From Gemmatirosa kalamazoonensis (GTDB lineage Bacteria; Gemmatimonadota; Gemmatimonadetes; Gemmatimonadales; Gemmatimonadaceae), in the NCBI RefSeq assembly GCF_000522985.1, contig NZ_CP007128.1:4324220-4388219 (forward strand): 64,000 bases of DNA, given 5' to 3'. Shown here one piece after another: positions 1 to 64,000 of this stretch. The translations under genes and the position numbers were made by a program. Positions within the stretch are counted from its first letter, which is position 1. Each line of letters starts with the position of its first letter. Under the pieces are notes generated by a model. It saw only the letters and a program-made list of their open reading frames with translations, was not told the origin of the DNA and did not search any database.

Positions 1-236
1 AAGTCGGCGTGCCCCGGCGTGTCGACGACGTTGATCTTCACGTCCTTCCAGTGGATGGACGTGTTCTTCGCGAGAATCGTGATGCCGCGCTCGCGCTCGA
101 GCGGGTTCGAGTCCATCACCCGCTCCTGCACGACCTGGTTGTCGCGGAAGGCTCCGGACTGCCGGAGCATCTTGTCCACGAGCGTCGTCTTGCCGTGGTC
201 GACGTGCGCGATGATGGCGATGTTCCTAATCTGCAT
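1..236 (-). CDS. typA: Translational GTPase TypA/BipA, N-terminal part (gene runs off the window)
   Basis: Only the first 78 or so codons are present; the gene continues beyond base 1. The visible protein begins [18 protein letters not shown], which contains the G1 P-loop (AHVDHGKTT, residues 9-17). It continues through the switch region (RERGITI) to the G3 motif DTPGH. Among the translational GTPases the sequence after G1 ([16 protein letters not shown]) is typical of TypA/BipA rather than LepA, which is encoded separately at 12,979. Family members bind the 70S ribosome and act in stress and cold adaptation and in 50S assembly. The ATG at 236 is preceded by AAAGG and an AT-rich promoter-like stretch. 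Identity is confident; the C-terminal domains cannot be checked. Confidence 0.93.
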
Positions 237-244
237 AGCCTTTA

Positions 245-274
245 AATATATCGGGCACCGGCGAGCGCTTGCAA
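245..274 (-). promoter_or_regulatory. Candidate sigma-70-type promoter of typA
   Basis: On the minus strand TTGCAA (269-274) is followed after 18 bp by TATATT (245-250), in an otherwise GC-rich region. The predicted start of transcription would fall only a few bases before the typA ATG at 236, so the transcript may be leaderless or nearly so. This is inference from sequence only. Confidence 0.5.
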
Positions 275-439
275 GTCCGCGCGGGAAGGACACTTACGCC
301 GTCCGACGGCGGACCCGCACCGAGCGGCCGCCTCGTCCGCGACGCTCCAGCACGCCGAGTCCCGTGGGCTGCCACGGACTTGCGGCACGACGAGTGCGGC
401 GGGAACTTGGTCCACACACGCTCTACGGAGGATCCGCCA

Positions 440-661
440 ATGGAGCAGCGCGAGCAGCAGTCCGAGAACGACTACCCTCACGGCCGGGGCTACGGCCACG
501 ACTACATGCGCGGCGGCGAGGTGTTCGGTGGCTACGGCTACAGCGAACGCCCAGAGTACGCGCGGCGACGTGGAGAGAGCGACGGCACCTTCGACCTAGC
601 GGACAGCGGCGAGCGCAGACGCGCGAGCGACAGCATCGACAGTGAGGGCACGGACGGCTGA
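440..661 (+). CDS. Small Gly/Tyr/Arg-rich hypothetical protein
   Basis: A 73-residue protein starts at the ATG at 440, chosen because a strong Shine-Dalgarno GGAGGA (428-433) sits just upstream. The N-terminal half is rich in Gly, Tyr, Glu and Arg (for example HGRGYGHDYMRGGEVFGGYG), and the C-terminal half is acidic and basic with many Asp, Ser and Arg. There is no signal peptide or membrane segment, and the composition suggests an intrinsically disordered protein. It is convergent with pilT, and a long perfect hairpin lies between the two stop codons. I do not recognise a family. The ribosome-binding site and the clean ending before the hairpin argue that it is real. Confidence 0.55.
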   Translation: MEQREQQSENDYPHGRGYGHDYMRGGEVFGGYGYSERPEYARRRGESDGTFDLADSGERRRASDSIDSEGTDG

Positions 662-675
662 CGGCTGATGCGACG

Positions 676-743
676 GCGAGAACGGCGGAAGCGGATACCG
701 CAAGGCACGCAGGTGCCGCGGTATCCGCTTCCGCCGTTCTCGC
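676..743. terminator. 26-bp perfect inverted repeat between convergent genes (bidirectional terminator-like)
   Basis: The arms at 676-701 and 718-743 are exact reverse complements over 26 bp, separated by 16 nt. The loop itself can pair (GGCAC with GTGCC). The hairpin sits between the stop of the 73-residue gene (661) and the pilT stop (753), where a bidirectional terminator is expected. There is no T-run on either side, so it is not a canonical Rho-independent terminator. Confidence 0.65.
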
Positions 744-752
744 TTCCGCAGG

Positions 753-2225
753 TCAGGATTTGATCGACTCGACGAAGCTCGTGTCGTGGCCGCGCGCCTT
801 CAGCGTGGCGAGCAGGTTCGGCTTGTCGACGCACTTCATGTAGGCCTCCTTCGGCTCCACCGCGCCGGCGTCGACGTGCTCCATGAGCGCGTCGTTCAGC
901 GTGACCATGCCGAGCCGCTTGCTCGTCTGCATCACGCTCTGGATCTGCACCGTCTTCCCCTCGCGAATCAGGTTCGCGACCGCGGAGTTGGCGAGCAGGA
1001 TCTCGCGCGCGGCGACGCGGCCACCGCCGATCTTCTTGCACAGCGTCTGCGAGATGACGCCCTTGATCGACTCGCTCAGCATCATGCGGATCTGCTCCTG
1101 CCGGTCGGCGGGAAACTGATCGATGATGCGGTCGACGGTGCCGGCGGCCGTCGTCGTGTGCAGCGTGCCGAACACGAGGTGCCCCGTCTCCGCGGTCTCG
1201 ATCGCGATCGAGACGGTCTCGAGGTCGCGCAGCTCGCCGACGAGGATGACGTCGGGATCCTCACGCAGCGCCGCGCGCAACGCGGTCTTGAACGACTCGG
1301 TGTGCACGCCGACCTGTCGCTGCGTGACGAGGCACTTCTTGTTCGGGTGCACGAACTCGATCGGATCCTCGATCGTGAGGATGTGATCGCCGCGCGAGCG
1401 GTTTACGAGGTCGACGAGCGAGCAGAGCGTCGTCGACTTGCCCGAGCCGGTCGGACCGGTGACGAGCACGAGCCCCTTCGTGAGGTACGCGAGGTTCTGC
1501 ACTTCCTGCGACAGCCCCATGTCCTCGACGCTCACGATCTTCGCCGGAATGACGCGGAACACCGCCGCCGGGCCCTTGCGATCGCGCAGCGCGTTCGCGC
1601 GGAAGCGCGCGACGCCGTCGATCTCGTAGGCGTAGTCGGTGTCGCTGCGCTCCACGAACTCCGCGCGGTTGCGCTCGGGCATGATCGCGACGAGCATCGC
1701 CTCGAGGTCGGGCGCGTGCATCGGCGGCTCCTCGAGCCGCTCGAGCTCACCCGACGCGCGGATGACCGGCGGCTCGCCGACGCGCAGATGCAGGTCCGAC
1801 CCGCCACGCTCGACGAGCGTGCGCAGCAGCCGATCCATGGCGTTCTTCGCACGGTCGTCGCCCACGCGGGGCGCCGCGCTCGGCGCTGGAACGGCCGCGC
1901 GCTGGGACGCGTCGTCGACCGACGCAGGCTCCGCGGCGACGGTGGCCGACCACCGCTCGTCGATGCGCATGACACGCACGAGGAATCGCCCTTCACTCGC
2001 CGCGTAGCTGAACTGCGCGGGCAGCGACGCATCGAGCTGCGCGACGGCGTCCGGAGGCGCCACCTCGCGCACGACGGAGACGAGCTGGGGCCCGGTCAGC
2101 GCCTGCCGCGTGAGCGGACGGCGCACGCCGCCGGCGACGAGCGCGGCGACGTCGCCCTCGGTGAGCTCGACGGCGTCGGCCCCCTGGGCGGTAAGTGCGG
2201 CGAGCAGGCGATCGAGCTGCGGCAT
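753..2225 (-). CDS. pilT: PilT-family type IV pilus retraction ATPase with N-terminal extension
   Basis: A hexameric ATPase of the secretion NTPase superfamily that powers pilus retraction (twitching). Residues about 127-470 form the PilT core: SDLHLRVGEPP at 143-153, Walker A GPTGSGKST (257-265), the Asp box TIEDPIEFVH, Walker B EDPDVILVGELRD and the His box GHLVFGTLHTTTA. At 490 residues it is about 125 longer than usual PilT (about 345-370). The extra N-terminus (residues 15-88) resembles a degenerate copy of the PilT N-terminal domain at 141-215, followed by an Ala/Pro linker. It is the last gene of a minus-strand run behind pdxA, with a 69-bp gap. No other pilus genes are in the window. 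PilU-type paralogy cannot be excluded. Confidence 0.92.
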   Translation of the reverse strand: MPQLDRLLAALTAQGADAVELTEGDVAALVAGGVRRPLTRQALTGPQLVSVVREVAPPDAVAQLDASLPAQFSYAASEGRFLVRVMRIDERWSATVAAEPASVDDASQRAAVPAPSAAPRVGDDRAKNAMDRLLRTLVERGGSDLHLRVGEPPVIRASGELERLEEPPMHAPDLEAMLVAIMPERNRAEFVERSDTDYAYEIDGVARFRANALRDRKGPAAVFRVIPAKIVSVEDMGLSQEVQNLAYLTKGLVLVTGPTGSGKSTTLCSLVDLVNRSRGDHILTIEDPIEFVHPNKKCLVTQRQVGVHTESFKTALRAALREDPDVILVGELRDLETVSIAIETAETGHLVFGTLHTTTAAGTVDRIIDQFPADRQEQIRMMLSESIKGVISQTLCKKIGGGRVAAREILLANSAVANLIREGKTVQIQSVMQTSKRLGMVTLNDALMEHVDAGAVEPKEAYMKCVDKPNLLATLKARGHDTSFVESIKS

Positions 2226-2294
2226 GGCGAGTGGGACGAGGAGACGAACGGGCCGAGGTGCGCGGCCCGCGCTGTCCCTAGACGCCCCACCCGC

Positions 2295-3227
2295 TCAGCC
2301 GGTCACCGCCACGGGTGCCGCCGCCGCCGGGTGCGAGGCGCGACGCGCCAGGTCCGCGCAGAGCTGCAGCGCGGCACGGAAGCTCGACGGATCCGCGAGC
2401 CCGCGTCCCGCGATGTCGAGCGCCGTACCGTGGTCGGGCGACGTGCGCGGGAACGGAAGGCCGAGGGTGACGTTCACGCCGTGGCCGAACGCGGCGACCT
2501 TGATGGCCGTCATGCCCACGTCGTGATACGGCGCGATGACCGCGTCGAACGCGCCGCGCATGGCGCGCACGAACACGGTGTCGGCGGGCAGCGGGCCGAC
2601 CAACCCGAGCGTACGCGCGACAGGCGCCAGCAACGCATCGTCCTCGGTGCCGAACCGGCCGCCATCCCCCGCATGTGGGTTCAGCGCGCACAGCGCGATG
2701 CGCGGCGACTCGACGCCGAACCAGCGCTGCAGGTAGTCGCGCGTGACCCCCGCGGCAGCGGCGATGGCGTCCGACGTCAGCGCGTTAGGCACCTCGCGCA
2801 GCGCGACGTGCGTCGTCGCGAGCACGACGCGCAGCGGATACCCGCCGGCGGTCGGTCCCGTGGACGTGAGCATCATCGCCGTGCGGTGGCCGGTGAGCGC
2901 GGCGAGCATCTCGGTGTGGCCGGGATAGTCGTACCCACCGGCGAACAGCGCCGCCTTGTCGATCGGCGCCGTGACGATGCCGTGCACCTCGCCGGCGAGG
3001 GCGAGCGAGACCGCGCGCTCGATGGCGAGCCCCGCGAGCCGCCCCGCGACGCCGGCGCCGCCGTCGCGCGTCCACTCGCCGACCGACACGTCGACCGGTA
3101 CTTCGGTGCCGGTGGGCCCCACCACCAGCACGTCGGCCGCGACGGCGCCATCGCGCAGCGTCGCGGCGACGATCTCGGGACCTATGCCGCGCGGGTCGCC
3201 GAGCGTGATGGCGAGGCGAGGACGCAC
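2295..3227 (-). CDS. pdxA: 4-hydroxythreonine-4-phosphate dehydrogenase
   Basis: PdxA oxidises 4-phosphohydroxy-L-threonine with NAD(P)+ in the DXP-dependent pathway to pyridoxal 5'-phosphate. The 310-residue protein has the family start (LAITLGDPRGIGPEI, residues 5-19), the TAPIDKAAL segment, the metal-binding region PGHTEMLAAL, and the C-terminal IAPYHDVGMTAIK and LGLPFPRTSPDHGTALDIAG segments. Length is slightly short of the usual 320-330. The start is GTG at 3227, 10 nt after the surA stop, so the two are co-transcribed. The surA-pdxA pairing is also found in E. coli. Confidence 0.95.
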   Translation of the reverse strand: MRPRLAITLGDPRGIGPEIVAATLRDGAVAADVLVVGPTGTEVPVDVSVGEWTRDGGAGVAGRLAGLAIERAVSLALAGEVHGIVTAPIDKAALFAGGYDYPGHTEMLAALTGHRTAMMLTSTGPTAGGYPLRVVLATTHVALREVPNALTSDAIAAAAGVTRDYLQRWFGVESPRIALCALNPHAGDGGRFGTEDDALLAPVARTLGLVGPLPADTVFVRAMRGAFDAVIAPYHDVGMTAIKVAAFGHGVNVTLGLPFPRTSPDHGTALDIAGRGLADPSSFRAALQLCADLARRASHPAAAAPVAVTG

Positions 3228-3237
3228 GACGACGGCG

Positions 3238-4599
3238 TCAGAGCTTGATCGCGACGTAGGTCTGCTTGCGCAGGGAGTCGAGGAGCCGGCGCGCGGTCTT
3301 CGCCTCGCCGATCTGCTGCCGGAGCACCTGACGCGCCTCGTCTTCCGGGTAGTCGCCGGCGGGCGTCGCCGCCGTCACGCGCAGCACCACGTACTTCGTG
3401 AGGTTGTTCGTCAGGTCGGGGAGCGCGAACGGCCCGACGATCGCGTTCGCTCCCTGGGTGCCGATCGCCTGCGAGTATGCGGCCGGAACCGAGTCGCGCG
3501 GCAGGTCGGGCAGCACGACGTTCTCGATCGGGTCGTGGTGCTTCGTGACGAGCGAATCGAAGTTCGCGCCCTTGTCGAGCGCCGCACGCACGCTGTCCGC
3601 CTCGAGCTTCGCGCGCACGACGTCGGCCGAATCGATCTTCGGACGAATGAGAATGTGGCGCGCCTTCACCTCGGACGGCTGCGCGCGGTCGACGCGAATG
3701 ATGTGGAAGCCGTACGCCGTCTCGACGATCGGGCTCACGCGACCGACGGGCAGCGCGAACGCCATGTCCTCGAACGGACGCAGCATGACGCCGCGCCGGA
3801 ACCAGCCGAGGTCACCGCCCTGCGCCTTCGATCCCGGGTCCATCGACTCCCGCTTCGCGATCTGCTCGAAGTCACCACCCTTCGAGATCTCCACGAGCAG
3901 CGACTCGGCCTTCGCGCGCGCGGCGGCCTTCGCGGCCGGCGTGGGCTTCGGCGCGACGACGATCTGCTTGAAGCTGATGCGAGCCTCGCGCTTCGGCAGC
4001 GTGGCCTTGCTCTGCTGATACGCCTCGGTGACCTCGCCCTCGCTCACCGGCGCGGGCGAGAGCTTGCCCTCCTGCTTCAGCTTGCGAAAGACCTCCTGCT
4101 GCAGCTGCTGCCGGCGCAGGATGTCGAGCTGCTTCTTGCGATAGTCCTCGGGCGTGCCGAAGCCGGCCTTCTTCAGCTCCGACCGGAACTCCGCCTCGCC
4201 CGAGAATCGGCTGCGGATGTCGGCCATGCGCCGGTCGATGGTGCGCTCGAGATCATCGTCGCTCACCTCGACCTTCTCTTCCTTCGCCTTCTGCACGAGC
4301 AGCTCGGCGTCGATCATCTCGCTCAGCACGCTCGCCTCGAGCTTGGCGAGCGCCGCCGAGTCGGTCGGGACCTCCAGCCCCTGCGCGCGGCGCGTGAGCA
4401 CCTCGTCGCGCAGCTCGCTGTACAGGATCGGCTGATCGCCGACGATCGCGACGACGCGGTCGACCTCGATGGGCCCCGTGGCCGGCGGCGTGGCCGGCAC
4501 GGCGCTCGGCGTGGACTGAGCGGCGGCCGGCGCGGCGACGGCAGCGACGAGCGCGACGAGGGCCGCGCGAGAGCGGACGAGATGATGGAGACGGCGCAT
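3238..4599 (-). CDS. surA: SurA-like periplasmic peptidyl-prolyl isomerase/chaperone
   Basis: A 453-residue exported chaperone for outer-membrane proteins. An N-terminal signal peptide (basic [11 protein letters not shown], then an Ala/Val/Leu core ending APAAAQS, about residues 1-29) precedes the SurA N-domain ([18 protein letters not shown]). A canonical parvulin domain follows ([10 protein letters not shown] ... [12 protein letters not shown] ... [16 protein letters not shown]). The second parvulin-like segment, starting ARHILIRPK, is degenerate. The ATG at 4599 was chosen because it begins the signal peptide; the frame stays open upstream but only over the antisense shadow of the neighbour. 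It lies between another parvulin lipoprotein gene and pdxA. Confidence 0.9.
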
Positions 4600-4625
4600 G
4601 GGCGTGTCGTACCCGGGTGAAACGA

Positions 4626-4653
4626 CCGGGGTCCGAGCGCGCTCGGACCCCGG
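4626..4653. repeat. Perfect 28-bp palindrome between the two parvulin genes
   Basis: Each 14-bp half (CCGGGGTCCGAGCG and its complement) is exact with no spacer. It lies in the 74-bp gap between the upstream parvulin lipoprotein stop (4674) and the surA start (4599). As RNA it would give a GC-rich hairpin without a U-run, so it could be an attenuator, a processing or stability element, or a protein-binding palindrome. Confidence 0.6.
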
Positions 4654-4673
4654 CTGGTTACCGCGTCCGGCCA

Positions 4674-6203
4674 TCAGGGCCGCTTCGCGTCCGGCGTCGG
4701 AGCGCTCGGCGGCGGCGTGTTCGGCGCGGGAGCGTTCGGGGCAGGCGTCGCACCGCCCGGGAGCGGCACGGCGGTCGGCGGCTGGCCGGCCGCACGCGAC
4801 GAGTCGCGCGTCGCGCGCACCTGCGCCGCGCGCTCGAGCGCGCGATCGAGACCCGCGTCGTTCATCTTCCACTCGTACTTCTCGCGGAGCGCGCGCTCGA
4901 CGGGCACCGGCATCTGCACGAACTCGGCGCGCTGCTGGGTGAGCTTGTCCAGGTACGCCTCGATGCGGGAAGCCGCGAGCTTCTCGCGATCGCCGTCGGT
5001 CTTCGCGCTGTCCTTCAGCGACGCGGGCGCGACGCCGAGGCCGGCCCACAGCTGCGCGACCGCACCGACGAACGTGCGGCGGAGGTTGTTCATCTCCGCG
5101 GTGTCGAGCTGGATCTTCGCGCTGTCGGCCTGCTTCAGCAGGAGCTCGTTCCGCGCGAGCTGCTTCACGAAGACCTTCACGATCGAGTCCGGCGCCTGCT
5201 GGACCTGCCCGCGCATCTGCTGCGACTGCGGCAGCGAGGCGAGCCAGTCGGCGACGCGCGACGCCTTCAGGTCGCCGGCGCTCGACGTGGCGAGCACCTT
5301 GTCGTCCTTCATGTGCCCATCGACGTCGGCGGCGATGGACTTGGCCCACAGCGCGGCGTCCGGCTTCACGTCGATCTTGCCCTTCGCCTCGAGGCCCGTG
5401 AGGTACGTGCTCTCGGCGACCTGCCGGCCGCGGCCGGACATGGCCTGGCCGAACTGGTTGGCGACCTCGGCGTACGTCGGGCGATAGATGATGTGGTAGC
5501 CGTAGGGGGTCTCGACGAGCGGCGAGATCTGCCCCGGCTGCAGCGACGTAACGCCCTTCTCGAACTGCGGCATCATCGCGCCCTTCGGGAAGATGCCGAG
5601 GTCACCGCCGCGCGCCGCCGAGCCCGGGTCGCCGCTGTTCTTCTGGGCGAGCTGGGCGAAGTTGCCGGTGTTCACCTGGGCGCGGATCGCCTCGGCCTTG
5701 CGGCGGACGGAGTCCTTCACGTTCTGCGGCACCGTCACGCCGGGCTGCCCCGGCTGGGCCCCGGGCGGCGTCGGGAACGAGAACAGGATGTGCCGCGCGG
5801 CGAGCATCTCGCCGGAGTTGTACCGGGCCGCGTAGCCCGCGGTGTCGTTCGCCGGCACCTTGGCGAGGACCTGCTCGCCGAGCTTGCGGATGCGCTCCAT
5901 GGCGACGATGGCCCAGAGCGCCTTGTCGACGACCTTGGGATCGCTCAGCGAGTCGCCGCGGGCGGCGGCGGCGCCGACGAGCTGGTAGTCGATCCAGAGG
6001 CTGGCGACGTTCTTCGCGACCTCGCGCCCCTGCGCCCCCTGGATGGGGATCTGCGGGGCAGCGCCGAGGAGCGTGCCGAGGCGCTCGATGGAGAGCTCGT
6101 TGGAAGCCGCCTTGGCGACGGTGTCGACGTGCGCCGTCAGCGCGCCCTCGCAGGCCGAAAGTGCGGCGATGGCGGCGACAACGAGGATTCCCTGGCGTTT
6201 CAT
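4674..6203 (-). CDS. Parvulin-type peptidyl-prolyl isomerase lipoprotein
   Basis: A 509-residue protein starting [18 protein letters not shown]; the LSAC lipobox implies lipidation of Cys18 and a periplasmic location. The central parvulin domain is clear ([14 protein letters not shown] ... [31 protein letters not shown] ... [16 protein letters not shown], about residues 165-295). Long helical flanks resemble the SurA/PpiD N- and C-domains. The C-terminus is a Pro/Ala/Thr-rich tail. The ATG at 6203 is preferred over upstream in-frame starts because it creates the lipoprotein signal. It probably works with SurA, encoded 74 bp downstream, in outer-membrane protein folding. Its client set cannot be told. 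Confidence 0.82.
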
Positions 6204-6290
6204 GGACACCTGCGCGCGGTGGGTTTTTTGTGGGGTGAGTAGCGCGCCGCGGCGGGGCGCCGGAGAACGCACCGGCGCGCGGCGCTGCCG

Positions 6291-9200
6291 TCAGGGGAGG
6301 AGGCTACGGAGCGCGCGAACGAGTCCGGACAGGATCTCGGCGCCGCCGAGTCGCGTGAGCTTGAGCGCGAGCGGCTGGGCGCGGCGAATCTCTACCTGGA
6401 ACTGGACATCGTGGAACGCCCCGCCGAGCGCCTTCATCCGTGGCACGGCAGAGTCTCGGAAAGTAACACGAGCCTCGTCTCCGCGCACCAGAATCCCCTC
6501 GACGCCGAGCGCGCCCCCGATCACCCGGAGCTGAGCGGTGGCCAGAAACGCGTCCGCTGGCTGGGGGAGCGGGCCGAAGCGGTCGCGGATCTCGGCCCGC
6601 AGCGCCTCGATCTCGTCGGGCGTAGTGAGCTGCCCGAGCCGCCGGTACAGGTCGAGCTTCGCTTCCTGGGAAACCACGTACTCGTCCGGCAGGTACGCCG
6701 GCCGGTCGAGCGACACGTCGCTCGGCACGAGCTTCGGCGCGCCGTCGCCCTGGACCACGTGCCGCACCGTCTCGTCGAGCATGCGCATGTACATGTCGAA
6801 GCCGACGGCGTGCACGAAGCCGCTCTGCTCGGGGCCGAGCAGGTTGCCCGCGCCGCGCATCTCGAGGTCCTTCAGCGCGACGCGGTAGCCGGCACCGAGC
6901 TCGGTGTGGTGCTCGAGCACCGCCAGCCGGCGCTCCGCGTCCTCGTCGATCGAATCGGGGACGAGCAGGTAGCAGTACGCGCGTCGGTGCGAGCGGCCGA
7001 CGCGGCCGCGGAGCTGATAGAGCTGCGCGAGGCCGAAGTGGTCGGCGCGGTTCACGAACATCGTGTTCGCGTTAGGCACGTCGAGCCCCGTCTCGACGAT
7101 GAGCGTCGAGACGAGGACGTCGACCTCGCCGCTCGCGAACTTGTGCATCACGTCCTCGAGGTCGCGCTCGCGCATCTGCCCGTGGCCGACGGCGACGCGG
7201 GCGCGCGGGGCGAGGCGCCTGACGTGATCGGCGATCGCCTCGATGGTCTCGATGCGGTTGTGGACGAAGAAGACCTGCCCGCCGCGGTCGAGCTCCCGCG
7301 CGATTCCCTCCTCCAGCAGCCCGTCGTCCCACGGCTCGACGAACGTGAGCACCGGTGAGCGGTCGCGCGGCGGCGTCTGCATCAGCGTCATGTCGCGCAG
7401 CCCGGCGAGCGACTGGTGCAGCGTCCGCGGGATGGGCGTCGCGGTGAGCGTCAGCACGTCGGTCTCGAGCTTGAGCTGCTTGAGCCGCTCCTTGTGCTTC
7501 ACGCCGAAGCGGTGCTCCTCGTCGACGATGATGAGGCCGAGGTCCGAGAAGTGAACGTCCGGGCTGAGAAGGCGGTGCGTGCCGATGACGACGTCCACCT
7601 TCTTCGCCTTCAGGTCCGCGAGCAGGACGGTCTGCTGCGACGCCGTCTGGAAGCGCGACATGACGTCGACGCGGATCGGGAAGTCCGCGAAGCGCTCGCT
7701 GAACGTGCGATGGTGCTGGTCGGCGAGAATGGTCGTCGGCACGAGCACCGCGACCTGGCGACCGCTCTGCACCGCCTTGAACGCGGCGCGCACCGCGATC
7801 TCGGTCTTGCCGTAGCCGACGTCGCCGACGAGCAGACGATCCATGGGGCGCGCGCCTTCCATGTCGCTCTTCACGTCGACGGTGGCCTTGCGCTGGTCGG
7901 GCGTGTCTTCGAACAGGAACGAGCTCTCGAGCTGCCGCTGCCACGGCGTGTCGGGAAAGTGCGGCGGGCGCGTCGCGACGCGACGCCGCGCGTAGAGCTG
8001 CAGCAGCTCGACGGTCATCTCCTGGATCGCCGCGCGCGTCTTCTCGCGCTGCTGCGACCAGCGCTTGCCTCCGAGCTTGTGCAGCCGCGGCGCGGGCGCG
8101 TCCTCGCCGACGTCGCCGGCGCCGCGGTAGCGCTCGAGCAGGTCGAGCCGGTAGAGCGGCAGATTGAGCTTGTCGCCGCCTTCGTACTCGATGACCGCGA
8201 CCTCGATGGTGTTCGTGCCGACGAACTTCGTCTCGATGCCGCGGTAGATGCCGACGCCGTGCTCCAAGTGCACGACGTAGTCGCCCGGCTTCAGCGCGAC
8301 GCCAACGTCGAGCGCGGTGCCGGCGGCGTAACGACGGCTGCGGCGGATGCGGCGCTCGCGGCGGAAGACCTCGTGGTCGGTGAGCACCCGCAGCGGCGAG
8401 CCGGTCGCGGGCGGGATGAGGAATCCGCCGCCCAACACGCCGATGACGAGCGCCGCCGGCGACGGCGACGAGAGCCGCCACCGCTCCTCGGCCTCGCTCA
8501 ACAGCTCGTCGAGGCGCTCCGCCTGCCCCTGGTTGTCGCAGAGGATGATCGTCGGCACGCCGTCGCGCACGAGGCGGCGAAGCGCGCGGATGTCGCGGTT
8601 CACCGGCTCCGGCGCGCGGATCGGGAAGCCGACGTCGGGCGACGATTCGACCTCGGCGACGGTGCCGAAAGCGGCGATGGTCCGCGCGGCGTGCTCGGGC
8701 GCGACGAACAGCTCGTCGCGGTGCGGTACGTCCTCGCCGCGGCGGCGCGCGAGCTCGACGTGATGCTGCGTCTCGTCCCACGTGCGGCGCAGCTCCGCGG
8801 GCAGGTCGACGCCCCGCGGCACGAACACCACCGTGTCGGGCGGCCACAGGTCGGCGATGGAGAGCCGCTCGAAGCCGCTCGACTCGTCGCGCACGCCGCC
8901 GTCGACGGGCAGGATGAGCGCGACCTCGGCGGCGCGCGTGGAGCGCTGGCTGAACAGGTCGAAGTGGCGCAGCTCGACGACCTCGTCGCCCCAGAACTCG
9001 AGCCTAACGGGTTCGGCCATGCCGAAGCCGTACACATCGAAGATGCCGCCGCGCACGGAGAACTGCGCGACGTCCTCCACCATCGGCACGCGCTCGAAGC
9101 CGATCCGCTCGAGATGCTCCGCGAGCTCCTCGGGGCGCCTAACGTCGCCCTTGCGCAGCTCCAAGCGGGCGCCGGCCAGCGCGCGCGGCAGACGCGTACG

Positions 9201-9638
9201 CTCCATGACCGCGCGCGGCGTCGTGAGCAGCACGCGCACCTGCCCGTGCGCCAGCCGCTCGACGGTCTCGACGCGCTCGCCCGCCACCTCGGCGTGCGCC
9301 TCCGCCTCGCCGAACGACTCGCGCGGTGGATACAGCGCCACAGGCGACGACGGCGTGGGCGCGGCGCCCGGCTCGGCGACGGTGCCTCCGGCGCGCGCGG
9401 GCGCCTCGACGAGCGCCTCGAGGTCGGCGAGCCACCGCTCGGCGTCGGGGACGTTGCAGGCGATGACGACGAACAGCCGCTGCGGCAGACGGCGGGCGAG
9501 CGCGGCGACGAGCACCGCGTCACTCGAGCCGGCGAGGCCGGCGACGGTGACCCGGGCCTTCGCCCCAGGAAGCGTGTTCGTGAGACGCGCGAACGCCGGT
9601 AGCGCCTCGACGGCGTCGAGCAGGGTAGGAAGTGCCAT
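6291..9638 (-). CDS. mfd: Transcription-repair coupling factor
   Basis: Mfd is an ATP-dependent translocase that removes RNA polymerase stalled at DNA damage and recruits UvrA. The 1,115-residue protein is close to the usual 1,150. The N-terminal UvrB-like region comes first (TNTLPGAKARVTVAGLAGS; YPPRESFG). The RNA polymerase interaction domain follows (GDYVVHLEHGVGIYRGI), then the RecG-like helicase core with Walker A GDVGYGKTE, Walker B DEEHRFGV, TATPIPRTL and the translocation region ETGLDVPNANT/QLYQLRGRVGRS. The autoinhibitory C-terminal domain is present. ATG at 9638 follows the VWA gene by 22 bp. The partner uvrA is at 48 kb. Confidence 0.97.
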   Translation of the reverse strand: MALPTLLDAVEALPAFARLTNTLPGAKARVTVAGLAGSSDAVLVAALARRLPQRLFVVIACNVPDAERWLADLEALVEAPARAGGTVAEPGAAPTPSSPVALYPPRESFGEAEAHAEVAGERVETVERLAHGQVRVLLTTPRAVMERTRLPRALAGARLELRKGDVRRPEELAEHLERIGFERVPMVEDVAQFSVRGGIFDVYGFGMAEPVRLEFWGDEVVELRHFDLFSQRSTRAAEVALILPVDGGVRDESSGFERLSIADLWPPDTVVFVPRGVDLPAELRRTWDETQHHVELARRRGEDVPHRDELFVAPEHAARTIAAFGTVAEVESSPDVGFPIRAPEPVNRDIRALRRLVRDGVPTIILCDNQGQAERLDELLSEAEERWRLSSPSPAALVIGVLGGGFLIPPATGSPLRVLTDHEVFRRERRIRRSRRYAAGTALDVGVALKPGDYVVHLEHGVGIYRGIETKFVGTNTIEVAVIEYEGGDKLNLPLYRLDLLERYRGAGDVGEDAPAPRLHKLGGKRWSQQREKTRAAIQEMTVELLQLYARRRVATRPPHFPDTPWQRQLESSFLFEDTPDQRKATVDVKSDMEGARPMDRLLVGDVGYGKTEIAVRAAFKAVQSGRQVAVLVPTTILADQHHRTFSERFADFPIRVDVMSRFQTASQQTVLLADLKAKKVDVVIGTHRLLSPDVHFSDLGLIIVDEEHRFGVKHKERLKQLKLETDVLTLTATPIPRTLHQSLAGLRDMTLMQTPPRDRSPVLTFVEPWDDGLLEEGIARELDRGGQVFFVHNRIETIEAIADHVRRLAPRARVAVGHGQMRERDLEDVMHKFASGEVDVLVSTLIVETGLDVPNANTMFVNRADHFGLAQLYQLRGRVGRSHRRAYCYLLVPDSIDEDAERRLAVLEHHTELGAGYRVALKDLEMRGAGNLLGPEQSGFVHAVGFDMYMRMLDETVRHVVQGDGAPKLVPSDVSLDRPAYLPDEYVVSQEAKLDLYRRLGQLTTPDEIEALRAEIRDRFGPLPQPADAFLATAQLRVIGGALGVEGILVRGDEARVTFRDSAVPRMKALGGAFHDVQFQVEIRRAQPLALKLTRLGGAEILSGLVRALRSLLP

Positions 9639-9660
9639 GTCCTTCGTGCGGGAGGACCGC

Positions 9661-11517
9661 TCAGGCGGCGGCGAGCGCGGCGCGAGCGGTGCGCCGGCGG
9701 CGCGTCGCGAGCCCCTCGGCAGCGAGCGCGACGAGCGCGGCGATCAACGCCGCACCGCCGACGGGTCGGCGGCCGCGGACGGCGAACGTCGCCGCAGCCG
9801 CCTCGTTCACGCTCGGCGCGACGTCCACCGCAGTGCCTCGGATGCGCTCCGCGAGCGTGCGCGCGTTCAACCGTGCCAACTCCGACTCCTCGGCCTCCAC
9901 GTTCACCACGAGTGCGCCCACGCGGGCGCCGCCACGGAGCCAAAAGTAAACACCCCCGCGCTCCGGTGCGGTGACCCCCGCGGCGACCGGGATGCGGCGC
10001 CCATCGGGTCCGAGCAGGGCGTCGACGCCGGCCGGCGGCTCGAGGGTCGCGCCAGGCGCCGCCGTCGTGACCGCGCCGGGATCGCCGCCGAGTCGCTCGG
10101 CCAGCACCTCGCCGAGCCACGGGACGAACGCCGCGCGCACGGGAAACGTCGTGGCGTCGGGCGCGAGCGGAGAGCCGAGGAGCACGTATCCCGGCCCGGC
10201 CACGATCCACGCCTCGCCGCCGGCGGTGGCGAGCGTGTCGGCGCGCGCCGCGGCGCGCGGCACGAGCTGGAAGCGGCGCGTGGCGACGATGCCGAGGCGC
10301 GAGGAATCGCTCGCGCCGCTCGCGAAGCGCACGGCGGCCTCGCCGAAGCGCGCGGCGGCGAAGCGCCACGGCACGCCGAGCCGCTCGAGCGCGAGGTTCG
10401 CGGGACCGACGCGCGCCGGGTCGCTCGGCGCGACGAGGAGCGCGGGGAGCCGGGTGGCCGCATCGGCGGAGACGATCTGCGCGGGACGCGGACCCGCGGA
10501 CGCGACGCGGCCGGACTGCGCGAGCGTGGCGAGCGCGCTCGCGACGAACGGTCCGGCCGAGGGATCGCCGACCGCGGTCGGCGGCTCACCGGAGAACGCG
10601 GCGAACCAGCGCTGGTCGTCGCCACGCAGTTCGTCGGGCTGCACGGCGACACCGATGGCGAGCCAGCCGCGCCCGTTAGGCGTGACGTGCACGCGGACCT
10701 CGCCGTCGGGCGGCGCGGTGCCGCGGGCGAGCGTGCGCTCGCCGCCGGAGGCGTCGCGCTCCGACACGCGGTAGGGCACCGAGTCGGCCGAGAGCACGCG
10801 CGCGACGACCGTGCCCGACGGCGTCCACCGGCGCGGCGTGGCGTCGGCAGCGACGACGGCACGGTTGCGCGGCGGCGCACCGCGCGGCACCCACGTCACG
10901 ACCCGCGCGCTCCCGGCGTCCGCCGTCGTGCGCCACGCGGTGGCCTGACCATCGGTGAGGACGACGACGGTCGGCGACGGACGGCGCGCGGAGCGCGCGA
11001 GCTCCGCAGCGCGGGAGACGGCGCGCGGGAGATCGCCCGCGCCGGCGAGCGGCGTGAGCGCGCGGATGGCATCGCGCACCGCGCTCGCGTCGCTGCCGAC
11101 GACGCGGCCGCTCGCCGTGACGAGCCACACGCGATCCTCGGCGGCCGCGTTCGACACGATCTCCAACGCCGCATCGCGCAGCGCTGCGAACACGGGGCGC
11201 CCGTCGACGACGGCGGTGGTGCTGAGCGAGTTGTCGAGCACGATGGCGACGGCGGCCGGCGCGTGCCCCGCCCCGCCGACGCGTGCCACGGGACGCGTGG
11301 CCGCGAGCGCGACGAGCAGCACCGCGAGCACGCGCAGCGCCATGAGCAGCCAGTTGCGCAGTCGCAGCCGCGCGCTGTGCTCCTGCTCCGCGCGCTCGAG
11401 GTAGCGCACGGCCGGGAAGTCGAGCCGCGTGCCGATGCGGCGCCGCAGGAAGTGCAGCAGCAGCGGCACTGCCGCGGCAGCCGCCAGCGCCGCGTACCAA
11501 GGAGCGAGGAATTCCAT
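9661..11517 (-). CDS. BatA-type membrane protein with von Willebrand A domain
   Basis: A 618-residue membrane protein. The N-terminus (MEFLAPWYAALAAAAAVPLLLHFLRRR) is the aerotolerance-regulator N-terminal (BatA-like) domain, with a second hydrophobic segment near residue 60. A VWA domain follows (VAIVLDNSLSTT with an altered MIDAS: DNSLS instead of DxSxS). The long periplasmic part contains a glutamine-amidotransferase-like stretch, and a transmembrane helix near the C-terminus precedes a basic tail. The ATG at 11517 begins the hydrophobic segment. It follows the DUF58 gene on the same strand, the usual pairing in MoxR-DUF58-VWA loci, although no MoxR ATPase gene is adjacent here. The role is probably chaperone-like or envelope-related, and the substrate is unknown. 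Confidence 0.82.
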   Translation of the reverse strand: MEFLAPWYAALAAAAAVPLLLHFLRRRIGTRLDFPAVRYLERAEQEHSARLRLRNWLLMALRVLAVLLVALAATRPVARVGGAGHAPAAVAIVLDNSLSTTAVVDGRPVFAALRDAALEIVSNAAAEDRVWLVTASGRVVGSDASAVRDAIRALTPLAGAGDLPRAVSRAAELARSARRPSPTVVVLTDGQATAWRTTADAGSARVVTWVPRGAPPRNRAVVAADATPRRWTPSGTVVARVLSADSVPYRVSERDASGGERTLARGTAPPDGEVRVHVTPNGRGWLAIGVAVQPDELRGDDQRWFAAFSGEPPTAVGDPSAGPFVASALATLAQSGRVASAGPRPAQIVSADAATRLPALLVAPSDPARVGPANLALERLGVPWRFAAARFGEAAVRFASGASDSSRLGIVATRRFQLVPRAAARADTLATAGGEAWIVAGPGYVLLGSPLAPDATTFPVRAAFVPWLGEVLAERLGGDPGAVTTAAPGATLEPPAGVDALLGPDGRRIPVAAGVTAPERGGVYFWLRGGARVGALVVNVEAEESELARLNARTLAERIRGTAVDVAPSVNEAAAATFAVRGRRPVGGAALIAALVALAAEGLATRRRRTARAALAAA

Positions 11518-11528
11518 GATGTTCGCTA

Positions 11529-11601
11529 CGCTCCACGCTCCACGCGCCACGCTCGCCACGCGCCACGGACTGGCCGAGCGTGGCGCGTGGAGCGTGGAGC
11601 G
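11529..11601. repeat. Hairpin of CTCCACG-type tandem units, perfect 26-bp arms (family A)
   Basis: The arms 11529-11554 and 11576-11601 are exact reverse complements over 26 bp and consist of tandem CTCCACGCTC / CGCGCCACGCTC-type units. The loop carries another partial unit. It fills the gap between DUF58 (stop 11611) and the BatA-like start (11517). The same unit builds hairpins at 16,987, 46,519 and 54,658. Confidence 0.9.
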
Positions 11602-11610
11602 TGGAGGATC

Positions 11611-12516
11611 TCAGTGCGCGGAGAACGCATAACGCAGCGGCACGCCGAACGGCGCGTCGGTCATGACGGTGGCGTAGCGGGCGCCGTAGCGCGCGAACAG
11701 GCTGCGCCAGTCGGCGATCGCGGTGTCGACGGTGGCGCGATAGGCCTCGCGCACGTCGGCGACGACGGCGGGGACGGCGGCGCCGCTCTCCGGGTCGACG
11801 AACACCGCCTCGCCGGCGCCGAGCGAGAGATCGCGCTCCGCGGGATCGATGACGTGCAGCACGTTCACATCGTGCCCCGCTCCGCGAAGGCCGCGGATCG
11901 CGGTCTCCACCTCACCGGTGTCGACGAGCAGATCGGAGACGAGGATGACCATGCCCGCACGGCGCACGAGGCGCGCGGCGCTCGCCAGCGCGTCGCCCGC
12001 CTTCGATTCCGTGCCCGCGCCCTCTTCGGCGAGCGTGCCGAGCAGGCGGCGCCACTGGCCGTGGCGCGCGCGCGGCGCCACGACGGACCGCACGCGGTCA
12101 TCGAACCGGATCAGGCCCACGGCGTCGCGCTGGCGGAGCAGCAGCAGCGTGAGCGCGGCGACGAGGCGCTCCGCGTAGGCGAGCTTCGTGAGGCGCGGGA
12201 CCGGGCCGCCGGGCGCGCCGCTCCACGCCATGGACCGGCTGACGTCGAGGACGACGGTGGCGCGGAGGTTCGTCTCCTCCTCGAACTGTTTCACGACCCA
12301 GCGGTCGGCGCGCGCGGCGATGCGCCAGTCGAGGTACCGCAGGTCGTCGCCGGGCTGGTAGGGGCGGTGCTCCGCGAACTCCACGGAGAAGCCGCGTCGC
12401 GGCGACCGGTGCAACCCGGTGATGAAGCCGTCGACGACCCACCGCGCCACGATCTCGAGCCCGCCGAGCGCGGCGAGCGCGGCGGGGTCGACGAGATCGG
12501 CGCGCGCGGTATCCAT
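11611..12516 (-). CDS. DUF58 domain protein
   Basis: A 301-residue soluble protein with the DUF58 hallmark RPYQPGDDLRYLDWRIAARADRWVVKQ at residues 50-76, followed by a VWA-like fold (ATVVLDVSRSMAW, a DxSxS MIDAS at about residues 90-94). A C-terminal region ends in DWRSLFARYGARYATVMTD. DUF58 proteins accompany MoxR AAA+ ATPases and VWA membrane proteins and are thought to assist in cofactor insertion or envelope assembly, with no fixed function. It is the first gene of the minus-strand run, divergent from the small membrane protein gene at 12,613, with a 96-bp gap. The ATG at 12516 is the first good start. Confidence 0.9.
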   Translation of the reverse strand: MDTARADLVDPAALAALGGLEIVARWVVDGFITGLHRSPRRGFSVEFAEHRPYQPGDDLRYLDWRIAARADRWVVKQFEEETNLRATVVLDVSRSMAWSGAPGGPVPRLTKLAYAERLVAALTLLLLRQRDAVGLIRFDDRVRSVVAPRARHGQWRRLLGTLAEEGAGTESKAGDALASAARLVRRAGMVILVSDLLVDTGEVETAIRGLRGAGHDVNVLHVIDPAERDLSLGAGEAVFVDPESGAAVPAVVADVREAYRATVDTAIADWRSLFARYGARYATVMTDAPFGVPLRYAFSAH

Positions 12517-12612
12517 GAGCGGCGGAAGCTAATCGGCGCACACGGCGCGCGGCGACCCGTCGGGCGTTAGGCGGCGCTGGACACCGGCCGCGCGGGCGGC
12601 GAACGTGGAGGC

Positions 12613-12891
12613 ATGCCGACGCGCGACGAGCTGTACGCCGAGATCGCGGAGCGCAACCGCCGACAGCATCGACAGGACACCCGCGAGCGCCGCCGCTTCG
12701 TGGTGCTCGTGACGGCGCTGTGTCTCGTGTGGACGGCGATCGGGTTGGTGCTCGGCGCGGCGGCGTTCCACGTCACCGACGTGGAGCTGGGGCACATCCT
12801 GTTGACCGCGGGCCGGCTGGAGACGGCGGTCGGGGTGCTCGGCACGCTGGTGTGGGCACGATTCCGGAGCCGCGACCGCGGGTGGACCTGA
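12613..12891 (+). CDS. Small two-helix membrane protein of unknown function
   Basis: A 92-residue protein. The N-terminal 28 residues are charged (MPTRDELYAEIAERNRRQHRQDTRERRR). Two hydrophobic segments follow (about 29-52, FVVLVTALCLVWTAIGLVLGAA, and about 62-83, ILLTAGRLETAVGVLGTLVWA), then a basic tail. It probably sits in the inner membrane as a hairpin. It lies divergent from DUF58 and 87 bp upstream of lepA on the same strand. I do not recognise the family. The GTTAGGC word at 12,566 lies in the upstream gap. Confidence 0.6.
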   Translation: MPTRDELYAEIAERNRRQHRQDTRERRRFVVLVTALCLVWTAIGLVLGAAAFHVTDVELGHILLTAGRLETAVGVLGTLVWARFRSRDRGWT

Positions 12892-12895
12892 ACGG

Positions 12896-12924
12896 TTGGG
12901 AAGACAGTCGGGGTGCGCTAGATT
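12896..12924 (+). promoter_or_regulatory. Candidate promoter upstream of lepA
   Basis: TTGGGA (12896-12901) and TAGATT (12919-12924) are separated by 17 bp, 55 bp before the lepA start, in a short AT-richer stretch. Inference only. Confidence 0.4.
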
Positions 12925-12978
12925 GCGATTTTACACCGACTTGCGCCCCCGCGGCGTTTCCCAGACTCGTCTCCTCCG

Positions 12979-14775
12979 TTGCAGCTCGACCACATCCGCA
13001 ACTTCTGCATCGTCGCGCACATCGACCACGGGAAGTCCACCCTGGCCGACCGTCTCATCGAGGAGACGGGCATGCTGCAGAAGCGTGAAATGAAGGCGCA
13101 GGTGCTCGACACCCTCGACCTCGAGCGCGAGCGCGGGATCACCATCAAGCTGAACGCCGTGCGCATGTCGTACACGGCGACGAACGGTGAGACGTACGAG
13201 CTGAACCTGATCGACACCCCGGGGCACGTGGACTTCACGTACGAGGTGTCGCGGTCGCTCGCCGCGTGCGAGGGGGCAATCCTCGTCGTCGACGCGAGCC
13301 AGGGGATCCAGGCGCAGACGCTGTCGAACCTGTTCCTGGCGATGGACGCGGGGCTGGAGATCATCCCGATCCTGAACAAGATCGACCTGCCGGGCGCGGA
13401 GCCGGACCGCCGCGCGCAGGAGGTGGCCGACCTGCTCGGCGTGGACGCCGACGGCATCCTGCGGGTGAGCGCGAAGGCGGGCATCGGCATCCAGGAGCTG
13501 CTCGAGGCGATCGTCGAGCGCGTGCCGCCGCCGAAGGGCGACCGGAGCGCGCCGCTCCGCGCACTCATCTACGACTCGTACTACGACAAGTATCGCGGCG
13601 CGATCCCGAGCGTGCGCGTCGTCGACGGCGTGCTGAAGCCGAAGATGCAGATCACGTTCGGCTCGAACGACTCGGTGTACGAGGTGGAGGAGGTGGGCTA
13701 CAACCAGCTCCGGCAGGTGAAGGCCGAGCAGCTGGGACCGGGCGAGGTGGGCTACGTGGTGGCGAACGTGCGCAGCGTGCGCGAGACGCGCGCCGGCGAC
13801 ACGGTGTTCGACGCGACGCGGCACGCGAAGGATCCGCTGCCGGGCTACCAGGCGGTGCGCTCGTTCGTGTTCGCCGGCATCTACCCGACGGACACGCAGC
13901 AGTACGAGCTGCTGCGCGACGCGCTGGAGAAGCTGCAGCTCAACGACGCGTCGCTGAACTACGAGCCCGAGACGTCGACCGCGTTAGGCTTCGGCTTCCG
14001 CTGCGGCTTCCTGGGGCTCCTGCACATGGAGATCGTGCAGGAGCGCCTCGAGCGCGAGTTCGACCTCGATCTCGTCACGACGGTGCCGAGCGTCGAGTAC
14101 AAGGTGTACAAGACCGACGGCGAGATGGTGCTCATCGAGAACCCGTCGCTCATGCCGCCGGCGGGGGTCATCGAGCGGATCGAGGAGCCGTACGTGAAGG
14201 CGCGCATCATGGTGCCGAGCGAGTACATCGGCCCGATCATGTCGCTCGGCACCGAGCGGCGCGGCGTGTACAAGAACATGAGCTACATCGACCAGTCGCG
14301 CGTGGAGTTCGACTGGGAGTTCCCGCTCGCCGAGATCATCCTCGACTTCTTCGACAAGATGAAGACGGTGAGCCGTGGCTACGCGTCGCTCGACTACGAG
14401 ATGCTCGGCTACCGCGCGAGCGATCTCGTGCGGCTCGACATGCTGATCAACGGAGATCCGATCGACGCGTTCAGCGTGATCATCCACCGGGACAAGTCGT
14501 ACGAGTGGGGGCGGAAGATCGCCGACAAGCTGAAGGATCTGATCCCGCGGCAGCTGTTCGAGGTGGCGATCCAGGCGGCGATCGGACAGAAGGTGATCGC
14601 GCGGACGACGGTGAAGCCGCTGCGCAAGGACGTGCTCGCGAAGTGCTACGGCGGGGACATCACGCGGAAGCGCAAGCTGCTCGAGAAGCAGAAGGAAGGT
14701 AAGAAGCGGATGAAGCAGGTCGGCGCGGTGGAGATTCCGCAGGAGGCGTTTCTGGCGGTGCTGCAGGTCGAGTAG
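12979..14775 (+). CDS. lepA: Elongation factor 4 (LepA)
   Basis: LepA is a ribosome-dependent GTPase that acts in initiation/elongation control and back-translocation. The 598-residue protein has the standard length. Motifs are G1 AHIDHGKST (residues 12-20), the switch RERGITIK, G3 DTPGHVDF, G4 NKIDLPGA and G5 SAKAG. The family-specific C-terminal domain is also seen ([24 protein letters not shown]). The start appears to be TTG at 12979, since the protein begins [16 protein letters not shown] and no better start lies nearby. A GTTAGGC word at 13,983 encodes Leu-Gly within TALGFGF. Confidence 0.97.
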
Positions 14776-14795
14776 GCTCGCCGCCGCCGAGCGAC

Positions 14796-15920
14796 ATGGC
14801 CCTTCCGATTCCCGCGCCACGTCCCGACCCCGCCGAGCGGTGGCCTAACGGGCCGCGGCGGGAGGTGTCGCTGGTGGTGCAGACGTCGTTTCTCGGGGAC
14901 GTGGTGCTCACCACGCCGCTGATCGCGGAGCTGGCGCAGCGGGGGGCGGTGGACGTGGTCGTTAGGCCGGACGGGGCAGCGCTGCTGGCGAACAACCCAG
15001 ACGTGCGGCGCGTGATCGTGTTCGACAAGCGCGGCACCCACGCGGGGGCGGGCGGCGTGTGGCGCATGGGCGGGGTGCTGCGGCGGCTGGCGCGCGAGGA
15101 CGGCGACGCGCGGCGGGTGGCGTATCTCGCGCAGGGGTCGGTGCGGAGCGCGACGCTCGCGATGCTCGGCGGGTTCGCGGAGCGCGTCGGGTTCGAGACG
15201 TCACGGTCGGCGCGGCCGCTGTACACGCGCGTGGTGCGCTACCGCGCGGACCGGCACCACGCGGAGCGGCTGTGGAGCCTCGCGATGCCCGACGACGCGC
15301 AGCCCGCGCCCGAGGCGCTGCGGCCGCGGCTCCATCCGGGGTACGAGGAGCGCCGCGCGGTGAGCGCGCTGCTGAGCGGCTTCGCGACCGGCGACCCGAT
15401 CGTGGCGCTCGCGCCGGGCAGCGTGTGGGCGACGAAGCGGTGGCCGTACTACGCGGAGCTCGCGGCGCGGCTCGCGGCGACCGGGGCGCAGCTCGTGGTC
15501 GTCGGCGGCCCGGGCGACGCGGAGCTCGCGCGGGCGATCGTCGCGGCGGCACCGGCGGCCCTCGACGCGACGGGCAAGCTGTCGCTGCTCGCGTCGGCGG
15601 AGCTCATCGGCCGGTGCGCGACGCTCGTGACGAACGACTCCGCGCCGCAGCACCTGGCCTCCGCCATGGGGGTGCCCACGGTGACTATCTTTGGGCCGAC
15701 CGTTCCGGAGTTCGGCTTCGGGCCGCTCGCGCCGGGGAGCCGCACCGCGGGGCACCCGGGGCTCGCGTGCCGGCCGTGCGACGCCCACGGACCGCAGCGG
15801 TGCCCGCTGGGGCACTGGCGGTGCATGCGCGAGCTGACGCCGGAGACGATCGCGCAGGTGGTCGGCGCCGTGACGGCCGACCACGCGACGCGCCACGCGC
15901 CGCGCCACGTGGCGCGCTGA
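14796..15920 (+). CDS. Glycosyltransferase family 9 (ADP-heptose:LPS heptosyltransferase II type)
   Basis: A 374-residue family 9 glycosyltransferase that would transfer heptose from ADP-heptose to the lipopolysaccharide core on the cytoplasmic face. The start VVQTSFLGDVVLTTPLIAEL (residues 28-47) is the acceptor-side Rossmann motif. LAPGSVWATKRWPYYAELA and VTNDSAPQHLASAMGVPTVTIFGPT are the nucleotide-sugar-binding motifs. The Cys-rich end CRPCDAHGPQRCPLGHWRCM closely follows WaaF proteins. It lies 20 bp after lepA and 46 bp before a sugar kinase. Presence of this gene suggests a heptose-containing LPS core. The exact acceptor is not provable. Confidence 0.88.
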   Translation: MALPIPAPRPDPAERWPNGPRREVSLVVQTSFLGDVVLTTPLIAELAQRGAVDVVVRPDGAALLANNPDVRRVIVFDKRGTHAGAGGVWRMGGVLRRLAREDGDARRVAYLAQGSVRSATLAMLGGFAERVGFETSRSARPLYTRVVRYRADRHHAERLWSLAMPDDAQPAPEALRPRLHPGYEERRAVSALLSGFATGDPIVALAPGSVWATKRWPYYAELAARLAATGAQLVVVGGPGDAELARAIVAAAPAALDATGKLSLLASAELIGRCATLVTNDSAPQHLASAMGVPTVTIFGPTVPEFGFGPLAPGSRTAGHPGLACRPCDAHGPQRCPLGHWRCMRELTPETIAQVVGAVTADHATRHAPRHVAR

Positions 15921-15966
15921 TCGCCGACCGCCGGACGCCGACCGCCTAACGCCTCGACCGAGCCCG

Positions 15967-16974
15967 ATGCCCCAACAGACCGCTCCCTCCTCCGACGCGC
16001 CGCGCTACGTGGTCGGCGTGGACCTCGGCGGCACGAACATCGTCGTCGGCGTGATGCCGGAGGACGGCAGCCGCGAGATCGCGATGCGCTCGCAGCCGAC
16101 GCGCGCGGACCTCGGCGCCGACGTCGTCGTCGACCGCATCTGCCAGATGGTGGAGGACGCGATCACCATCGCCCGCGCCGAGACGGGCGCGACGCGCGAG
16201 CAGTTCGTCGGCGTCGGCGTCGGCGCGCCGGGACCGCTCGACCGCGGCAGGGGCGTGGTGCTCATCGCGCCGAACCTCGGCTGGCGCGACCTGCCGCTGC
16301 GCGCGCTCATCATGGACCGCGTGGGGCTCGCCGCGACGCTCGACAACGACGCGAACTGCGCGACGTTAGGCGAGTGGTGGACGGGCGCCGCGCGGGGCGC
16401 GCGCAACGTCGTGGGGATCACGATCGGCACCGGGATCGGCGGCGGCTTGATCCTCGACGGCCGGCTGTACCACGGCTCGTCCGACATGGCCGGGGAGATC
16501 GGTCACATGACGATCGACTCGAACGGCCGCCGCTGCAACTGCGGCAACTACGGCTGCCTCGAGGCGTATGCGTCGGGCCCCGCGATCGCCGAGCGCGCGC
16601 GCGAGGCGATCAACGCCGACGAGCCGTCGGTGCTGTCGTCGCTCGTCGGGGGAAAGCTGGAGCGCATCACGGCGCAGACGGTGTACGAGGCGTCCGAGAA
16701 GGGCGACCCGCTCGCGCGCGAGGTCGTGCGCGACACGGCGCGGTTCCTCGGCGCGGGCATCGCGAACCTGCTGAACACGTTCAACCCCGACTGCGTGGTG
16801 ATCGCGGGGGGCGTGACGCAGGCGGGCGACGCGCTGTTCGAGCCGCTGAACGCCGAGGTCCGACGCCGGGCCTTCCGCCCGGTGGTGGAGGCGTGCCGCA
16901 TCGTGCCGGGGATCCTTCCGGGCTCGGCGGGCGTGGTGGGCGCGGTCGCGACGTTCCTCCAACAAAATCAGTGA
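15967..16974 (+). CDS. ROK-family sugar kinase (glucokinase type)
   Basis: A 335-residue cytoplasmic kinase. The N-terminal ATP-binding loop is VVGVDLGGTNIVVGV (residues 14-28). The catalytic Asp is in the LDNDANCATLGEWW segment, followed by GITIGTGIGGGLILDGR. The ROK signature has the zinc ligands H...CNCGNYGCLE (about residues 179-200). The combination fits bacterial glucokinase, which makes glucose 6-phosphate; N-acetylmannosamine or fructokinase activity is possible. The start is ATG at 15967. It is followed by a family-A hairpin and a PfkB-type kinase. Confidence 0.9.
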   Translation: MPQQTAPSSDAPRYVVGVDLGGTNIVVGVMPEDGSREIAMRSQPTRADLGADVVVDRICQMVEDAITIARAETGATREQFVGVGVGAPGPLDRGRGVVLIAPNLGWRDLPLRALIMDRVGLAATLDNDANCATLGEWWTGAARGARNVVGITIGTGIGGGLILDGRLYHGSSDMAGEIGHMTIDSNGRRCNCGNYGCLEAYASGPAIAERAREAINADEPSVLSSLVGGKLERITAQTVYEASEKGDPLAREVVRDTARFLGAGIANLLNTFNPDCVVIAGGVTQAGDALFEPLNAEVRRRAFRPVVEACRIVPGILPGSAGVVGAVATFLQQNQ

Positions 16975-16986
16975 GCTCCGAGAATT

Positions 16987-17063
16987 CTCCACGCCCCACG
17001 CTCCACGCTCGGCGTGTTTGCGGCAGCATGGTGAGCACGGAGCGCGGAGCGTGGAGCGTGGAG
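16987..17063. repeat. Hairpin of CTCCACG-type units (family A) ending at a start codon
   Basis: The left arm 16987-17010 (CTCCACG units) pairs with 17040-17063 (CGTGGAG units) at 22 of 24 positions, with a 29-nt loop. The GGAGG at the end of the right arm directly precedes the GTG start of the next gene (17066), so the likely ribosome-binding sequence lies inside the stem. Confidence 0.85.
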
Positions 17064-17065
17064 GA

Positions 17066-18049
17066 GTGACGCGGAAGAAGCGGTTAGGCGTCATCGGGAC
17101 CTTCGTCTGGGACGTGATCCACGGGCGCGACGTGCGCACGGCGCCCGTGCAGGAGTGGGGCGGCATCACCTACGCGCTCGGCGCGCTCGACGCCGCGCTG
17201 CCGGACGACTGGGAGATCGTGCCGCTGATGAAGGTGGGGTACGACCTCCTCGACCGGGCGCAGGAGTTCGTGCGGTCGCTGCAGCACGCCGCGCCCGACG
17301 CGGCGCTCGTCGAGGTCCCGTACCCGAACAACCGCGTCGAGCTGTTCTACTACAGCAGCGAGCGGCGGAGCGAGATCCTGCACGGCGGCGTGCCGGGGTG
17401 GACGTGGCTCGGCCTGAAGCCGATGCTCGACGACATCGACGCGCTGTACGTGAACTTCATCGCGGGCTTCGAGATGGACATCGAGACCGCGCAGCTGCTG
17501 CGGCAGCACTTCAAGGGCGTGATGTACTGCGACCTGCACTCGCTGCTGCTCACCGTCCAGCCGGGCGGGCTGCGCACGCCGCAGCCGCTGCCCAACGCGT
17601 CGGCGTGGTTCCGCTGCTTCGACGTGCTGCAGGTGAACGAGGACGAGATGGCGCTGCTCGCGCCCGACCCGATGGCGCTGGCCGCGAGCGCGCTCGGCAA
17701 CGGCGTGCGCTGTCTCATCGTCACGCTCGCGAAGCGCGGCGCGGTGTACTTCGCGCAGCCGGACTTCGACGGGCTCACGTCGCTCGCGGGCCGCGCGCCG
17801 GGCGAGCCGGTGGTGCCGGCGTTCGGGCCGGTGCGCACGGCGCTCGTGCCGTCGGAGCGCACCGTGACGCTCGGCGACCCGACGGGGTGCGGCGACGTGT
17901 GGGGGGCGACCTGTTTCTCCGCTCTGCTCGCCGGTGCTAACTTGACGGACGCGATCGTGGCCGCGCACCGCGCGGCGGCACGCAACGTCGAGCACCGGGG
18001 CGCGTCGGGGCTCGCGGCGTTCCTGCGGGGCGAGATCCACACGGCGTAG
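17066..18049 (+). CDS. PfkB/ribokinase-family carbohydrate kinase
   Basis: A 327-residue protein beginning (V)TRKKRLGVIGTFVWDVIHGRD, the ribokinase-like N-terminus. It ends with the PfkB signature region LGDPTGCGDVWGATCFSALL, in which the GCGD Asp is the expected catalytic base. Between them is an acceptor region with EEWGGITYALGAL-like order (QEWGGITYALGALDAALP). The GTG at 17066 directly follows GGAGG in the hairpin arm; spacing is unusually tight, so an upstream TTG (17018) remains possible. The substrate cannot be assigned; divergence from classical ribokinases is considerable. It lies downstream of the ROK kinase. Confidence 0.78.
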   Translation: MTRKKRLGVIGTFVWDVIHGRDVRTAPVQEWGGITYALGALDAALPDDWEIVPLMKVGYDLLDRAQEFVRSLQHAAPDAALVEVPYPNNRVELFYYSSERRSEILHGGVPGWTWLGLKPMLDDIDALYVNFIAGFEMDIETAQLLRQHFKGVMYCDLHSLLLTVQPGGLRTPQPLPNASAWFRCFDVLQVNEDEMALLAPDPMALAASALGNGVRCLIVTLAKRGAVYFAQPDFDGLTSLAGRAPGEPVVPAFGPVRTALVPSERTVTLGDPTGCGDVWGATCFSALLAGANLTDAIVAAHRAAARNVEHRGASGLAAFLRGEIHTA

Positions 18050-18059
18050 CTGCGCACCA

Positions 18060-18106
18060 CGTGGCTGCGTGACAAGCGGCATGCAGCCACGTCCCACGCA
18101 GCCACG
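18060..18106. repeat. Short hairpin of CGTGGCTGCGTG units between co-directional genes
   Basis: CGTGGCTGCGTG (18060-18071) is complementary to 18095-18106, and extra copies of GCAGCCACG occur within and after the right arm. It lies between the PfkB-like stop (18049) and the next ATG (18119). It has the same architecture as the longer hairpins but a different unit. Confidence 0.7.
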
Positions 18107-18118
18107 CAGCCATCCTTC

Positions 18119-19051
18119 ATGACCACCGTCATCACCGTTCCTCCGTCGCTCGACGACGCGACGTTCGAGCAGATCTTCGAGCAGCTCGCGACGCTCCCGC
18201 CGGACGCTCGGCTGCTCGTCGACGCGCGGCACGCGCGGTGGGCGTCGCCGTACGGGCTCACGGCGCTGCTCGCGCTCGCCCAGTCGCGCGAGGTTCGGCC
18301 GAGCTTCGCGCCGCCGGATGCGGAAGACACGGTGAGCTACTGGGCGCGCACCGGCTTCTTCCGGCACGCGGAGCGGCTGTACGACTTCGGGCGGCCGGTG
18401 CCGCGGGCGCGCGCGGCCGGCGAGTCGAGCGTGCTGCTGGAGCTCACGTCGGTCTCGCAGGCGGGGGACGTGCACGAGGTCGTGGAGCGGATCCAGGAGC
18501 GCTCGAAGGCGATCCTGCACGACGGGCTCGGGCTCGACGCGCGCGCGACGATCGGGTTCTCGATGACGCTCTCCGAGGCGTGCCAGAACATCGTGGAGCA
18601 CGCGGGGCGCGGCGGCTGGGTGGCGGTGCAGACGTACACGTGGCGCAAGCGACTCGGCCGACGCGTGGTCGTCATCGCCGTCTGCGACGCGGGGATCGGC
18701 TTCCGCCGGTCGCTGGAGCAGAACTCGTCGCGCCCGCGCGGCGACCGGTGGGACGACGGGCAGGCGCTGGAGGCGGCGCTGCTCCGCAACGTGAGCCGCT
18801 TCCCCGACCCCGGCCGGGGCCAGGGGCTCGCCGGGATCCGGCGCTTCATCTCGAAGTGGGACGGCAAGTTGAGCATCCGCAGCGGGACCGCGCGCATCGC
18901 CATCGTGCCGCCGTGGGACGACGACGAGCCGCTGGCCGAGCGCCTGCCGTACTTTCCGGGGGCGCAGGTGCAGATCACCATCCCCGAGACGGCGCCCGCG
19001 CCCCATGGCGGCCCGAAGGCTGCGTCTGCTGCTCGCAACACCGCATTCTGA
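18119..19051 (+). CDS. STAS-like plus HATPase_c regulatory protein (anti-sigma-kinase-like)
   Basis: A 310-residue protein. Residues 1-90 resemble a STAS fold (LLVDARHARWASPYGLTALLALAQ). Residues about 130-260 carry a GHKL ATPase domain with an N-box (LSEACQNIVEHAG), the G1 box CDAGIGF and a G2-like GQGLAGIRRFISKWDGKLSI. No HisKA or transmembrane segment is present. Such proteins are typically Ser/Thr kinases acting on anti-anti-sigma partners. The next two genes, the first also STAS-like, are tightly linked (7-bp gap, then an ATGA overlap), suggesting one partner-switching module. No sigma factor gene is adjacent. Confidence 0.72.
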   Translation: MTTVITVPPSLDDATFEQIFEQLATLPPDARLLVDARHARWASPYGLTALLALAQSREVRPSFAPPDAEDTVSYWARTGFFRHAERLYDFGRPVPRARAAGESSVLLELTSVSQAGDVHEVVERIQERSKAILHDGLGLDARATIGFSMTLSEACQNIVEHAGRGGWVAVQTYTWRKRLGRRVVVIAVCDAGIGFRRSLEQNSSRPRGDRWDDGQALEAALLRNVSRFPDPGRGQGLAGIRRFISKWDGKLSIRSGTARIAIVPPWDDDEPLAERLPYFPGAQVQITIPETAPAPHGGPKAASAARNTAF

Positions 19052-19057
19052 GGCGCC

Positions 19058-19636
19058 GTGATTCACCACCACATCGACCTTGGCTCGGTGCTGCGCGGGA
19101 CGGTGTGCGCGCTGTACTCGAATCTGGTCACGCGTCCCACCGGTGCGGCCGTCCGCACGGAGATCGAGCGGGCGATCGCGGACCTCGGCGGACGTACGAT
19201 CACCGTCATCGACTTCTCGCAGGTGATGCTGCTCGATTTCTCGTGCGCCGACGAGATCGTCGCGAAGCTCATGCTGCGCGCGTGCGCGGGGTGCGAGGTC
19301 GAGGAGTACTTCCTCTTCCTCGGGCTCGGCGAGCGGCACCTCGACGCCGTGGAGCAGGTGCTGGAGCGGCAGCGGCTCGCGATCGTCGCGGTGATGGACG
19401 GGACGGCGTCGCTCGTGGGCGACGTGGACGCGCCGACCCGCGCCGTGTGGGAGGCGCTCCGCGACGCCGGACCGAGCGACGTGGCGACGCTGGCGGCGAC
19501 GCTGCACGCGCCGTCGCGGGACGTGGCGGAGGTGCTGGAGGCGCTGTGCCGGCGGCGGCTCGCGGTGCGGCTGGGCGACGACTACGCCGTGATCGGCGCG
19601 TACGTGCCACCGACGGCGCCGGAGGCGGCGGCATGA
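19058..19636 (+). CDS. STAS-like/winged-helix protein of the partner-switch trio
   Basis: A 192-residue protein starting GTG at 19058. Residues 1-105 look STAS-like or DUF4325-like: the strand/turn segment TITVIDFSQVMLLDFSCADEIVAKL has the buried D-F-S-x-V pattern of anti-anti-sigma proteins. Residues 125-185 form a helix-turn-helix-like region (AVWEALRDAGPSDVATLAATLHAPSRDVAEVLEALCRRRLAVRLGDDYAVI), typical of a winged helix that reads partners or DNA. It lies directly downstream of the ATPase-like gene and overlaps the next gene by 4 bp. The function is inferred from architecture only. Confidence 0.6.
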   Translation: MIHHHIDLGSVLRGTVCALYSNLVTRPTGAAVRTEIERAIADLGGRTITVIDFSQVMLLDFSCADEIVAKLMLRACAGCEVEEYFLFLGLGERHLDAVEQVLERQRLAIVAVMDGTASLVGDVDAPTRAVWEALRDAGPSDVATLAATLHAPSRDVAEVLEALCRRRLAVRLGDDYAVIGAYVPPTAPEAAA

Positions 19637-19953
19637 GCGGGTTGTATCGTCGGCCCCAGAGCGCTCGTCCTCTCCGGGTGGAAGGGTTCGTCGCCTCGCG
19701 GCGCGAGGACGCGGAGCGGGGGCCGCAGGTGCGGCTCCGCGCCGACCACGCGCGCGAGCGGATGCTGATCGACGGGGAGCTGGCGCTCGTGGAGGGGCCG
19801 CGCGGGCAGCAGCTCGCGCAGGTCCGGATCGACGACGCGGTGCCGCGCGGCGGCGTGATCGTGCGCGACATCGGCGGCGTGTCGCCGTCGGAGATCGTGT
19901 ACGTGATGAAGCCCGACCTCGACGCGCCGCCGCCCAACCGCACGTTCGCCTAA
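19633..19953 (+). CDS. Small beta-rich protein of the regulatory trio, unknown function
   Basis: A 106-residue protein whose ATG (19633) overlaps the previous stop (ATGA), so translation is probably coupled. The sequence is beta-strand rich (ERMLIDGELALVEGPRGQQLAQV, then VPRGGVIVRDIGGVSPSEIVYVMKP). It faintly recalls the double-psi barrel of molybdopterin-dinucleotide-binding domains, but I would not assign it. No membrane segment or Cys motif is seen. It ends with GCCTAAC across its stop codon. Confidence 0.6.
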   Translation: MSGLYRRPQSARPLRVEGFVASRREDAERGPQVRLRADHARERMLIDGELALVEGPRGQQLAQVRIDDAVPRGGVIVRDIGGVSPSEIVYVMKPDLDAPPPNRTFA

Positions 19954-20017
19954 CCGTCCGATCGCTCGACCGGCCTCGCGTCGTTCGCCGGGCCGCCGAC
20001 CGCGCACCTCCGCTCCG

Positions 20018-21214
20018 ATGGACACCTCCTCCGCCCCCGCCGCCGTGACGCCGGGCTTCTCGACCGTCGCCGTCCACGGCGCCCGCGTGCTCCGCGACGA
20101 CGCGTCGGACGGCGCCGAGCGCCCGGCGGGCCGTCCCGTCGTCACGCCGCTCGTGCAGTCGGTGAACTTCACGCAGCCGTTCGGGACGGAGGACGGGCTG
20201 CGCTACACGCGCTACGGCAACGTGCCGAACGCCGAGTCGGTGCAGACGCGGCTCGCGCTGCTCGAGGGCGCGGAGGCGGCGCTCGTGTGCGCAAGCGGCA
20301 TGGGCGCGACGGCGTGCACGATGCTCGCCCTGCTCCGCCCCGGCGACCATCTGCTGTCGAGCGCGTGGATCTACGGCGGCACGCACAAGCTGTTCACGCA
20401 GGAGCTGCCGGCATTCGGCGTAGAGGTCACGTTCGTCGACCCGACGAAGCAGCGCGACTGGCGGCGCTCGGTGCGCAAGACGACGCGCGCGGTGTTCGTG
20501 GAGTCGCCGGTGAACCCGACGACGCGCGTGCTCGACCTGCGGCCGCTGGCGCGCATGTCGAGCGAGCTCGGACTCGCGCTCGTCGTCGACTCCACCTTCG
20601 CGAGCCCGATCAACTTCCGGCCGCTGGAGCACGGCGCCGACGTCGTGATCCATTCGGCGACGAAGTACCTCAACGGCCATCACGACGTGCTCGGCGGCGC
20701 GGTCGCCGGCGCGGCGTCGGTGATCGAGGAGGTGCGACAGAAGATGATCGTGTGGGGGCAGGCGCCGGATCCGTTCGCGTGCTGGCTGCTCGAGCGGGGC
20801 ATGAAGACGCTCGACGTGCGCGTGCGCCGTCAGTCGGAGAACGCGCAGCGGCTGGCGGAGTGGTGCGAGTCGCGCGGCGAGATCGCGCGCGTGCTGTACC
20901 CGGGGCTGCCGTCGCACCCCGACCACGACGTCGCGCGCGACACGCTCGACGGCTTCGGCGGGATGATGGCGATCGAGCTGGAGGGCGGCGGCGAGGCCGC
21001 GGAGCGCTTCGTGAAGCGTCTGCGGGTCATCACGCACGCGCCGAGCCTCGGCGGCGTGGACTCGCTCGTGAGCGAGCCGCGCTACACGTCGCACGCGCAC
21101 CTGACCGTTGCCGAGCGCGCGAAGGCGGGCGTGCCGGACGGGTTCCTCCGCATCAGCGTCGGCATCGAGAACGTCGAGGATCTCATCGCCGACGTCGAGC
21201 AGGCGCTCGCGTGA
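20018..21214 (+). CDS. PLP-dependent trans-sulfuration enzyme (O-succinylhomoserine sulfhydrylase / cystathionine gamma-synthase type)
   Basis: A 398-residue Cys/Met-metabolism PLP enzyme. The N-terminal FSTVAVHGAR and YTRYGNVPN segments, the PLP-phosphate loop CASGMGATACTMLAL and the Schiff-base Lys in VIHSATKYLNGHHD (Lys about 213) are visible. The substrate-site Arg lies in FLRISVGIEN. The family includes MetB, MetY, MetZ and MetC, which are hard to separate by eye. The lack of a second Met gene nearby gives no clue. The role is methionine biosynthesis from an activated homoserine, or cystathionine cleavage. It overlaps ftsE by 4 bp (GTGA). Confidence 0.88.
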   Translation: MDTSSAPAAVTPGFSTVAVHGARVLRDDASDGAERPAGRPVVTPLVQSVNFTQPFGTEDGLRYTRYGNVPNAESVQTRLALLEGAEAALVCASGMGATACTMLALLRPGDHLLSSAWIYGGTHKLFTQELPAFGVEVTFVDPTKQRDWRRSVRKTTRAVFVESPVNPTTRVLDLRPLARMSSELGLALVVDSTFASPINFRPLEHGADVVIHSATKYLNGHHDVLGGAVAGAASVIEEVRQKMIVWGQAPDPFACWLLERGMKTLDVRVRRQSENAQRLAEWCESRGEIARVLYPGLPSHPDHDVARDTLDGFGGMMAIELEGGGEAAERFVKRLRVITHAPSLGGVDSLVSEPRYTSHAHLTVAERAKAGVPDGFLRISVGIENVEDLIADVEQALA

Positions 21215-21906
21215 TCCGCTTCACCGACGTGGTGAAGGAGTACGCGAAGGGCGGCACCGCGCTCACGGGCGTGTCGTTCAACGTCGCGAAGGGGGAGTTC
21301 GCGTTCCTCACCGGCCCGAGCGGCTCGGGCAAGAGCACGCTGCTGAAGCTCGCGTACTTCGACGAGTGGCCGACGCGCGGTGAGGTGGAGACGTGCGGCG
21401 TGCGATCGTCGGCCGCGCAACGCAAGGACGTGCCGTTCCTGCGGCGGAAGTTGGGCATCGTGTTCCAGGACTACCGTCTGCTGCCCGACCGCACCGCGGA
21501 GCAGAACGTCGCGTTCGCGCTCGAGGTGACGGGCGCGCCCCAGGACACGATCCGCGACCGCGCGGTGCGCGCGCTCGCGCAGGTGGGGCTCGCGTCGAAG
21601 GGAACGGCGCTGCCGCAGGAGCTGTCCGGTGGCGAGCGGCAGCGCGTGGCGATCGCGCGCGCCGTGGTGAACCGGCCGCTCGTGCTGCTCGCCGACGAGC
21701 CGACGGGGAACCTGGACGAGCGCGCGGCGCGCGGCGTGCTGCAGCTGCTGCAGGAGATCAACGCCGCCGGCACCGCGGTGCTCATGGCGACGCACAACCT
21801 GGATCTCGTGCGCTCGGTGGACATGCGCGTGATCGAGCTGAGTCGCGGCGCGATCGCGTTCGACTCGGGCGACGGGGCGCCGCCGGCCGTGGAGCGGACC
21901 TCATGA
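21211..21906 (+). CDS. ftsE: Cell-division ATP-binding protein FtsE
   Basis: A 231-residue ABC ATPase. Walker A GPSGSGKST (residues 34-42), the Q-loop FQDYRLLPDRTAEQNV, the signature LSGGERQRVAIARA and Walker B LLADEPTGNLD are present. The start (V)IRFTDVVKEYAKGG matches FtsE. With FtsX it forms an inner-membrane complex that activates septal murein hydrolysis through EnvC-type proteins, encoded here two genes downstream. It uses GTG at 21211, overlapping the previous stop, and ends 4 bp into ftsX (ATGA). Confidence 0.95.
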   Translation: MIRFTDVVKEYAKGGTALTGVSFNVAKGEFAFLTGPSGSGKSTLLKLAYFDEWPTRGEVETCGVRSSAAQRKDVPFLRRKLGIVFQDYRLLPDRTAEQNVAFALEVTGAPQDTIRDRAVRALAQVGLASKGTALPQELSGGERQRVAIARAVVNRPLVLLADEPTGNLDERAARGVLQLLQEINAAGTAVLMATHNLDLVRSVDMRVIELSRGAIAFDSGDGAPPAVERTS

Positions 21907-22775
21907 GGCTCGCGCTGCGCGAGATGCTGCACGCGTTCCGGCGCACGCCGCTGCTCAGCATCCTGAGCGTGACCACGATCGCGTTCTCGCTGTTCGCGCT
22001 CGGGCTGTTCGGCCTCGTGGCGATCAACCTGCGCGACGCGCTCGGCCAGGTGGAGGAGCGTGTGGAGGTGCGCGCGTTCCTCACGGAAGGAACGCCGGAA
22101 GCGACGGCGCGCGCGGCGGCGGAGGAGCTGGGGCGCGTGCCGGCGGTGGCGGCGGTGACGTACGTGTCGCCCGAGGCGGCGCTCGCACGCGCGCGGCGCG
22201 AGCTCGGCGAGTTCAACGACGTGTGGGGGTCGGCGGTGCTGCCGGCGTCGCTCGAGGTGCGGCTGCGCGCGGGACAGCGCGACCCGGCGTCGGTGCAGCG
22301 CGTGGCGACGCGGGCGCGCCAGTACCCGTTCGTGGAGGACGTGCGCTACGGCGCGGAGTGGGTGCAGAAGCTCTATCGTCTGCGCACCGTGGCGACGGCG
22401 ACGGGGATCGCGCTCGGCGCGGCGTTCGCCGCGGCGGCGATCATCATCGTCGGCGCGACGATCCGCATGGCGGTGCTCGCGCGGTCGTTCGAGATCCAGA
22501 TCATGCGCCTCGTGGGCGCGACGGACGGCTTCGTGCGGCTGCCGTTCCTGCTCGACGGCGCGGCGAAGGGGATCCTCGGCGGGCTGCTCGCGCTGCTGCT
22601 CACGCGCATCGGGTTCGCGGTCGTCGACCGATGGTTCGTGCACGTGCGGTTCTTCGACGCGGGCACGGCGGCGTTAGGCGTGCTGGGCGGCGCGCTGCTC
22701 GGCCTTCTCGGAAGCGCCGCATCGGTGGGGCGGCACCTGCGGCTCGTGGGGACGGAGCGGCGGCGATGGCGGTGA
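21903..22775 (+). CDS. ftsX: Cell-division membrane protein FtsX
   Basis: A 290-residue inner-membrane protein with four transmembrane segments. TM1 is at about residues 18-40 (LLSILSVTTIAFSLFALGLFGL). An extracytoplasmic domain of about 110 residues follows (EVRAFLTEGTPEATARAAAEEL), then three C-terminal helices at about 165-190, 215-240 and 250-275. FtsX relays FtsE ATPase activity to periplasmic EnvC-like activators. The gene overlaps ftsE by 4 bp and the EnvC-like gene by 10 bp, a tight translation-coupled trio. A GTTAGGC word at 22,673 encodes Leu-Gly in TAALGVLG. Confidence 0.93.
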   Translation: MRLALREMLHAFRRTPLLSILSVTTIAFSLFALGLFGLVAINLRDALGQVEERVEVRAFLTEGTPEATARAAAEELGRVPAVAAVTYVSPEAALARARRELGEFNDVWGSAVLPASLEVRLRAGQRDPASVQRVATRARQYPFVEDVRYGAEWVQKLYRLRTVATATGIALGAAFAAAAIIIVGATIRMAVLARSFEIQIMRLVGATDGFVRLPFLLDGAAKGILGGLLALLLTRIGFAVVDRWFVHVRFFDAGTAALGVLGGALLGLLGSAASVGRHLRLVGTERRRWR

Positions 22776-24016
22776 GGACCGCGCCGAGCGCCGAGCGCAG
22801 AGCGCGGAGGACCAGAATCGCTCTCTGCGCCCTGCGCTCGGCGTTCTGCGCTGTCGCGATTCCCGCGGCCCTGAGCGCGCAGACCCCGGCGCCGAGCACG
22901 CAGGCTCAGCGCGCGGAGCTGGAGAAGGTGCGGCGCGAGCGGGCGGCGTTGCAGCAGCGGATGCGCGTGCTTCAGGGGACGGTGCACGACCTCAGCGAGG
23001 AGGTGGCGAACCTCGATCGACAGGCCGACGCGACGGCGCGGCTGGTATCGGGGCTGGACGCGCAGCTCGCGTCGCTCGACCGCGACGTGCAGGGCGCGAC
23101 GGCGCGTCTGTACGTCGCGCAGAAGGAGCTGGACGGGAAGACCGTGTCGCTGCAGCACCGGCTCGTCGACATCTACAAGCGCGGCCCGCTGTACACCGCG
23201 GAGGTGCTGTTCTCGGCGGCGAGCCTGGGCGAGCTCGTGACGCGGTACAAGTACCTGCACGAGCTGGCGCTGCGCGACCGGTCGCTCGTGCGCCGCGTAC
23301 AGCAGCTCCGCGACGACGTGCTCGCGCAGCAGTCGCTGCTGGTGCGCCTGCGCGGGGAGCTCGCGCGCAACCGCGAGGAGAAGTCGAGCGAGGAGCAGCG
23401 GCTCCGCTCGTTGCAGACGGAGCGCGCGGCAAGCCTCGCGCAGGCGCGCCAGCAGCAGGATCGGACGCGCGCGCGCCTCGCCCAGATCGCGCGCGACGAG
23501 GCCCGGCTGACGAGCGTGATCGCGTCGCTGGAGGACGCGCGGAAGCGCGCCGAGGCGCGGCCGAGGGCACCCGCGCCGGCGCCGAGCACACTGAAGCCGC
23601 GCGCGTCGACCGCGAGCCCGGCGGGGACCGGGACGCTGGCCTGGCCGGTGAACGGCTCCCTGCTCTACCGGTTCGGCCGTGTGGTGAACCCGAACAACAC
23701 GACCACGCGGTGGAACGGCATCGGCATCTCGGCGGCGACGGGCACGGTGGTGCGCGCGGTGGCGGCGGGGACGGTGGTGCTCGCGGAGCCGATGGGCACG
23801 TACGGGCTCACGGTGATCGTGCAGCACGGGGGCGGCGACTACTCGGTGTACGGCTCGCTGGCGCGCGCGGACGTGCGGAAGGGCGCGACGGTCGCGGCGG
23901 GTCAGGCGCTCGGCACGGTGGGATCGGCGGACCCGGATCTGCCGCCGCATCTGCACTTCGAGGTGCGGCCGGGGGGGCGGGCGGTGGACCCGCTGACGTG
24001 GCTGGGGAAGCGATAG
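22766..24016 (+). CDS. EnvC-like murein hydrolase activator (coiled coil plus LytM domain)
   Basis: A 416-residue exported protein. The signal-like N-terminus has a basic region and a hydrophobic core (IALCALRSAFCAVAIPAALSAQ, about residues 15-36). A long coiled coil follows (about 45-280; repeated Gln/Leu/Arg heptads such as VRRERAALQQRMRVLQG). The C-terminal LytM/M23 domain (about 295-415) includes GIGISAATGTVVRAVAAGTVV, VIVQHGGGDYSVYGSL and HLHFEV. The catalytic-type H-x-H (HLHFE) is present, while the first zinc-ligand region WNGIGIS lacks the usual His-x3-Asp, fitting an activator rather than an enzyme. An inverted repeat is built into the signal-peptide codons. It overlaps ftsX by 10 bp. 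Confidence 0.87.
   Translation: MAVRTAPSAERRARRTRIALCALRSAFCAVAIPAALSAQTPAPSTQAQRAELEKVRRERAALQQRMRVLQGTVHDLSEEVANLDRQADATARLVSGLDAQLASLDRDVQGATARLYVAQKELDGKTVSLQHRLVDIYKRGPLYTAEVLFSAASLGELVTRYKYLHELALRDRSLVRRVQQLRDDVLAQQSLLVRLRGELARNREEKSSEEQRLRSLQTERAASLAQARQQQDRTRARLAQIARDEARLTSVIASLEDARKRAEARPRAPAPAPSTLKPRASTASPAGTGTLAWPVNGSLLYRFGRVVNPNNTTTRWNGIGISAATGTVVRAVAAGTVVLAEPMGTYGLTVIVQHGGGDYSVYGSLARADVRKGATVAAGQALGTVGSADPDLPPHLHFEVRPGGRAVDPLTWLGKR
22782..22843. repeat. Imperfect inverted repeat (GCCGAGCGC units) inside the EnvC-like signal-peptide codons
   Basis: The segment 22782-22804 is largely complementary to 22819-22843, both being made of GCCGAGCGC/GCAGAGCG units. The repeat encodes residues about 6-26 of the EnvC-like protein. 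It resembles the intergenic unit-based hairpins and suggests one has become coding sequence. Confidence 0.6.
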
Positions 24017-24021
24017 AGCTG

Positions 24022-24293
24022 GTACGGCGGACGATCGACGGCGGGATGGAAACGGCGGGACGATCGACGGCGGGACGATCGACCGCGGGACGATCCACGG
24101 CGGGAACTTCGACGGCGCGTACCTAGTCCCCAGGGGGGCTCCCCCCCCTTCGCCCAAGGTTCCACCCCACCGATCTTTCCACCGTACCTTTCGGACGCGG
24201 ACCCCGTCCCGCTGTACGCATCCCGCCGTCGATCGTCCCGCCGTCGATCGTCCCGCCGTCGATCGTCCCGCCGTTTTTCCATCCCGCCGTTCC
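24022..24293. repeat. Large inverted arrays of a 15-bp unit (CGATCGACGGCGGGA) between the EnvC-like gene and nfo
   Basis: About five to six copies of a 15-bp unit occupy 24022-24117. After about 100 bp of unrelated G/C-run sequence, the reverse-complement unit is repeated about four to five times at 24219-24292, ending just before the nfo ATG. The arms could pair over more than 70 bp. No coding potential, promoter or T-run was recognised in the 278-bp gap. Unit copies differ by a few bases, mainly in the left arm. Confidence 0.9.
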
Positions 24294-24294
24294 A

Positions 24295-25188
24295 ATGATC
24301 CCGCCCCACTCCGACCTGCTCGGCGCCCACGTCTCCACCGCCGGCGGGCTTCCCCAGGCCCCCCCGCGCGCGAAGGCCATCGCCGCCACCGCGATGCAGG
24401 TCTTCACGAAGCAGGCGAACCGGTGGGCCGAGCGCGAGTGCGAGGCGGACGAATGCACCGCGTACGGCTCGGCCCTCGCCGAGACCGACGTGCGGTCGGC
24501 GATCGCCCACGACTCCTACCTCATCAACCTCGCGTCCCCGGACCCCACGCTCCGCGCGCGTTCGATCGACTCCTTCGCCGCGGAGCTGCGCCGGTGCGAG
24601 GCGCTGGGGCTCGCGTTCCTCGTGTCGCACCCGGGGAACTACATGGACGAGCGTGAGGCCGGTCTCGCGCGCAACGCCGACGGCATCGCCGAGGCGCTCG
24701 AGCGGGTACCGGGGAAGACGGTGCTCTGCCTGGAGACGACGGCCGGCACCGGGACCGCGCTCGGCGCGACGTTCGAGGAGCTCGCGGCGATCATCGCGCG
24801 GCTGCCCGCGGCGCTGCAGCCGCGCGTCGGCGTCTGCCTTGACACGTGCCACGTCTACTCGGCCGGCTACGACCTCGTGACCGACTACGACGGCGTCATC
24901 GCGCGCCTCGACGACACGCTCGGCCTGGCGCGGCTCCGCGTCCTGCACCTGAACGACTCGAAGACGAAGTTCGCCTCCCGCCGCGACCGGCACGAGCTGA
25001 TCGCCGAGGGGTCGCTCGGCGAGGCGCCGTTCCGCCGGATCATGACCGACGACCGGCTCGCCGGCGTGCCGAAGGTCATCGAGACGCCGAAGCTCGACGA
25101 CGCGACGGCGACCGACAGCCGGATGCTGGAGCGGCTGCGGAGCTACGCGGGGACGGCGAGCGCAGCCGCGGAGACGCAACGGGTGTAG
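24295..25188 (+). CDS. nfo: Deoxyribonuclease IV (endonuclease IV, AP endonuclease)
   Basis: A 297-residue TIM-barrel enzyme that cuts 5' to abasic sites in base-excision repair, using three zinc ions. Family signatures are in order: LLGAHVSTAGGL (residues 8-19), FLVSHPGNYMDE, VLCLETTAGTG, the zinc site VCLDTCHVYSAGYD (about 182-195), RVLHLNDSKTKFASRRDRHE and the C-terminal VIETPKLDDA. Length is typical (about 280-290). ATG at 24295 directly follows the 15-bp repeat array. It is likely to be its own transcription unit, or to read through from the cell-division operon. Confidence 0.95.
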   Translation: MIPPHSDLLGAHVSTAGGLPQAPPRAKAIAATAMQVFTKQANRWAERECEADECTAYGSALAETDVRSAIAHDSYLINLASPDPTLRARSIDSFAAELRRCEALGLAFLVSHPGNYMDEREAGLARNADGIAEALERVPGKTVLCLETTAGTGTALGATFEELAAIIARLPAALQPRVGVCLDTCHVYSAGYDLVTDYDGVIARLDDTLGLARLRVLHLNDSKTKFASRRDRHELIAEGSLGEAPFRRIMTDDRLAGVPKVIETPKLDDATATDSRMLERLRSYAGTASAAAETQRV

Positions 25189-25200
25189 ATTGCCGCGCGT

Positions 25201-25665
25201 ATGCCCGTCGTGCCGCTCCGCCTCGCACTGACCGTCGCGCTCCGCCGCCACTCCACGCCCTCGAGGCGTGGGGAAGAGTCGCGGCGCGCTCGGATGCTGC
25301 GGGCCCGCACCGCGCGGCGGGAGACGCGCACCACCGAGCGTCCGAGCTGGCTGCGGCGCGTGGCGTTCGCGCTCGTCCTGCTCGCCCAGGTCGCCGGCAT
25401 CGCGCTCGGCGTCACCGAGGGGCGCGACGGGGTCGGCGCCGGCACGCACATCGAGGCCGTCGGCACGAAGGCGCACTACTCGCACGACGAGACGACCTGC
25501 GGCGCGTGTCATCTCCGCTCCATGCACGGCCGGGTCGCGGCAGCCCCGCGACTCGCCGCCGGCGACGACTTCCGGCCCACGGAGCACGGCGCGCCCGCGT
25601 CGCGCCCGCCGATCGTCGACCCGGCGTCCTCCAACCATTCGCGCGCACCTCCCACGGTGATCTGA
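25201..25665 (+). CDS. Small membrane-anchored protein with CxxCH motif, upstream of the Czc-like pump
   Basis: A 154-residue protein (ATG 25201; an internal ATG at 25294 is an alternative). A basic N-terminal third precedes one hydrophobic helix (about residues 56-72, VAFALVLLAQVAGIALG). The exported part contains HYSHDETTCGACHLRSMHG, with C-G-A-C-H plus several His and Met, so a metal- or haem-binding site is plausible. The location, 48 bp before a czcCBA-like operon on the same strand, suggests periplasmic metal handling or sensing. A TAGATT box (25186-25191) sits 9 bp before the ATG. The family is not recognised, and a single CxxCH alone does not prove a cytochrome. Confidence 0.6.
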   Translation: MPVVPLRLALTVALRRHSTPSRRGEESRRARMLRARTARRETRTTERPSWLRRVAFALVLLAQVAGIALGVTEGRDGVGAGTHIEAVGTKAHYSHDETTCGACHLRSMHGRVAAAPRLAAGDDFRPTEHGAPASRPPIVDPASSNHSRAPPTVI

Positions 25666-25713
25666 GTCTCGCTCGACCGTCGTTCGACTCATCATCACCT
25701 GTAGAGGATCGTC

Positions 25714-27045
25714 ATGCGCGTCGTTCTCGGGCTGAGTGCGCTCGCCGCACTCGGTCGCCCCGCGCGTGCGCAGACCGCACCGCGCCCGCCTGCGGGGCCG
25801 CCGCCTAACGCGTCGGCCTCCGCGCTCCCATCCGTCGCCGCCGGCGACTCGCTGCGCCTGACGCGTCGCCAGGCGATCGCGGAAGCGCTCCGCAACAACC
25901 CGCTCATCGAGGTCGCCCGCGAGCAGACCGCGCAGTCGCGCGCGCGCCGGGTCACGGCCACCGCCATCCCCGACCCGGCGTTCACCGCGTCGATCGACCA
26001 GCAGCCGCAGCTCTTCAACCTCGGCCGCGCCGCCGGGCAGGAGCGCAACGTCGGGATCGGGCTCGACGTCCCGTTCCCGTCGCGCATCCGCCTCGCCGGT
26101 CGCGTCGCGACGTCGGACGTGCGGGCGTCGGAGTCGAACGCGCAGCTCCAGTCGCAGCTCGTCGCGGTCGGCGCGTCGGCAGCGTACGACTCGCTGCTCG
26201 TCGCGCGCCGGATCCGCGACATCCTGATCGAGAACGTGACGCTGGCGAGCGACTTCCTGAAGCGCACGCAGGCGCGCTACGACGCCGGCACGGTCCCGAA
26301 GCTCGATGTCATCCGCGCGCAGACCGACCTCGCGCAGGCGCGGACGGATCTCATCGGGAGCGAGCGCGACGTCGCGAACGCGCAGGCGTCGCTGAACCGC
26401 GCCCTCGGCCGCGTCATCGGCGCGCCGATCGCGCCACTCGACTCGCTCGAAGTGCCACCGCCGCTCCCCGACTCGACGACGATCGAGCGCGTGGCGCTCG
26501 CGGCACGGCCGGAGCTCGCGATCCTCTCCAGCCAGCAGAGCGGACAGCGCGCGAACACGAGCCTCCTGAAGCAGTTCTGGCTCCCCGATCTCACGCTCGG
26601 CGTGTCCCGCGACTACGCGCAGCCGGGATCGCCGGTGTTCACGACCGGCGTCGCGCTGCCGCTGCCGACGTTCTACTGGCAGCACACGCGCGGCGAGATC
26701 GCGGAGTCGCAGCACCGCGAGCAGGAGCTCGCCGCGTCGTACCGCGACCTCCGCGCCCAGGTCACGCAGGATGTCCGTTCGGCGTTCGCGAACGCGAACA
26801 CGGCGCTGAAGCAGGCGCTGTTCATCCGCGACGAGCTGCTCCCCTCGGCGAGAGAAGCGTTCCGCGTGGCGAGCGTGAGCTACTCGCTCGGCGGCTCGTC
26901 GGCGCTCGAGGTGCTCGACACCCGGCGCGCCCTGCAGGACGCCCAGAGCCAGCTCGCGCAGGCGCTCGCCGACGCGAACACGGCGCGCGCCGATCTGGAA
27001 CGCGCGTTAGGCGTGTCTCTCGCCTCCCTCCCCGCCCAGCCATGA
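25714..27045 (+). CDS. TolC/CzcC-family outer-membrane efflux protein
   Basis: A 443-residue outer-membrane channel of a tripartite heavy-metal efflux system. A short signal peptide (MRVVLGLSALAALGRPARAQ) is followed by two repeats of the outer-membrane efflux fold: LTRRQAIAEALRNNPLIEVAREQ near residue 50, FLKRTQARYDAGTVPKLDVIRAQTDLAQARTDL, then REAFRVASVSYSLGGSSALEVLDTRRALQDAQSQLAQAL near the C-terminus. A ribosome-binding AGAGGA precedes ATG 25714. Its stop overlaps the next start (ATGA), giving a coupled C-B-A operon. Confidence 0.9.
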   Translation: MRVVLGLSALAALGRPARAQTAPRPPAGPPPNASASALPSVAAGDSLRLTRRQAIAEALRNNPLIEVAREQTAQSRARRVTATAIPDPAFTASIDQQPQLFNLGRAAGQERNVGIGLDVPFPSRIRLAGRVATSDVRASESNAQLQSQLVAVGASAAYDSLLVARRIRDILIENVTLASDFLKRTQARYDAGTVPKLDVIRAQTDLAQARTDLIGSERDVANAQASLNRALGRVIGAPIAPLDSLEVPPPLPDSTTIERVALAARPELAILSSQQSGQRANTSLLKQFWLPDLTLGVSRDYAQPGSPVFTTGVALPLPTFYWQHTRGEIAESQHREQELAASYRDLRAQVTQDVRSAFANANTALKQALFIRDELLPSAREAFRVASVSYSLGGSSALEVLDTRRALQDAQSQLAQALADANTARADLERALGVSLASLPAQP

Positions 27046-28241
27046 CCACGCCCTTCTTCCGCTCCATCCGGTGGGTGCTGCTCTGCGCCGGCGTGGCCTG
27101 CTCGCGGACCGATGCCGGGCCGAAGGACACCGGAGCCGCCACCGCTGCGACGACCGGCGCCGCCGCGACCACCGGCTCGACCGGCGAGACCGTGGCATCG
27201 CACCGCGGCGGGTTCACCCTCACGGCCGAGCAGCGCGCACGCCTGCACGTCGCCACCGTGCAGCCCACGTCGTACAACCGCGTCGTCCAGGCGACGGGCA
27301 CGGTCGCGTTCAACGGCGACCGCTCGACGCCGGTGCTCTCGCCGATCTCCGGGCCCGCGCTGCGGATCATGGTGAACCCCGGCGCCGTCGTCGGGCGGGG
27401 TGCGCCGCTCGCCACGGTGTCGTCGCCCGACTTCGCCACCGCGGTCGCGGACTTCCGCAAGGCGGAGAGCAACTACCGCAACCTGAAGCGCATCGCCGAC
27501 CTCGATCAGCAGCTCTGGAACAACGACGCCATCGCGCGGCGCGATCTCGAGCAGGCGCAGACCGACGCCGCGGCGGCCGCCGCCGACCGCGACGCGGCGA
27601 TCGAGCAGATAAAATCGCTCGGCGTCGGCGCCGATCAGATCGCGGCGCTCACCGCGGGCCACTCCGCCGGGCCGCTCGAGGCGATCATCCGCGCGCCGAT
27701 CGCCGGCACGGTCGTGGAGAAGCTGATCAGCCCCGGCCAGCTCCTGCAGGCGGGCAGCACGCAGTGCTTCACGATCGCCGACCTGTCGACGATGTGGGTG
27801 ATGGCGAGCGTGTTCGCCGGCGATCTCGGCACGGTGTCGGTCGGCGAGCCGGTCGACGTGTTCACCGACGCGTCGCCGCGGCCGATCGTCGGCAAGGTCG
27901 ACTACGTCGCGGCACTCGTCGATCCGGCGAGCAAGGCCGTCGCCGTCCGCGTGCTGGTGCCTAACGTCGGACGCGCGCTGCGGAAGGACATGTTCGTGCG
28001 CGTCGCGATCCACGCGTCGCGGCCGCAGACCGGCATCGTGATCCCGTCGTCCGCAGTGCTGCGCGACGAGAACAACCTGCCGTTCGTGTTCGTCGCGGCG
28101 AAAGACGGCTCGTTCAACCGACGACAGATCACGTTGGGCTCGCAGATCGGGGACGCGTACGAGGTGCCGTCCGGGCTCGCGGCGGGCGACGCGATCGTGA
28201 CGGACGGCGCGCTCTTCCTGCAGTTCGCGGAGAGCCAATGA
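27042..28241 (+). CDS. Periplasmic adaptor (membrane-fusion) subunit of an RND heavy-metal efflux pump
   Basis: A 399-residue CzcB/CusB-type adaptor. The N-terminal signal/lipoprotein region ([15 protein letters not shown]; a Cys lipobox-like VACS) is followed by an Ala/Thr-rich linker. The barrel-sandwich hybrid halves come next ([21 protein letters not shown] and [24 protein letters not shown]), flanking an alpha-hairpin. The beta-barrel and membrane-proximal domains end with [20 protein letters not shown]. No obvious CusB-type Met metal-binding cluster is seen. It is translationally coupled at both ends by ATGA overlaps. Confidence 0.92.
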
Positions 28242-31200
28242 GCGAGCCGCGGACCCGCCCCCCGCGCGAGCCGCTGCCCACCGAGAGTGCCGAGGGACGA
28301 CGAGGGCCGATCCAGCGACTGGTCGAGGCATCGCTCGACCAGCGGCTGCTCGTCGCGCTGCTCGCCGTCGCGATCATCGGCGTGGGCATCTTCTCGCTCT
28401 ACCGGCTGCCCGTCGACGCGTACCCGGACGTCTCGCCGACCGGCGTCGAGCTCACCGCGCAGTGGCCCGGACATGCCGCCGAGGAGGTAGAGCGGCTCAT
28501 CACGGTGCCGCTCGAGACGGAGCTGAACGGGCTGCCCAACATCGAGGTCACGCGCTCGGTGTCGCTGTACGGGCTGTCGAACGTGCGCGTGACGTTCACC
28601 GACGGCACGGACCTCTACTTCGCGCGCCAGCAGGTGTTCGAGCGGCTGAGCGGCGTCGAGCTGCCGGACGGCGTCGCGCCCGAGATCGAGGCGCCGTTCT
28701 CGCCGTCGGGGCTCGTCTACCGCTACGTGCTCCGGAGCCCGGACCGCAGCGCGCGCGAGCTGCACGTGCTGCAGGACTGGGTGCTCGACAAGGCGTACCG
28801 CGCCGTCCCCGGCGTCGCCGACGTGTCGTCGTTGGGCGGCGAGACGATGCAGTACCAGGTGCAGATCGACCCGACGCGCCTCGCCGGCGCGGGGCTCGCC
28901 GTCGGCGACGTGGTCGACGCGCTGAACGCGAACAACGGCAACGCGGGCGGCGGCTTCTACTCGCAGGGCGGGCAGTTCTTCTACGTGCGCGGGCTCGGCC
29001 GCGTCGCGACGCTGGAGGACATCGGCAACATCGTGCTCACCGTGCGCAACGGCACGCCCGTGCTCGTGAAGGACGTCGGCACCGTGCAGATCGGCGCCGC
29101 GCCGCGCCTCGGCCAGTTCGGCTTCGACGCGCAGGACGACGCGGTCGAGGGCGTGATCCTCATGCGCACCGGCGAGCAGGCGCAGGTGGTGCTCAAGCGC
29201 GTGGAGGAGAAGACGCGCGAGCTGAACGAGCACGTGCTGCCGAAGGATGTGAAGGTGGTGCCGTACTACGACCGCGGCGATCTCGTGAGCCTGACGACGC
29301 GCACGGTGGCGGACAACCTCCTGCGCGGCATCCTGCTCGTCGTCGTGGTGCTGATCTTCTTCCTGTACGACGTGCGGTCGGGGCTCATCGTCGCGGCGAC
29401 GATCCCGCTGTCGCTGCTCGTCGCGTTCGTGTGCCTCGACCTGCGCCACATCCCGGCGAACCTGCTGTCGATCGGCGCCATCGACTTCGGCATCCTCGTC
29501 GACGGCGCGGTGGTGATGGTGGAGAACATCTACCGCCAGCTCGCGCGACGACACGGCACCGAGTACAGCATCCGCGACGTCATCCTCTCCGCCGCGTCGG
29601 AGGTGAACCGGCCGATCGTGTACGCGATCGCCGTCATCGTCGCGGCGTTCCTGCCGATCTACGCGCTGTCCGGCGCGTCCGGGAAGCTGTTCCGGCCGAT
29701 GGCCGACACGACGATCTTCGCGCTGCTCGGCGCGCTCGTGCTCACGCTCACCGTGGTACCCGTGCTCTGCGCGTGGGGACTCAAGGGCGGCGTGGTGGAA
29801 CGGCGGAACCGCCCGTTCGAGTGGCTCCGCGGCCATTACACGCGCGCGCTCGACTGGTGTCTGGCGCACGTGCGCGCGACGGTCGCGACGTCCATCGCGC
29901 TGTTCGTCGCATCGCTCGCCCTCGCCGCGCTGCTCGGCGGCGAGTTCATGCCGAAGCTCGACGAGGGCGCGCTGTGGGTGCGCGCGACGATGCCGTACAC
30001 GATCTCGTTCGAGGAGTCGTCGGGCATCGTGCCGCAGGTGCGGAAGATCCTGCGCAGCTTCCCCGAGGTCACCGTCGTCACGTCGGAGCACGGGCGCGAC
30101 GACGCGGGCACCGATCCGACGGGCTTCTTCAACGCGGAGTTCTACGTCGGCCTGAAGCCGTACCGCGAGTGGCACGGGCTCTATCGCACGAAGGACGAGC
30201 TGATCCTCGCGATCCAGAAGAAGCTCGCCGTCTATCCCGGCATCACGTTCAACTACACGCAGCCGGCCGAGGACGCCGTGGACGAGGCGCTCACCGGGTT
30301 GAAGGCGTCGCTCGACGTGAAGGTGTTCGGCACGGACCTCACGCTGCTCGAGCAGAAGGGGCGCGAGATCAAGGGCGTGATCGAGCGCGTGCGCGGGATC
30401 AACCACGTCACCCTCGTGCAGGAGCTCGGGCAGCCCAGCCTCACCGTCACGGCGAACCGCGAGAAGCTCTCGCGCTACGGGCTGAACGTCGCCGCGGTGA
30501 ACGGCCTGATCGAGGCCGCGGTCGGCGGCGTCTCCGCAACGGAGGTCGTCCAGGGGGAGCGCACGTTCGACCTCGTGGTGCGGTTGCAGCCGCAGTTCCG
30601 CGAGACGCCGGAGCAGATCGGCAACATCCTGATCGCCACGCCCGACGGACAGCAGATCCCGCTGCGCGAGGTGGCCGACATCTCGCTCGCGAACGGCGCG
30701 TCGTTCATCTACCGCCAGGACAACTCGCGCTACATCGGCGTCCAGTACTCGGTGGAGGGACGCGACCTGGCGAGCGCGGTGGCCGAGGCGCGCCGCGCGG
30801 TGGAGCGGCAGGTGAAGCTGCCCACGGGCTACGCGACGCGCTGGGGCGGCGAGTTCGAGGAGTACACCGCGTCGCGCGCGGAGATGAACGTGGTGCTGCC
30901 GATCACGGTGGTGCTGATCTTCGCGATCCTGTTCGTGCTGTACCACAACTTCAAGTTCCCGCTCATCACGGTCGGCGGCGTGATCCTTTCGGCGCCGCTC
31001 GGCGGGCTGCTCGCGCTCGCCCTCACCGGCACGCCGCTGTCGGTATCGGCGATGATCGGCTTCCTCGCCCTGTTCGGCGTCTCGGTGCAGACGGCAGTCG
31101 TCTACATCTCCTACGCGAACGAGCTGCGACTCGGCGGGTTCGGCATTGCCGACGCGACGCGGGCGGCGGCGCTGCTGCGGCTGCGGCCGATCATGATGAC

Positions 31201-31384
31201 GGCGCTGGTGGCCGCGCTCGGCCTGCTCCCGGCGGCGCTCTCGCACGGGGTGGGGTCGGACACTCAGCGGCCGTTCGCCATGGTGATCGTGGGCGGGCTG
31301 TTCTCCCGGCTCCTCATCAGCGTCTTCCTCATGCCGGTGCTGTATCTCGTGACGGCCCGCGAGGGGGACCATCTGGAAGTCTGA
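28238..31384 (+). CDS. czcA: CzcA-type RND heavy-metal efflux transporter
   Basis: A 1,048-residue inner-membrane proton/metal antiporter of the HME-RND family. TM1 is at [21 protein letters not shown], followed by the [34 protein letters not shown] hallmark (quoted here only to name the region: residues 50-90). In TM4 the motif [15 protein letters not shown] (about residues 410-424) is the divalent-cation (Zn/Co/Cd/Ni) type rather than the Cu/Ag type. Two large periplasmic loops and twelve predicted helices fit. Together with the preceding two genes it forms a complete CBA pump. Exact metal selectivity is inferred from the TM4 motif. Confidence 0.93.
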
Positions 31385-31393
31385 GACAGGGTG

Positions 31394-31511
31394 AGGCGGC
31401 GCTGGTACGGCGGCGCTGGACCTTCGGCGCTGGAACGGCGGCGCTGGTACCGCGCGGTATCAGCGCCGCCCCACGAGCGCCGTCCGACCAGCGCCGATTC
31501 ATCAGCGCCGA
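31394..31511. repeat. Hairpin of about 15-bp CGGCGCTGG units before the maeB locus
   Basis: Four direct copies of a GGCGGCGCTGGTAC-like unit (from 31394) meet at a GGTACCGCGCGGTATC centre (about 31446-31461). They are followed by four inverted copies (CAGCGCC) to 31511. The whole forms a long imperfect hairpin between the czcA stop and the original maeB start. There is no T-run. Confidence 0.85.
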
Positions 31512-31533
31512 AGCCGTCGTTAGTTTCTCGTCC

Positions 31534-31974
31534 ATGAAGAAGGACGCCCTCGAGTACCACGAACGCGGCCGGCCCGGCAAGATCGCCGTCGTCCCGACGA
31601 AGCCGCTCACGAACCAGCGCGACCTCGCCCTCGCCTACTCCCCCGGCGTGGCCGAGCCCTGCCTCGAGATCGAGCGCAATCCCGAGGACGCGTACCGCTA
31701 CACGGCGAAGGGAAACCTGGTCGCCGTGGTCTCCAACGGCACCGCCGTGCTCGGCCTCGGCAACATCGGGGCGCTGGCCGGCAAGCCGGTCATGGAGGGG
31801 AAGGCGAACCTGTTCAAGCAGTTCGCCGACCTCGACGTGTTCGACCTCGAGGTCGGGAGCGAGAGCCCGGACGACGTGGTCCGGTTCTGCCAGCTCCTCG
31901 AGCCGACGGTCGGCGGCATCAACCTCGAGGACATCCGCGCGCCGGATTGCTTCTACATCGAGGAGACGCTATAG
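31534..31974 (+). pseudogene. maeB: Displaced original 5' part of maeB, cut by the integrative element
   Basis: 146 codons of an NADP-malic enzyme ([19 protein letters not shown] to CFYIEETL) end abruptly at a TAG. That stop is not part of malic enzyme; it is supplied by the element end (bases from 31971). Codon choice is GC-rich, like the chromosome. The protein is about 92 % identical (my count, roughly a dozen differences) to the first 148 residues of the intact gene starting at 35503, and the host continuation of this fragment ([10 protein letters not shown]) now follows the second copy. It lacks the catalytic and NADP-binding parts and should be inactive. A terminator at 31992-32022 ends its transcript. 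Confidence 0.85.
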
Positions 31975-33712
31975 CATCTCCACACATAAAGGGGCCGCAA
32001 GCCAAGTGCTTGCGGCCCTTTTGCTTTCGGTACCAGGCCGGAATCTCACTCTCGGGCCGGCGACGCTGATGCAATTCGTTGGGGCTCACCGCGAGACATA
32101 CGAACGCGCGCTTCGCAGACGCCCACCGCTTCCCCGGCTGGTGGTCGATCTCGATCAGCACGTCCTCCACCCATAGGTCAAATAGCGCCTGCCGGTCGTT
32201 GGTGCTGACTTCGTCCCACTCGGCGGCGATGCGCGCTGACTCGTCAATCGTGCGCCCCACTGCGTCTGTTGCACCTTCGACCGTGGTCTGCCGAGTGATG
32301 GCCGCCTGCAACTCGAACCGCAGCCGCTCCAGCTTCGCGCGAACGCCGCCGGCGTCCGCGATCAGGTCTTTCCGGAGGTCGGCATCCCGCGTAGCACGAA
32401 GTGCCTCGCGGAGGTTGTCGTACTCGGCGGCGAGGCGCGCTTCCTCGGACTGAAGCGCCATTACTGCCGAACGCTCCGCCGATGCAGAGGCGACTCGCGT
32501 ACGGTGCGCACTCAGCACCGCGACTCTCGCCTCGGCGCTGCATCGAAATGCGACGATCGCGTCACGGATCAACCGCTCCAATTGTTCCGCATCGACGGTA
32601 AAGCTGCGGCAGCCGCCAGCTTCCGCGCGGTGTAGCGCGGCCCCGCGCAAGTACGGTTCCTTGGCTTGGTAGTGGACGTAGTACCGCCGCCCGCCCAACG
32701 TCGTGCCCTTGTATCCGGAGCCGCACTTCGCACAGCGCAGCAGCTGGAGCACGAACCGGCTCCCGTTTCGGCGACCGACGCGGCTCGACTCAGGACGTTG
32801 GCGCCGCGCCAGTTCGGCGTTCACCTGTAGAAACAGATCCACATCCACGACTGGTGCCCATCGCGCCTGCGTCGCTATCAACTCGCCGCTCAGACGGTAG
32901 CGCAACTCGCCGATTAACGCACGGTTGGTGTACATCTTCTGGACGGTGGTGTACGTCCAGTGGGTGCCCTCCCCTTTCCGCTTCGGATAGCTGTTCGGCA
33001 CGTTTTCCGAGAAGTAGCGCACGACGTCCATTACCGTGCGACCCGCGAGGAGCATTTCCGCGCCGTGGTTCCAGTGCTCGACCTTGGCCGGATCGGCTTC
33101 GAGCACCGTCCGCTCGGTCGCCTTCACGCCGTCGGCGAGCGGCCGCCCAGTGATGGCCTCAACGCGACGCGCAGGGAACGGCGGCGGCCCGCCGAGCCAG
33201 TACCCGCTCTGACCCCAGTGCGCCTTCCCGCGCTTGACGCTTGCGGACAGCTTCACGAGGTAGTCGGACGCCTGCGCGAAGGCGAGAGTGTCCATCACAG
33301 CGTCCATAACCGCGTTGCCGGTCGGCGGTCGATTGATGAACACGATCTGCCAGCCTAACCGCGCGAACCTGATCTGCATCTCCTGTGAGGCGTGGAGATC
33401 CACTTGGCCATTCTTGAGCGCGCGGGAGAATCGCGACTCGTCATAAATGAAAAGCCGCCCGGGCGCATCGGGCGGCTGCGGGTACTTCTCGGCGACCTCA
33501 CGAAGGAAGCCGATTATGCCGGGTCGAGTATCGAAGCTGCTGCCCGTCCCGCTGTCCTGCCACCAGGCGCGCACGGAAGTGCCAGGGAAGTACTCCGGGA
33601 TGTCGTGGAGCGCGAGGATCGCAGCACGCTGCTGCTCGTGCGATGCGACCTGCTTGCTGTCCTCAACGCTCGACTTACGCGTGTACAACGCGACAGGGAG
33701 TGGTGGTAGCAT
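31919..33712 (-). CDS. Large serine recombinase (integrase of the element)
   Basis: A 597-residue large serine recombinase. The resolvase-type N-domain starts VALYTRKSS, in which Ser14 of Y-x-R-x-S is the expected nucleophile, and continues with VASHEQQ and [10 protein letters not shown]. The recombinase domain ([11 protein letters not shown] ... [12 protein letters not shown]) and a zinc-ribbon region ([12 protein letters not shown] ... GGCRSF) follow, then a coiled coil (about 400-490). ATG 33712 was chosen because it places the catalytic motif 10 residues in; the frame is open further upstream. The reading frame runs through the terminator and the attachment core and stops inside host maeB DNA, so the last roughly 20 residues depend on the integration state. 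It is divergent from the cargo genes. Confidence 0.88.
31960..31981. other. attL: core repeat plus 20-bp near-palindrome
   Basis: The core GAGGAGACGCT (31960-31970) is followed by element DNA. Bases 31962-31981 (GGAGACGCTATAGCATCTCC) form a 20-bp palindrome with a single mismatched pair, as expected for a recombinase dimer site. Its TAG (31972-31974) terminates the truncated maeB frame. Confidence 0.65.
31992..32022 (+). terminator. Rho-independent terminator just inside the left end of the element
   Basis: A 10-bp stem GGGCCGCAAG (31992-32001) pairs with 32009-32018, with a 7-nt loop, followed by TTTT. It is one of the few classical terminators in the window. On the plus strand it would stop transcripts from the broken maeB fragment; the recombinase frame runs antisense through it. 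Confidence 0.85.
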
Positions 33713-33927
33713 GGCCGTTTGGAATGTAGGGAAGACTCGCGGGCGCCTGGTCGGTGACCGGACGCCCGCCTCTGAATTGCGACAAAGCCACATAAGTGAC
33801 TGTTCTACGGCAACTTGCACAGCGCGCAGGTCGTTGCAACATCAGCGGACTGGACCGCTACGTAACAGCCCAGCATCTTTCAACAGTCTGCCAAGCTCAC
33901 GCGACCGCTTCCCCTTCCATCTCCACG
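33713..33927. other. Divergent intergenic region of the element
   Basis: 215 bp between the recombinase start (33712) and the first cargo gene. A short hairpin (GCGGGCG at 33739-33745 pairing with 33763-33769) lies near the recombinase start. The rest is mixed-composition DNA with TTGCGA at about 33777. Promoters for both directions should lie here, but I could not place them confidently. A longer in-frame start for the cargo gene at 33796 (GTG) is possible. Confidence 0.4.
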
Positions 33928-34545
33928 ATGAGCACACCTGTCCGCATCCAGATCGATCTTCGAAACGGGTCGGTGAACGTTGAGGCGCCCGTCGAGGCAA
34001 TCGACACGATTTTCGATCGGTTGGACAGCTTCCTTCCACGCCTCGTTGCCGCGCATGATGACTCCGAGGAGGAGGATGCGGACGACCTGGGCGCACCGGA
34101 ATCAGAGAGCGACACGCCGCCTGTGCAGGCCGGAACAGGTACCGCTTCTAGCGCCAGCAACCTTGCGAGCAAGGGCGGAACGACAAGAAAGCGGGGCGCG
34201 GCAAAGCCCGAGACATTCAAGTCTGTCAACCTCGGGCTCGACGACGCGCAACGGAAGGCGTTCAAGGAGTTCTTCTCCGCCAAGCAGCCGAAGGGACAGA
34301 GTCAAGAGGTACTGGTCGTCGCAGCATGGCTCACCCAGCAAGCGAACCTGACGAGCCTCTCCAAAGACCAAGTCTTCACGGCTCTGCGGACGGTCGGGGC
34401 GCGCGTTCCGACGCGGCTGAGTTCCGTCATGTCGAACTTGGTGCTCAAGGGCGTGATGGTACGTGACGACAAGAACTTCGTGTTGCACCACACCGGTGAG
34501 GACTTCGTAACGCACGAACTGCCGAAGCCGGCGGAGACGAAGTAG
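33928..34545 (+). CDS. Cargo gene 1: winged-helix-like protein of unknown function
   Basis: A 205-residue protein starting ATG at 33928. Residues 1-42 are a short ordered region (VRIQIDLRNGSVNVEAPVEA, then IDTIFDRLDSFLPRL). Residues 44-95 are acidic and then low-complexity Ser/Thr/Lys-rich, probably a flexible linker. Residues about 100-195 form a helical/winged-helix-like domain (DAQRKAFKEFFSAK; SQEVLVVAAWLTQQ; LSSVMSNLVLKGVMVRD). This last domain resembles the N-terminal domain of the following gene. The two genes are 10 bp apart. No enzymatic motif is seen. It could be the partner or antitoxin-like subunit of the HEPN protein. No clear ribosome-binding site is visible, so the GTG at 33796 is an alternative start. 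Confidence 0.62.
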   Translation: MSTPVRIQIDLRNGSVNVEAPVEAIDTIFDRLDSFLPRLVAAHDDSEEEDADDLGAPESESDTPPVQAGTGTASSASNLASKGGTTRKRGAAKPETFKSVNLGLDDAQRKAFKEFFSAKQPKGQSQEVLVVAAWLTQQANLTSLSKDQVFTALRTVGARVPTRLSSVMSNLVLKGVMVRDDKNFVLHHTGEDFVTHELPKPAETK

Positions 34546-34555
34546 CTAGCGGCCG

Positions 34556-35347
34556 ATGGATCTCCTCGAACGGTTTTGCCAAGACCTCGGTCTCCAGTCC
34601 CTGAGCAAGACAGATCAGGCGATCGCGCTCCTGTGGTTCCACGCGCGATCGACGGGAAGTACCGACGGAAGTCTCGCAGACATCGACGCTCTATTCGGCG
34701 CGGCGGGGCTCCCGCGTCCAAACACATCGCGCTTGCGAGAGGCGTTTCGAAAGAGCCGCGACGTATACAAGGGCTCCGCTGAAGGCCAATATCGCGTCAG
34801 CCGCACAAGAGCAGCGGCGCTGGACGAGCAGTTGGGCCACCTGTTTCGGACGACGCCCGATCAGAAAGTGACGGACCGAGCCGGAGTCCGGCAGGCACCG
34901 TTACTTCTCGAAGCCGACGTCGACGCCGCTCAGCAAATGGCGGAGCTATACATCATCCTCCACTGTTACGAAAACTCGGCACGCCGGCTGATTGAGACTG
35001 TGCTTAGCACGTCGTTAGGCGCTACGTGGTGGGAGAAAGCCGCGAATACGGGAATGAAGGCGAAGTACCAGGACCGCAGGCAGAAGGAACAGCGGCAAAA
35101 GTGGATCACGCCGCGCGGGGGTTCCCCGCTGTACTACATCGACTGGGGCGATCTGGTCGCTCTCATTCGTAAGCATGAGAACGAGTTCTTGCCGTTCATC
35201 AGTGACATCAAGTTTGTGGAACTGAGGCTTGAGGAGTTAGAGCGGCTCCGCAACATCGTTGCTCACCACGGCGTGCTGCCCGCCGAGGACGATTTCCAAA
35301 GGGTCATTCTCTCGTTCCGCGATTGGTGTCGACAGGTCAACCCGTAG
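34556..35347 (+). CDS. Cargo gene 2: winged-helix plus HEPN-type (Swt1-like) protein, putative RNase/defence effector
   Basis: A 263-residue protein, ATG 34556. Residues 15-95 resemble a winged helix (DQAIALLWFHARSTGSTDG ... LREAFRKSRDVY ... QYRVSRTRAAAL). Residues about 120-262 look like a HEPN domain of the Swt1 kind: a long first helix AELYIILHCYENSARRLIE, WWEKAANTGMKAKYQDR, and then LERLRNIVAHHGVL with the R-x4-H motif (Arg232, His237) that forms the active site of HEPN RNases. HEPN proteins are common toxins and anti-phage effectors, and the location inside a mobile element supports that idea. Activity and target RNA are inference. Confidence 0.68.
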   Translation: MDLLERFCQDLGLQSLSKTDQAIALLWFHARSTGSTDGSLADIDALFGAAGLPRPNTSRLREAFRKSRDVYKGSAEGQYRVSRTRAAALDEQLGHLFRTTPDQKVTDRAGVRQAPLLLEADVDAAQQMAELYIILHCYENSARRLIETVLSTSLGATWWEKAANTGMKAKYQDRRQKEQRQKWITPRGGSPLYYIDWGDLVALIRKHENEFLPFISDIKFVELRLEELERLRNIVAHHGVLPAEDDFQRVILSFRDWCRQVNP

Positions 35348-35502
35348 CGCGGGTGGGCCGGTCGAGCTGTACGCCGTGCCCTCCCGGCGCTCGACACGAG
35401 CACCGGCTACGAAGGACTCGGCGGACTCATGCGTGCGCCTGCGGCGCAGGACCACACGAGGCTTGGTCGCATGTCCATGCTCCGCATTAGGTTTCGGCCT
35501 CT
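35348..35502 (+). promoter_or_regulatory. Element-borne promoter region for the restored maeB
   Basis: 155 bp between the HEPN gene and the intact maeB start. A weak pair TTGGTC (35463-35468) and CATTAG (35485-35490), with 16-bp spacing, lies 12 bp before the ATG. The TTAG-GTTTC stretch resembles TTAG-TTTC upstream of the displaced host copy (31520-31527), suggesting the promoter core is ancestral to both copies. There is no operator or riboswitch I can name. Confidence 0.45.
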
Positions 35503-37818
<2,316 letters not shown>

Positions 37819-37833
37819 CTCGCACTCTCCGTC

Positions 37834-39462
37834 ATGGCCACGCTCACCCAGCCACACCGCGACGCGTCCGACGACGCCGTCAACGCGTCGAGGTCGCTCG
37901 CCGCGCTCGGCATCACGCCCGCCGGCGCGGTGCACTGGAACCTCGTCGCGCCGCAGCTCGTGCAGGCCGCCGTGCGGCGCGGCGAGGGCGAGCTCGCGGA
38001 CATGGGCCCGTTCGTGGGCGTGACGTCGCCCCACACCGGCCGCTCGCCGAATGACAAATTCGTGGTGCGCGAGCCGTCGAGCGAGGCGGACGTAGATTGG
38101 GGCAAGGTGAACCAGCCGCTCGACGAGGCGCACTTCGACGCGCTGCTCGCCGACGTGCAACGCTACCTGAGCGATCTGCCCGAGCTATTCGTGCAGGACC
38201 TGTACTGTGGCGCCGACCCCGCGCACCAGCTCAAGGTGCGCTACGTGCTGCCCAACGCGTGGCACGCGCAGTTCGTGCGGAACATGTTCATCCGCCCGGA
38301 CGACGCGCAGTTGCACGGGTTCGAGGCGAACTTCACGGTGCTGCACGCGCCGGAGTTCCACGCCGACCCCGCGAAGCACGGCACGCGCACCGGCACGTTC
38401 ATCGTCGTGCACATCGGCAAGCGCATGATCCTCATCGGCGGCACGCGCTACGCCGGTGAGCTGAAGAAGTCGATGTTCACGATCATGAACTACCTCATGC
38501 CGAAGCAGGGCGTGCTCTCGATGCATTGCTCGGCCAACGTCGGCGAGTCGGGCGACACGGCGCTCTTCTTCGGTCTCTCCGGCACCGGCAAGACGACGCT
38601 CTCCGCCGACCCGCATCGCGCGCTCATCGGCGACGACGAGCACGGATGGGCCGAGCACGGCGTCTTCAACTACGAGGGCGGCTGCTACGCGAAGGTGATC
38701 CACCTCTCCCCCGAGGGAGAGCCCGACATCTACGCCACGACGCAGATGTTCGGCACGGTGCTCGAGAACGTGGTGCTCGACGAGAAGAAGCGCGTGAGGT
38801 TCGACGACCAGTCGATCACCGAGAACACGCGCGCGAGCTACCCGATCCACTACATCCGCAACCACGTCCCGAGCGGGCGCGCCGGGCACCCGAAGCACGT
38901 CGTGTTCCTCACGGCGGACGCGTTCGGCGTGCTGCCGCCGATCGCGAAGCTCACGCCCGAGCAGGCGATGTACTACTTCCTCTCGGGCTACACGGCGAAG
39001 GTCGCCGGCACGGAGCGCGGCGTGACGGAGCCGCAGGCGACGTTCAGCGCCTGCTTCGGCGCCGTGTTCCTCGTCTGGCATCCCACGAAGTACGCCGAGA
39101 TGCTCGGCGAGAAGCTGCGCGAGCACGGCTCGCAGGTGTGGCTCGTGAACACCGGCTGGAGCGGCGGCGCGTACGGCGTGGGCAAGCGGATGAAGCTCGC
39201 GTACACGCGCGCCATGGTACGCGCGGCGATCGCGGGCCAGCTCGATGGTGCGCCGACCGAGACCGATCCGGTGTTCGGGCTCGCCGTGCCGACGGCCGTA
39301 CCGGGCGTGCCGGCCGAGGTGCTGCGCGCGCGCGACACGTGGGCCGACGCCGCGGCGTACGACGCGCAGGCGCGCAAGCTCGCCGAGATGTTCGCGAAGA
39401 ACATCGCGAAGTTCGGCGACGCCGTGCCGCAGAGCATCCGCGACGCCGGCCCGCGAGGTTGA
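37834..39462 (+). CDS. pckA: Phosphoenolpyruvate carboxykinase (ATP)
   Basis: A 542-residue enzyme converting oxaloacetate and ATP to phosphoenolpyruvate, the first committed step of gluconeogenesis. The oxaloacetate loop region [30 protein letters not shown], the kinase-1a P-loop [15 protein letters not shown] (about residues 246-260) and the kinase-2 IGDDEHGW are present, followed by [11 protein letters not shown]. Length matches the ATP-dependent family (about 530-540), not the larger GTP type. It starts 15 bp after maeB, so a maeB-pckA operon controlling the malate/oxaloacetate/pyruvate node is likely. Confidence 0.97.
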
Positions 39463-39501
39463 CCACTCGGGACCCCGGTCCCGATCCCCAGCACGACGCC
39501 G

Positions 39502-41406
39502 ATGACCGACGCAGGTCGCGGACTCTCCATCGAAAGACGGCTGCCGTTGCTCATGACGGCAGTGCTGGCCGCGGTCCTCGCGACGTCGCTGGTGCTCACG
39601 TACCGGACGCTCGCGAGCACCGCGCGCGCCACCACCGCCGCCCGGCTGCAGCAGGTGGCGCGTCTGCTGACGAGCATGTCGGAGCAGACGCAGCGACAGC
39701 GTGCGGCAACGCTGTCGCGCGCCGCGCGCGACTCGACGCTCGTGGGCGTGCTCCGTCGCGCGGCGGCCGGCGCGTCGCTCTCGGCAGCCGCCATCGACTC
39801 CGCGCGCGCGGTGCTCACGCGCCTCGAGCTCCCGAACGACTCGGGGCTTCCCGCGACGCTGGTCACGGCGGACGGCCGCCCGGTCGCGAAGCTCGGCCTC
39901 GCCGTCGAGCCGCCGCCCGTTCCGGAGCTCACGCCGGCCAGCCTGCCTAACGCGCGCGGCGACTCGGTGCACACCGGCCCGCCGTTCCAGGCCGGAGGCC
40001 GCGTCTATTACCACGTCGTCGTGCCGGTGCACGATGGCCCCCAGCGGCTCGGCTACATCGTGCTCCTCCGCCGGCTCTCGAACAATCCGAGCGTCGTTCG
40101 GCAGCTGCACGATCTCATCGGCGAGGACGCGGCGCTCTACATCCACCAGCGCGAGAATCCGCTGTGGACGACCGTCGCCGGGCTGCCGACCACGTCGCCG
40201 ACGCCGCTCGGCGACGGGCTCGTCATGCGTGCCGGCGAAGGGCGGAGCCTCTCGGCGACGGCCGAGTTGCGCGGGACGCCGTGGCTGTTCACGCTCGAGG
40301 AGCCGCTCACCGCGGTGCTCGCGCGCCCGCGCGGCGTCGTCGGGAGCATCGCCGCGCTCAGCGTGTTGCTCATGATCGCCGGTGCCGCGGCGTCGTGGGC
40401 CATCGGCCGGCGCATGGCACGACCGATCACGCAGCTCACCGCCGCCGCCGAGTCCATCGCGCGCGGCGACTATCGCTCGCGCGTGGCCGAGGGACGCGCC
40501 GACGAGATCGGGCGGCTCGCACGCGCGTTCAACGCGATGACGGCCGAGGTGGACGCGTCGCAGCGCGAGCTCGCGCGGCAGTACTCGGACGCGCGCACGG
40601 TCGCCCGGGAGCTGGAGCGCTCGATGCGCGCCGTCGAGGCCGCGCGCGACGAGGCCGAGCGCGCGAACCGCGCGAAGAGCGACTTCCTCGCCGTCATGAG
40701 CCACGAGCTGCGGACACCGCTGAACGCGATCAGCGGATACGCGGAGCTGATGCAGCTCGGCATCTACGGCCCGGTCACCGACGAGCAGACGCAGGCGCTC
40801 ACCCGCATCGCGCGCAGCCAGCAGCACCTCCTCGGTCTCATCAACGACGTGCTGAACTTCGCGAAGCTGAACGCGTCGAAGGTACAGTACGACATTCGCG
40901 ACGTGCCGGTTCGCGAGGCGGTGAGCAGCGTGGAGACGATGATCGCGCCGCAGATCGCCGCGAAGTCGATGCGCTACGCCTGCTCGCCCGGCGACTCCGA
41001 CGTCGCGGTGCGCGCCGACCGCGACAAGCTGCAGCAGATCCTGCTCAACCTGCTGTCGAACGCGGTGAAGTTCACGCCGTCCGGCGGCAGCGTCACGGTG
41101 GAGTGCGTGGCCGACGGCGACACCGTGCACGTCTCGGTGCGCGACACGGGCGTCGGCATCGCGCGCGATCGGCTCGCGCACGTCTTCGAGCCGTTCGTGC
41201 AGGTGGACCGCGCGCTCAATCGCCCGCACGAGGGGGTCGGCCTCGGCCTCGCGATCAGCCACGACCTCGCGCTCGGCATGGGTGGCACGCTGCTCGCCGA
41301 GAGCACGATCGGCGAGGGGTCCGTGTTCACGCTCGTCCTGCCGCGCGCCGGCACGAGCATGGCGGCGAGCGCGGAGGGCGGAGTGCTCAGCGCGGAGCGC
41401 CGCTGA
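39502..41406 (+). CDS. Membrane sensor histidine kinase
   Basis: A 634-residue kinase. TM1 is at about residues 14-34 and TM2 at about 274-297 (VVGSIAALSVLLMIAGAAASWAIG); between them lies an extracytoplasmic sensor of about 240 residues, probably double-CACHE-like. A HAMP domain (RRMARPITQLTAAAESIARGDY) and a coiled coil are followed by HisKA, with phospho-acceptor His in FLAVMSHELRTPLNAISGY (about 392-410). The HATPase domain has an N box (LLNLLSNAVKFTPSGG), G1 (DTGVGI), F (FEPFVQ) and G2 (GVGLGLAIS). No response regulator is adjacent, so the partner is elsewhere. The signal may be metabolic given the maeB-pckA neighbours, which is speculation. Confidence 0.92.
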   Translation: MTDAGRGLSIERRLPLLMTAVLAAVLATSLVLTYRTLASTARATTAARLQQVARLLTSMSEQTQRQRAATLSRAARDSTLVGVLRRAAAGASLSAAAIDSARAVLTRLELPNDSGLPATLVTADGRPVAKLGLAVEPPPVPELTPASLPNARGDSVHTGPPFQAGGRVYYHVVVPVHDGPQRLGYIVLLRRLSNNPSVVRQLHDLIGEDAALYIHQRENPLWTTVAGLPTTSPTPLGDGLVMRAGEGRSLSATAELRGTPWLFTLEEPLTAVLARPRGVVGSIAALSVLLMIAGAAASWAIGRRMARPITQLTAAAESIARGDYRSRVAEGRADEIGRLARAFNAMTAEVDASQRELARQYSDARTVARELERSMRAVEAARDEAERANRAKSDFLAVMSHELRTPLNAISGYAELMQLGIYGPVTDEQTQALTRIARSQQHLLGLINDVLNFAKLNASKVQYDIRDVPVREAVSSVETMIAPQIAAKSMRYACSPGDSDVAVRADRDKLQQILLNLLSNAVKFTPSGGSVTVECVADGDTVHVSVRDTGVGIARDRLAHVFEPFVQVDRALNRPHEGVGLGLAISHDLALGMGGTLLAESTIGEGSVFTLVLPRAGTSMAASAEGGVLSAERR

Positions 41407-41424
41407 CCCGCGGCGCGCTCGACG

Positions 41425-43266
41425 TCAGACCGCCGCCAGCCGCGCCACCGCGCCGGCGAGGAACTCCTCGCGCCAGTGCGACAGCTCCGCGACGGTGACG
41501 TCGCCGGCGGCCGCCACGTTCTCGAGCGTCTCGCCGCGCAGCACGCGCAGCACCAGCTCGGCGCGCGCCGCCGCCGGCACGGCCGCATGCGCGGGAGGAG
41601 CGCCTAACGCTTCGGGAGGCGGCGCGGCCGGCGCGCTCGGCGCGCTCGGCGCGCTGGGCGCGCTCGCCGCATTCGCCGACGCGGGCGCCGTGCGCGCCCG
41701 CCGGAGCGCCAGCGCGTGCGATGCGCTCTCGACGATGCGCCGCAGGTAGGCGAGCGTCGGGCCGTCGAGCGCCGACGCCGCGCTCCGGCGGTCGACGTAG
41801 ATCGCGCCGATCGTCGTGCCGTCGACGGTGACGGGGAACATCCCCGCGCTCGCCGCGCCCCACGCGCGCAGCAGCTGCGCCTCCTGCAGCGACACGCGGT
41901 TGCCGAGCGACAGCAGCGATTCCTCGCCGCGCAGCAGCACCTGCGCGAGGGCCGTCGTGCCGCCGACCAGCGGCAGCGCGAGCTGCTCGACGAGCCGCTC
42001 CACGGCGTCGCCGAGCCCGAAGCGCGCGCGCAGCTCGCCGCGCCGCACGTCCACGGAGCAGAAGCACGCGCGGTCGAACGGGCCGCCGCGCAGCGCCGCC
42101 TCGAGCGCGACGAGCAGCGCGCGCTGGATCTCGTACGCGCCCACGTCCGCCACCGCCGACGCGACGTCGGCGACGAGCCGATCGCGCAGCGCGGCGAGCG
42201 CCGGCCCGCTCACCGGCGGCTGGTGCGGATGCGCATCGTCGCAGCTCACCGCCGCGTGCGGCGCCACCGGCGTGACGGTCTCCGCCGGCGCGTCGCCGCT
42301 CGCGACCACCTCGGTCAAGGCGCGCGCGATCTGCCGCCCGAGCTTCAGGTCGTCGAGCGCCACGCGCGCGCTCGCGAACACGTCCTTCGTCTCCGCCACC
42401 GCCGCGTCGGCGATCGCCGCGAGCGTCTCGCGCTTGAGGTCCAGCCGTTTGCCGAACACGTGCAGCACGCGCCCCACGCCGTCGCGCGACGACGTCTCGT
42501 CCTCGCGGTGGATCGCGGTCGCGAGGTCGTGCCCGAATGCCGTCGCGAGCTCCAGCGGATCCTCCCCGGCGGCACCGGTGGCGCGCATGCCGCGCCGCAC
42601 GACGTCGGGCATCCCCCAGTGCCGCGAGATCGCGACGCCGATGTCCTCGAACGTGCACCCGAGGTGCGCGAGGGCGGCTTGCGTGCGCGCGCGCGCCATG
42701 CCGCCGGGCGCCACGACGCCGTCCGCGCCGGTGCGCATCTCGGGCGTGCGGCGCAGCACCTCGGCGTAGTCCGTCGGCAGGTACGCGGCGACGAGCACCT
42801 CGCCGAGGTTGCGGAACATGCCGCAGAGCTGCGCCGTCTCCGGGTCCGCTCCTCCGCTGCGCGCCGCCGCCTCGCGGGCCTGCGCGCCGGTGAGCAGCGA
42901 GAGCAGCATGAGCTCCTTCATCCCCGGCGAGCGCCGGCGGTAGTGCTCGAACAGCAGCAGCGCGCTCGCGAGGTCCCGCACGGTGCGCGCGCCCAGCAGC
43001 ATGAGCGCGTGCGTCGCGCTCTGCACCGTCCGCCCCGAGCGGTTGTAGTGCACCGTGTTCGCCGTGCGGATGACCTTCACGGTGAGCGCGTAGTCGCGCA
43101 GCACCAGGTTCGCCAGCCGCTGCGCCGACGCGTCGTCGTCGCGCAGCGACGACATGAGGTCGGTCATCACCTTCGAGAACGCCGGAAAGTCCTCCGCGGC
43201 GAGGATGCGGCGGACGTAGACGTCCTCGGGGGCGGACGGTGCAGCGGGGGCTGGGGCGGGGCTCAT
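41425..43266 (-). CDS. HDOD-GAF regulatory protein with C-terminal helix-turn-helix-like tail
   Basis: A 613-residue cytoplasmic protein. An HDOD domain occupies about residues 20-230 (LVLRDYALTVKVIRTANTVHYNRSGRTVQSATHALMLLGARTVRDLA is the core, residues 51-97). A GAF-like domain follows at about 380-530 (FDRACFCSVDVRRGELRARFGLG; GMFPVTVDGTTIGAIYVDRRS). A Ser-Ala-Pro repeat linker (about 41631-41680, a 9-bp tandem repeat) precedes a tail, LRVLRGETLENVAAAGDVTVAELSHWREEFLAG, resembling transposase-type HTH. HDOD proteins are signalling hubs in motility, stress and cyclic-di-GMP pathways. It is convergent with the sensor kinase; a functional pairing is plausible but unproven. Confidence 0.85.
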   Translation of the reverse strand: MSPAPAPAAPSAPEDVYVRRILAAEDFPAFSKVMTDLMSSLRDDDASAQRLANLVLRDYALTVKVIRTANTVHYNRSGRTVQSATHALMLLGARTVRDLASALLLFEHYRRRSPGMKELMLLSLLTGAQAREAAARSGGADPETAQLCGMFRNLGEVLVAAYLPTDYAEVLRRTPEMRTGADGVVAPGGMARARTQAALAHLGCTFEDIGVAISRHWGMPDVVRRGMRATGAAGEDPLELATAFGHDLATAIHREDETSSRDGVGRVLHVFGKRLDLKRETLAAIADAAVAETKDVFASARVALDDLKLGRQIARALTEVVASGDAPAETVTPVAPHAAVSCDDAHPHQPPVSGPALAALRDRLVADVASAVADVGAYEIQRALLVALEAALRGGPFDRACFCSVDVRRGELRARFGLGDAVERLVEQLALPLVGGTTALAQVLLRGEESLLSLGNRVSLQEAQLLRAWGAASAGMFPVTVDGTTIGAIYVDRRSAASALDGPTLAYLRRIVESASHALALRRARTAPASANAASAPSAPSAPSAPAAPPPEALGAPPAHAAVPAAARAELVLRVLRGETLENVAAAGDVTVAELSHWREEFLAGAVARLAAV

Positions 43267-43352
43267 CCCTGTCGAGTATCGGCCGCACCGGCCGATCTCG
43301 TGAATCCGGGCCCGCTTCCACCGGGCCGGCCGGTCGCCTAACCTGCCCCGCC

Positions 43353-44624
43353 ATGGAGATCATCCGCGACCCGCTGTGGAACAACGTCCGCGTCGACCCC
43401 GTCGCCCTGCGGCTCGTCGACACGCCGGTATTCCAGCGGTTGCGGTACGTCCGGCAGCTCGGCCTCGCGTTCCTCGTGTATCCCGGAGCGACCCACTCGC
43501 GCTTCGAGCACGCGCTCGGCGCCTATCACCTCGCCGGGACCACGCTCGCCATGCTGGCCGAGCGCGGCGAGCTGCGGCGGCTGCCGGAGGACGAGCCGGC
43601 GATCGTGCGCGCCGCGGCGCTCCTGCATGACGTCGGACACTACCCGTTCTCGCACGCGCTCGAGGAGATCGGCGTGCCGCATCACGAGCGCGTCGGGCGG
43701 CCGCTGGTGACCGACGGGGAGGTCGGCGATCTGCTGCGCGCGCTGATCGGGCCCGACGCGCCGGAGCGGGTCTACGCACTCATGATCGGCGCCGGCGAGA
43801 GCCCGCTGCAGGGGCTCATCTCCGGCTCGCTCGACCTCGACAAGATCGAGTACCTGAAGCGCGACGCGCTGATGTGCGGCGTGCCGTACGGCGAGATCGA
43901 CGTCGACCGGCTGCTGAACGCGCTCGTCGTGGCCGACGACCCCGCGACGGGCCGTCCCGCCGTCGCGCTGCGCGAGAAGGGGCTCTCGGCGCTGGAGTCG
44001 CTGCTGTTCGCGAAGTACCAGATGTACCGCAACGTGTACTGGCACCACGCCGTGCGCGCGGCGACGTCGATGTACAAGCGGCTGGTGGACGAGGCGCTGC
44101 GCGCCGGCGCGATCGACCCCGACGCGCTCGTCGGCTACACCGACGAGGGGCTGTTGCACGCGCTCGACGAGCGCGCCCCGTCGCCGCTGCTCGACGCGCT
44201 GCGCGCGCGGCGGCTGCACAAGCGCGCGCTGGAGTGTCCGGCCGCGGAGTTCGACGAGTCGTTCGGCGACTGGATGGTGCACGACCGCGACCTCACCGTC
44301 GCCGTGGAGGACGCGCTCGCGCGGGAGCTCGGCCTCGCGCCCGGCGAGCTGCTGCTCGACTATCCGGCGAAGACGCAGATGCTCGGCCTCGACCTGCCCG
44401 TGCTGCGGCGCGGCGGCACCGTGCACCGCCTAACGGCGGCGGGCTGGGAGGGCGCCATCAATCTGCCGACGCTGTCGGAGCAGCTCTATCGGTCGGCGCG
44501 ATGGCTGCGCGTGTTCGTGGCGCGACCGGTGGCGGTGCCGCGCGACGCACTCGTGCAGACGCTGCAGCGACCCGCCGAGGAGCTGCGCGCGCGGGTGGAC
44601 GCCGGCGGGCCGCTGCTCGCCTAA
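43353..44624 (+). CDS. HD-domain phosphohydrolase (dGTPase/SAMHD1-like)
   Basis: A 423-residue protein, ATG 43353. It starts IIRDPLWNNVRVDPVALRLVDTPVFQRLRYVRQLGL, a segment typical of the HD family that includes SAMHD1-like and YdhJ-type proteins (described by residue 1-38). The H...HD...D metal motif is visible: H-S-R-F-E-H-A-L-G, then LLHDVGHYPFSHALE (HD at about residues 93-94), and a later SLDLDKIEYLKRDA. The substrate may be dNTPs or other phosphoesters. It is divergent from the HDOD gene (86-bp gap) and overlaps the stop of the small minus-strand gene by 4 bp. Confidence 0.9.
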   Translation: MEIIRDPLWNNVRVDPVALRLVDTPVFQRLRYVRQLGLAFLVYPGATHSRFEHALGAYHLAGTTLAMLAERGELRRLPEDEPAIVRAAALLHDVGHYPFSHALEEIGVPHHERVGRPLVTDGEVGDLLRALIGPDAPERVYALMIGAGESPLQGLISGSLDLDKIEYLKRDALMCGVPYGEIDVDRLLNALVVADDPATGRPAVALREKGLSALESLLFAKYQMYRNVYWHHAVRAATSMYKRLVDEALRAGAIDPDALVGYTDEGLLHALDERAPSPLLDALRARRLHKRALECPAAEFDESFGDWMVHDRDLTVAVEDALARELGLAPGELLLDYPAKTQMLGLDLPVLRRGGTVHRLTAAGWEGAINLPTLSEQLYRSARWLRVFVARPVAVPRDALVQTLQRPAEELRARVDAGGPLLA

Positions 44625-44845
44625 CGCTCGTCGATCCCCTCGCCGGCGCGCTTGTCGCGGCCGTACGACTCGGCGAGCTTGCGCGCGAGTCCGCGATACC
44701 AGGCGGCGTCCTCGCGGCGGCCCTGCTCCTCGAGCGCGATGGCCGCGATCTCGATCGCGTAGAGGATGTTGCCGACGTACAGCCGCGCGACGTCGGGGAA
44801 CGACGCGTCGGCGGCCGACGCGTCGGAGGCCGACGCGTCAGTCAC
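44621..44845 (-). CDS. Small acidic hypothetical protein downstream of the PP2C gene
   Basis: A 74-residue protein, GTG at 44845, overlapping the PP2C stop by 8 bp, so translation is probably coupled. The first 15 residues are a DASASDASAADAS low-complexity repeat produced by tandem GACGCGTCGG units (44805-44843). The remainder is predicted helical (VARLYVGNILYAIEIAAIALEEQG; YRGLARKLAESYG), reminiscent of a tetratricopeptide-like helical pair. The function is unknown. Confidence 0.55.
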   Translation of the reverse strand: MTDASASDASAADASFPDVARLYVGNILYAIEIAAIALEEQGRREDAAWYRGLARKLAESYGRDKRAGEGIDER

Positions 44846-45593
44846 GCCCGGGCGCGTTCACCGCGTGCACCTGCACGAGCACCGCGGTGATGTTGTCGAG
44901 TCCTCCGCGGCCGTTCGCCTCGGCGATGAGCGCGTCGACCACGCGTCGCGGCTGCGCGTTCGACGACAGGAGCTGCTGCAGCCGGCGGTCGTCCACCATG
45001 CCGGTGAGACCGTCGCTCGCGACGAGGAACACGTCGCCCGACTGCACCGGGCCCGCGAAGACGTCGGGCTCCACCGCCTCGTTCGCGCCGACGCACCGCG
45101 TGATGACGTTCGAGTACGGGTGGTAGCGCGCCTGCTCCGGGGTGAGGAACCCCGCGTCGACCTGCTCCTGCACGTACGAATGGTCCTTCGTGAGCTGGCG
45201 GAGCACGCCGTCGCGCAGCAGGTAGATGCGCGAGTCGCCGACCTGGCCGATGACGTAGCCGCTGTCGGAGAGGACGAGCACGGACGCCGTGGTGCCCATG
45301 CCCTGCTTGTCGGCCTCGAGGACCGTGCGGCGGTAGATCGCGTCGTTCGCGCGACGCAGCGCCTCGGCCACGCGCCCCTGCGAGTCGGGCGCGTCGAGGG
45401 TCTCCAGCGCCGTGAGCTCGTCGGCGATGATCGCGACGGCCATCTCGCTGGCCACCTCGCCGGCCGCGTGCCCGCCCATTCCGTCGGCGACGATGAAGAG
45501 CCCGCGGCTCTCCGAGGCGTCGGCGTAGAGGCTGTCTTCGTTCCCCTGCCGGATGCGACCGACATCCGTCCGGGCGGCCACGGAGAGCTGCAC
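44838..45593 (-). CDS. PP2C-family Ser/Thr protein phosphatase
   Basis: A 251-residue cytoplasmic phosphatase if the GTG at 45593 is used (the frame stays open 41 codons further upstream with low-complexity sequence). PP2C motifs are in order: AARTDVGRIRQGNEDSLY (motif 1, metal Asp), LFIVADGMGGHAAGEVAS (motif 2, DGMGGH), VLVLSDSGYVIGQVGDSRIYLLR, LASDGLTGMV (motif 8) and GGLDNITAVLV (motif 11, DNIT). All metal ligands expected in bacterial PP2C (D, DG, D, DN) are visible. A partner kinase is not in the window; targets are unknown. The 74-residue gene overlaps its 3' end. Confidence 0.9.
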   Translation of the reverse strand: MQLSVAARTDVGRIRQGNEDSLYADASESRGLFIVADGMGGHAAGEVASEMAVAIIADELTALETLDAPDSQGRVAEALRRANDAIYRRTVLEADKQGMGTTASVLVLSDSGYVIGQVGDSRIYLLRDGVLRQLTKDHSYVQEQVDAGFLTPEQARYHPYSNVITRCVGANEAVEPDVFAGPVQSGDVFLVASDGLTGMVDDRRLQQLLSSNAQPRRVVDALIAEANGRGGLDNITAVLVQVHAVNAPGRD

Positions 45594-45728
45594 TAGCGAA
45601 GGGGCGCGATGGAGGCGACTTGGGGCACGAGAGATCGGTCTCTTGGGGCCGCGCGACGATGTCCCGGCCGGGCGCCCGGGTGGAACGAAACTACCCGGGG
45701 CCCCAAGGCGTGGCAAGCGCGGCGCTCC

Positions 45729-47606
45729 CTACGTCACGGCCTGCGTCGCGGCCACCGGGGCCGCGTGCGACTCACCCACCTGCAGACGGTACAGCCGCTC
45801 GTACAAGCCGCGTCGCGCGAGGAGTGCGGCGTGCGTGCCACGCTCCACGACCTGCCCGTGATGCAGCACGAGGATCTGGTCCGCGCCGACGATCGTCGTG
45901 AGGCGATGCGCGATCGCGATCGTCGTGCGCCCACGCATGAGCGTCGCGAGTGCCCGCTGGATGAGCGCCTCCGACTCGCTGTCGACCGCGCTCGTCGCCT
46001 CGTCGAGCAGCAGCAGCGCGGGATCGGCGGCGACCGCGCGCGCGAACGCGAGCAGCTGCCGCTCGCCCACGCTGAGCGACGCGCCGCGCTCGCCGAGCGC
46101 GTACGACAGCTCGCCGGGCAGCCGCGCGACGACGCGGTCCGCGCCGACGCTCGCGAGCGCGGCGCGGACGCCGGCATCGTCGATGGCGCTCGACAGCCGC
46201 ACGTTCGACGCGACGTCGCCGGCGAACAGGAAGATGTCCTGCTGCACGTAGCCGACGAGCGATCGCAGCGTGTCGACCGCCAGCTCGCGCACGTCCACCG
46301 CCGGCCCGTCGCCGAACGCGACGGTGATGCGCCCGCGCTGCGGCTCGTAGAAGCGCATCAGCAGGTTCACGATCGTCGACTTCCCCGCCCCCGTGTGCCC
46401 GACGATGGCGACGGTCTCGTTAGGCCGCGCCTCGAAGCTGACACCTTTCAGCACCCAGTCCGGGGTCGCCGATCCGGTGTCGTAGTGGAACCAGACGTCC
46501 TGGAACGACACCGTGACTCCCTCCCCGCTCCCCACTCCGCGCTCCACGCTCGCTCCGACGGACGGGAGAGCGAGCGCGGAGCGTGGAGCGGAGAGCGTGG
46601 ACGAGCCTCCGCCGACGGGCGTATCGAGCAGCTCGAAGATCCGCTCCGCCGCCGCCATCGCGGCCTGCAGGATGTTGTACTTCTCCGACAGATCCTGGAG
46701 CGGCTGGAAGAAGCGGCGCACGAGCTGGAGGAACGCCGCGACCGTGCCGACGCTCAGCAGGCCGCGGTGCACGCGGTCCGCCGCCGCGACGATGATCAGC
46801 GCGAGCGCGATCGTCGTCAGCAGCTCGACCGCCGGGAAGTACAGCGCGTACGCCGTGATCGACTTCAGATGCGCGTCGAGGTGCGCGCGATTGAGCCCGT
46901 CGAACGTGTCGCGCTCCGCGCGCTCGCGGCCGAACGCCTGCACCACGCGCATGCCCGTGAGCCGCTCCTGCAGGAACGCGTTGATCCGCGCCAGCCGCGT
47001 GCGGATGTCGCGGTACGCGCCGCGCACGCTGCGCTGGAACAGGCGCGACGCGAGCAGCACGCCCGGGATCGCCGCGAGCGCCGCGAGCGCGAGCCGCCAG
47101 TCGACCACGAACATCATGACGCCGATCGCGAGCAGCGTGAACAGGTCGCCGAGGCCCGCGACGACGCCGCTCGTGAACAGCTCGTTCAGCGCCTCGACGT
47201 CCGACGTCACGCGCGTGACGAGCCGCCCCACCGGCGAGCGGTCGAAGAACGCGACGGGGAGCCGCTGCAGGTGCGCGAACAGCTCGTCGCGCAGGTCGCG
47301 CATCACGCGCTGACCGAGCAGCGCCGTGAGCACGGTCTCGCCGTACCCGAACCCGAACTCGGCCACGAGCGCGACGACGAACAGGAGCGCGGCGCGGCGC
47401 ACGCCGGCGAGGTCGTGCGCAGGCAGCGCGACGTCGACCACCCAGCGCGTGATCGCCGGGCCGACGAGCTGCAGCGCGCCCGCGCCGCACAGCAGCAGCA
47501 CCGCCGCCGCGGCGAGCGGACCGTACGGCCGCACGTACCGAAGCAGCCGGCGGGCGAGGCGCGCGTCGTAGGCGGCCCCGAGTACTTCGTCCTCGTGACC
47601 CGACAT
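45729..47606 (-). CDS. ABC exporter half-transporter (MsbA/multidrug type)
   Basis: A 625-residue transmembrane-ATPase fusion: six helices in residues 25-320 with the coupling-helix region (GMRVVQAFGRERAE), then an ATPase with Walker A VGHTGAGKST (about 424-433), a Q-loop (YVQQDIFLF), a signature LSVGERQL (a variant of LSGGQ) and Walker B LLLLDEATSAVDSESEAL. It probably acts as a homodimer exporting lipid or drug. The linker between the halves (about residues 335-366, GGGSSTLSAPRSALALPSV) is encoded by a CTCCACG-type inverted repeat, an unusual origin. It reads away from the plus-strand small membrane gene at 47676. Confidence 0.92.
   Translation of the reverse strand: MSGHEDEVLGAAYDARLARRLLRYVRPYGPLAAAAVLLLCGAGALQLVGPAITRWVVDVALPAHDLAGVRRAALLFVVALVAEFGFGYGETVLTALLGQRVMRDLRDELFAHLQRLPVAFFDRSPVGRLVTRVTSDVEALNELFTSGVVAGLGDLFTLLAIGVMMFVVDWRLALAALAAIPGVLLASRLFQRSVRGAYRDIRTRLARINAFLQERLTGMRVVQAFGRERAERDTFDGLNRAHLDAHLKSITAYALYFPAVELLTTIALALIIVAAADRVHRGLLSVGTVAAFLQLVRRFFQPLQDLSEKYNILQAAMAAAERIFELLDTPVGGGSSTLSAPRSALALPSVGASVERGVGSGEGVTVSFQDVWFHYDTGSATPDWVLKGVSFEARPNETVAIVGHTGAGKSTIVNLLMRFYEPQRGRITVAFGDGPAVDVRELAVDTLRSLVGYVQQDIFLFAGDVASNVRLSSAIDDAGVRAALASVGADRVVARLPGELSYALGERGASLSVGERQLLAFARAVAADPALLLLDEATSAVDSESEALIQRALATLMRGRTTIAIAHRLTTIVGADQILVLHHGQVVERGTHAALLARRGLYERLYRLQVGESHAAPVAATQAVT
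46519..46602. repeat. Family-A hairpin (CTCCACGCTC units) inside the ABC exporter linker
   Basis: The left half (46519-46556, CTCC-rich with GCTCCACGCTC) is imperfectly complementary to the right half (46566-46602, GCGTGGAGCGGAGAGCGTGGA). The sequence matches the intergenic family at 11,529, 16,987 and 54,658 but lies in frame between the two domains of the exporter. Confidence 0.8.
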
Positions 47607-47675
47607 CAGGTGGATGGCACGGCCGTTGCCCTTCCGTCCGCCGCTGGCACTTCAGCACTCACTCTGGAGGGACGA

Positions 47676-47939
47676 ATGGGAATCCTCGCTTGGATCATTC
47701 TCGGGCTCATCGCCGGTGCGATCGCGAAGGCGATCATGCCTGGCCGTGACCCCGGCGGTTTCATCGTGACGGCGCTCATCGGTATCGTCGGCGCGGTGAT
47801 CGGTGGCTTCGTCGGCAACATGCTGTTCGGCATCGGCGGCGTTTCCGGCGTCGACATCCGCAGCATCCTCATCGCCGTGGTCGGCGCGCTCGTGCTGCTC
47901 TGGATCTATCGCATGGCGACGGGCCGCCGGGCAGTCTGA
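47676..47939 (+). CDS. GlsB/YeaQ/YmgE-family (transglycosylase-associated) small membrane protein
   Basis: An 87-residue protein with GGAGGGAC ribosome-binding sequence before ATG 47676. There are three hydrophobic segments: 3-21 (ILAWIILGLIAGAIAKAIM), 29-53 (IVTALIGIVGAVIGGFVGNML) and 61-79 (RSILIAVVGALVLLWIYR). The middle gly-rich turn GRDPGGFIVTALIGIVGA is a family hallmark. The family is stress-associated, with no known activity. The gene is divergent from the ABC exporter and followed by a family-B hairpin before uvrA. Confidence 0.88.
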   Translation: MGILAWIILGLIAGAIAKAIMPGRDPGGFIVTALIGIVGAVIGGFVGNMLFGIGGVSGVDIRSILIAVVGALVLLWIYRMATGRRAV

Positions 47940-47947
47940 CGACTGCC

Positions 47948-48034
47948 TGAGGGCAGGAAGGCAAGAGGGCGCGAGGGCAGGAGAGTTGCACGGCTCCTGC
48001 CCTCGTTTCGCGCCCTCCTGCCCTCCTGCCCTCA
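47948..48034. repeat. Hairpin of GGGCAGGAG-type units (family B)
   Basis: Purine-rich units at 47948-47983 (GAGGGCAGGAAGGCAAGAGGG) pair imperfectly with pyrimidine-rich units at 47994-48034. The loop is about 10 nt. It lies between the small membrane gene and uvrA. The same unit family occurs at 56,686 and 63,537. Confidence 0.85.
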
Positions 48035-48053
48035 TTTCGGCTATTCTTCGGGT

Positions 48054-50918
48054 GTGAAAGATCGCATAGTCGTCCGCGGCGCGCGCCAGCACAACCTCAA
48101 GGGGTTCGACCTCGAGATCCCGCGGCGCAGCTACACCGTCATCACCGGCCCCTCGGGGTCGGGGAAGTCGTCGCTCGCGTTCGACACGATCTACGCCGAG
48201 GGGCAGCGCCGATACGTGGAGTCGCTCTCGGCGTACGCCCGGCAGTTCCTCGAGCGGATGGACAAGCCCGACGTCGACGCCGTCGAGGGGCTCTCCCCCG
48301 CCGTCGCGATCGAGCAGAAGAACCCGACGAAGACGTCGCGGTCGACCGTCGGCACCGCGACGGAGATCTACGACTACCTCCGCCTGCTGTGGGCGCGCGT
48401 CGGTCGCACGTTCTGCCCGGTTTGCGGCCGCGAGATGCGCCCCGACACGGTCCAGTCGGCGAGCGACGCCGTGCTCGCGCTCCCGGCCGGGACGCGCTTC
48501 GCCGTCGCCTTCCCGCTGCGGCTCTCCGACAAGGTCACCCACGCCGTCGTCGCCGAGAACCTGCGCGCCCAGGGGTTCCTCCGCGTGCACGTCAACGGCG
48601 AGACCCGCCACCTCGACGACGTGGAGGCGGCCGGGCTCGATCTCACGCGCGCGAAGGAGCTGCTCGTCATCGTCGACCGGCTCGCCGTCGGTCCGGAGGC
48701 CGCGGGCCGGCTGTCGGACGCGTTCGGCACCGCGTTCCGCGAGGGCGACGGCGACGCCGTCGTGCTGCTCGCCGAGGGCAAGCCGATGCGCTTCACCGAG
48801 CGCTTCGAGTGCCCGAACGACGGCACGCGGCTCCCCGCGCCGTCGCCGCAGCTCTTCTCGTTCAACAACCCGCGCGGCGCCTGCCCGACGTGCAACGGCT
48901 TCGGCGCGGTGCTCGAGTACGACGAGGCGCTCGTCGTTCCGTACCCCGAGCGCACGCTGCGCGACGGCGCGATCGGCCCGTTCACGGCGCCCCGCTACGA
49001 GGCGGAGCGGCGCAAGCTCGCCGACTTCGCGCGCCGCGAGGGGATCCCGATGGACGTGCCGTGGTCGTCGCTGACGAAGGCGCAGCGCGACCTCCTGCTG
49101 CACACGAAGACGCGTGGCTTCGTCGGCGCGTTCCCGTTCCTCCGCTCCAAGGAGGAGAAGCGCTACAAGCAGTACATCCGCGTCTTCCTGCGGCAGTACC
49201 AGTCGGCGCAGGAGTGCCCCACGTGCCACGGCACCAAGCTCAAGCCCGAGGCGCTGCAGGTGCGCGTCGCGGACCGGAGCATCGCCGACGTGTCGGACAT
49301 GCCGGTCGACCGGCTGCTCGAGTGGGTCGACGCGCTGGAGCTGACGCCGTTCGAGAAGCAGATCGCGGAGCACGTGCTGAAAGAGGCGAAGGAGCGCGTG
49401 CGCTTCCTCTGCGACGTGGGCCTCACGTACCTCTCGCTGAACCGCGCCACGCGCACGCTGTCGGGCGGCGAGTCGCAGCGCATCGGCCTCGCGAACTCGT
49501 TGGGCTCCTCGCTCGTCGACACGCTGTACGTGCTCGACGAGCCGTCGATCGGGCTGCACTCGCGCGACATGGAGCGGCTGCTCCGGCTGCTGCACCGACT
49601 GCGCGACGGCGGCAACACGGTGCTCGTCGTGGAGCACGACCCGGAGGCGATCGAGGTCGCGGACTACATGGTGGAGCTGGGCCCCGAGAGCGGCGAGAAG
49701 GGCGGATACGTCGTCTTCGCCGGCCCCATCGCGCGCGTCGCGGAGAGCCCGCTCACCGGCGCGTACCTCACCGGCCGCAAGTCGATTCCCGTCCCCGCGG
49801 AGCGCCGGCGGCTCGGGCCGCGCTGGCTCACGCTCGAGGGCGCGCGCGAGCACAACCTCAAGGGCGTCGACATCCGCGTGCCGTTAGGCGCGCTCACCGT
49901 CGTCACGGGTGTGTCGGGATCGGGCAAGAGCACGCTCGTCCACGACGTGCTCTATCGCGCGCTGGAGCAGACGATCACGGGCGAGCACTCGGCCAAGCAG
50001 CACCTCGGCGAGAAGGTCGGACGCTTCGACCGCATGACGGGCTGGGAGGGAATCGACGACGTGGTGCTCGTCGACCAGAGCCCGATCGGCCGCTCGCCGC
50101 GCTCCAACCCGGTCACGTACATCAAGGCGTACGACGAGATCCGCCGCATCTTCGCCGCGCAGCCGCTGTCCAAGCAGCGCGGATTCACGGCCAGCACGTT
50201 CAGCTTCAACACCGCGGGCGGACGCTGCGAGCACTGCGAGGGCGCCGGCTATCTCGAGGTCGAGATGGTGTTCATGGCCGACGTGTTCGTCCCGTGCGAC
50301 GCGTGCGGCGGCAAGCGGTTCAAGCCGGAGGTGCTCGAGGTCTCGGTGCGCGGCAAGACGATCCACGACGTCCTGCAGCTCACGGTCGACGAGGCGATCC
50401 GTTTCTTCCCGCGCGAGGAGAAGCTGGGCCAGGCGCTGTGGCAGCTGCAGCAGGTGGGACTCGGCTACCTGCGGCTCGGCCAGCCGGCGACGACGCTCTC
50501 CGGCGGCGAGGCGCAGCGCGTGAAGATCGCCCGCGAGCTGAACGCGTCGGCGAAGAGCAAGGGGCGCAAGCTCTACGTCATGGACGAGCCGACGACGGGG
50601 CTGCACCTCGAGGACATCCGCAAGCTCGCCGACGTCATGGACCGGCTCGTCGATGCCGGCCATACGCTCGTGCTCATCGAGCACAACCTCGACGTCATCA
50701 AGCTCGCCGACTGGGTCATCGACCTCGGCCCCGACGCCGGCGACCGCGGCGGCGAGATCGTGGCGATGGGGCGGCCGGAGGAGATCATGGCCGAGCCGCG
50801 GTCGCACACCGGACGGTTCCTGCGGCGGGTCCTGCCCGGACCGGCCGCGGCCCCGTCGAACAGCGTCGAGCTGCCCGCGCCACCGCGTCCGCGCACCCGT
50901 CGCGCGAGGGCGTCGTAG
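48054..50918 (+). CDS. uvrA: Excinuclease ABC subunit A
   Basis: A 954-residue damage-recognition ATPase of nucleotide-excision repair. Two ABC modules are present: Walker A1 GPSGSGKSSLAFDTIYAEG (residues 30-48) with signature LSGGESQRIGLANSLG, and Walker A2 GVSGSGKSTLVHDVLYRAL (about 620-640) with LSGGEAQRVKIARELN. The zinc-binding insert CEHCEGAGYLEVEM ... CDACGGKRFKPEV is intact. It starts GTG at 48054, six bases after a TATTCT box, so translation may be leaderless. Its repair partner mfd is at 6.3 kb; uvrB and uvrC are not in the window. Confidence 0.97.
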   Translation: MKDRIVVRGARQHNLKGFDLEIPRRSYTVITGPSGSGKSSLAFDTIYAEGQRRYVESLSAYARQFLERMDKPDVDAVEGLSPAVAIEQKNPTKTSRSTVGTATEIYDYLRLLWARVGRTFCPVCGREMRPDTVQSASDAVLALPAGTRFAVAFPLRLSDKVTHAVVAENLRAQGFLRVHVNGETRHLDDVEAAGLDLTRAKELLVIVDRLAVGPEAAGRLSDAFGTAFREGDGDAVVLLAEGKPMRFTERFECPNDGTRLPAPSPQLFSFNNPRGACPTCNGFGAVLEYDEALVVPYPERTLRDGAIGPFTAPRYEAERRKLADFARREGIPMDVPWSSLTKAQRDLLLHTKTRGFVGAFPFLRSKEEKRYKQYIRVFLRQYQSAQECPTCHGTKLKPEALQVRVADRSIADVSDMPVDRLLEWVDALELTPFEKQIAEHVLKEAKERVRFLCDVGLTYLSLNRATRTLSGGESQRIGLANSLGSSLVDTLYVLDEPSIGLHSRDMERLLRLLHRLRDGGNTVLVVEHDPEAIEVADYMVELGPESGEKGGYVVFAGPIARVAESPLTGAYLTGRKSIPVPAERRRLGPRWLTLEGAREHNLKGVDIRVPLGALTVVTGVSGSGKSTLVHDVLYRALEQTITGEHSAKQHLGEKVGRFDRMTGWEGIDDVVLVDQSPIGRSPRSNPVTYIKAYDEIRRIFAAQPLSKQRGFTASTFSFNTAGGRCEHCEGAGYLEVEMVFMADVFVPCDACGGKRFKPEVLEVSVRGKTIHDVLQLTVDEAIRFFPREEKLGQALWQLQQVGLGYLRLGQPATTLSGGEAQRVKIARELNASAKSKGRKLYVMDEPTTGLHLEDIRKLADVMDRLVDAGHTLVLIEHNLDVIKLADWVIDLGPDAGDRGGEIVAMGRPEEIMAEPRSHTGRFLRRVLPGPAAAPSNSVELPAPPRPRTRRARAS

Positions 50919-50942
50919 CCCGGCGCGGCGCCCGGCGCCGGG

Positions 50943-50971
50943 TTGACTCGACTCTCCACCCCGGCTATACT
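50943..50971 (+). promoter_or_regulatory. Strong sigma-70-type promoter of the tRNA-Asn gene
   Basis: TTGACT (50943-50948) and TATACT (50966-50971) are separated by 17 bp, the best consensus promoter in the window. It lies 57 bp upstream of the mature tRNA 5' end and just after the uvrA stop. Confidence 0.8.
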
Positions 50972-51028
50972 TCCCGACCTGTGCCGCAACGGCGTAAGCT
51001 ATTGAGCGAGCGCCTGTTAGCCGGTCGA

Positions 51029-51101
51029 TCCCGCGTAGCTCAGTTGGTAGAGCAGGCGACTGTTAATCGCCGGGTCGTAGGTTCGAGTCCTACCGCGGGA
51101 G
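51029..51101 (+). tRNA. tRNA-Asn (anticodon GTT)
   Basis: The 73-nt cloverleaf has all stems: the 7-bp acceptor TCCCGCG/CGCGGGA, a D arm with AGCTCAGTTGGTAGAGC, an anticodon loop CTGTTAA (GTT) on a 5-bp stem and a T arm with GTTCGAGTC. The discriminator is G, and CCA is not encoded. A consensus promoter lies upstream and a hairpin terminator follows at once. No att-like duplication of its 3' end was seen in the window, so it is not used as an integration site here. Confidence 0.97.
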
Positions 51102-51106
51102 CTCGT

Positions 51107-51143
51107 GTGCGGGCCGGTGTCCTTCAGGGACACCGGCCCGCAC
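51107..51143. terminator. Hairpin terminator after tRNA-Asn (bidirectional)
   Basis: A perfect 16-bp stem (51107-51122 with 51128-51143) and a 5-nt loop lie between the tRNA and the convergent lipoprotein gene whose stop is at 51150. There is no long T-run, as in most intergenic hairpins of this window. Confidence 0.8.
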
Positions 51144-51149
51144 TGTCGT

Positions 51150-52058
51150 TCACGGCACCCGGATGAGCGAGTCCAGCACGTCGAGCTGCCGTGCCCTCAT
51201 CACCCGCCGCCCGTCGGCCGAGCCGAGGAACGCGACGAACCGCGCGCCGAGCGCCCGATGCGGCGCCTGCTTGGGAACGGCGAGCGCGTAGGCGATCGGC
51301 TCGCCCCGCACCGTGATCGAGTCGCCACGTCCGCGCCCCGGTACGCGCAGCTGGGCGGTCGCGTAGGCGAGCGAGTCGGCGACCGTGCCGAGATCGGCGT
51401 CCGGCGGCAGCGGCAGGAAGCGGAGCCCCGCCGCGCGGGCGAGGCTCTCGTACGTCCACACGTAGTCCAGCTCGCCCGCCTCGACGAGCGCGATCTGGTC
51501 GGCCTCGCGCGGTCGGACGTTCCGGGGCGGCGCCGCCGCGAGCAGGCGCCGCGCGAGGCCGGGCTCGCGGTAGTGCCGCTCCAGGAGCTGGAAGACGAGC
51601 AGCGTGCGATAGCCGCTCGGGTCGGTGGCCGGGTCGGCGCGTCCGACCTGCACGCCCGGCCGCTCGAGCACTTCCCACCACCGAGCGCTCCGCGCGACGT
51701 CGTCCGCGCCGCGCGCGCGCGCGCCGTAGGCCAGCACGATGCGGTTGCGCGCGAACAGCGCGTAGCGGTCGACGTACGTGGGCACGAGCAGCGCCGGGAA
51801 CACGCCGCGGTCGGCGAGCAGCAGCACGTCGGGCGTCTGGCCCAGCTCCGTCATGCGACGCGCGAGCTCCAGGCTGGCCTGCGTCTCCAACGTGTAGCGT
51901 ACGCCCTCGCGCGCGGCGAACGTGTCGAGCGCGGCGCGCACCGGCCGCGTGAGGCTCGCCGCCGCCCACACGACGAGCGGCTCGCCGGTCGCGTGCCGAT
52001 CGGCCCTGCCGCATGCGCACACCCATGCGGCGATCGGCCCGAGGCACCACCGCCGCAT
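51150..52058 (-). CDS. Molybdate/tungstate-type oxyanion-binding lipoprotein
   Basis: A 302-residue protein with a lipoprotein signal (MRRWCLGPIAAWVCACGRA; lipobox VCAC, Cys17). The fold is ModA/WtpA-like: LVVWAAASLTRPVRAALDTF, an N-lobe phosphate-type loop, LADRGVFPALL, IVLAYGARA, GRADPATDPSGYRTLLVFQLLE (PATDPSGYR is close to the WtpA site) and LDYVWTYES. It would bind tungstate or molybdate in the periplasm. No ABC permease or ATPase genes are in the window, so it is orphaned. It starts 2 bp after the methyltransferase stop, so they are probably co-transcribed. Confidence 0.8.
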   Translation of the reverse strand: MRRWCLGPIAAWVCACGRADRHATGEPLVVWAAASLTRPVRAALDTFAAREGVRYTLETQASLELARRMTELGQTPDVLLLADRGVFPALLVPTYVDRYALFARNRIVLAYGARARGADDVARSARWWEVLERPGVQVGRADPATDPSGYRTLLVFQLLERHYREPGLARRLLAAAPPRNVRPREADQIALVEAGELDYVWTYESLARAAGLRFLPLPPDADLGTVADSLAYATAQLRVPGRGRGDSITVRGEPIAYALAVPKQAPHRALGARFVAFLGSADGRRVMRARQLDVLDSLIRVP

Positions 52059-52060
52059 GC

Positions 52061-52845
52061 TCACGACCGCGCCAGCCCGAACATCGCGAAGTACGGCACG
52101 CGCGCCGCGTCCTCCAGATCCGGATGCTCGCGCAGCGCCTCCGCGCTCGGCCGCGGCTCGGCGAACGTGCACAGCGCGAACCCCGCGCCGAGGATCCAGC
52201 GGAACCAGTCCTCGAGCGGCGCGTGCACGGCGGGCGTCGTGAACTCGTACGACCAGCCGGTCCACCGGTAACGCATCACGGTGCGCTCGAAGTATCGATC
52301 GATGCTGAGCGCGAGCTTGCGGCCGCCGGCGTCCTTCAGCCACTCGCGGTACGGCGTGTCGCTGCACGGATGCGCGATCGAGACCACCGCGCGGCCGCCC
52401 GGGCGGAGCACGGTGTGCATGGCGCGGAGCGCGCGCTCGGGATCGGGCACGTCCTGCAGCGCGAGGCACGACGTCGCGACGTCGAACGACGCCGGCGCGA
52501 ACGTGCGATCGAGCGTCTGCGCGTCGGCGACGGTGTACGCGATGCCTAACGGCGCGTCGCGCTCGATGCGCATCGCGTGCTCGATCATGCGCGGTGAGAG
52601 ATCGACGGCCGCCACGCGCGCGCGCCGGCGCGCGCCATCTCGCGCGCGAAGTAGCCCGAGCCGCACCCCACGTCGAGCAGCCGCTGGCCCGAGACGTCGC
52701 CGCACAGCGCGACCTGAGCGGGGCCGAAGAAGCGCAGCCGGTAGTAGTCGCGACCACTCGCCTGCCCTGCCGCATACGCGTCGGCGGCGCGATCCCACGC
52801 GTCGCGCGCCTCGGCCGCGTCCAGTCGATCGCCCCGCTCGGTCAT
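52061..52845 (-). pseudogene. Class I SAM-dependent methyltransferase with a frameshift in a CG run
   Basis: The N-terminal part ([20 protein letters not shown] ... [21 protein letters not shown]) carries the SAM-binding motif I (VGCGSG, residues 61-66). The continuation ([22 protein letters not shown] ... [25 protein letters not shown]) is in another frame. The join lies in a CGCGCGCG run near 52614-52625, where two extra bases (or one missing) break the frame. Undoing it restores ARVAAVDLS and a normal protein of about 260 residues. It is either a real pseudogene, a slippage switch, or a sequencing error in a dinucleotide run. Confidence 0.78.
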
Positions 52846-52965
52846 CTGCGCTCCATGGACTCGTCCCCGCCGGCGCTCCCACCACCCCCGGCCGCCGCGT
52901 ATCTTCCCCGCGTCGCGCGGTGGCCGTCAATGCCTGCGCGCGACGTCGCACTCCACCGCCCATCG

Positions 52966-53487
52966 ATGACGACGCCGACCGCCGACTCCGCCCTTCCCGC
53001 ACCGCTCGTCGGCGTCGTGATGGGCAGCGCGAGCGACTGGTCGGTGCTCGGCCCCGCGTGCGACACGCTCGACGAGCTCGGGATCCCGTACGAGGCGCGC
53101 GTCGTCTCCGCGCACCGCACGCCGGACTGGCTGTTCGAGTACGCGGAATCCGCGGAGGCGCGCGGTCTGCGCGTCATCATCGCCGGCGCGGGCGGCGCGG
53201 CGCACCTGCCGGGGATGCTCGCCGCGAAGACGCTCGTTCCGGTGCTCGGTGTACCGGTCCCCGCGACACTCCTCAACGGCATCGATTCGTTGCTCTCCAT
53301 CGTCCAGATGCCGGCCGGCGTGCCGGTCGGAACGCTCGCCATCGGGAAGCCCGGTGCGGTGAACGCGGCGCTGTTCGCCGCCCAGATCCTCGGCACCGCC
53401 GATCCCGCGCTGCGCGGCCGGCTGGCCGAGCGCCGCGCGGCGAACGAGGCCAAGGTGCTCGGGCAGACGCTGCCGCCCCAGACATGA
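52966..53487 (+). CDS. purE: 5-(carboxyamino)imidazole ribonucleotide mutase
   Basis: A 173-residue PurE class I enzyme, converting N5-CAIR to CAIR in purine synthesis. The hallmark start [39 protein letters not shown] carries the SASDW and SAHRTP active-site motifs (residues 15-52). [16 protein letters not shown] and [35 protein letters not shown] follow. ATG 52966 is divergent from the methyltransferase with a 120-bp gap. It overlaps purK by 4 bp (ATGA). Confidence 0.96.
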
Positions 53488-54752
53488 CGCGCGGCGCGAA
53501 CCCGGTGCTCCCGGGAAGCACGATCGGCATCCTCGGCGGCGGTCAGCTCGGCCGCATGACCGGCATGGCCGCGCTGTCGATGGGCTACACCGTGCACGTG
53601 CTCGATCCCGATCCGCAGTGCGCGGCGGGCGCGATCGCCGCGCGCGTCGTCACCGCACCGTTCGACGACGCCGCCGCGGCGGCGGATCTCGCGAGCAGCT
53701 GCCAGGTCGTGACGCTCGAGATCGAGCAGATCGGCCGCGCGGCGCTCGATGCGGTGGCCGAGCGCACGCCGATGCGACCGGGCCCGCATCCGGTGTGGAT
53801 CATCCAGGACCGCGTGCGACAGAAGGAGTGGCTCGCCGCGCATCGCTTCCCGGTCGGCCCGTTCCGCGCCGCGCTTGAGGCGAAGGACGTCGCGAACGCG
53901 GTGCGCTCGCTCGGCGCGTGCATCGTGAAGTCGTCGCACGGCGGCTACGACGGCCGCGGCCAGGCGCACGTCGAGCGCGAGGACGACGCCGCGAACGCGT
54001 GGGCGGCGGTGGGCGCGCGGAGCGCGGTCGTGGAGCAGCGGCTCGAGCTCGCGTACGAGGTATCGGTGCTCGTGGCGCGTCGACCGGGCGGGCAGATGGC
54101 GGTATACCCGCCGGCGCGCAATCACCACGCGCGCGGCGTGCTCACCTGGTCGGTGCTCCCGGCGCCCGTGCCCGCGGCCGTGGGACGCGAGGCCGCGGAG
54201 ATCGCGCTCGGCATCGCGGAGGAGCTCGACGTCGTGGGGCTGCTCGCGGTGGAGATGTTCGTGACCACCGACGACCGTGTGCTCGTGAACGAGCTCGCGC
54301 CGCGCCCGCACAACACGTATCACGCGTCGGAGCGCGCGTGCGCGACGAGCCAGTTCGAGCAGCTCGTGCGCGCGGTGTGCGACCTGCCGTTAGGCGCCCC
54401 CGCGCCGCTCGCCGCCGGCGCGATCGCGAACCTGCTCGGCGACCTGTGGCTCGCGCCCGAGCCGCCGTCGGCGGTGGACGCGCTGTCCGAGCCGGCGGCG
54501 CGGCTGCACCTGTACGGCAAGCGCGAGGCCCGCGGCGGCCGCAAGATGGGGCACCTGTCCGCCACCGGCGCGTCGCCCGACGAGGCACTCCGCCGCGTGT
54601 GGGACGCCTACGACCGGTTCAAGCCGGCGTCCGCCCCACCGATCGAACGCATGGATCCCTCCACGCTCCACGCTCCACGCTCCACGCTCGGCATCCTCGC
54701 GGAACGCAGCGAGGGTGGAGCGTGGAGCGCGGAGCGTGGAGGCGAGCGATGA
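53484..54752 (+). CDS. purK: 5-(carboxyamino)imidazole ribonucleotide synthase
   Basis: A 422-residue ATP-grasp enzyme producing N5-CAIR from AIR, ATP and bicarbonate. The N-terminal [21 protein letters not shown] (residues 11-31), [13 protein letters not shown] (ATP-grasp loop), [31 protein letters not shown] (metal site) and GHLSATG are typical. The usual length is about 360-390. The last roughly 30 residues ([20 protein letters not shown]...) are encoded by a CTCCACG-type hairpin and are not part of the family fold. It overlaps purE by 4 bp and ackA by 4 bp. Confidence 0.95.
54658..54742. repeat. Family-A hairpin forming the purK tail and the ackA leader
   Basis: Left arm 54658-54690 is a run of four CTCCACG units and the right arm 54711-54742 holds CGTGGAG/GCGGAG units. 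They pair imperfectly across a 20-nt loop. The arm's GGAGG lies 8 bp before the ackA ATG and probably serves as its ribosome-binding site; the same bases encode the purK C-terminus. Confidence 0.85.
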
Positions 54753-55990
54753 ACGTCCTCGTCCTCAACGTCGGCTCGTCGTCGCTGAAGTTCCAGCTCG
54801 TGCGCACCGACGCCGAGCGAATGAGCGCGAACACCGACGAGAAGCTCGCGCGCGGCACGATCGAGCGGCTCGGCGGCGAGTCGGTCATCTCGCTGAAGGC
54901 GGGCGACGGTCCGTCGACGAAGACGACCGCCCCGCTGCGCGATCACCGCGCGGCGGTCGAGTTCATCATGCGCTGGCTCGTGAGCGACGAGTCGGGCGGC
55001 GCGCTCGGCGGCCGCGCGGACGTCGAGGCGGTCGGCCATCGCGTGGTGCACGGCGGCGAGCACTTCACGCGCTCGGTGCTCATCGACGACACGGTCCTGC
55101 GCGGCATCGAGGAGAACATCGACCTCGCGCCGCTGCACAATCCGGCGAACCTGAAGGGGATCGCCGCGGCGCGCGCGGTGCTCGGCGCCGGCACGCCGCA
55201 GGTCGCGGTGTTCGACACGGCGTTCCATCAGACGCTCCCCGATCACGCGTATCTGTACGCGATCCCGTACCAGTTCTACCGTCGGTACAAGGTGCGGCGG
55301 TACGGCTTCCACGGCACGTCGCACCGCTACGTCGCGCACCGCTGGCGTCAGCTCACGGGAACGGCCCGCGACGATACGCGGCTCGTCACGCTGCATCTCG
55401 GCAACGGCTGCTCGGCGTGCGCCATCAGCGGCGGCGACTCGGTCGACACGAGCATGGGGTTCACGCCGCTCGAGGGGTTGGTGATGGGAACGCGCTCGGG
55501 CGACGTCGATCCCGCGGTGCTCGAGTACCTCTCGTCCAAGGAGGGCATGACGATGAGCGAGGCGGAGACGATGCTGAACAAGTCGTCCGGCCTGCTCGGC
55601 GTCTCCGGCCTCACGCACGACATGCGCGAGCTGCTCGCCGAAGCCGAGGAGCACGACGATCGCCGCGCGCGGCTCGCGATCGAGATCTTCTGCCACCGCG
55701 CGCGCAAGTACATCGGCGCGTACCTCGCGGAGATGGGCGGCGCCGATGCCGTGGTGTTCGCGGGCGGTATCGGCGAGAACGCGCCGACGGTGCGCGCGCG
55801 CATCGTCGCGGGACTCGACTGGCTCGGCCTCACGCTCGACGCCGAGCGCAACGCGGCGGCGGTCGGACGCGAGGGTAAGATCTCGACCGACGATGCGCGG
55901 CTCGCCGCGTGGGTCATCCCGACCGACGAGGAGCTGCTCATCGCCCGCGACACCGTGCGCGTCGTGACCGGCGCGCCGGCGCGGTTCTGA
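54749..55990 (+). CDS. ackA: Acetate kinase
   Basis: A 413-residue enzyme interconverting acetyl phosphate/ADP and acetate/ATP. The family start [15 protein letters not shown] (residues 3-17) and the first signature, [12 protein letters not shown], are present. [12 protein letters not shown] and [12 protein letters not shown] (adenosine site) follow, then [20 protein letters not shown] and [17 protein letters not shown] 54749 overlaps the purK stop. No phosphotransacetylase (pta) gene is adjacent; the MaeB C-terminal domain at 36.8-37.8 kb is a distant relative of that enzyme. Confidence 0.97.
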
Positions 55991-56067
55991 CGTCGTCCGG
56001 CCCCGCGTTTGCGACCTCCGGGCGCGCGGCTCTCGCGCGCCGCTCACCACGCTCCAGTCAGACAACC

Positions 56068-56682
56068 ATGCGATCGCCCGCTCTCCTCTTCCGCCTGTCG
56101 CTCTCGCTTGGCGCGGCGCTGCTCGCCGCGTGTGCCTCGAACCAGTCAGGCCCGCCCCCCGGCCCGGCCGGACGCGGGGGCCCCGGGGGGATGCGCGGCC
56201 AGCGCATGCCCGGCGACACGCTGCCGATGGCGGCGCCGAACACGACGGCGCGCGCCGACCTGCGCGACGTGAACGGCGCGTCGGTCGGCACGGTGACGCT
56301 GACGCAGACCGCGCACGGCGTGCTGATCACCGGTGACCTGTCCTCGCTGCCGCCGGGCGTGCACGCCATCCACGTGCACGACAGCGGGCGCTGCGAGCCG
56401 CCGTTCACGAGCGCGGGCGGGCACTACAACCCGGCGATGCGCTCGCACGGCTTCCGCGCGAACACGGGCAACCACGCCGGCGACCTGCCGAACTTCTCGG
56501 TTGGCACGAACGGCACCGGGCACGTCGAGACGATCAGCCGCGACCTCACGCTGGCCCAGGGCGGCGGCCTGTTCGACGGCGACGGCTCGTCGATCGTCAT
56601 CCACGGCGGCCCCGACGATTACCAGAGCGACCCGGCCGGCAACTCCGGTCCGCGCATCGCCTGCGGGCTGATCACGCACTGA
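56068..56682 (+). CDS. sodC: Cu/Zn superoxide dismutase lipoprotein
   Basis: A 204-residue exported SodC. The signal (LSLGAALLAAC) has the LAAC lipobox, followed by a Gly/Pro/Arg-rich linker (about residues 20-65). The fold contains GVHAIHVHDSGRCEPPFTSAGGHYNP, where the HxH, the bridging His and the Cys of the subunit-bridging disulfide are conserved, then HAGDLPN (Zn ligand Asp) and SIVIHGGPDDY (Cu ligand His), ending with GPRIACGLI (second Cys). All metal ligands appear intact. It protects the periplasm from superoxide. A family-B hairpin follows it. Confidence 0.93.
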   Translation: MRSPALLFRLSLSLGAALLAACASNQSGPPPGPAGRGGPGGMRGQRMPGDTLPMAAPNTTARADLRDVNGASVGTVTLTQTAHGVLITGDLSSLPPGVHAIHVHDSGRCEPPFTSAGGHYNPAMRSHGFRANTGNHAGDLPNFSVGTNGTGHVETISRDLTLAQGGGLFDGDGSSIVIHGGPDDYQSDPAGNSGPRIACGLITH

Positions 56683-56685
56683 CTG

Positions 56686-56770
56686 GACCAGGGCAAGAGG
56701 GCAGGAGGGCAAGAGGGCAGGAGTGGCGATAGCTCCTGCCCTCCTGCCCTCCTGCCCTCTTGCCCTGGTC
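56686..56770. repeat. Hairpin of GGGCAGGAG units with 37/38-bp arms (family B)
   Basis: Arms at 56686-56723 and 56733-56770 are complementary at 37 of 38 positions, with a 9-nt loop. They consist of GGGCAAGA and GGGCAGGA units. It lies between sodC and the downstream co-directional gene. This is one of the most perfect hairpins in the window. Confidence 0.92.
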
Positions 56771-56823
56771 CGATTGCTGCGCACGAGGCGGCATCAGAGA
56801 ACCTCATCCGGAGAGGAACGACA

Positions 56824-57702
56824 ATGGCCGCAACGGCAGCGGGCGCCGGCCAGGCGCCCCGGACTCGGTCGTCCGTCACGCGTCACGGCGGGAGCGAGCG
56901 GAAGAACGTCAACGACATCGAGCGCATGCTGTCGGTCGCCGCGGGGGGCGCGCTCGCGGCGTACGCGCTGAAGAAGCGCGACCTCGGCGGACTGCTCGTC
57001 GCGCTGGTCGGCGGCGCGCTCGTGGAGCGCGGCGTCACGGGACACTGCCGCGTGTACGGCGCGCTCGGCATGAGCACCGCCGAGCCGACCGACGAGCCGG
57101 TGCAGCAGCACGGGCCGAATGCCGTGATCGACGCGAGCACCGCGCAGCGCGTGGAGCACGCGGTCACGATCCACGGCCGCTCGCCGGCCGAGCTGTACGC
57201 GTTCTGGCGCGACTTCGAGAACCTGCCGCGCATCATGGAGCGCCTCGAGAGCGTGCAGGTCATCGACGAGACGCGCTCGCGGTGGACGGCGACGGCGCCC
57301 GCCGGTCAAACCGTGGAGTGGGAGGCGGAGGTCTACAACGAGATCCCGGGCAAGCTGATCGCGTGGCGCACGCTGCACGACGCCGACATCGCGCACGCGG
57401 GGTCGGTGCACTTCGAGCCGGCGCCGGCGGGGCGCGGCACCGAGGTGCGCGTCATCGTCGAGTACGCGCCGCCGGCGGGCGCGTTAGGCACCGCCGTCGC
57501 GAAGCTGTTCGGCGAGGAGCCGGACGCGCAGGTGCGCGAGGAGCTGCGGCGCTTCAAGCAGCTCATGGAGACCGGCGAGCTGACGGTGGGCGAGAATCCC
57601 GGCCAGGGGCCGCGCGCCGGCAGCTCGTTCAACGCGCGCGCGAGCAACGACGACACCGTGCGCATGACGACCCCTCCGCTCGACGCGCCGCACGGGTCAT
57701 GA
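56824..57702 (+). CDS. SRPBCC (polyketide cyclase-type) protein with N-terminal membrane region
   Basis: A 292-residue protein after a GGAGAGGA ribosome-binding site, ATG 56824. Residues 28-80 have a DUF2892-like hydrophobic pair ([36 protein letters not shown]). Residues 105-255 form a SRPBCC/cyclase-dehydrase fold ([52 protein letters not shown]). The tail (about 255-292) is low complexity. Such proteins occur in stress and aromatic-resistance contexts; substrate unknown. Overlap of 4 bp with the dehydrogenase gene suggests co-expression. Confidence 0.8.
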
Positions 57703-58889
57703 AGGCGCTCTGCTGGCACGGCGTGGAGGACCTGCGGTGCGAGCGCGTGCCCGATCCGGAGATCGTCAATCCGCGCGACGCGATCGTGCGCGTCACGTCG
57801 ACGGCCATCTGCGGATCCGACCTGCACCTGTACGACGGCATGGTGCCGTCGATGATGAAGGGCGACATCCTCGGCCACGAGTTCATGGGCGTGGTCGAGG
57901 AGGTCGGTCGCGACGTGCGCAACCTGCGCCCCGGCGACCGCGTGCTCGTGCCGTTCGCGATCGCGTGCGGCAACTGCTGGTACTGTCACCACGACCTCTG
58001 GTCGCTGTGTGACAACTCCAACCCGAACGCCGCGGCGCTCGAGGCGCTGAACGGCTACAGCACGTCGGGGCTGTTCGGCTACTCGCACCTGTACGGCGGG
58101 TACGCCGGCGGGCAGGCCGAGTACGTGCGCGTGCCGTTCGCCGACGTCGGCCCGCTGAAGCTCGAGAACGACCTCCCCGACGAGAAGGTCCTCTTCCTCA
58201 CCGACATCTTCCCCACGGGCTACATGGCCGCCGAGCAGTGCGGCATCCGGCCCGGCGACACGGTGGCCGTGTGGGGATGCGGCCCGGTCGGCCAGTTCGC
58301 GATCGTGAGCGCGTATCTGTTAGGCGCCGGCCGTGTCATCGCGATCGACCGGTTCGCCGAGCGGCTCGACATGGCGCGCGAGGTGGGCAACGCCGACGTC
58401 GTCGACTACGCGCGCGACACGGACGACGTCGTGGAGACGCTGAAGCAGATGACGGGAGGCCGTGGCCCCGACCACGCCATCGACGCGGTGGACATGGAGT
58501 CGCACGGCCACGGCGTCATGTCGCGCATCGACCGCGGCAAGCAGTTCCTCAAGCTGCAGCTCGACCGCGCCGACGCGCTGCGCCAGGCGGTCCAGGCGTG
58601 CGGCAAGGGCGGCACGGTGAGCATCCCCGGCGTCTACGCGGGCTTCATCGACAAGTTCCCGATGGGCCAGGCGTTCGCGAAGGGCCTCACGCTCCGCATG
58701 GGCCAGACGCACGTGCACCGGTACCTGCGCCCGCTGCTCGAGCGCATCGAGCGCGGCGACGTCGACCCGTCGCGCATCATCACGCACCGCGTCCCGCTCG
58801 AGCGCGGGCCGGAGATGTACCGGACCTTCCGCGACAAGCAGGACGGGTGCGTGAAGGTCGTGCTGAAGCCCGAGCTACGCGCTGTGTAG
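57699..58889 (+). CDS. Zinc-dependent alcohol dehydrogenase (formaldehyde-dehydrogenase-like MDR)
   Basis: A 396-residue medium-chain dehydrogenase. The catalytic-zinc ligands are seen in [11 protein letters not shown] (Cys about 37) and [10 protein letters not shown] (His about 61), and the structural-zinc Cys cluster is [17 protein letters not shown]. The nucleotide-binding [30 protein letters not shown] (about 190-220) carries the Gly-rich loop. The length and the YGYSHLYGG insertion fit the glutathione-independent formaldehyde dehydrogenase / ADH-with-insertion subfamily. The substrate is uncertain. It overlaps the SRPBCC gene by 4 bp and the phosphoesterase stop by 15 bp (convergent). 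Confidence 0.9.
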
Positions 58890-59687
58890 CGTGAGCTTCT
58901 CGCCGGCGCGGCGCCGCTCCATGCCGTCGTACGCGGCGCCGTCGTCGCCCGCCGTCGGCGAGTCGGGATCGACCTCGATGAACCTCACGGGGATCTGGTC
59001 GGGCCAGCGCTTGCGCAGCAGCGGCATCGCCACGTTGTAGCACGGCGTGCCGTTCGACAGCGTGCCGTCAGGCGTGCCGTTGTGCGCGTGGCCGTGGAAC
59101 ACCGCGCTCACCTTGTAGCGGAGCAGCGGCTCCTCGTGCCGCCCGCAGCCGAGCCACGGGAAGATCTCGAGCGGTTCGCCCTCGACCGTCGCGCGGATCG
59201 GCGAGTAGTGCAGCAGCGCGATCTTCTGCCGCGTGCGCAGGCGGGCGAGCGCGGTCTCGAGCTTGAGCGTCTCGTCCACCGCTTCCTTCACGAAGCACTT
59301 GATCGCGCTCTCGCCCCACGAGCCGAGCACCCCGCGCCCGAAGCCGCCGGCGAATCCCTTCACGCCGGCGAAGCCGACGCCGCTCACCTCGTGCGACTCG
59401 CCGTCGAGCACCACGATGCCCGCCTCGCGCAGCGCGTCGACCATCTCCGTCACGTGGCCCGACTCGTAGTCGTGGTTGCCGAGCACGGTGATGACCGGCA
59501 TGCGGACGATCGAGAGCTCCTTCAGCAGCACCCGCGTCTCGTCGAGCGTGCCGTAATCGGTGAGATCGCCGCACAGCACGAGCACGTCGGCGCGCTCGGA
59601 GATCTGGCCGAGGATCGGCGCGAGCGCGCCCTGCGACGTCTTGCTGACGTGGACATCGCTCATCGCGGCGATGCGGACGGTGGGCAT
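58875..59687 (-). CDS. Calcineurin-like metallophosphoesterase
   Basis: A 270-residue phosphoesterase. The dinuclear metal motifs are complete: D-x-H (SDVHVSK, residues 10-12), [27 protein letters not shown], and GHAHNG (the final His pair). The class includes YkuE- or Icc-type enzymes that cleave cyclic nucleotides, lipids or nucleic acids; the substrate is unknown. The N-terminal ATG 59687 leaves an 88-bp gap to the divergent nucleotidyltransferase-like gene. It overlaps the end of the dehydrogenase gene. Confidence 0.9.
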
Positions 59688-59775
59688 GGTCGATGCTTGA
59701 TCGAGGATACGGATGACTCGGGCGCCGTGAGCGGCGGCCGCACGCCCGCCTCGCGTTTCAACAATTATTCCGCCC

Positions 59776-60762
59776 GTGCACCGCGACCCTCACGACGCTC
59801 CGCCCGACGAGCCGCTGGACCCGTCCGTGCCCGCTCGCCCGCGCGTGCGCCGACCGCGCCGCGCCCCGAAGCCGGACGTCGCGCCGGCGCCGAGCACGCG
59901 GAAGGCCGGCCCGCAGCCGCTGCACTCGGCCGTCGACGCCGAGCGGCGTGCGTATCCGCGGCCACCCCGGCGGCACGATCTCGCCGCGCCGACGTCGCAG
60001 GCCGTCTATCGCCGCGTCATGGAGACGCTGCGCGAGGGGGGCGTGCGCTTCCTCGTCGGCGGCGCGTACGCGTTCACGCCGATCACGGGGATCCCGCGCT
60101 CGACGAAGGACTTCGACGTCTTCGTCGCGAAGACGGAGATCCACCGCGCGCTCGAGGTGCTCGACGCCGCGGGATTCCGCACCGAGCTCACGTTCCCGCA
60201 CTGGCTCGGCAAGGCGTACTGGGGGCAGGACTTCGTCGACCTGATCTTCAGCTCGGGCAACGGCGTCGCCCCGGTCGACGAGCGGTGGTTCGAGCACGCG
60301 CCGACGGGCAAGGTGCTCGGCGTCGACGTGCTCATCGCGCCGGCGGAGGAGTCGCTCTGGTCGAAGGCGTTCGTCATGGAGCGCGAGCGCTACGACGGGA
60401 ACGACATCATCCACCTGCTCCGCTCCCGCGCCGAGCGGCTCGACTGGAACCGCGTGCTCGAGCGCTTCGGCGACCGATGGCGCGTGCTGCTCTCGTACCT
60501 CGTGCTGTTCGGCTTCGTCTACCCGGGCGAGCGCTCGCGCATCCCGCCGTGGGTCATGGAGCTGCTGCTCGATCGCCTGCGCAACGAGCTGACGAACGAC
60601 GCGCCGGTCGGCCGTCTCTGCCAGGGCACCATCCTGTCGCGCCAGCAATACCTGCCGGACGTGCTCGAGTGGGGCTACGCCGATGGCCGCCTGGTGCCGA
60701 ACGGCGAGATGAACCCGCACGAGATCGCGGAGTGGACGGCGGCGATCGGAACGAAGAAATGA
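59776..60762 (+). CDS. Nucleotidyltransferase-fold protein (minimal type), unknown substrate
   Basis: A 328-residue protein, GTG 59776. The N-terminal 70 residues are Pro/Arg-rich and probably disordered. Residues 75-260 resemble an aminoglycoside/MNT-type nucleotidyltransferase: FLVGGAYAFTPITGIPRSTKDFDVFVAK has the GG-x-A and STKDFDVFV pattern with the paired acidic residues (DFD) expected for metal binding. It continues with WGQDFVDLIFSSG and helices rich in Trp/Leu/Arg. It is not a tRNA enzyme by motif. The role is unknown and could include modification of antibiotics or nucleic acids. Its stop is 8 bp before the convergent next gene. Confidence 0.72.
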   Translation: MHRDPHDAPPDEPLDPSVPARPRVRRPRRAPKPDVAPAPSTRKAGPQPLHSAVDAERRAYPRPPRRHDLAAPTSQAVYRRVMETLREGGVRFLVGGAYAFTPITGIPRSTKDFDVFVAKTEIHRALEVLDAAGFRTELTFPHWLGKAYWGQDFVDLIFSSGNGVAPVDERWFEHAPTGKVLGVDVLIAPAEESLWSKAFVMERERYDGNDIIHLLRSRAERLDWNRVLERFGDRWRVLLSYLVLFGFVYPGERSRIPPWVMELLLDRLRNELTNDAPVGRLCQGTILSRQQYLPDVLEWGYADGRLVPNGEMNPHEIAEWTAAIGTKK

Positions 60763-60769
60763 CGCGGCG

Positions 60770-62287
60770 TCATTTCGCGTCCACGTCGAACACCGCCGTC
60801 CGCACGCCGCCGTTAGGCCGCGACTGCACCCAGATGCGGTAGCGGCCCGGCTTCGGGAACGCGAACGGGAACGAGAGCGTGCCGGGATAGGACACGTCGG
60901 CGTCGTGCAGCGCGTGCGGCGCGTCGGGCTGGTCGGCGCCGTGGAGCACGGTGTCGCCCGCCTCGCGGCGCAGGATGCGCTGCTGCGCGGCGAGCGAGAT
61001 CGTCCCCATCGGGTGCAGGTGCACGAACACGCTGTCGTCGGCGCGCAGGACGATCGCGTGCGCGGCCATCCCCATGTACGGCGCGAGCGACGCGACGCGT
61101 CCCGCCGAATCGCGCACCGTGAAGCGCAGCGCCGTCTCCACGCCGACGCGCGCCGTCGGCGGATCCTCGCGGCGCACCGTGAAGCCGTCGCCGAGCGGCG
61201 CCACCGGCCCGTCGGCGCGGCCGACGAACCACGCGTCGTCCCCGACGCTCGCGCCGCCGGCCGCCACGACGAGCGTCTGGTCGCGCGCCGGCACCACGAT
61301 CGGCGTCACGAGCGTGATCGCGAAGCCGCTCTCCAGCACGATGTCGGAGAACACGGTGTAGCGCCCCGCGGGCAGATCCGGCAGCGCGCTCTCGAACGTC
61401 GCCGAGTCGACGCGCGTGGGGTGCAGATGCAGCAGCAGATCGTGGCTCGGATCCGCGACCACGAAGGCGTGCATCAGCTTCCCGTGGTCCGGCATGATCG
61501 GCGTCGAGCGCGCGCTGAACAGCAGCGAGTCGGTGACCACGATGCGCAGCGTCGCCGGCCCGCCCGGCGTCGTCGGCGCGCGCAGCTCGCCGCGCGTCGC
61601 GAGCGGACGGAACATGCCGCGCAGGTAGCGACGATCGACCGCGTTCCACCACGTGTTGCCGCCGACGAGCGCGAGCGCGACGATCCCCGCCGCGACCGCG
61701 ACGCCGACGCGTCCCGTCCGACGCCGCCTCGCATCCGGCGCCTCGCCCGGCGGCACCACGCTCTCGCGCACGGCCGCGCCGACGAGCGACAGCAGCCCGA
61801 CGATGAGCGCGCCGCCGAGCGCGACGAGGATCCAGCCGAGCCCACTGCCTAACCGCAGCCGCGACGTCGCGTACGCGTTCACCGGCACCGTCACCGCGCC
61901 GACGCCGCGCATGCCCTCCACGGTCACGTTCACCGCGTACGCGCCGCCGGTCATGAGCCACAGCGGCGCCGCGAACGTGCCCGCCGCCCCGGCGACCGGC
62001 TCCGCCACGTCGGGCGTCGGCGCGCCCTTCCTGCCGACCTGCCACTGTGCCACCTGCACGAGCACGCGACGCGCCTCGCCGCTCGTGACGCGCACCGTGA
62101 TCTGCGCCTGGCCCGGGATGACCCCCGGCATGCGCACCGCGACGCGCACGCCGTACGGTCCCGCGGGGCCGTCGTAGAACGCGTCGTTCGTCCCCACGTG
62201 CGCCGAGAGCGACAGCGCCGCGCCCGCGATCGCGGCGGCGCGTGCCGCGCGTCGGAGGGCGGTGCCTAACGCGGCGCGCACGCTCAT
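60770..62287 (-). CDS. Uncharacterised membrane-associated protein (copper-type/periplasmic domains), pair partner 1
   Basis: A 505-residue protein, ATG 62287 overlapping the previous stop (ATGA). A signal-like N-terminus (AARAAAIAGAALSLSAHVG) leads into an extracellular beta domain (GPYGVRVAVRMPGVIPGQAQITVRV). Two hydrophobic helices follow (about residues 148-175 and 190-210). The rest is beta-rich with His-rich turns (DHGKLMHAFVVAD, DLLLHLHPTRVD, AHAIVLRADDSVFVHLHPMG), typical of periplasmic copper- or nickel-handling domains. No enzyme motif is seen. It is co-transcribed with the membrane protein upstream. Assignment as a metal-related protein is tentative. Confidence 0.6.
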   Translation of the reverse strand: MSVRAALGTALRRAARAAAIAGAALSLSAHVGTNDAFYDGPAGPYGVRVAVRMPGVIPGQAQITVRVTSGEARRVLVQVAQWQVGRKGAPTPDVAEPVAGAAGTFAAPLWLMTGGAYAVNVTVEGMRGVGAVTVPVNAYATSRLRLGSGLGWILVALGGALIVGLLSLVGAAVRESVVPPGEAPDARRRRTGRVGVAVAAGIVALALVGGNTWWNAVDRRYLRGMFRPLATRGELRAPTTPGGPATLRIVVTDSLLFSARSTPIMPDHGKLMHAFVVADPSHDLLLHLHPTRVDSATFESALPDLPAGRYTVFSDIVLESGFAITLVTPIVVPARDQTLVVAAGGASVGDDAWFVGRADGPVAPLGDGFTVRREDPPTARVGVETALRFTVRDSAGRVASLAPYMGMAAHAIVLRADDSVFVHLHPMGTISLAAQQRILRREAGDTVLHGADQPDAPHALHDADVSYPGTLSFPFAFPKPGRYRIWVQSRPNGGVRTAVFDVDAK

Positions 62288-63495
62288 CGGCGCACCCGGC
62301 GCATCCAGTCGCCGAACGCGAGGCCGAGCCGCGACGTGACGATCGCGATGCCGACGGCCCACGCCATGCCCCGCCAGAACTCCGCGCCCGGCGCGTCCGC
62401 GTCGAAGAACAGCCCGCGGTACCAGCGCGACGTCGGCGGCAGATTGTAGTTGTAGTTGCCGCCGGCGAAGAACCAGTTGTGCGACGCCGGCGACATGAGG
62501 AACGCGCCGAACCACCAGTACACCGCGAGCAGCGACGCGATGAACGCGGTGCCCAGCACCGCCGCGAGCAGCCACCGGTTGGCCTCACGGGCGCGCTGGT
62601 ACGCGAGGTCGAACAGGACCGCCGGCACGACGAGCAGCAGCGGGAAGCCCATCGGCACGAAGTGCGTGATCGGCTGGAAGATCGGGCCGAGCTTCGGCGT
62701 CGCCGGGAACAGCGGCAGGGTCCACGTCATCGCCGCGAAGATCGCGGTGTACACGAGCGCCGTCGCCGTCGCGGGCCAGCGCACGCGGAGCGACGGCAGC
62801 GCCGCGCACAGCACGAACGGCAGCGGGTACGCGGCCGCGCGGTAGAAGTGCGCGCCGTGCGAGAAGCCCGGGTGCATGTCCTGCCACACGCCGATGAACA
62901 CGATCGTGAGCACGACGCCTAACGCGTACGCGTAGATGGCGCGGAACAAGCCCGCGCGCGCCGCCATCGCCGCGCCGCCGTCGCCCGACTCGGCGCGGTT
63001 CTGCGCGGTGAGCGCGGTGATCGCGGCGCCGAACACCACGCCGAGGATGCCGGCGATCAGCACGCTGTGCGGAGGGCTCAGTACCTGCACGTCGAGCCCG
63101 TACGCGTTGTGCCACCAGTCGTCGAACGGCGCGGAGGTCAGCATCGCACCGGCGCCCCAGATCGCGACCCACGCGCCGAGCGGCCCGCGCATCCCCCAGA
63201 TGCGCACCGAGCGCGCGCGCTGCGCCTCCGAGCCGGCGAACGTCGTGTGCAGCACGAGGAACCCGTTCGCGCCGCCGGCCACCAGCCCGCCGACGTAGAT
63301 GCCCATGTGCGCCGGCGTCCAGAACGTGTCGCGGCCGATCGACATGTGCCACGAGATGTCCCAGATGATGCCGACGACGATGCTGGTGGCGGCGAACAGC
63401 GTCGCGACGAGCGGCCACGGAACGACGGCCGCGGCGCTCTGCTCATGGGCACGCGAGAGAGGCGCCGCCGCGGCGGGGATCGCGCGGGCTTCCAT
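62284..63495 (-). CDS. Polytopic membrane protein of unknown function, pair partner 2
   Basis: A 403-residue protein with about ten hydrophobic segments. TM1 is at about residues 27-47 (LVATLFAATSIVVGIIWDISW), and conserved-looking WHMSIGRDTFWTPAHMGIYVGG (residues 47-68) links TM1 to TM2. Additional loops have HNAYGLDVQVLSPPHSVL and DMHPGFSHGAHFYRA, giving His and Trp residues on the periplasmic side. It resembles integral-membrane proteins linked to copper or respiratory systems, but I do not recognise the family. The stop overlaps the start of the downstream partner by 4 bp, so the two probably act together. Confidence 0.72.
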   Translation of the reverse strand: MEARAIPAAAAPLSRAHEQSAAAVVPWPLVATLFAATSIVVGIIWDISWHMSIGRDTFWTPAHMGIYVGGLVAGGANGFLVLHTTFAGSEAQRARSVRIWGMRGPLGAWVAIWGAGAMLTSAPFDDWWHNAYGLDVQVLSPPHSVLIAGILGVVFGAAITALTAQNRAESGDGGAAMAARAGLFRAIYAYALGVVLTIVFIGVWQDMHPGFSHGAHFYRAAAYPLPFVLCAALPSLRVRWPATATALVYTAIFAAMTWTLPLFPATPKLGPIFQPITHFVPMGFPLLLVVPAVLFDLAYQRAREANRWLLAAVLGTAFIASLLAVYWWFGAFLMSPASHNWFFAGGNYNYNLPPTSRWYRGLFFDADAPGAEFWRGMAWAVGIAIVTSRLGLAFGDWMRRVRR

Positions 63496-63536
63496 AGGGG
63501 CGGGGTCGAGGGGAGGAAAGCCGACCCGCAGATAAT

Positions 63537-63615
63537 AGGGCAGGAGGGCAGGAGGGCGAGAGGGCAGGAGAGCTTCGGACTCTCCTGCCCTCCCGCCCTC
63601 CTGCCCTCCTGCCCT
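63537..63615. repeat. Hairpin of GGGCAGGAG units with 35/36-bp arms (family B)
   Basis: Arms 63537-63572 and 63580-63615 are complementary at 35 of 36 positions, with a 7-nt loop. Units are GGGCAGGA and GGGCGAGA. It lies between the PfpI-like gene (stop 63621) and the start of the membrane protein (63495), both on the minus strand. Confidence 0.92.
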
Positions 63616-63620
63616 CGCCG

Positions 63621-64000
63621 TCAGGCGGGCGGTGCAGCCTCGTCGCGCGGGCGGCTGCGACGCTCGTTCATCGCCCCCGCCGACGCGGGCACCTGGAACG
63701 ACGTCGGATCGCTCGCCGGGAACGTCTGCTCGATCGCGCGGTCGACGAGCGACTCCTCCACCGCGCTCGACATCAGCGACACCAGCTTCTCGCAGAACGC
63801 GGGCAGATCGGCCGGCTTGCGGCTCGTGACCAGCTTCTGGTCGACGACGACCTCGCGATCCACCCACTCGCCGCCCGCGTTGCGGATGTCGGTCTGCAGG
63901 CTCGGCCACGACGTCAGCGTGCGGCCACGCACCACGTTGGCCTCGACGAGCAGCCACGGGCCGTGGCAGATCGACGCCACCGGCTTGTCGTGCTCCACGA
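63621..64000 (-). CDS. DJ-1/PfpI-family protein, C-terminal part (gene continues past the window)
   Basis: About 126 codons of the 3' end. The nucleophile-elbow motif VASICHGPWLLVEANVVRGRTLTSWPSL contains the catalytic Cys of SICHGPW. The downstream DIRNAGGEWVDREVVVDQKLVTSRKPADLPAFCEKL matches the PfpI/YhbO end. Beyond it a roughly 45-residue tail (SSAVEESLVDRAIEQTFPASDPTSF...) is extra. The family includes intracellular proteases, chaperones and glyoxalase-type deglycases. The N-terminus lies beyond base 64000. Confidence 0.88.
   Translation of the reverse strand, partial: VEHDKPVASICHGPWLLVEANVVRGRTLTSWPSLQTDIRNAGGEWVDREVVVDQKLVTSRKPADLPAFCEKLVSLMSSAVEESLVDRAIEQTFPASDPTSFQVPASAGAMNERRSRPRDEAAPPA

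Follow-up and report, generated by a model that had tools for sequence, protein, structure and literature searches.

In CapK-CapS, the controller of associated pathways (EMBO J 2026; PDB 9z71-9z73; PMC13373217), the kinase CapK is described as phosphorylating one STAS serine (Ser54) of the DNA-binding repressor CapS. Upon phosphorylation the CapS dimer dissociates and promoters are released (PMC13373217). Trp68 of CapK is reported to act in single-stranded-DNA sensing by stacking, and the DNA-contact residues reported for CapS are Asn145 and Lys151; its wing carries Gly169-Gly170 (PMC13373217). That paper records no effect of removing the CapK helix-turn-helix (HTH), and places an immune operon downstream of 348 of 443 capKS pairs (PMC13373217). 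It also describes VapKSC, in which the VapC toxin is bound and inhibited by VapS, a CapS-like STAS protein whose tail is short (PMC13373217). The word Gemmatimon- is absent from the main text of the CapK-CapS paper (PMC13373217). Likewise, a literature search that covered mostly open-access articles and few preprints found no earlier account, in Gemmatimonadota, of the gene pair presented below.

The pair lies in a 64,000-nucleotide stretch of DNA (the window), part of a 5.31-Mb contig in a genome of 7.48 Mb in four contigs. The first-pass annotation of the window had described three genes here, and all three are present as open reading frames on the + strand: P1 (18119-19051, +, 310 aa), a CapK-like kinase with STAS and GHKL/HATPase domains; P2 (19058-19636, +, 192 aa, GTG start), a CapS-like protein with a STAS-like domain and a winged helix (wHTH); and P3 (19633-19953, +, 106 aa), a small Molydop_binding-type protein. 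The tight coupling ascribed to them holds: P2 and P3 overlap by ATGA (19633-19636), and P1 and P2 are separated by 6 bp (19052-19057) and not by 7. Two conserved neighbors precede them, a ROK family glucokinase-like gene (15967..16974, +), which matches TIGR00744 ROK_glcA at 247.9 bits, just under the cut-off of 260.35, and a PfkB family carbohydrate kinase gene (17018..18049, +; PF00294, E 2.2e-11), which ends 69 bp before P1. Downstream lies a gene for a cystathionine gamma-synthase type PLP enzyme, CGS (20018..21214, +; PF01053, E 1.9e-122), a neighbor in several families. We dropped the idea of a pseudogene or frame artefact, since both P1 and P2 are found again throughout the class.

P1 consists of a STAS domain (residues about 1-95) and a GHKL/HATPase domain (about 105-290), and lacks an N-terminal HTH. 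The window protein matches HATPase_c with an E-value of 8.5e-7; HATPase_c and HATPase_c_2 match all 45 members of the P1 alignment, and STAS_2 matches 11 of the 45 (best 1.2e-5). In the AlphaFold model (pLDDT 81.2, pTM 0.83), residues 103-293 align with SpoIIAB (1l0o, Z 13.8, rmsd 2.8 A, 135 aligned) and residues 1-93 with TM1442 (1vc1, Z 8.7, rmsd 2.8, 89 aligned), which is related to STAS proteins of the Bacillus stress response, so that the first-pass reading of P1 as STAS plus GHKL holds in sequence and in structure. Searches of the PDB with the P1 profile gave weak matches, and PADLOC assigned DrmA to the GHKL region (1.6e-11). Structure comparison shows that this GHKL fold is common to anti-sigma factors and histidine kinases, and it is for this reason that we infer, rather than assert, kinase action of P1 on P2. 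The residues Asp190, Gly192, Gly194, Gly234 and Gly236 are each present in 45/45 sequences and belong to the nucleotide boxes. Position 43 of P1's own STAS domain varies (Ser in 32 of the 45, Asp in 10, Thr in 2, Asn in 1); the invariant acceptor candidate is therefore the serine of P2.

P2 divides into a STAS-like part (about 1-115) and a winged helix (about 121-182). The window's own P2 has no Pfam match, and the assignment comes from its family, where the Pfam matches are weak, and from its model. At E<=1, DUF4325 (PF14213, STAS-like) matches 10/46 members, the window P2 not among them (best 0.0012), STAS_2 matches 5/46 (best 0.0034), and the wHTH families TrmB and MarR_2 match 10/46 and 7/46, respectively. 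The AlphaFold model (pLDDT 85.3, pTM 0.81) displays a STAS-like order of strands and helices followed by a wHTH, the latter modelled confidently (pLDDT block means of 92-98 over residues 111-180). This wHTH aligns with MarR/ArsR-type domains, e.g. 2nyx (Z 10.6, rmsd 1.0, 58 aligned), and winged helices fill the list of structural matches for P2; the CapS structures are not on it, but as the structure library ends on 8 April 2026 this carries no weight. The STAS part resembles RsbS (6jhk_A) in Foldseek with a probability of 1.00 and a TM by target of 0.58, a match that is weak by its E-value of 0.055. Ser62 (codon 19241..19243, +) lies at the N-end of the helix 61-76, which follows the strand 47-52. 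The P2 profile likewise has weak matches in the PDB, with CapS 9z71 at 0.023. Together these results agree with the domains that had been proposed for P2; STAS is found in the P1 model and a STAS-like N-terminal part in the P2 model.

Relatives on plasmids connect the pair to CapK-CapS. P1 has one match on plasmids, an ATP-binding protein of Sphingobium (E 2e-4), and P2 has none; the gene after the Sphingobium kinase encodes a MarR-like protein, to which DUF4325 matches weakly. Relatives occur on 40 plasmid records for the kinase and on 47 for the STAS-wHTH protein, in Enterobacterales, Vibrio, Acinetobacter, Pseudomonas and other hosts. Multiubiquitin or E2 and ThiF genes lie downstream in three of five plasmid loci (Sphingobium, Klebsiella and Acinetobacter). 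By annotation, the Vibrio and Pseudomonas loci contain no multiubiquitin, E2 or ThiF gene, and the Pseudomonas locus has no recognised kinase. The second protein of the Klebsiella locus is that of PDB 9z71, and the plasmid CapS L161 is identical to 9z71 over 181 residues. Aligned by hhalign, the P2 family matches plasmid CapS (5 rows) at 95.7% probability (E 9.8e-9, P2 residues 30-174), and the P1 family matches plasmid CapK (4 rows) at 99.2% probability (E 3.3e-19). In the joint alignments the invariant P2 residues Gly29, Asp60, Ser62 and Glu66 (46/46 each) correspond to Gly21, Asp52, Ser54 and Glu58 of CapS, so that Ser62 is the counterpart of the phosphorylated serine, and the invariant P1 residues Glu153, Asn157 and His161 (45/45 each) correspond to Glu214, Asn218 and His222 of CapK. 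Asn157 (codon 18587..18589, +) is the counterpart of the N-box asparagine Asn218. The first-pass annotation had called the fusion of a winged helix to a STAS-like part unusual; it is unusual but not unprecedented, because direct action on DNA has been demonstrated for the homologous CapK-CapS pair (PMC13373217).

The pair is spread throughout the class. Within the order, 118 of 121 genomes have a P2 match; across the phylum, at E<=1e-3, 190 of 200 sampled genomes do, namely 190/194 of its own class and 0/6 of the other class. P1 (E<=1e-20) was likewise found in 190/200, and the same ten genomes lack both genes (two of family f8, one of f2, one of f5 and six of f10). Nearly all genomes hold one match only, 189/190 for P2 and 186/190 for P1. 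P1 also lies in the same stretch in all 40 loci fetched by P2. By shared occurrence and by place, the linkage is far beyond chance; conservation of the neighborhood was a check proposed by the first-pass annotation. The P1 tree needs 8 changes for 9 family groups, the least possible number and as expected for vertical descent, although no single branch sets off f1 or f2 from the rest and long branches lead to the CapK rows. The best P2 relative in genome contigs comes from Roseisolibacter sp. H3M3-2. The best 80 of 482 relatives are nearly all labelled Gemmatimon- or Roseisolibacter, with the exception of one labelled Kuenenia (L093) and two labelled as unidentified bacteria (L099 and L114).

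The gene order around the pair is conserved as well. Across 40 loci from eight families, which were chosen by P2 and contain it by construction, P1 is present in 40, PfkB in 39, ROK in 38, LepA in 30 (a gene that the 12.5-kb stretch may cut off), CGS in 29, and P3 only in 15 loci of the window's own family, f1; downstream genes of families f4, f6, f7 and f9 were named in part. We counted overlaps in an own-family set, made of the 15 f1 loci and the best 80 of 482 relatives, which are assumed to belong to the same family. Some loci are present twice, from two collections (e.g. L044 and L127), and the counts are therefore of loci and not of species. In this set the PfkB and P1 genes overlap in 78/82 loci, against 15/23 elsewhere (93/105 together), and P1 and P2 overlap in 74/89, against 15/25. 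The kinase gene comes first, and the gap between P1 and P2 is <=20 nt in 86/89 loci of the set and in 20/25 of the others; in the two f6 loci the genes stand 518 and 1334 bp apart, with other DNA between them. Outside f1, P2 and CGS overlap in 11 of 16 loci. Pfam identifies the window neighbors as LepA, a glycosyltransferase 9 (GT9), ROK, PfkB, CGS, an ABC ATPase (FtsE-like by its place), FtsX and an M23 peptidase. At E<=1e-5 PADLOC found no defence match in seven of eight scanned neighbors, nor for P2 or P3; the ABC protein had ATPase-type matches, the best being mad3 (1.8e-27). By Pfam and PADLOC, no immune operon is found among the window neighbors. The operon points, by association only, to sugar and sulphur amino-acid metabolism.

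P3 has a narrower range. Molydop_binding matches all 34 members scanned (best 7.8e-9), CDC48_N matches one member at 0.04, and the P3 profile matches TMAO and DMSO reductases; we take the fold to be a double-psi beta-barrel of the Molydop_binding/CDC48-N type. P3 shares the Molydop_binding match with such barrels, but it stands alone at about 89-116 aa with no molybdoenzyme attached. It is present in 69/69 genomes of f1. Among the 200 phylum genomes there is no convincing P3 outside f1; three further genomes match weakly, inside large ORFs. We therefore rejected P3 as a general third component, and it cannot be a general partner of P2. The three-gene module of the first-pass annotation reduces to a class-wide coupling of P1 and P2; the class-wide unit is ROK-PfkB-P1-P2, and P3 is an add-on of one family.

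We consider it fairly likely that P1-P2 is a vertically inherited, probably chromosomal relative of CapK-CapS, in which P1 switches P2 by phosphorylation of Ser62. P1, in which a STAS domain is fused to the GHKL part, would act as a serine kinase, and P2 would be the protein that it phosphorylates, at Ser62, where a STAS helix begins. By homology with CapS, this phosphorylation may break a P2 dimer or free P2 from a partner, and the output of P2 would thereby be switched, in most species through its C-terminal winged helix. Both proteins would be made from a ROK-PfkB-P1-P2-(P3)-CGS operon, and for that reason the pair would most likely report metabolic or growth state and not guard an immune cassette.

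A stronger version of the homology holds that the full CapKS function is retained, P1 sensing single-stranded DNA after DNA damage and P2 repressing its own or other operons. Profile homology of both partners speaks for it, as do the confidently modelled MarR/ArsR-like wHTH, which is present at E<=1e-3 in 140/143 P2 proteins (the STAS part in 143/143; these, too, are loci and not species), and the occurrence of Gly-Gly within the last 40 residues of 16/46 P2, where a Gly-Gly wing is possible, even though the aligned place of Gly169/Gly170 is a gap in 46/46. The sensor residue is missing: CapK Trp68 falls in a gap in 45/45 P1 rows, any Trp in the first 25 residues is found in 4/45, and at position 11, beside the place of Trp68, 39 rows have Leu and the other 6 Phe. 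P1 does carry an aromatic residue at position 175 in 43/45 (W 35, Y 7, F 1) and basic residues at 178 (R/K 43/45) and 181 (R/K 45/45), which map near the place of CapK Lys237/Lys239; as a conjecture, this cluster could replace Trp68. The CapS residues that contact DNA are lost as well, Asn145 being kept in 0/46 P2 and Lys151 in 1/46 (Arg in 5). The recognition helix averages a net charge of -0.5, where four CapS have +2 to +3, and sequence conservation is lower in the wHTH than in the STAS part (mean pairwise identity 0.28 vs 0.52 in 42 sequences). Winged helices change their DNA contacts freely, and P2 may therefore bind DNA directly, although residue conservation does not support it. A convincing shared palindrome was not found: the intergenic stretches in ROK-PfkB (15 regions) and in P3-CGS (12 regions) yielded no shared dyad. 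In the 200 bp before ROK one dyad recurs in 6/92 regions, where simple pair shuffles reach 2 at most, but it is unsafe as evidence because the loci are related and coding sequence is included. Retention of the full function thus appears quite unlikely. The first-pass proposal of a partner switch that acts directly on DNA finds backing in the homologous CapK-CapS, which does so (PMC13373217), but is weakened by the changed CapS contacts, by the lost positive charge of the recognition helix and by three P2 without a wHTH match.

In these three proteins (L053, L061 and L062 among the 143) no wHTH match reaches E<=1e-3, one being borderline at 0.0012, yet they keep the STAS part and Ser62. In genus g5 the short P2 is an open frame of 122 aa in two genomes, and is therefore no assembly slip. 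Since the wHTH is absent from some P2 lineages, DNA binding is not needed everywhere, and P2 may instead act as VapS does on VapC (PMC13373217): unphosphorylated P2 would hold a protein partner until P1 releases it, and PfkB, P3 or a protein encoded elsewhere are examples of what that partner might be. The overlap of the PfkB and P1 genes in 93/105 loci is in line with this, but no PIN-domain gene lies beside the pair among the window genes, and on balance we regard such an output as rather unlikely. A classical sigma switch, with P1 as the anti-sigma factor of an unlinked sigma factor and P2 as its antagonist, is highly improbable. The best structural matches of P1 are SpoIIAB and then other anti-sigma kinases, and elsewhere in the genome five matches to sigma70 region 3 exceed the curated cut-off. 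On the other hand, no sigma factor or SpoIIE phosphatase gene is found among the scanned window neighbors, which agrees with the absence of a linked sigma factor noted at first pass, and a wHTH on P2 is foreign to that design. Moreover, three separate genes adjoin at C2:3.987-3.990 Mb and fit the role better; they encode an RsbW/SpoIIAB-like kinase, a SpoIIE-type phosphatase and an RsbV-like STAS protein, the last recognised by eye in its reading frame, so that P1-P2 is not the genome's only candidate for a sigma switch.

The best reading of the sequences is that P1-P2 is a housekeeping relative of CapKS whose phosphorylation core appears intact and whose sensor and output appear to have diverged. 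A more specific form of it, offered tentatively, is a class-wide, non-immune core switch of the CapKS kind. Its kinase would sense a metabolic or nucleotide signal tied to the ROK-PfkB operon, using a remodelled groove in which aromatic 175 and basic 177-181 stand in for Trp68, and the switch would act on a protein partner or on new promoters. If true, immune CapKS and VapKSC would be mobile forms of a housekeeping design that predates them. The CapK-CapS pair described in 2026 controls adjacent, mostly immune operons, and the related pair presented here is fixed in nearly all sampled genomes of a class, in a metabolic operon, suggesting that the kinase-STAS switch also has a housekeeping role. 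The divergence of these sequences is also a natural resource for telling the phosphorylation core apart from sensor and output, and the pair is a candidate core regulator for the phylum, in which, to our knowledge, few regulators have been studied.

Compared with the sigma switches SpoIIAB/RsbW and their STAS partners SpoIIAA/RsbV, the pair shares the kinase fold of P1 and a STAS acceptor serine, but it has no linked sigma factor or SpoIIE phosphatase, a STAS domain is fused to the kinase, and the substrate carries a wHTH. VapKSC resembles it in that VapK is a STAS-GHKL kinase described without an HTH, as in P1, and in having a STAS substrate with a conserved Ser/Thr, and some lineages have a short P2 that is reminiscent of VapS; in contrast, the third gene in the window is P3 and not a PIN nuclease gene, and the window P2 has a winged helix. 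In CapK-CapS, as here, a STAS-GHKL kinase gene directly precedes a STAS-wHTH gene (the two f6 loci being the exception), both partners are homologous, and the acceptor serine and N-box asparagine stand at matching positions. P1 differs from CapK in starting at its STAS domain, a trait also seen in the annotated Sphingobium kinase homologue, and Trp68, Asn145 and Lys151 are not kept. Because P1-P2 lacks the residues reported for sensing and for DNA contact, as well as the immune context, we do not file it as CapKS. It is a diverged relative that has the core features, a class-wide range and probably a chromosomal home: CapK-CapS stands mostly beside immune operons, whereas P1-P2 is class-wide, nearly always in single copy, and lies in a sugar-kinase operon.

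In the window, the space between the carbohydrate kinase gene pfkB and P1, which encodes the STAS and GHKL kinase protein, is occupied by a hairpin repeat (18047-18112; fold z -5.3), at a place where the two genes overlap in most relatives. Searches of the Gemmatirosa genome show that the 13-nt core of this repeat occurs in nine exact copies, and its reversed control in none. Near seven of the remaining eight copies lies an inverted octamer array; the eighth has, within the stretch read, a tandem array only. A stop codon seems to precede several of these eight copies. The octamer itself forms arrays throughout the genome (e.g. C2:2591661-2591933), one of them ~270 bp long, and a three-unit octamer pattern gave 113 exact matches, overlapping ones counted, against 0 for the reversed control. 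Together, the arrays possibly represent an expanding octamer hairpin repeat.

In the STAS part of P1, position 43 immediately precedes the second helix; of 45 sequences from across the class, 32 have Ser there and 10 have Asp, as if in some families the phospho-site were fixed in the mimic state. Both P1 and P2, the STAS and winged-helix partner, fell below the thresholds used in four class genomes (G067, G157, and G158 and G199 of family f8). Since both sampled f8 genomes lack the pair at these thresholds, loss of P1-P2 in this family is suggested. One contig (L093) that bears the name Candidatus Kuenenia stuttgartiensis has a P2 of Gemmatimonadota-like type and is probably a mislabelled bin.

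The Gemmatirosa genome also carries a separate set of adjoining genes on the minus strand of L165 (G000:C2:3983700-3994700, at about 4000-6500 of that stretch), encoding a STAS protein that resembles RsbV on visual inspection, a kinase of the RsbW/SpoIIAB type and a phosphatase of the SpoIIE type. This trio is a classical partner-switch set.
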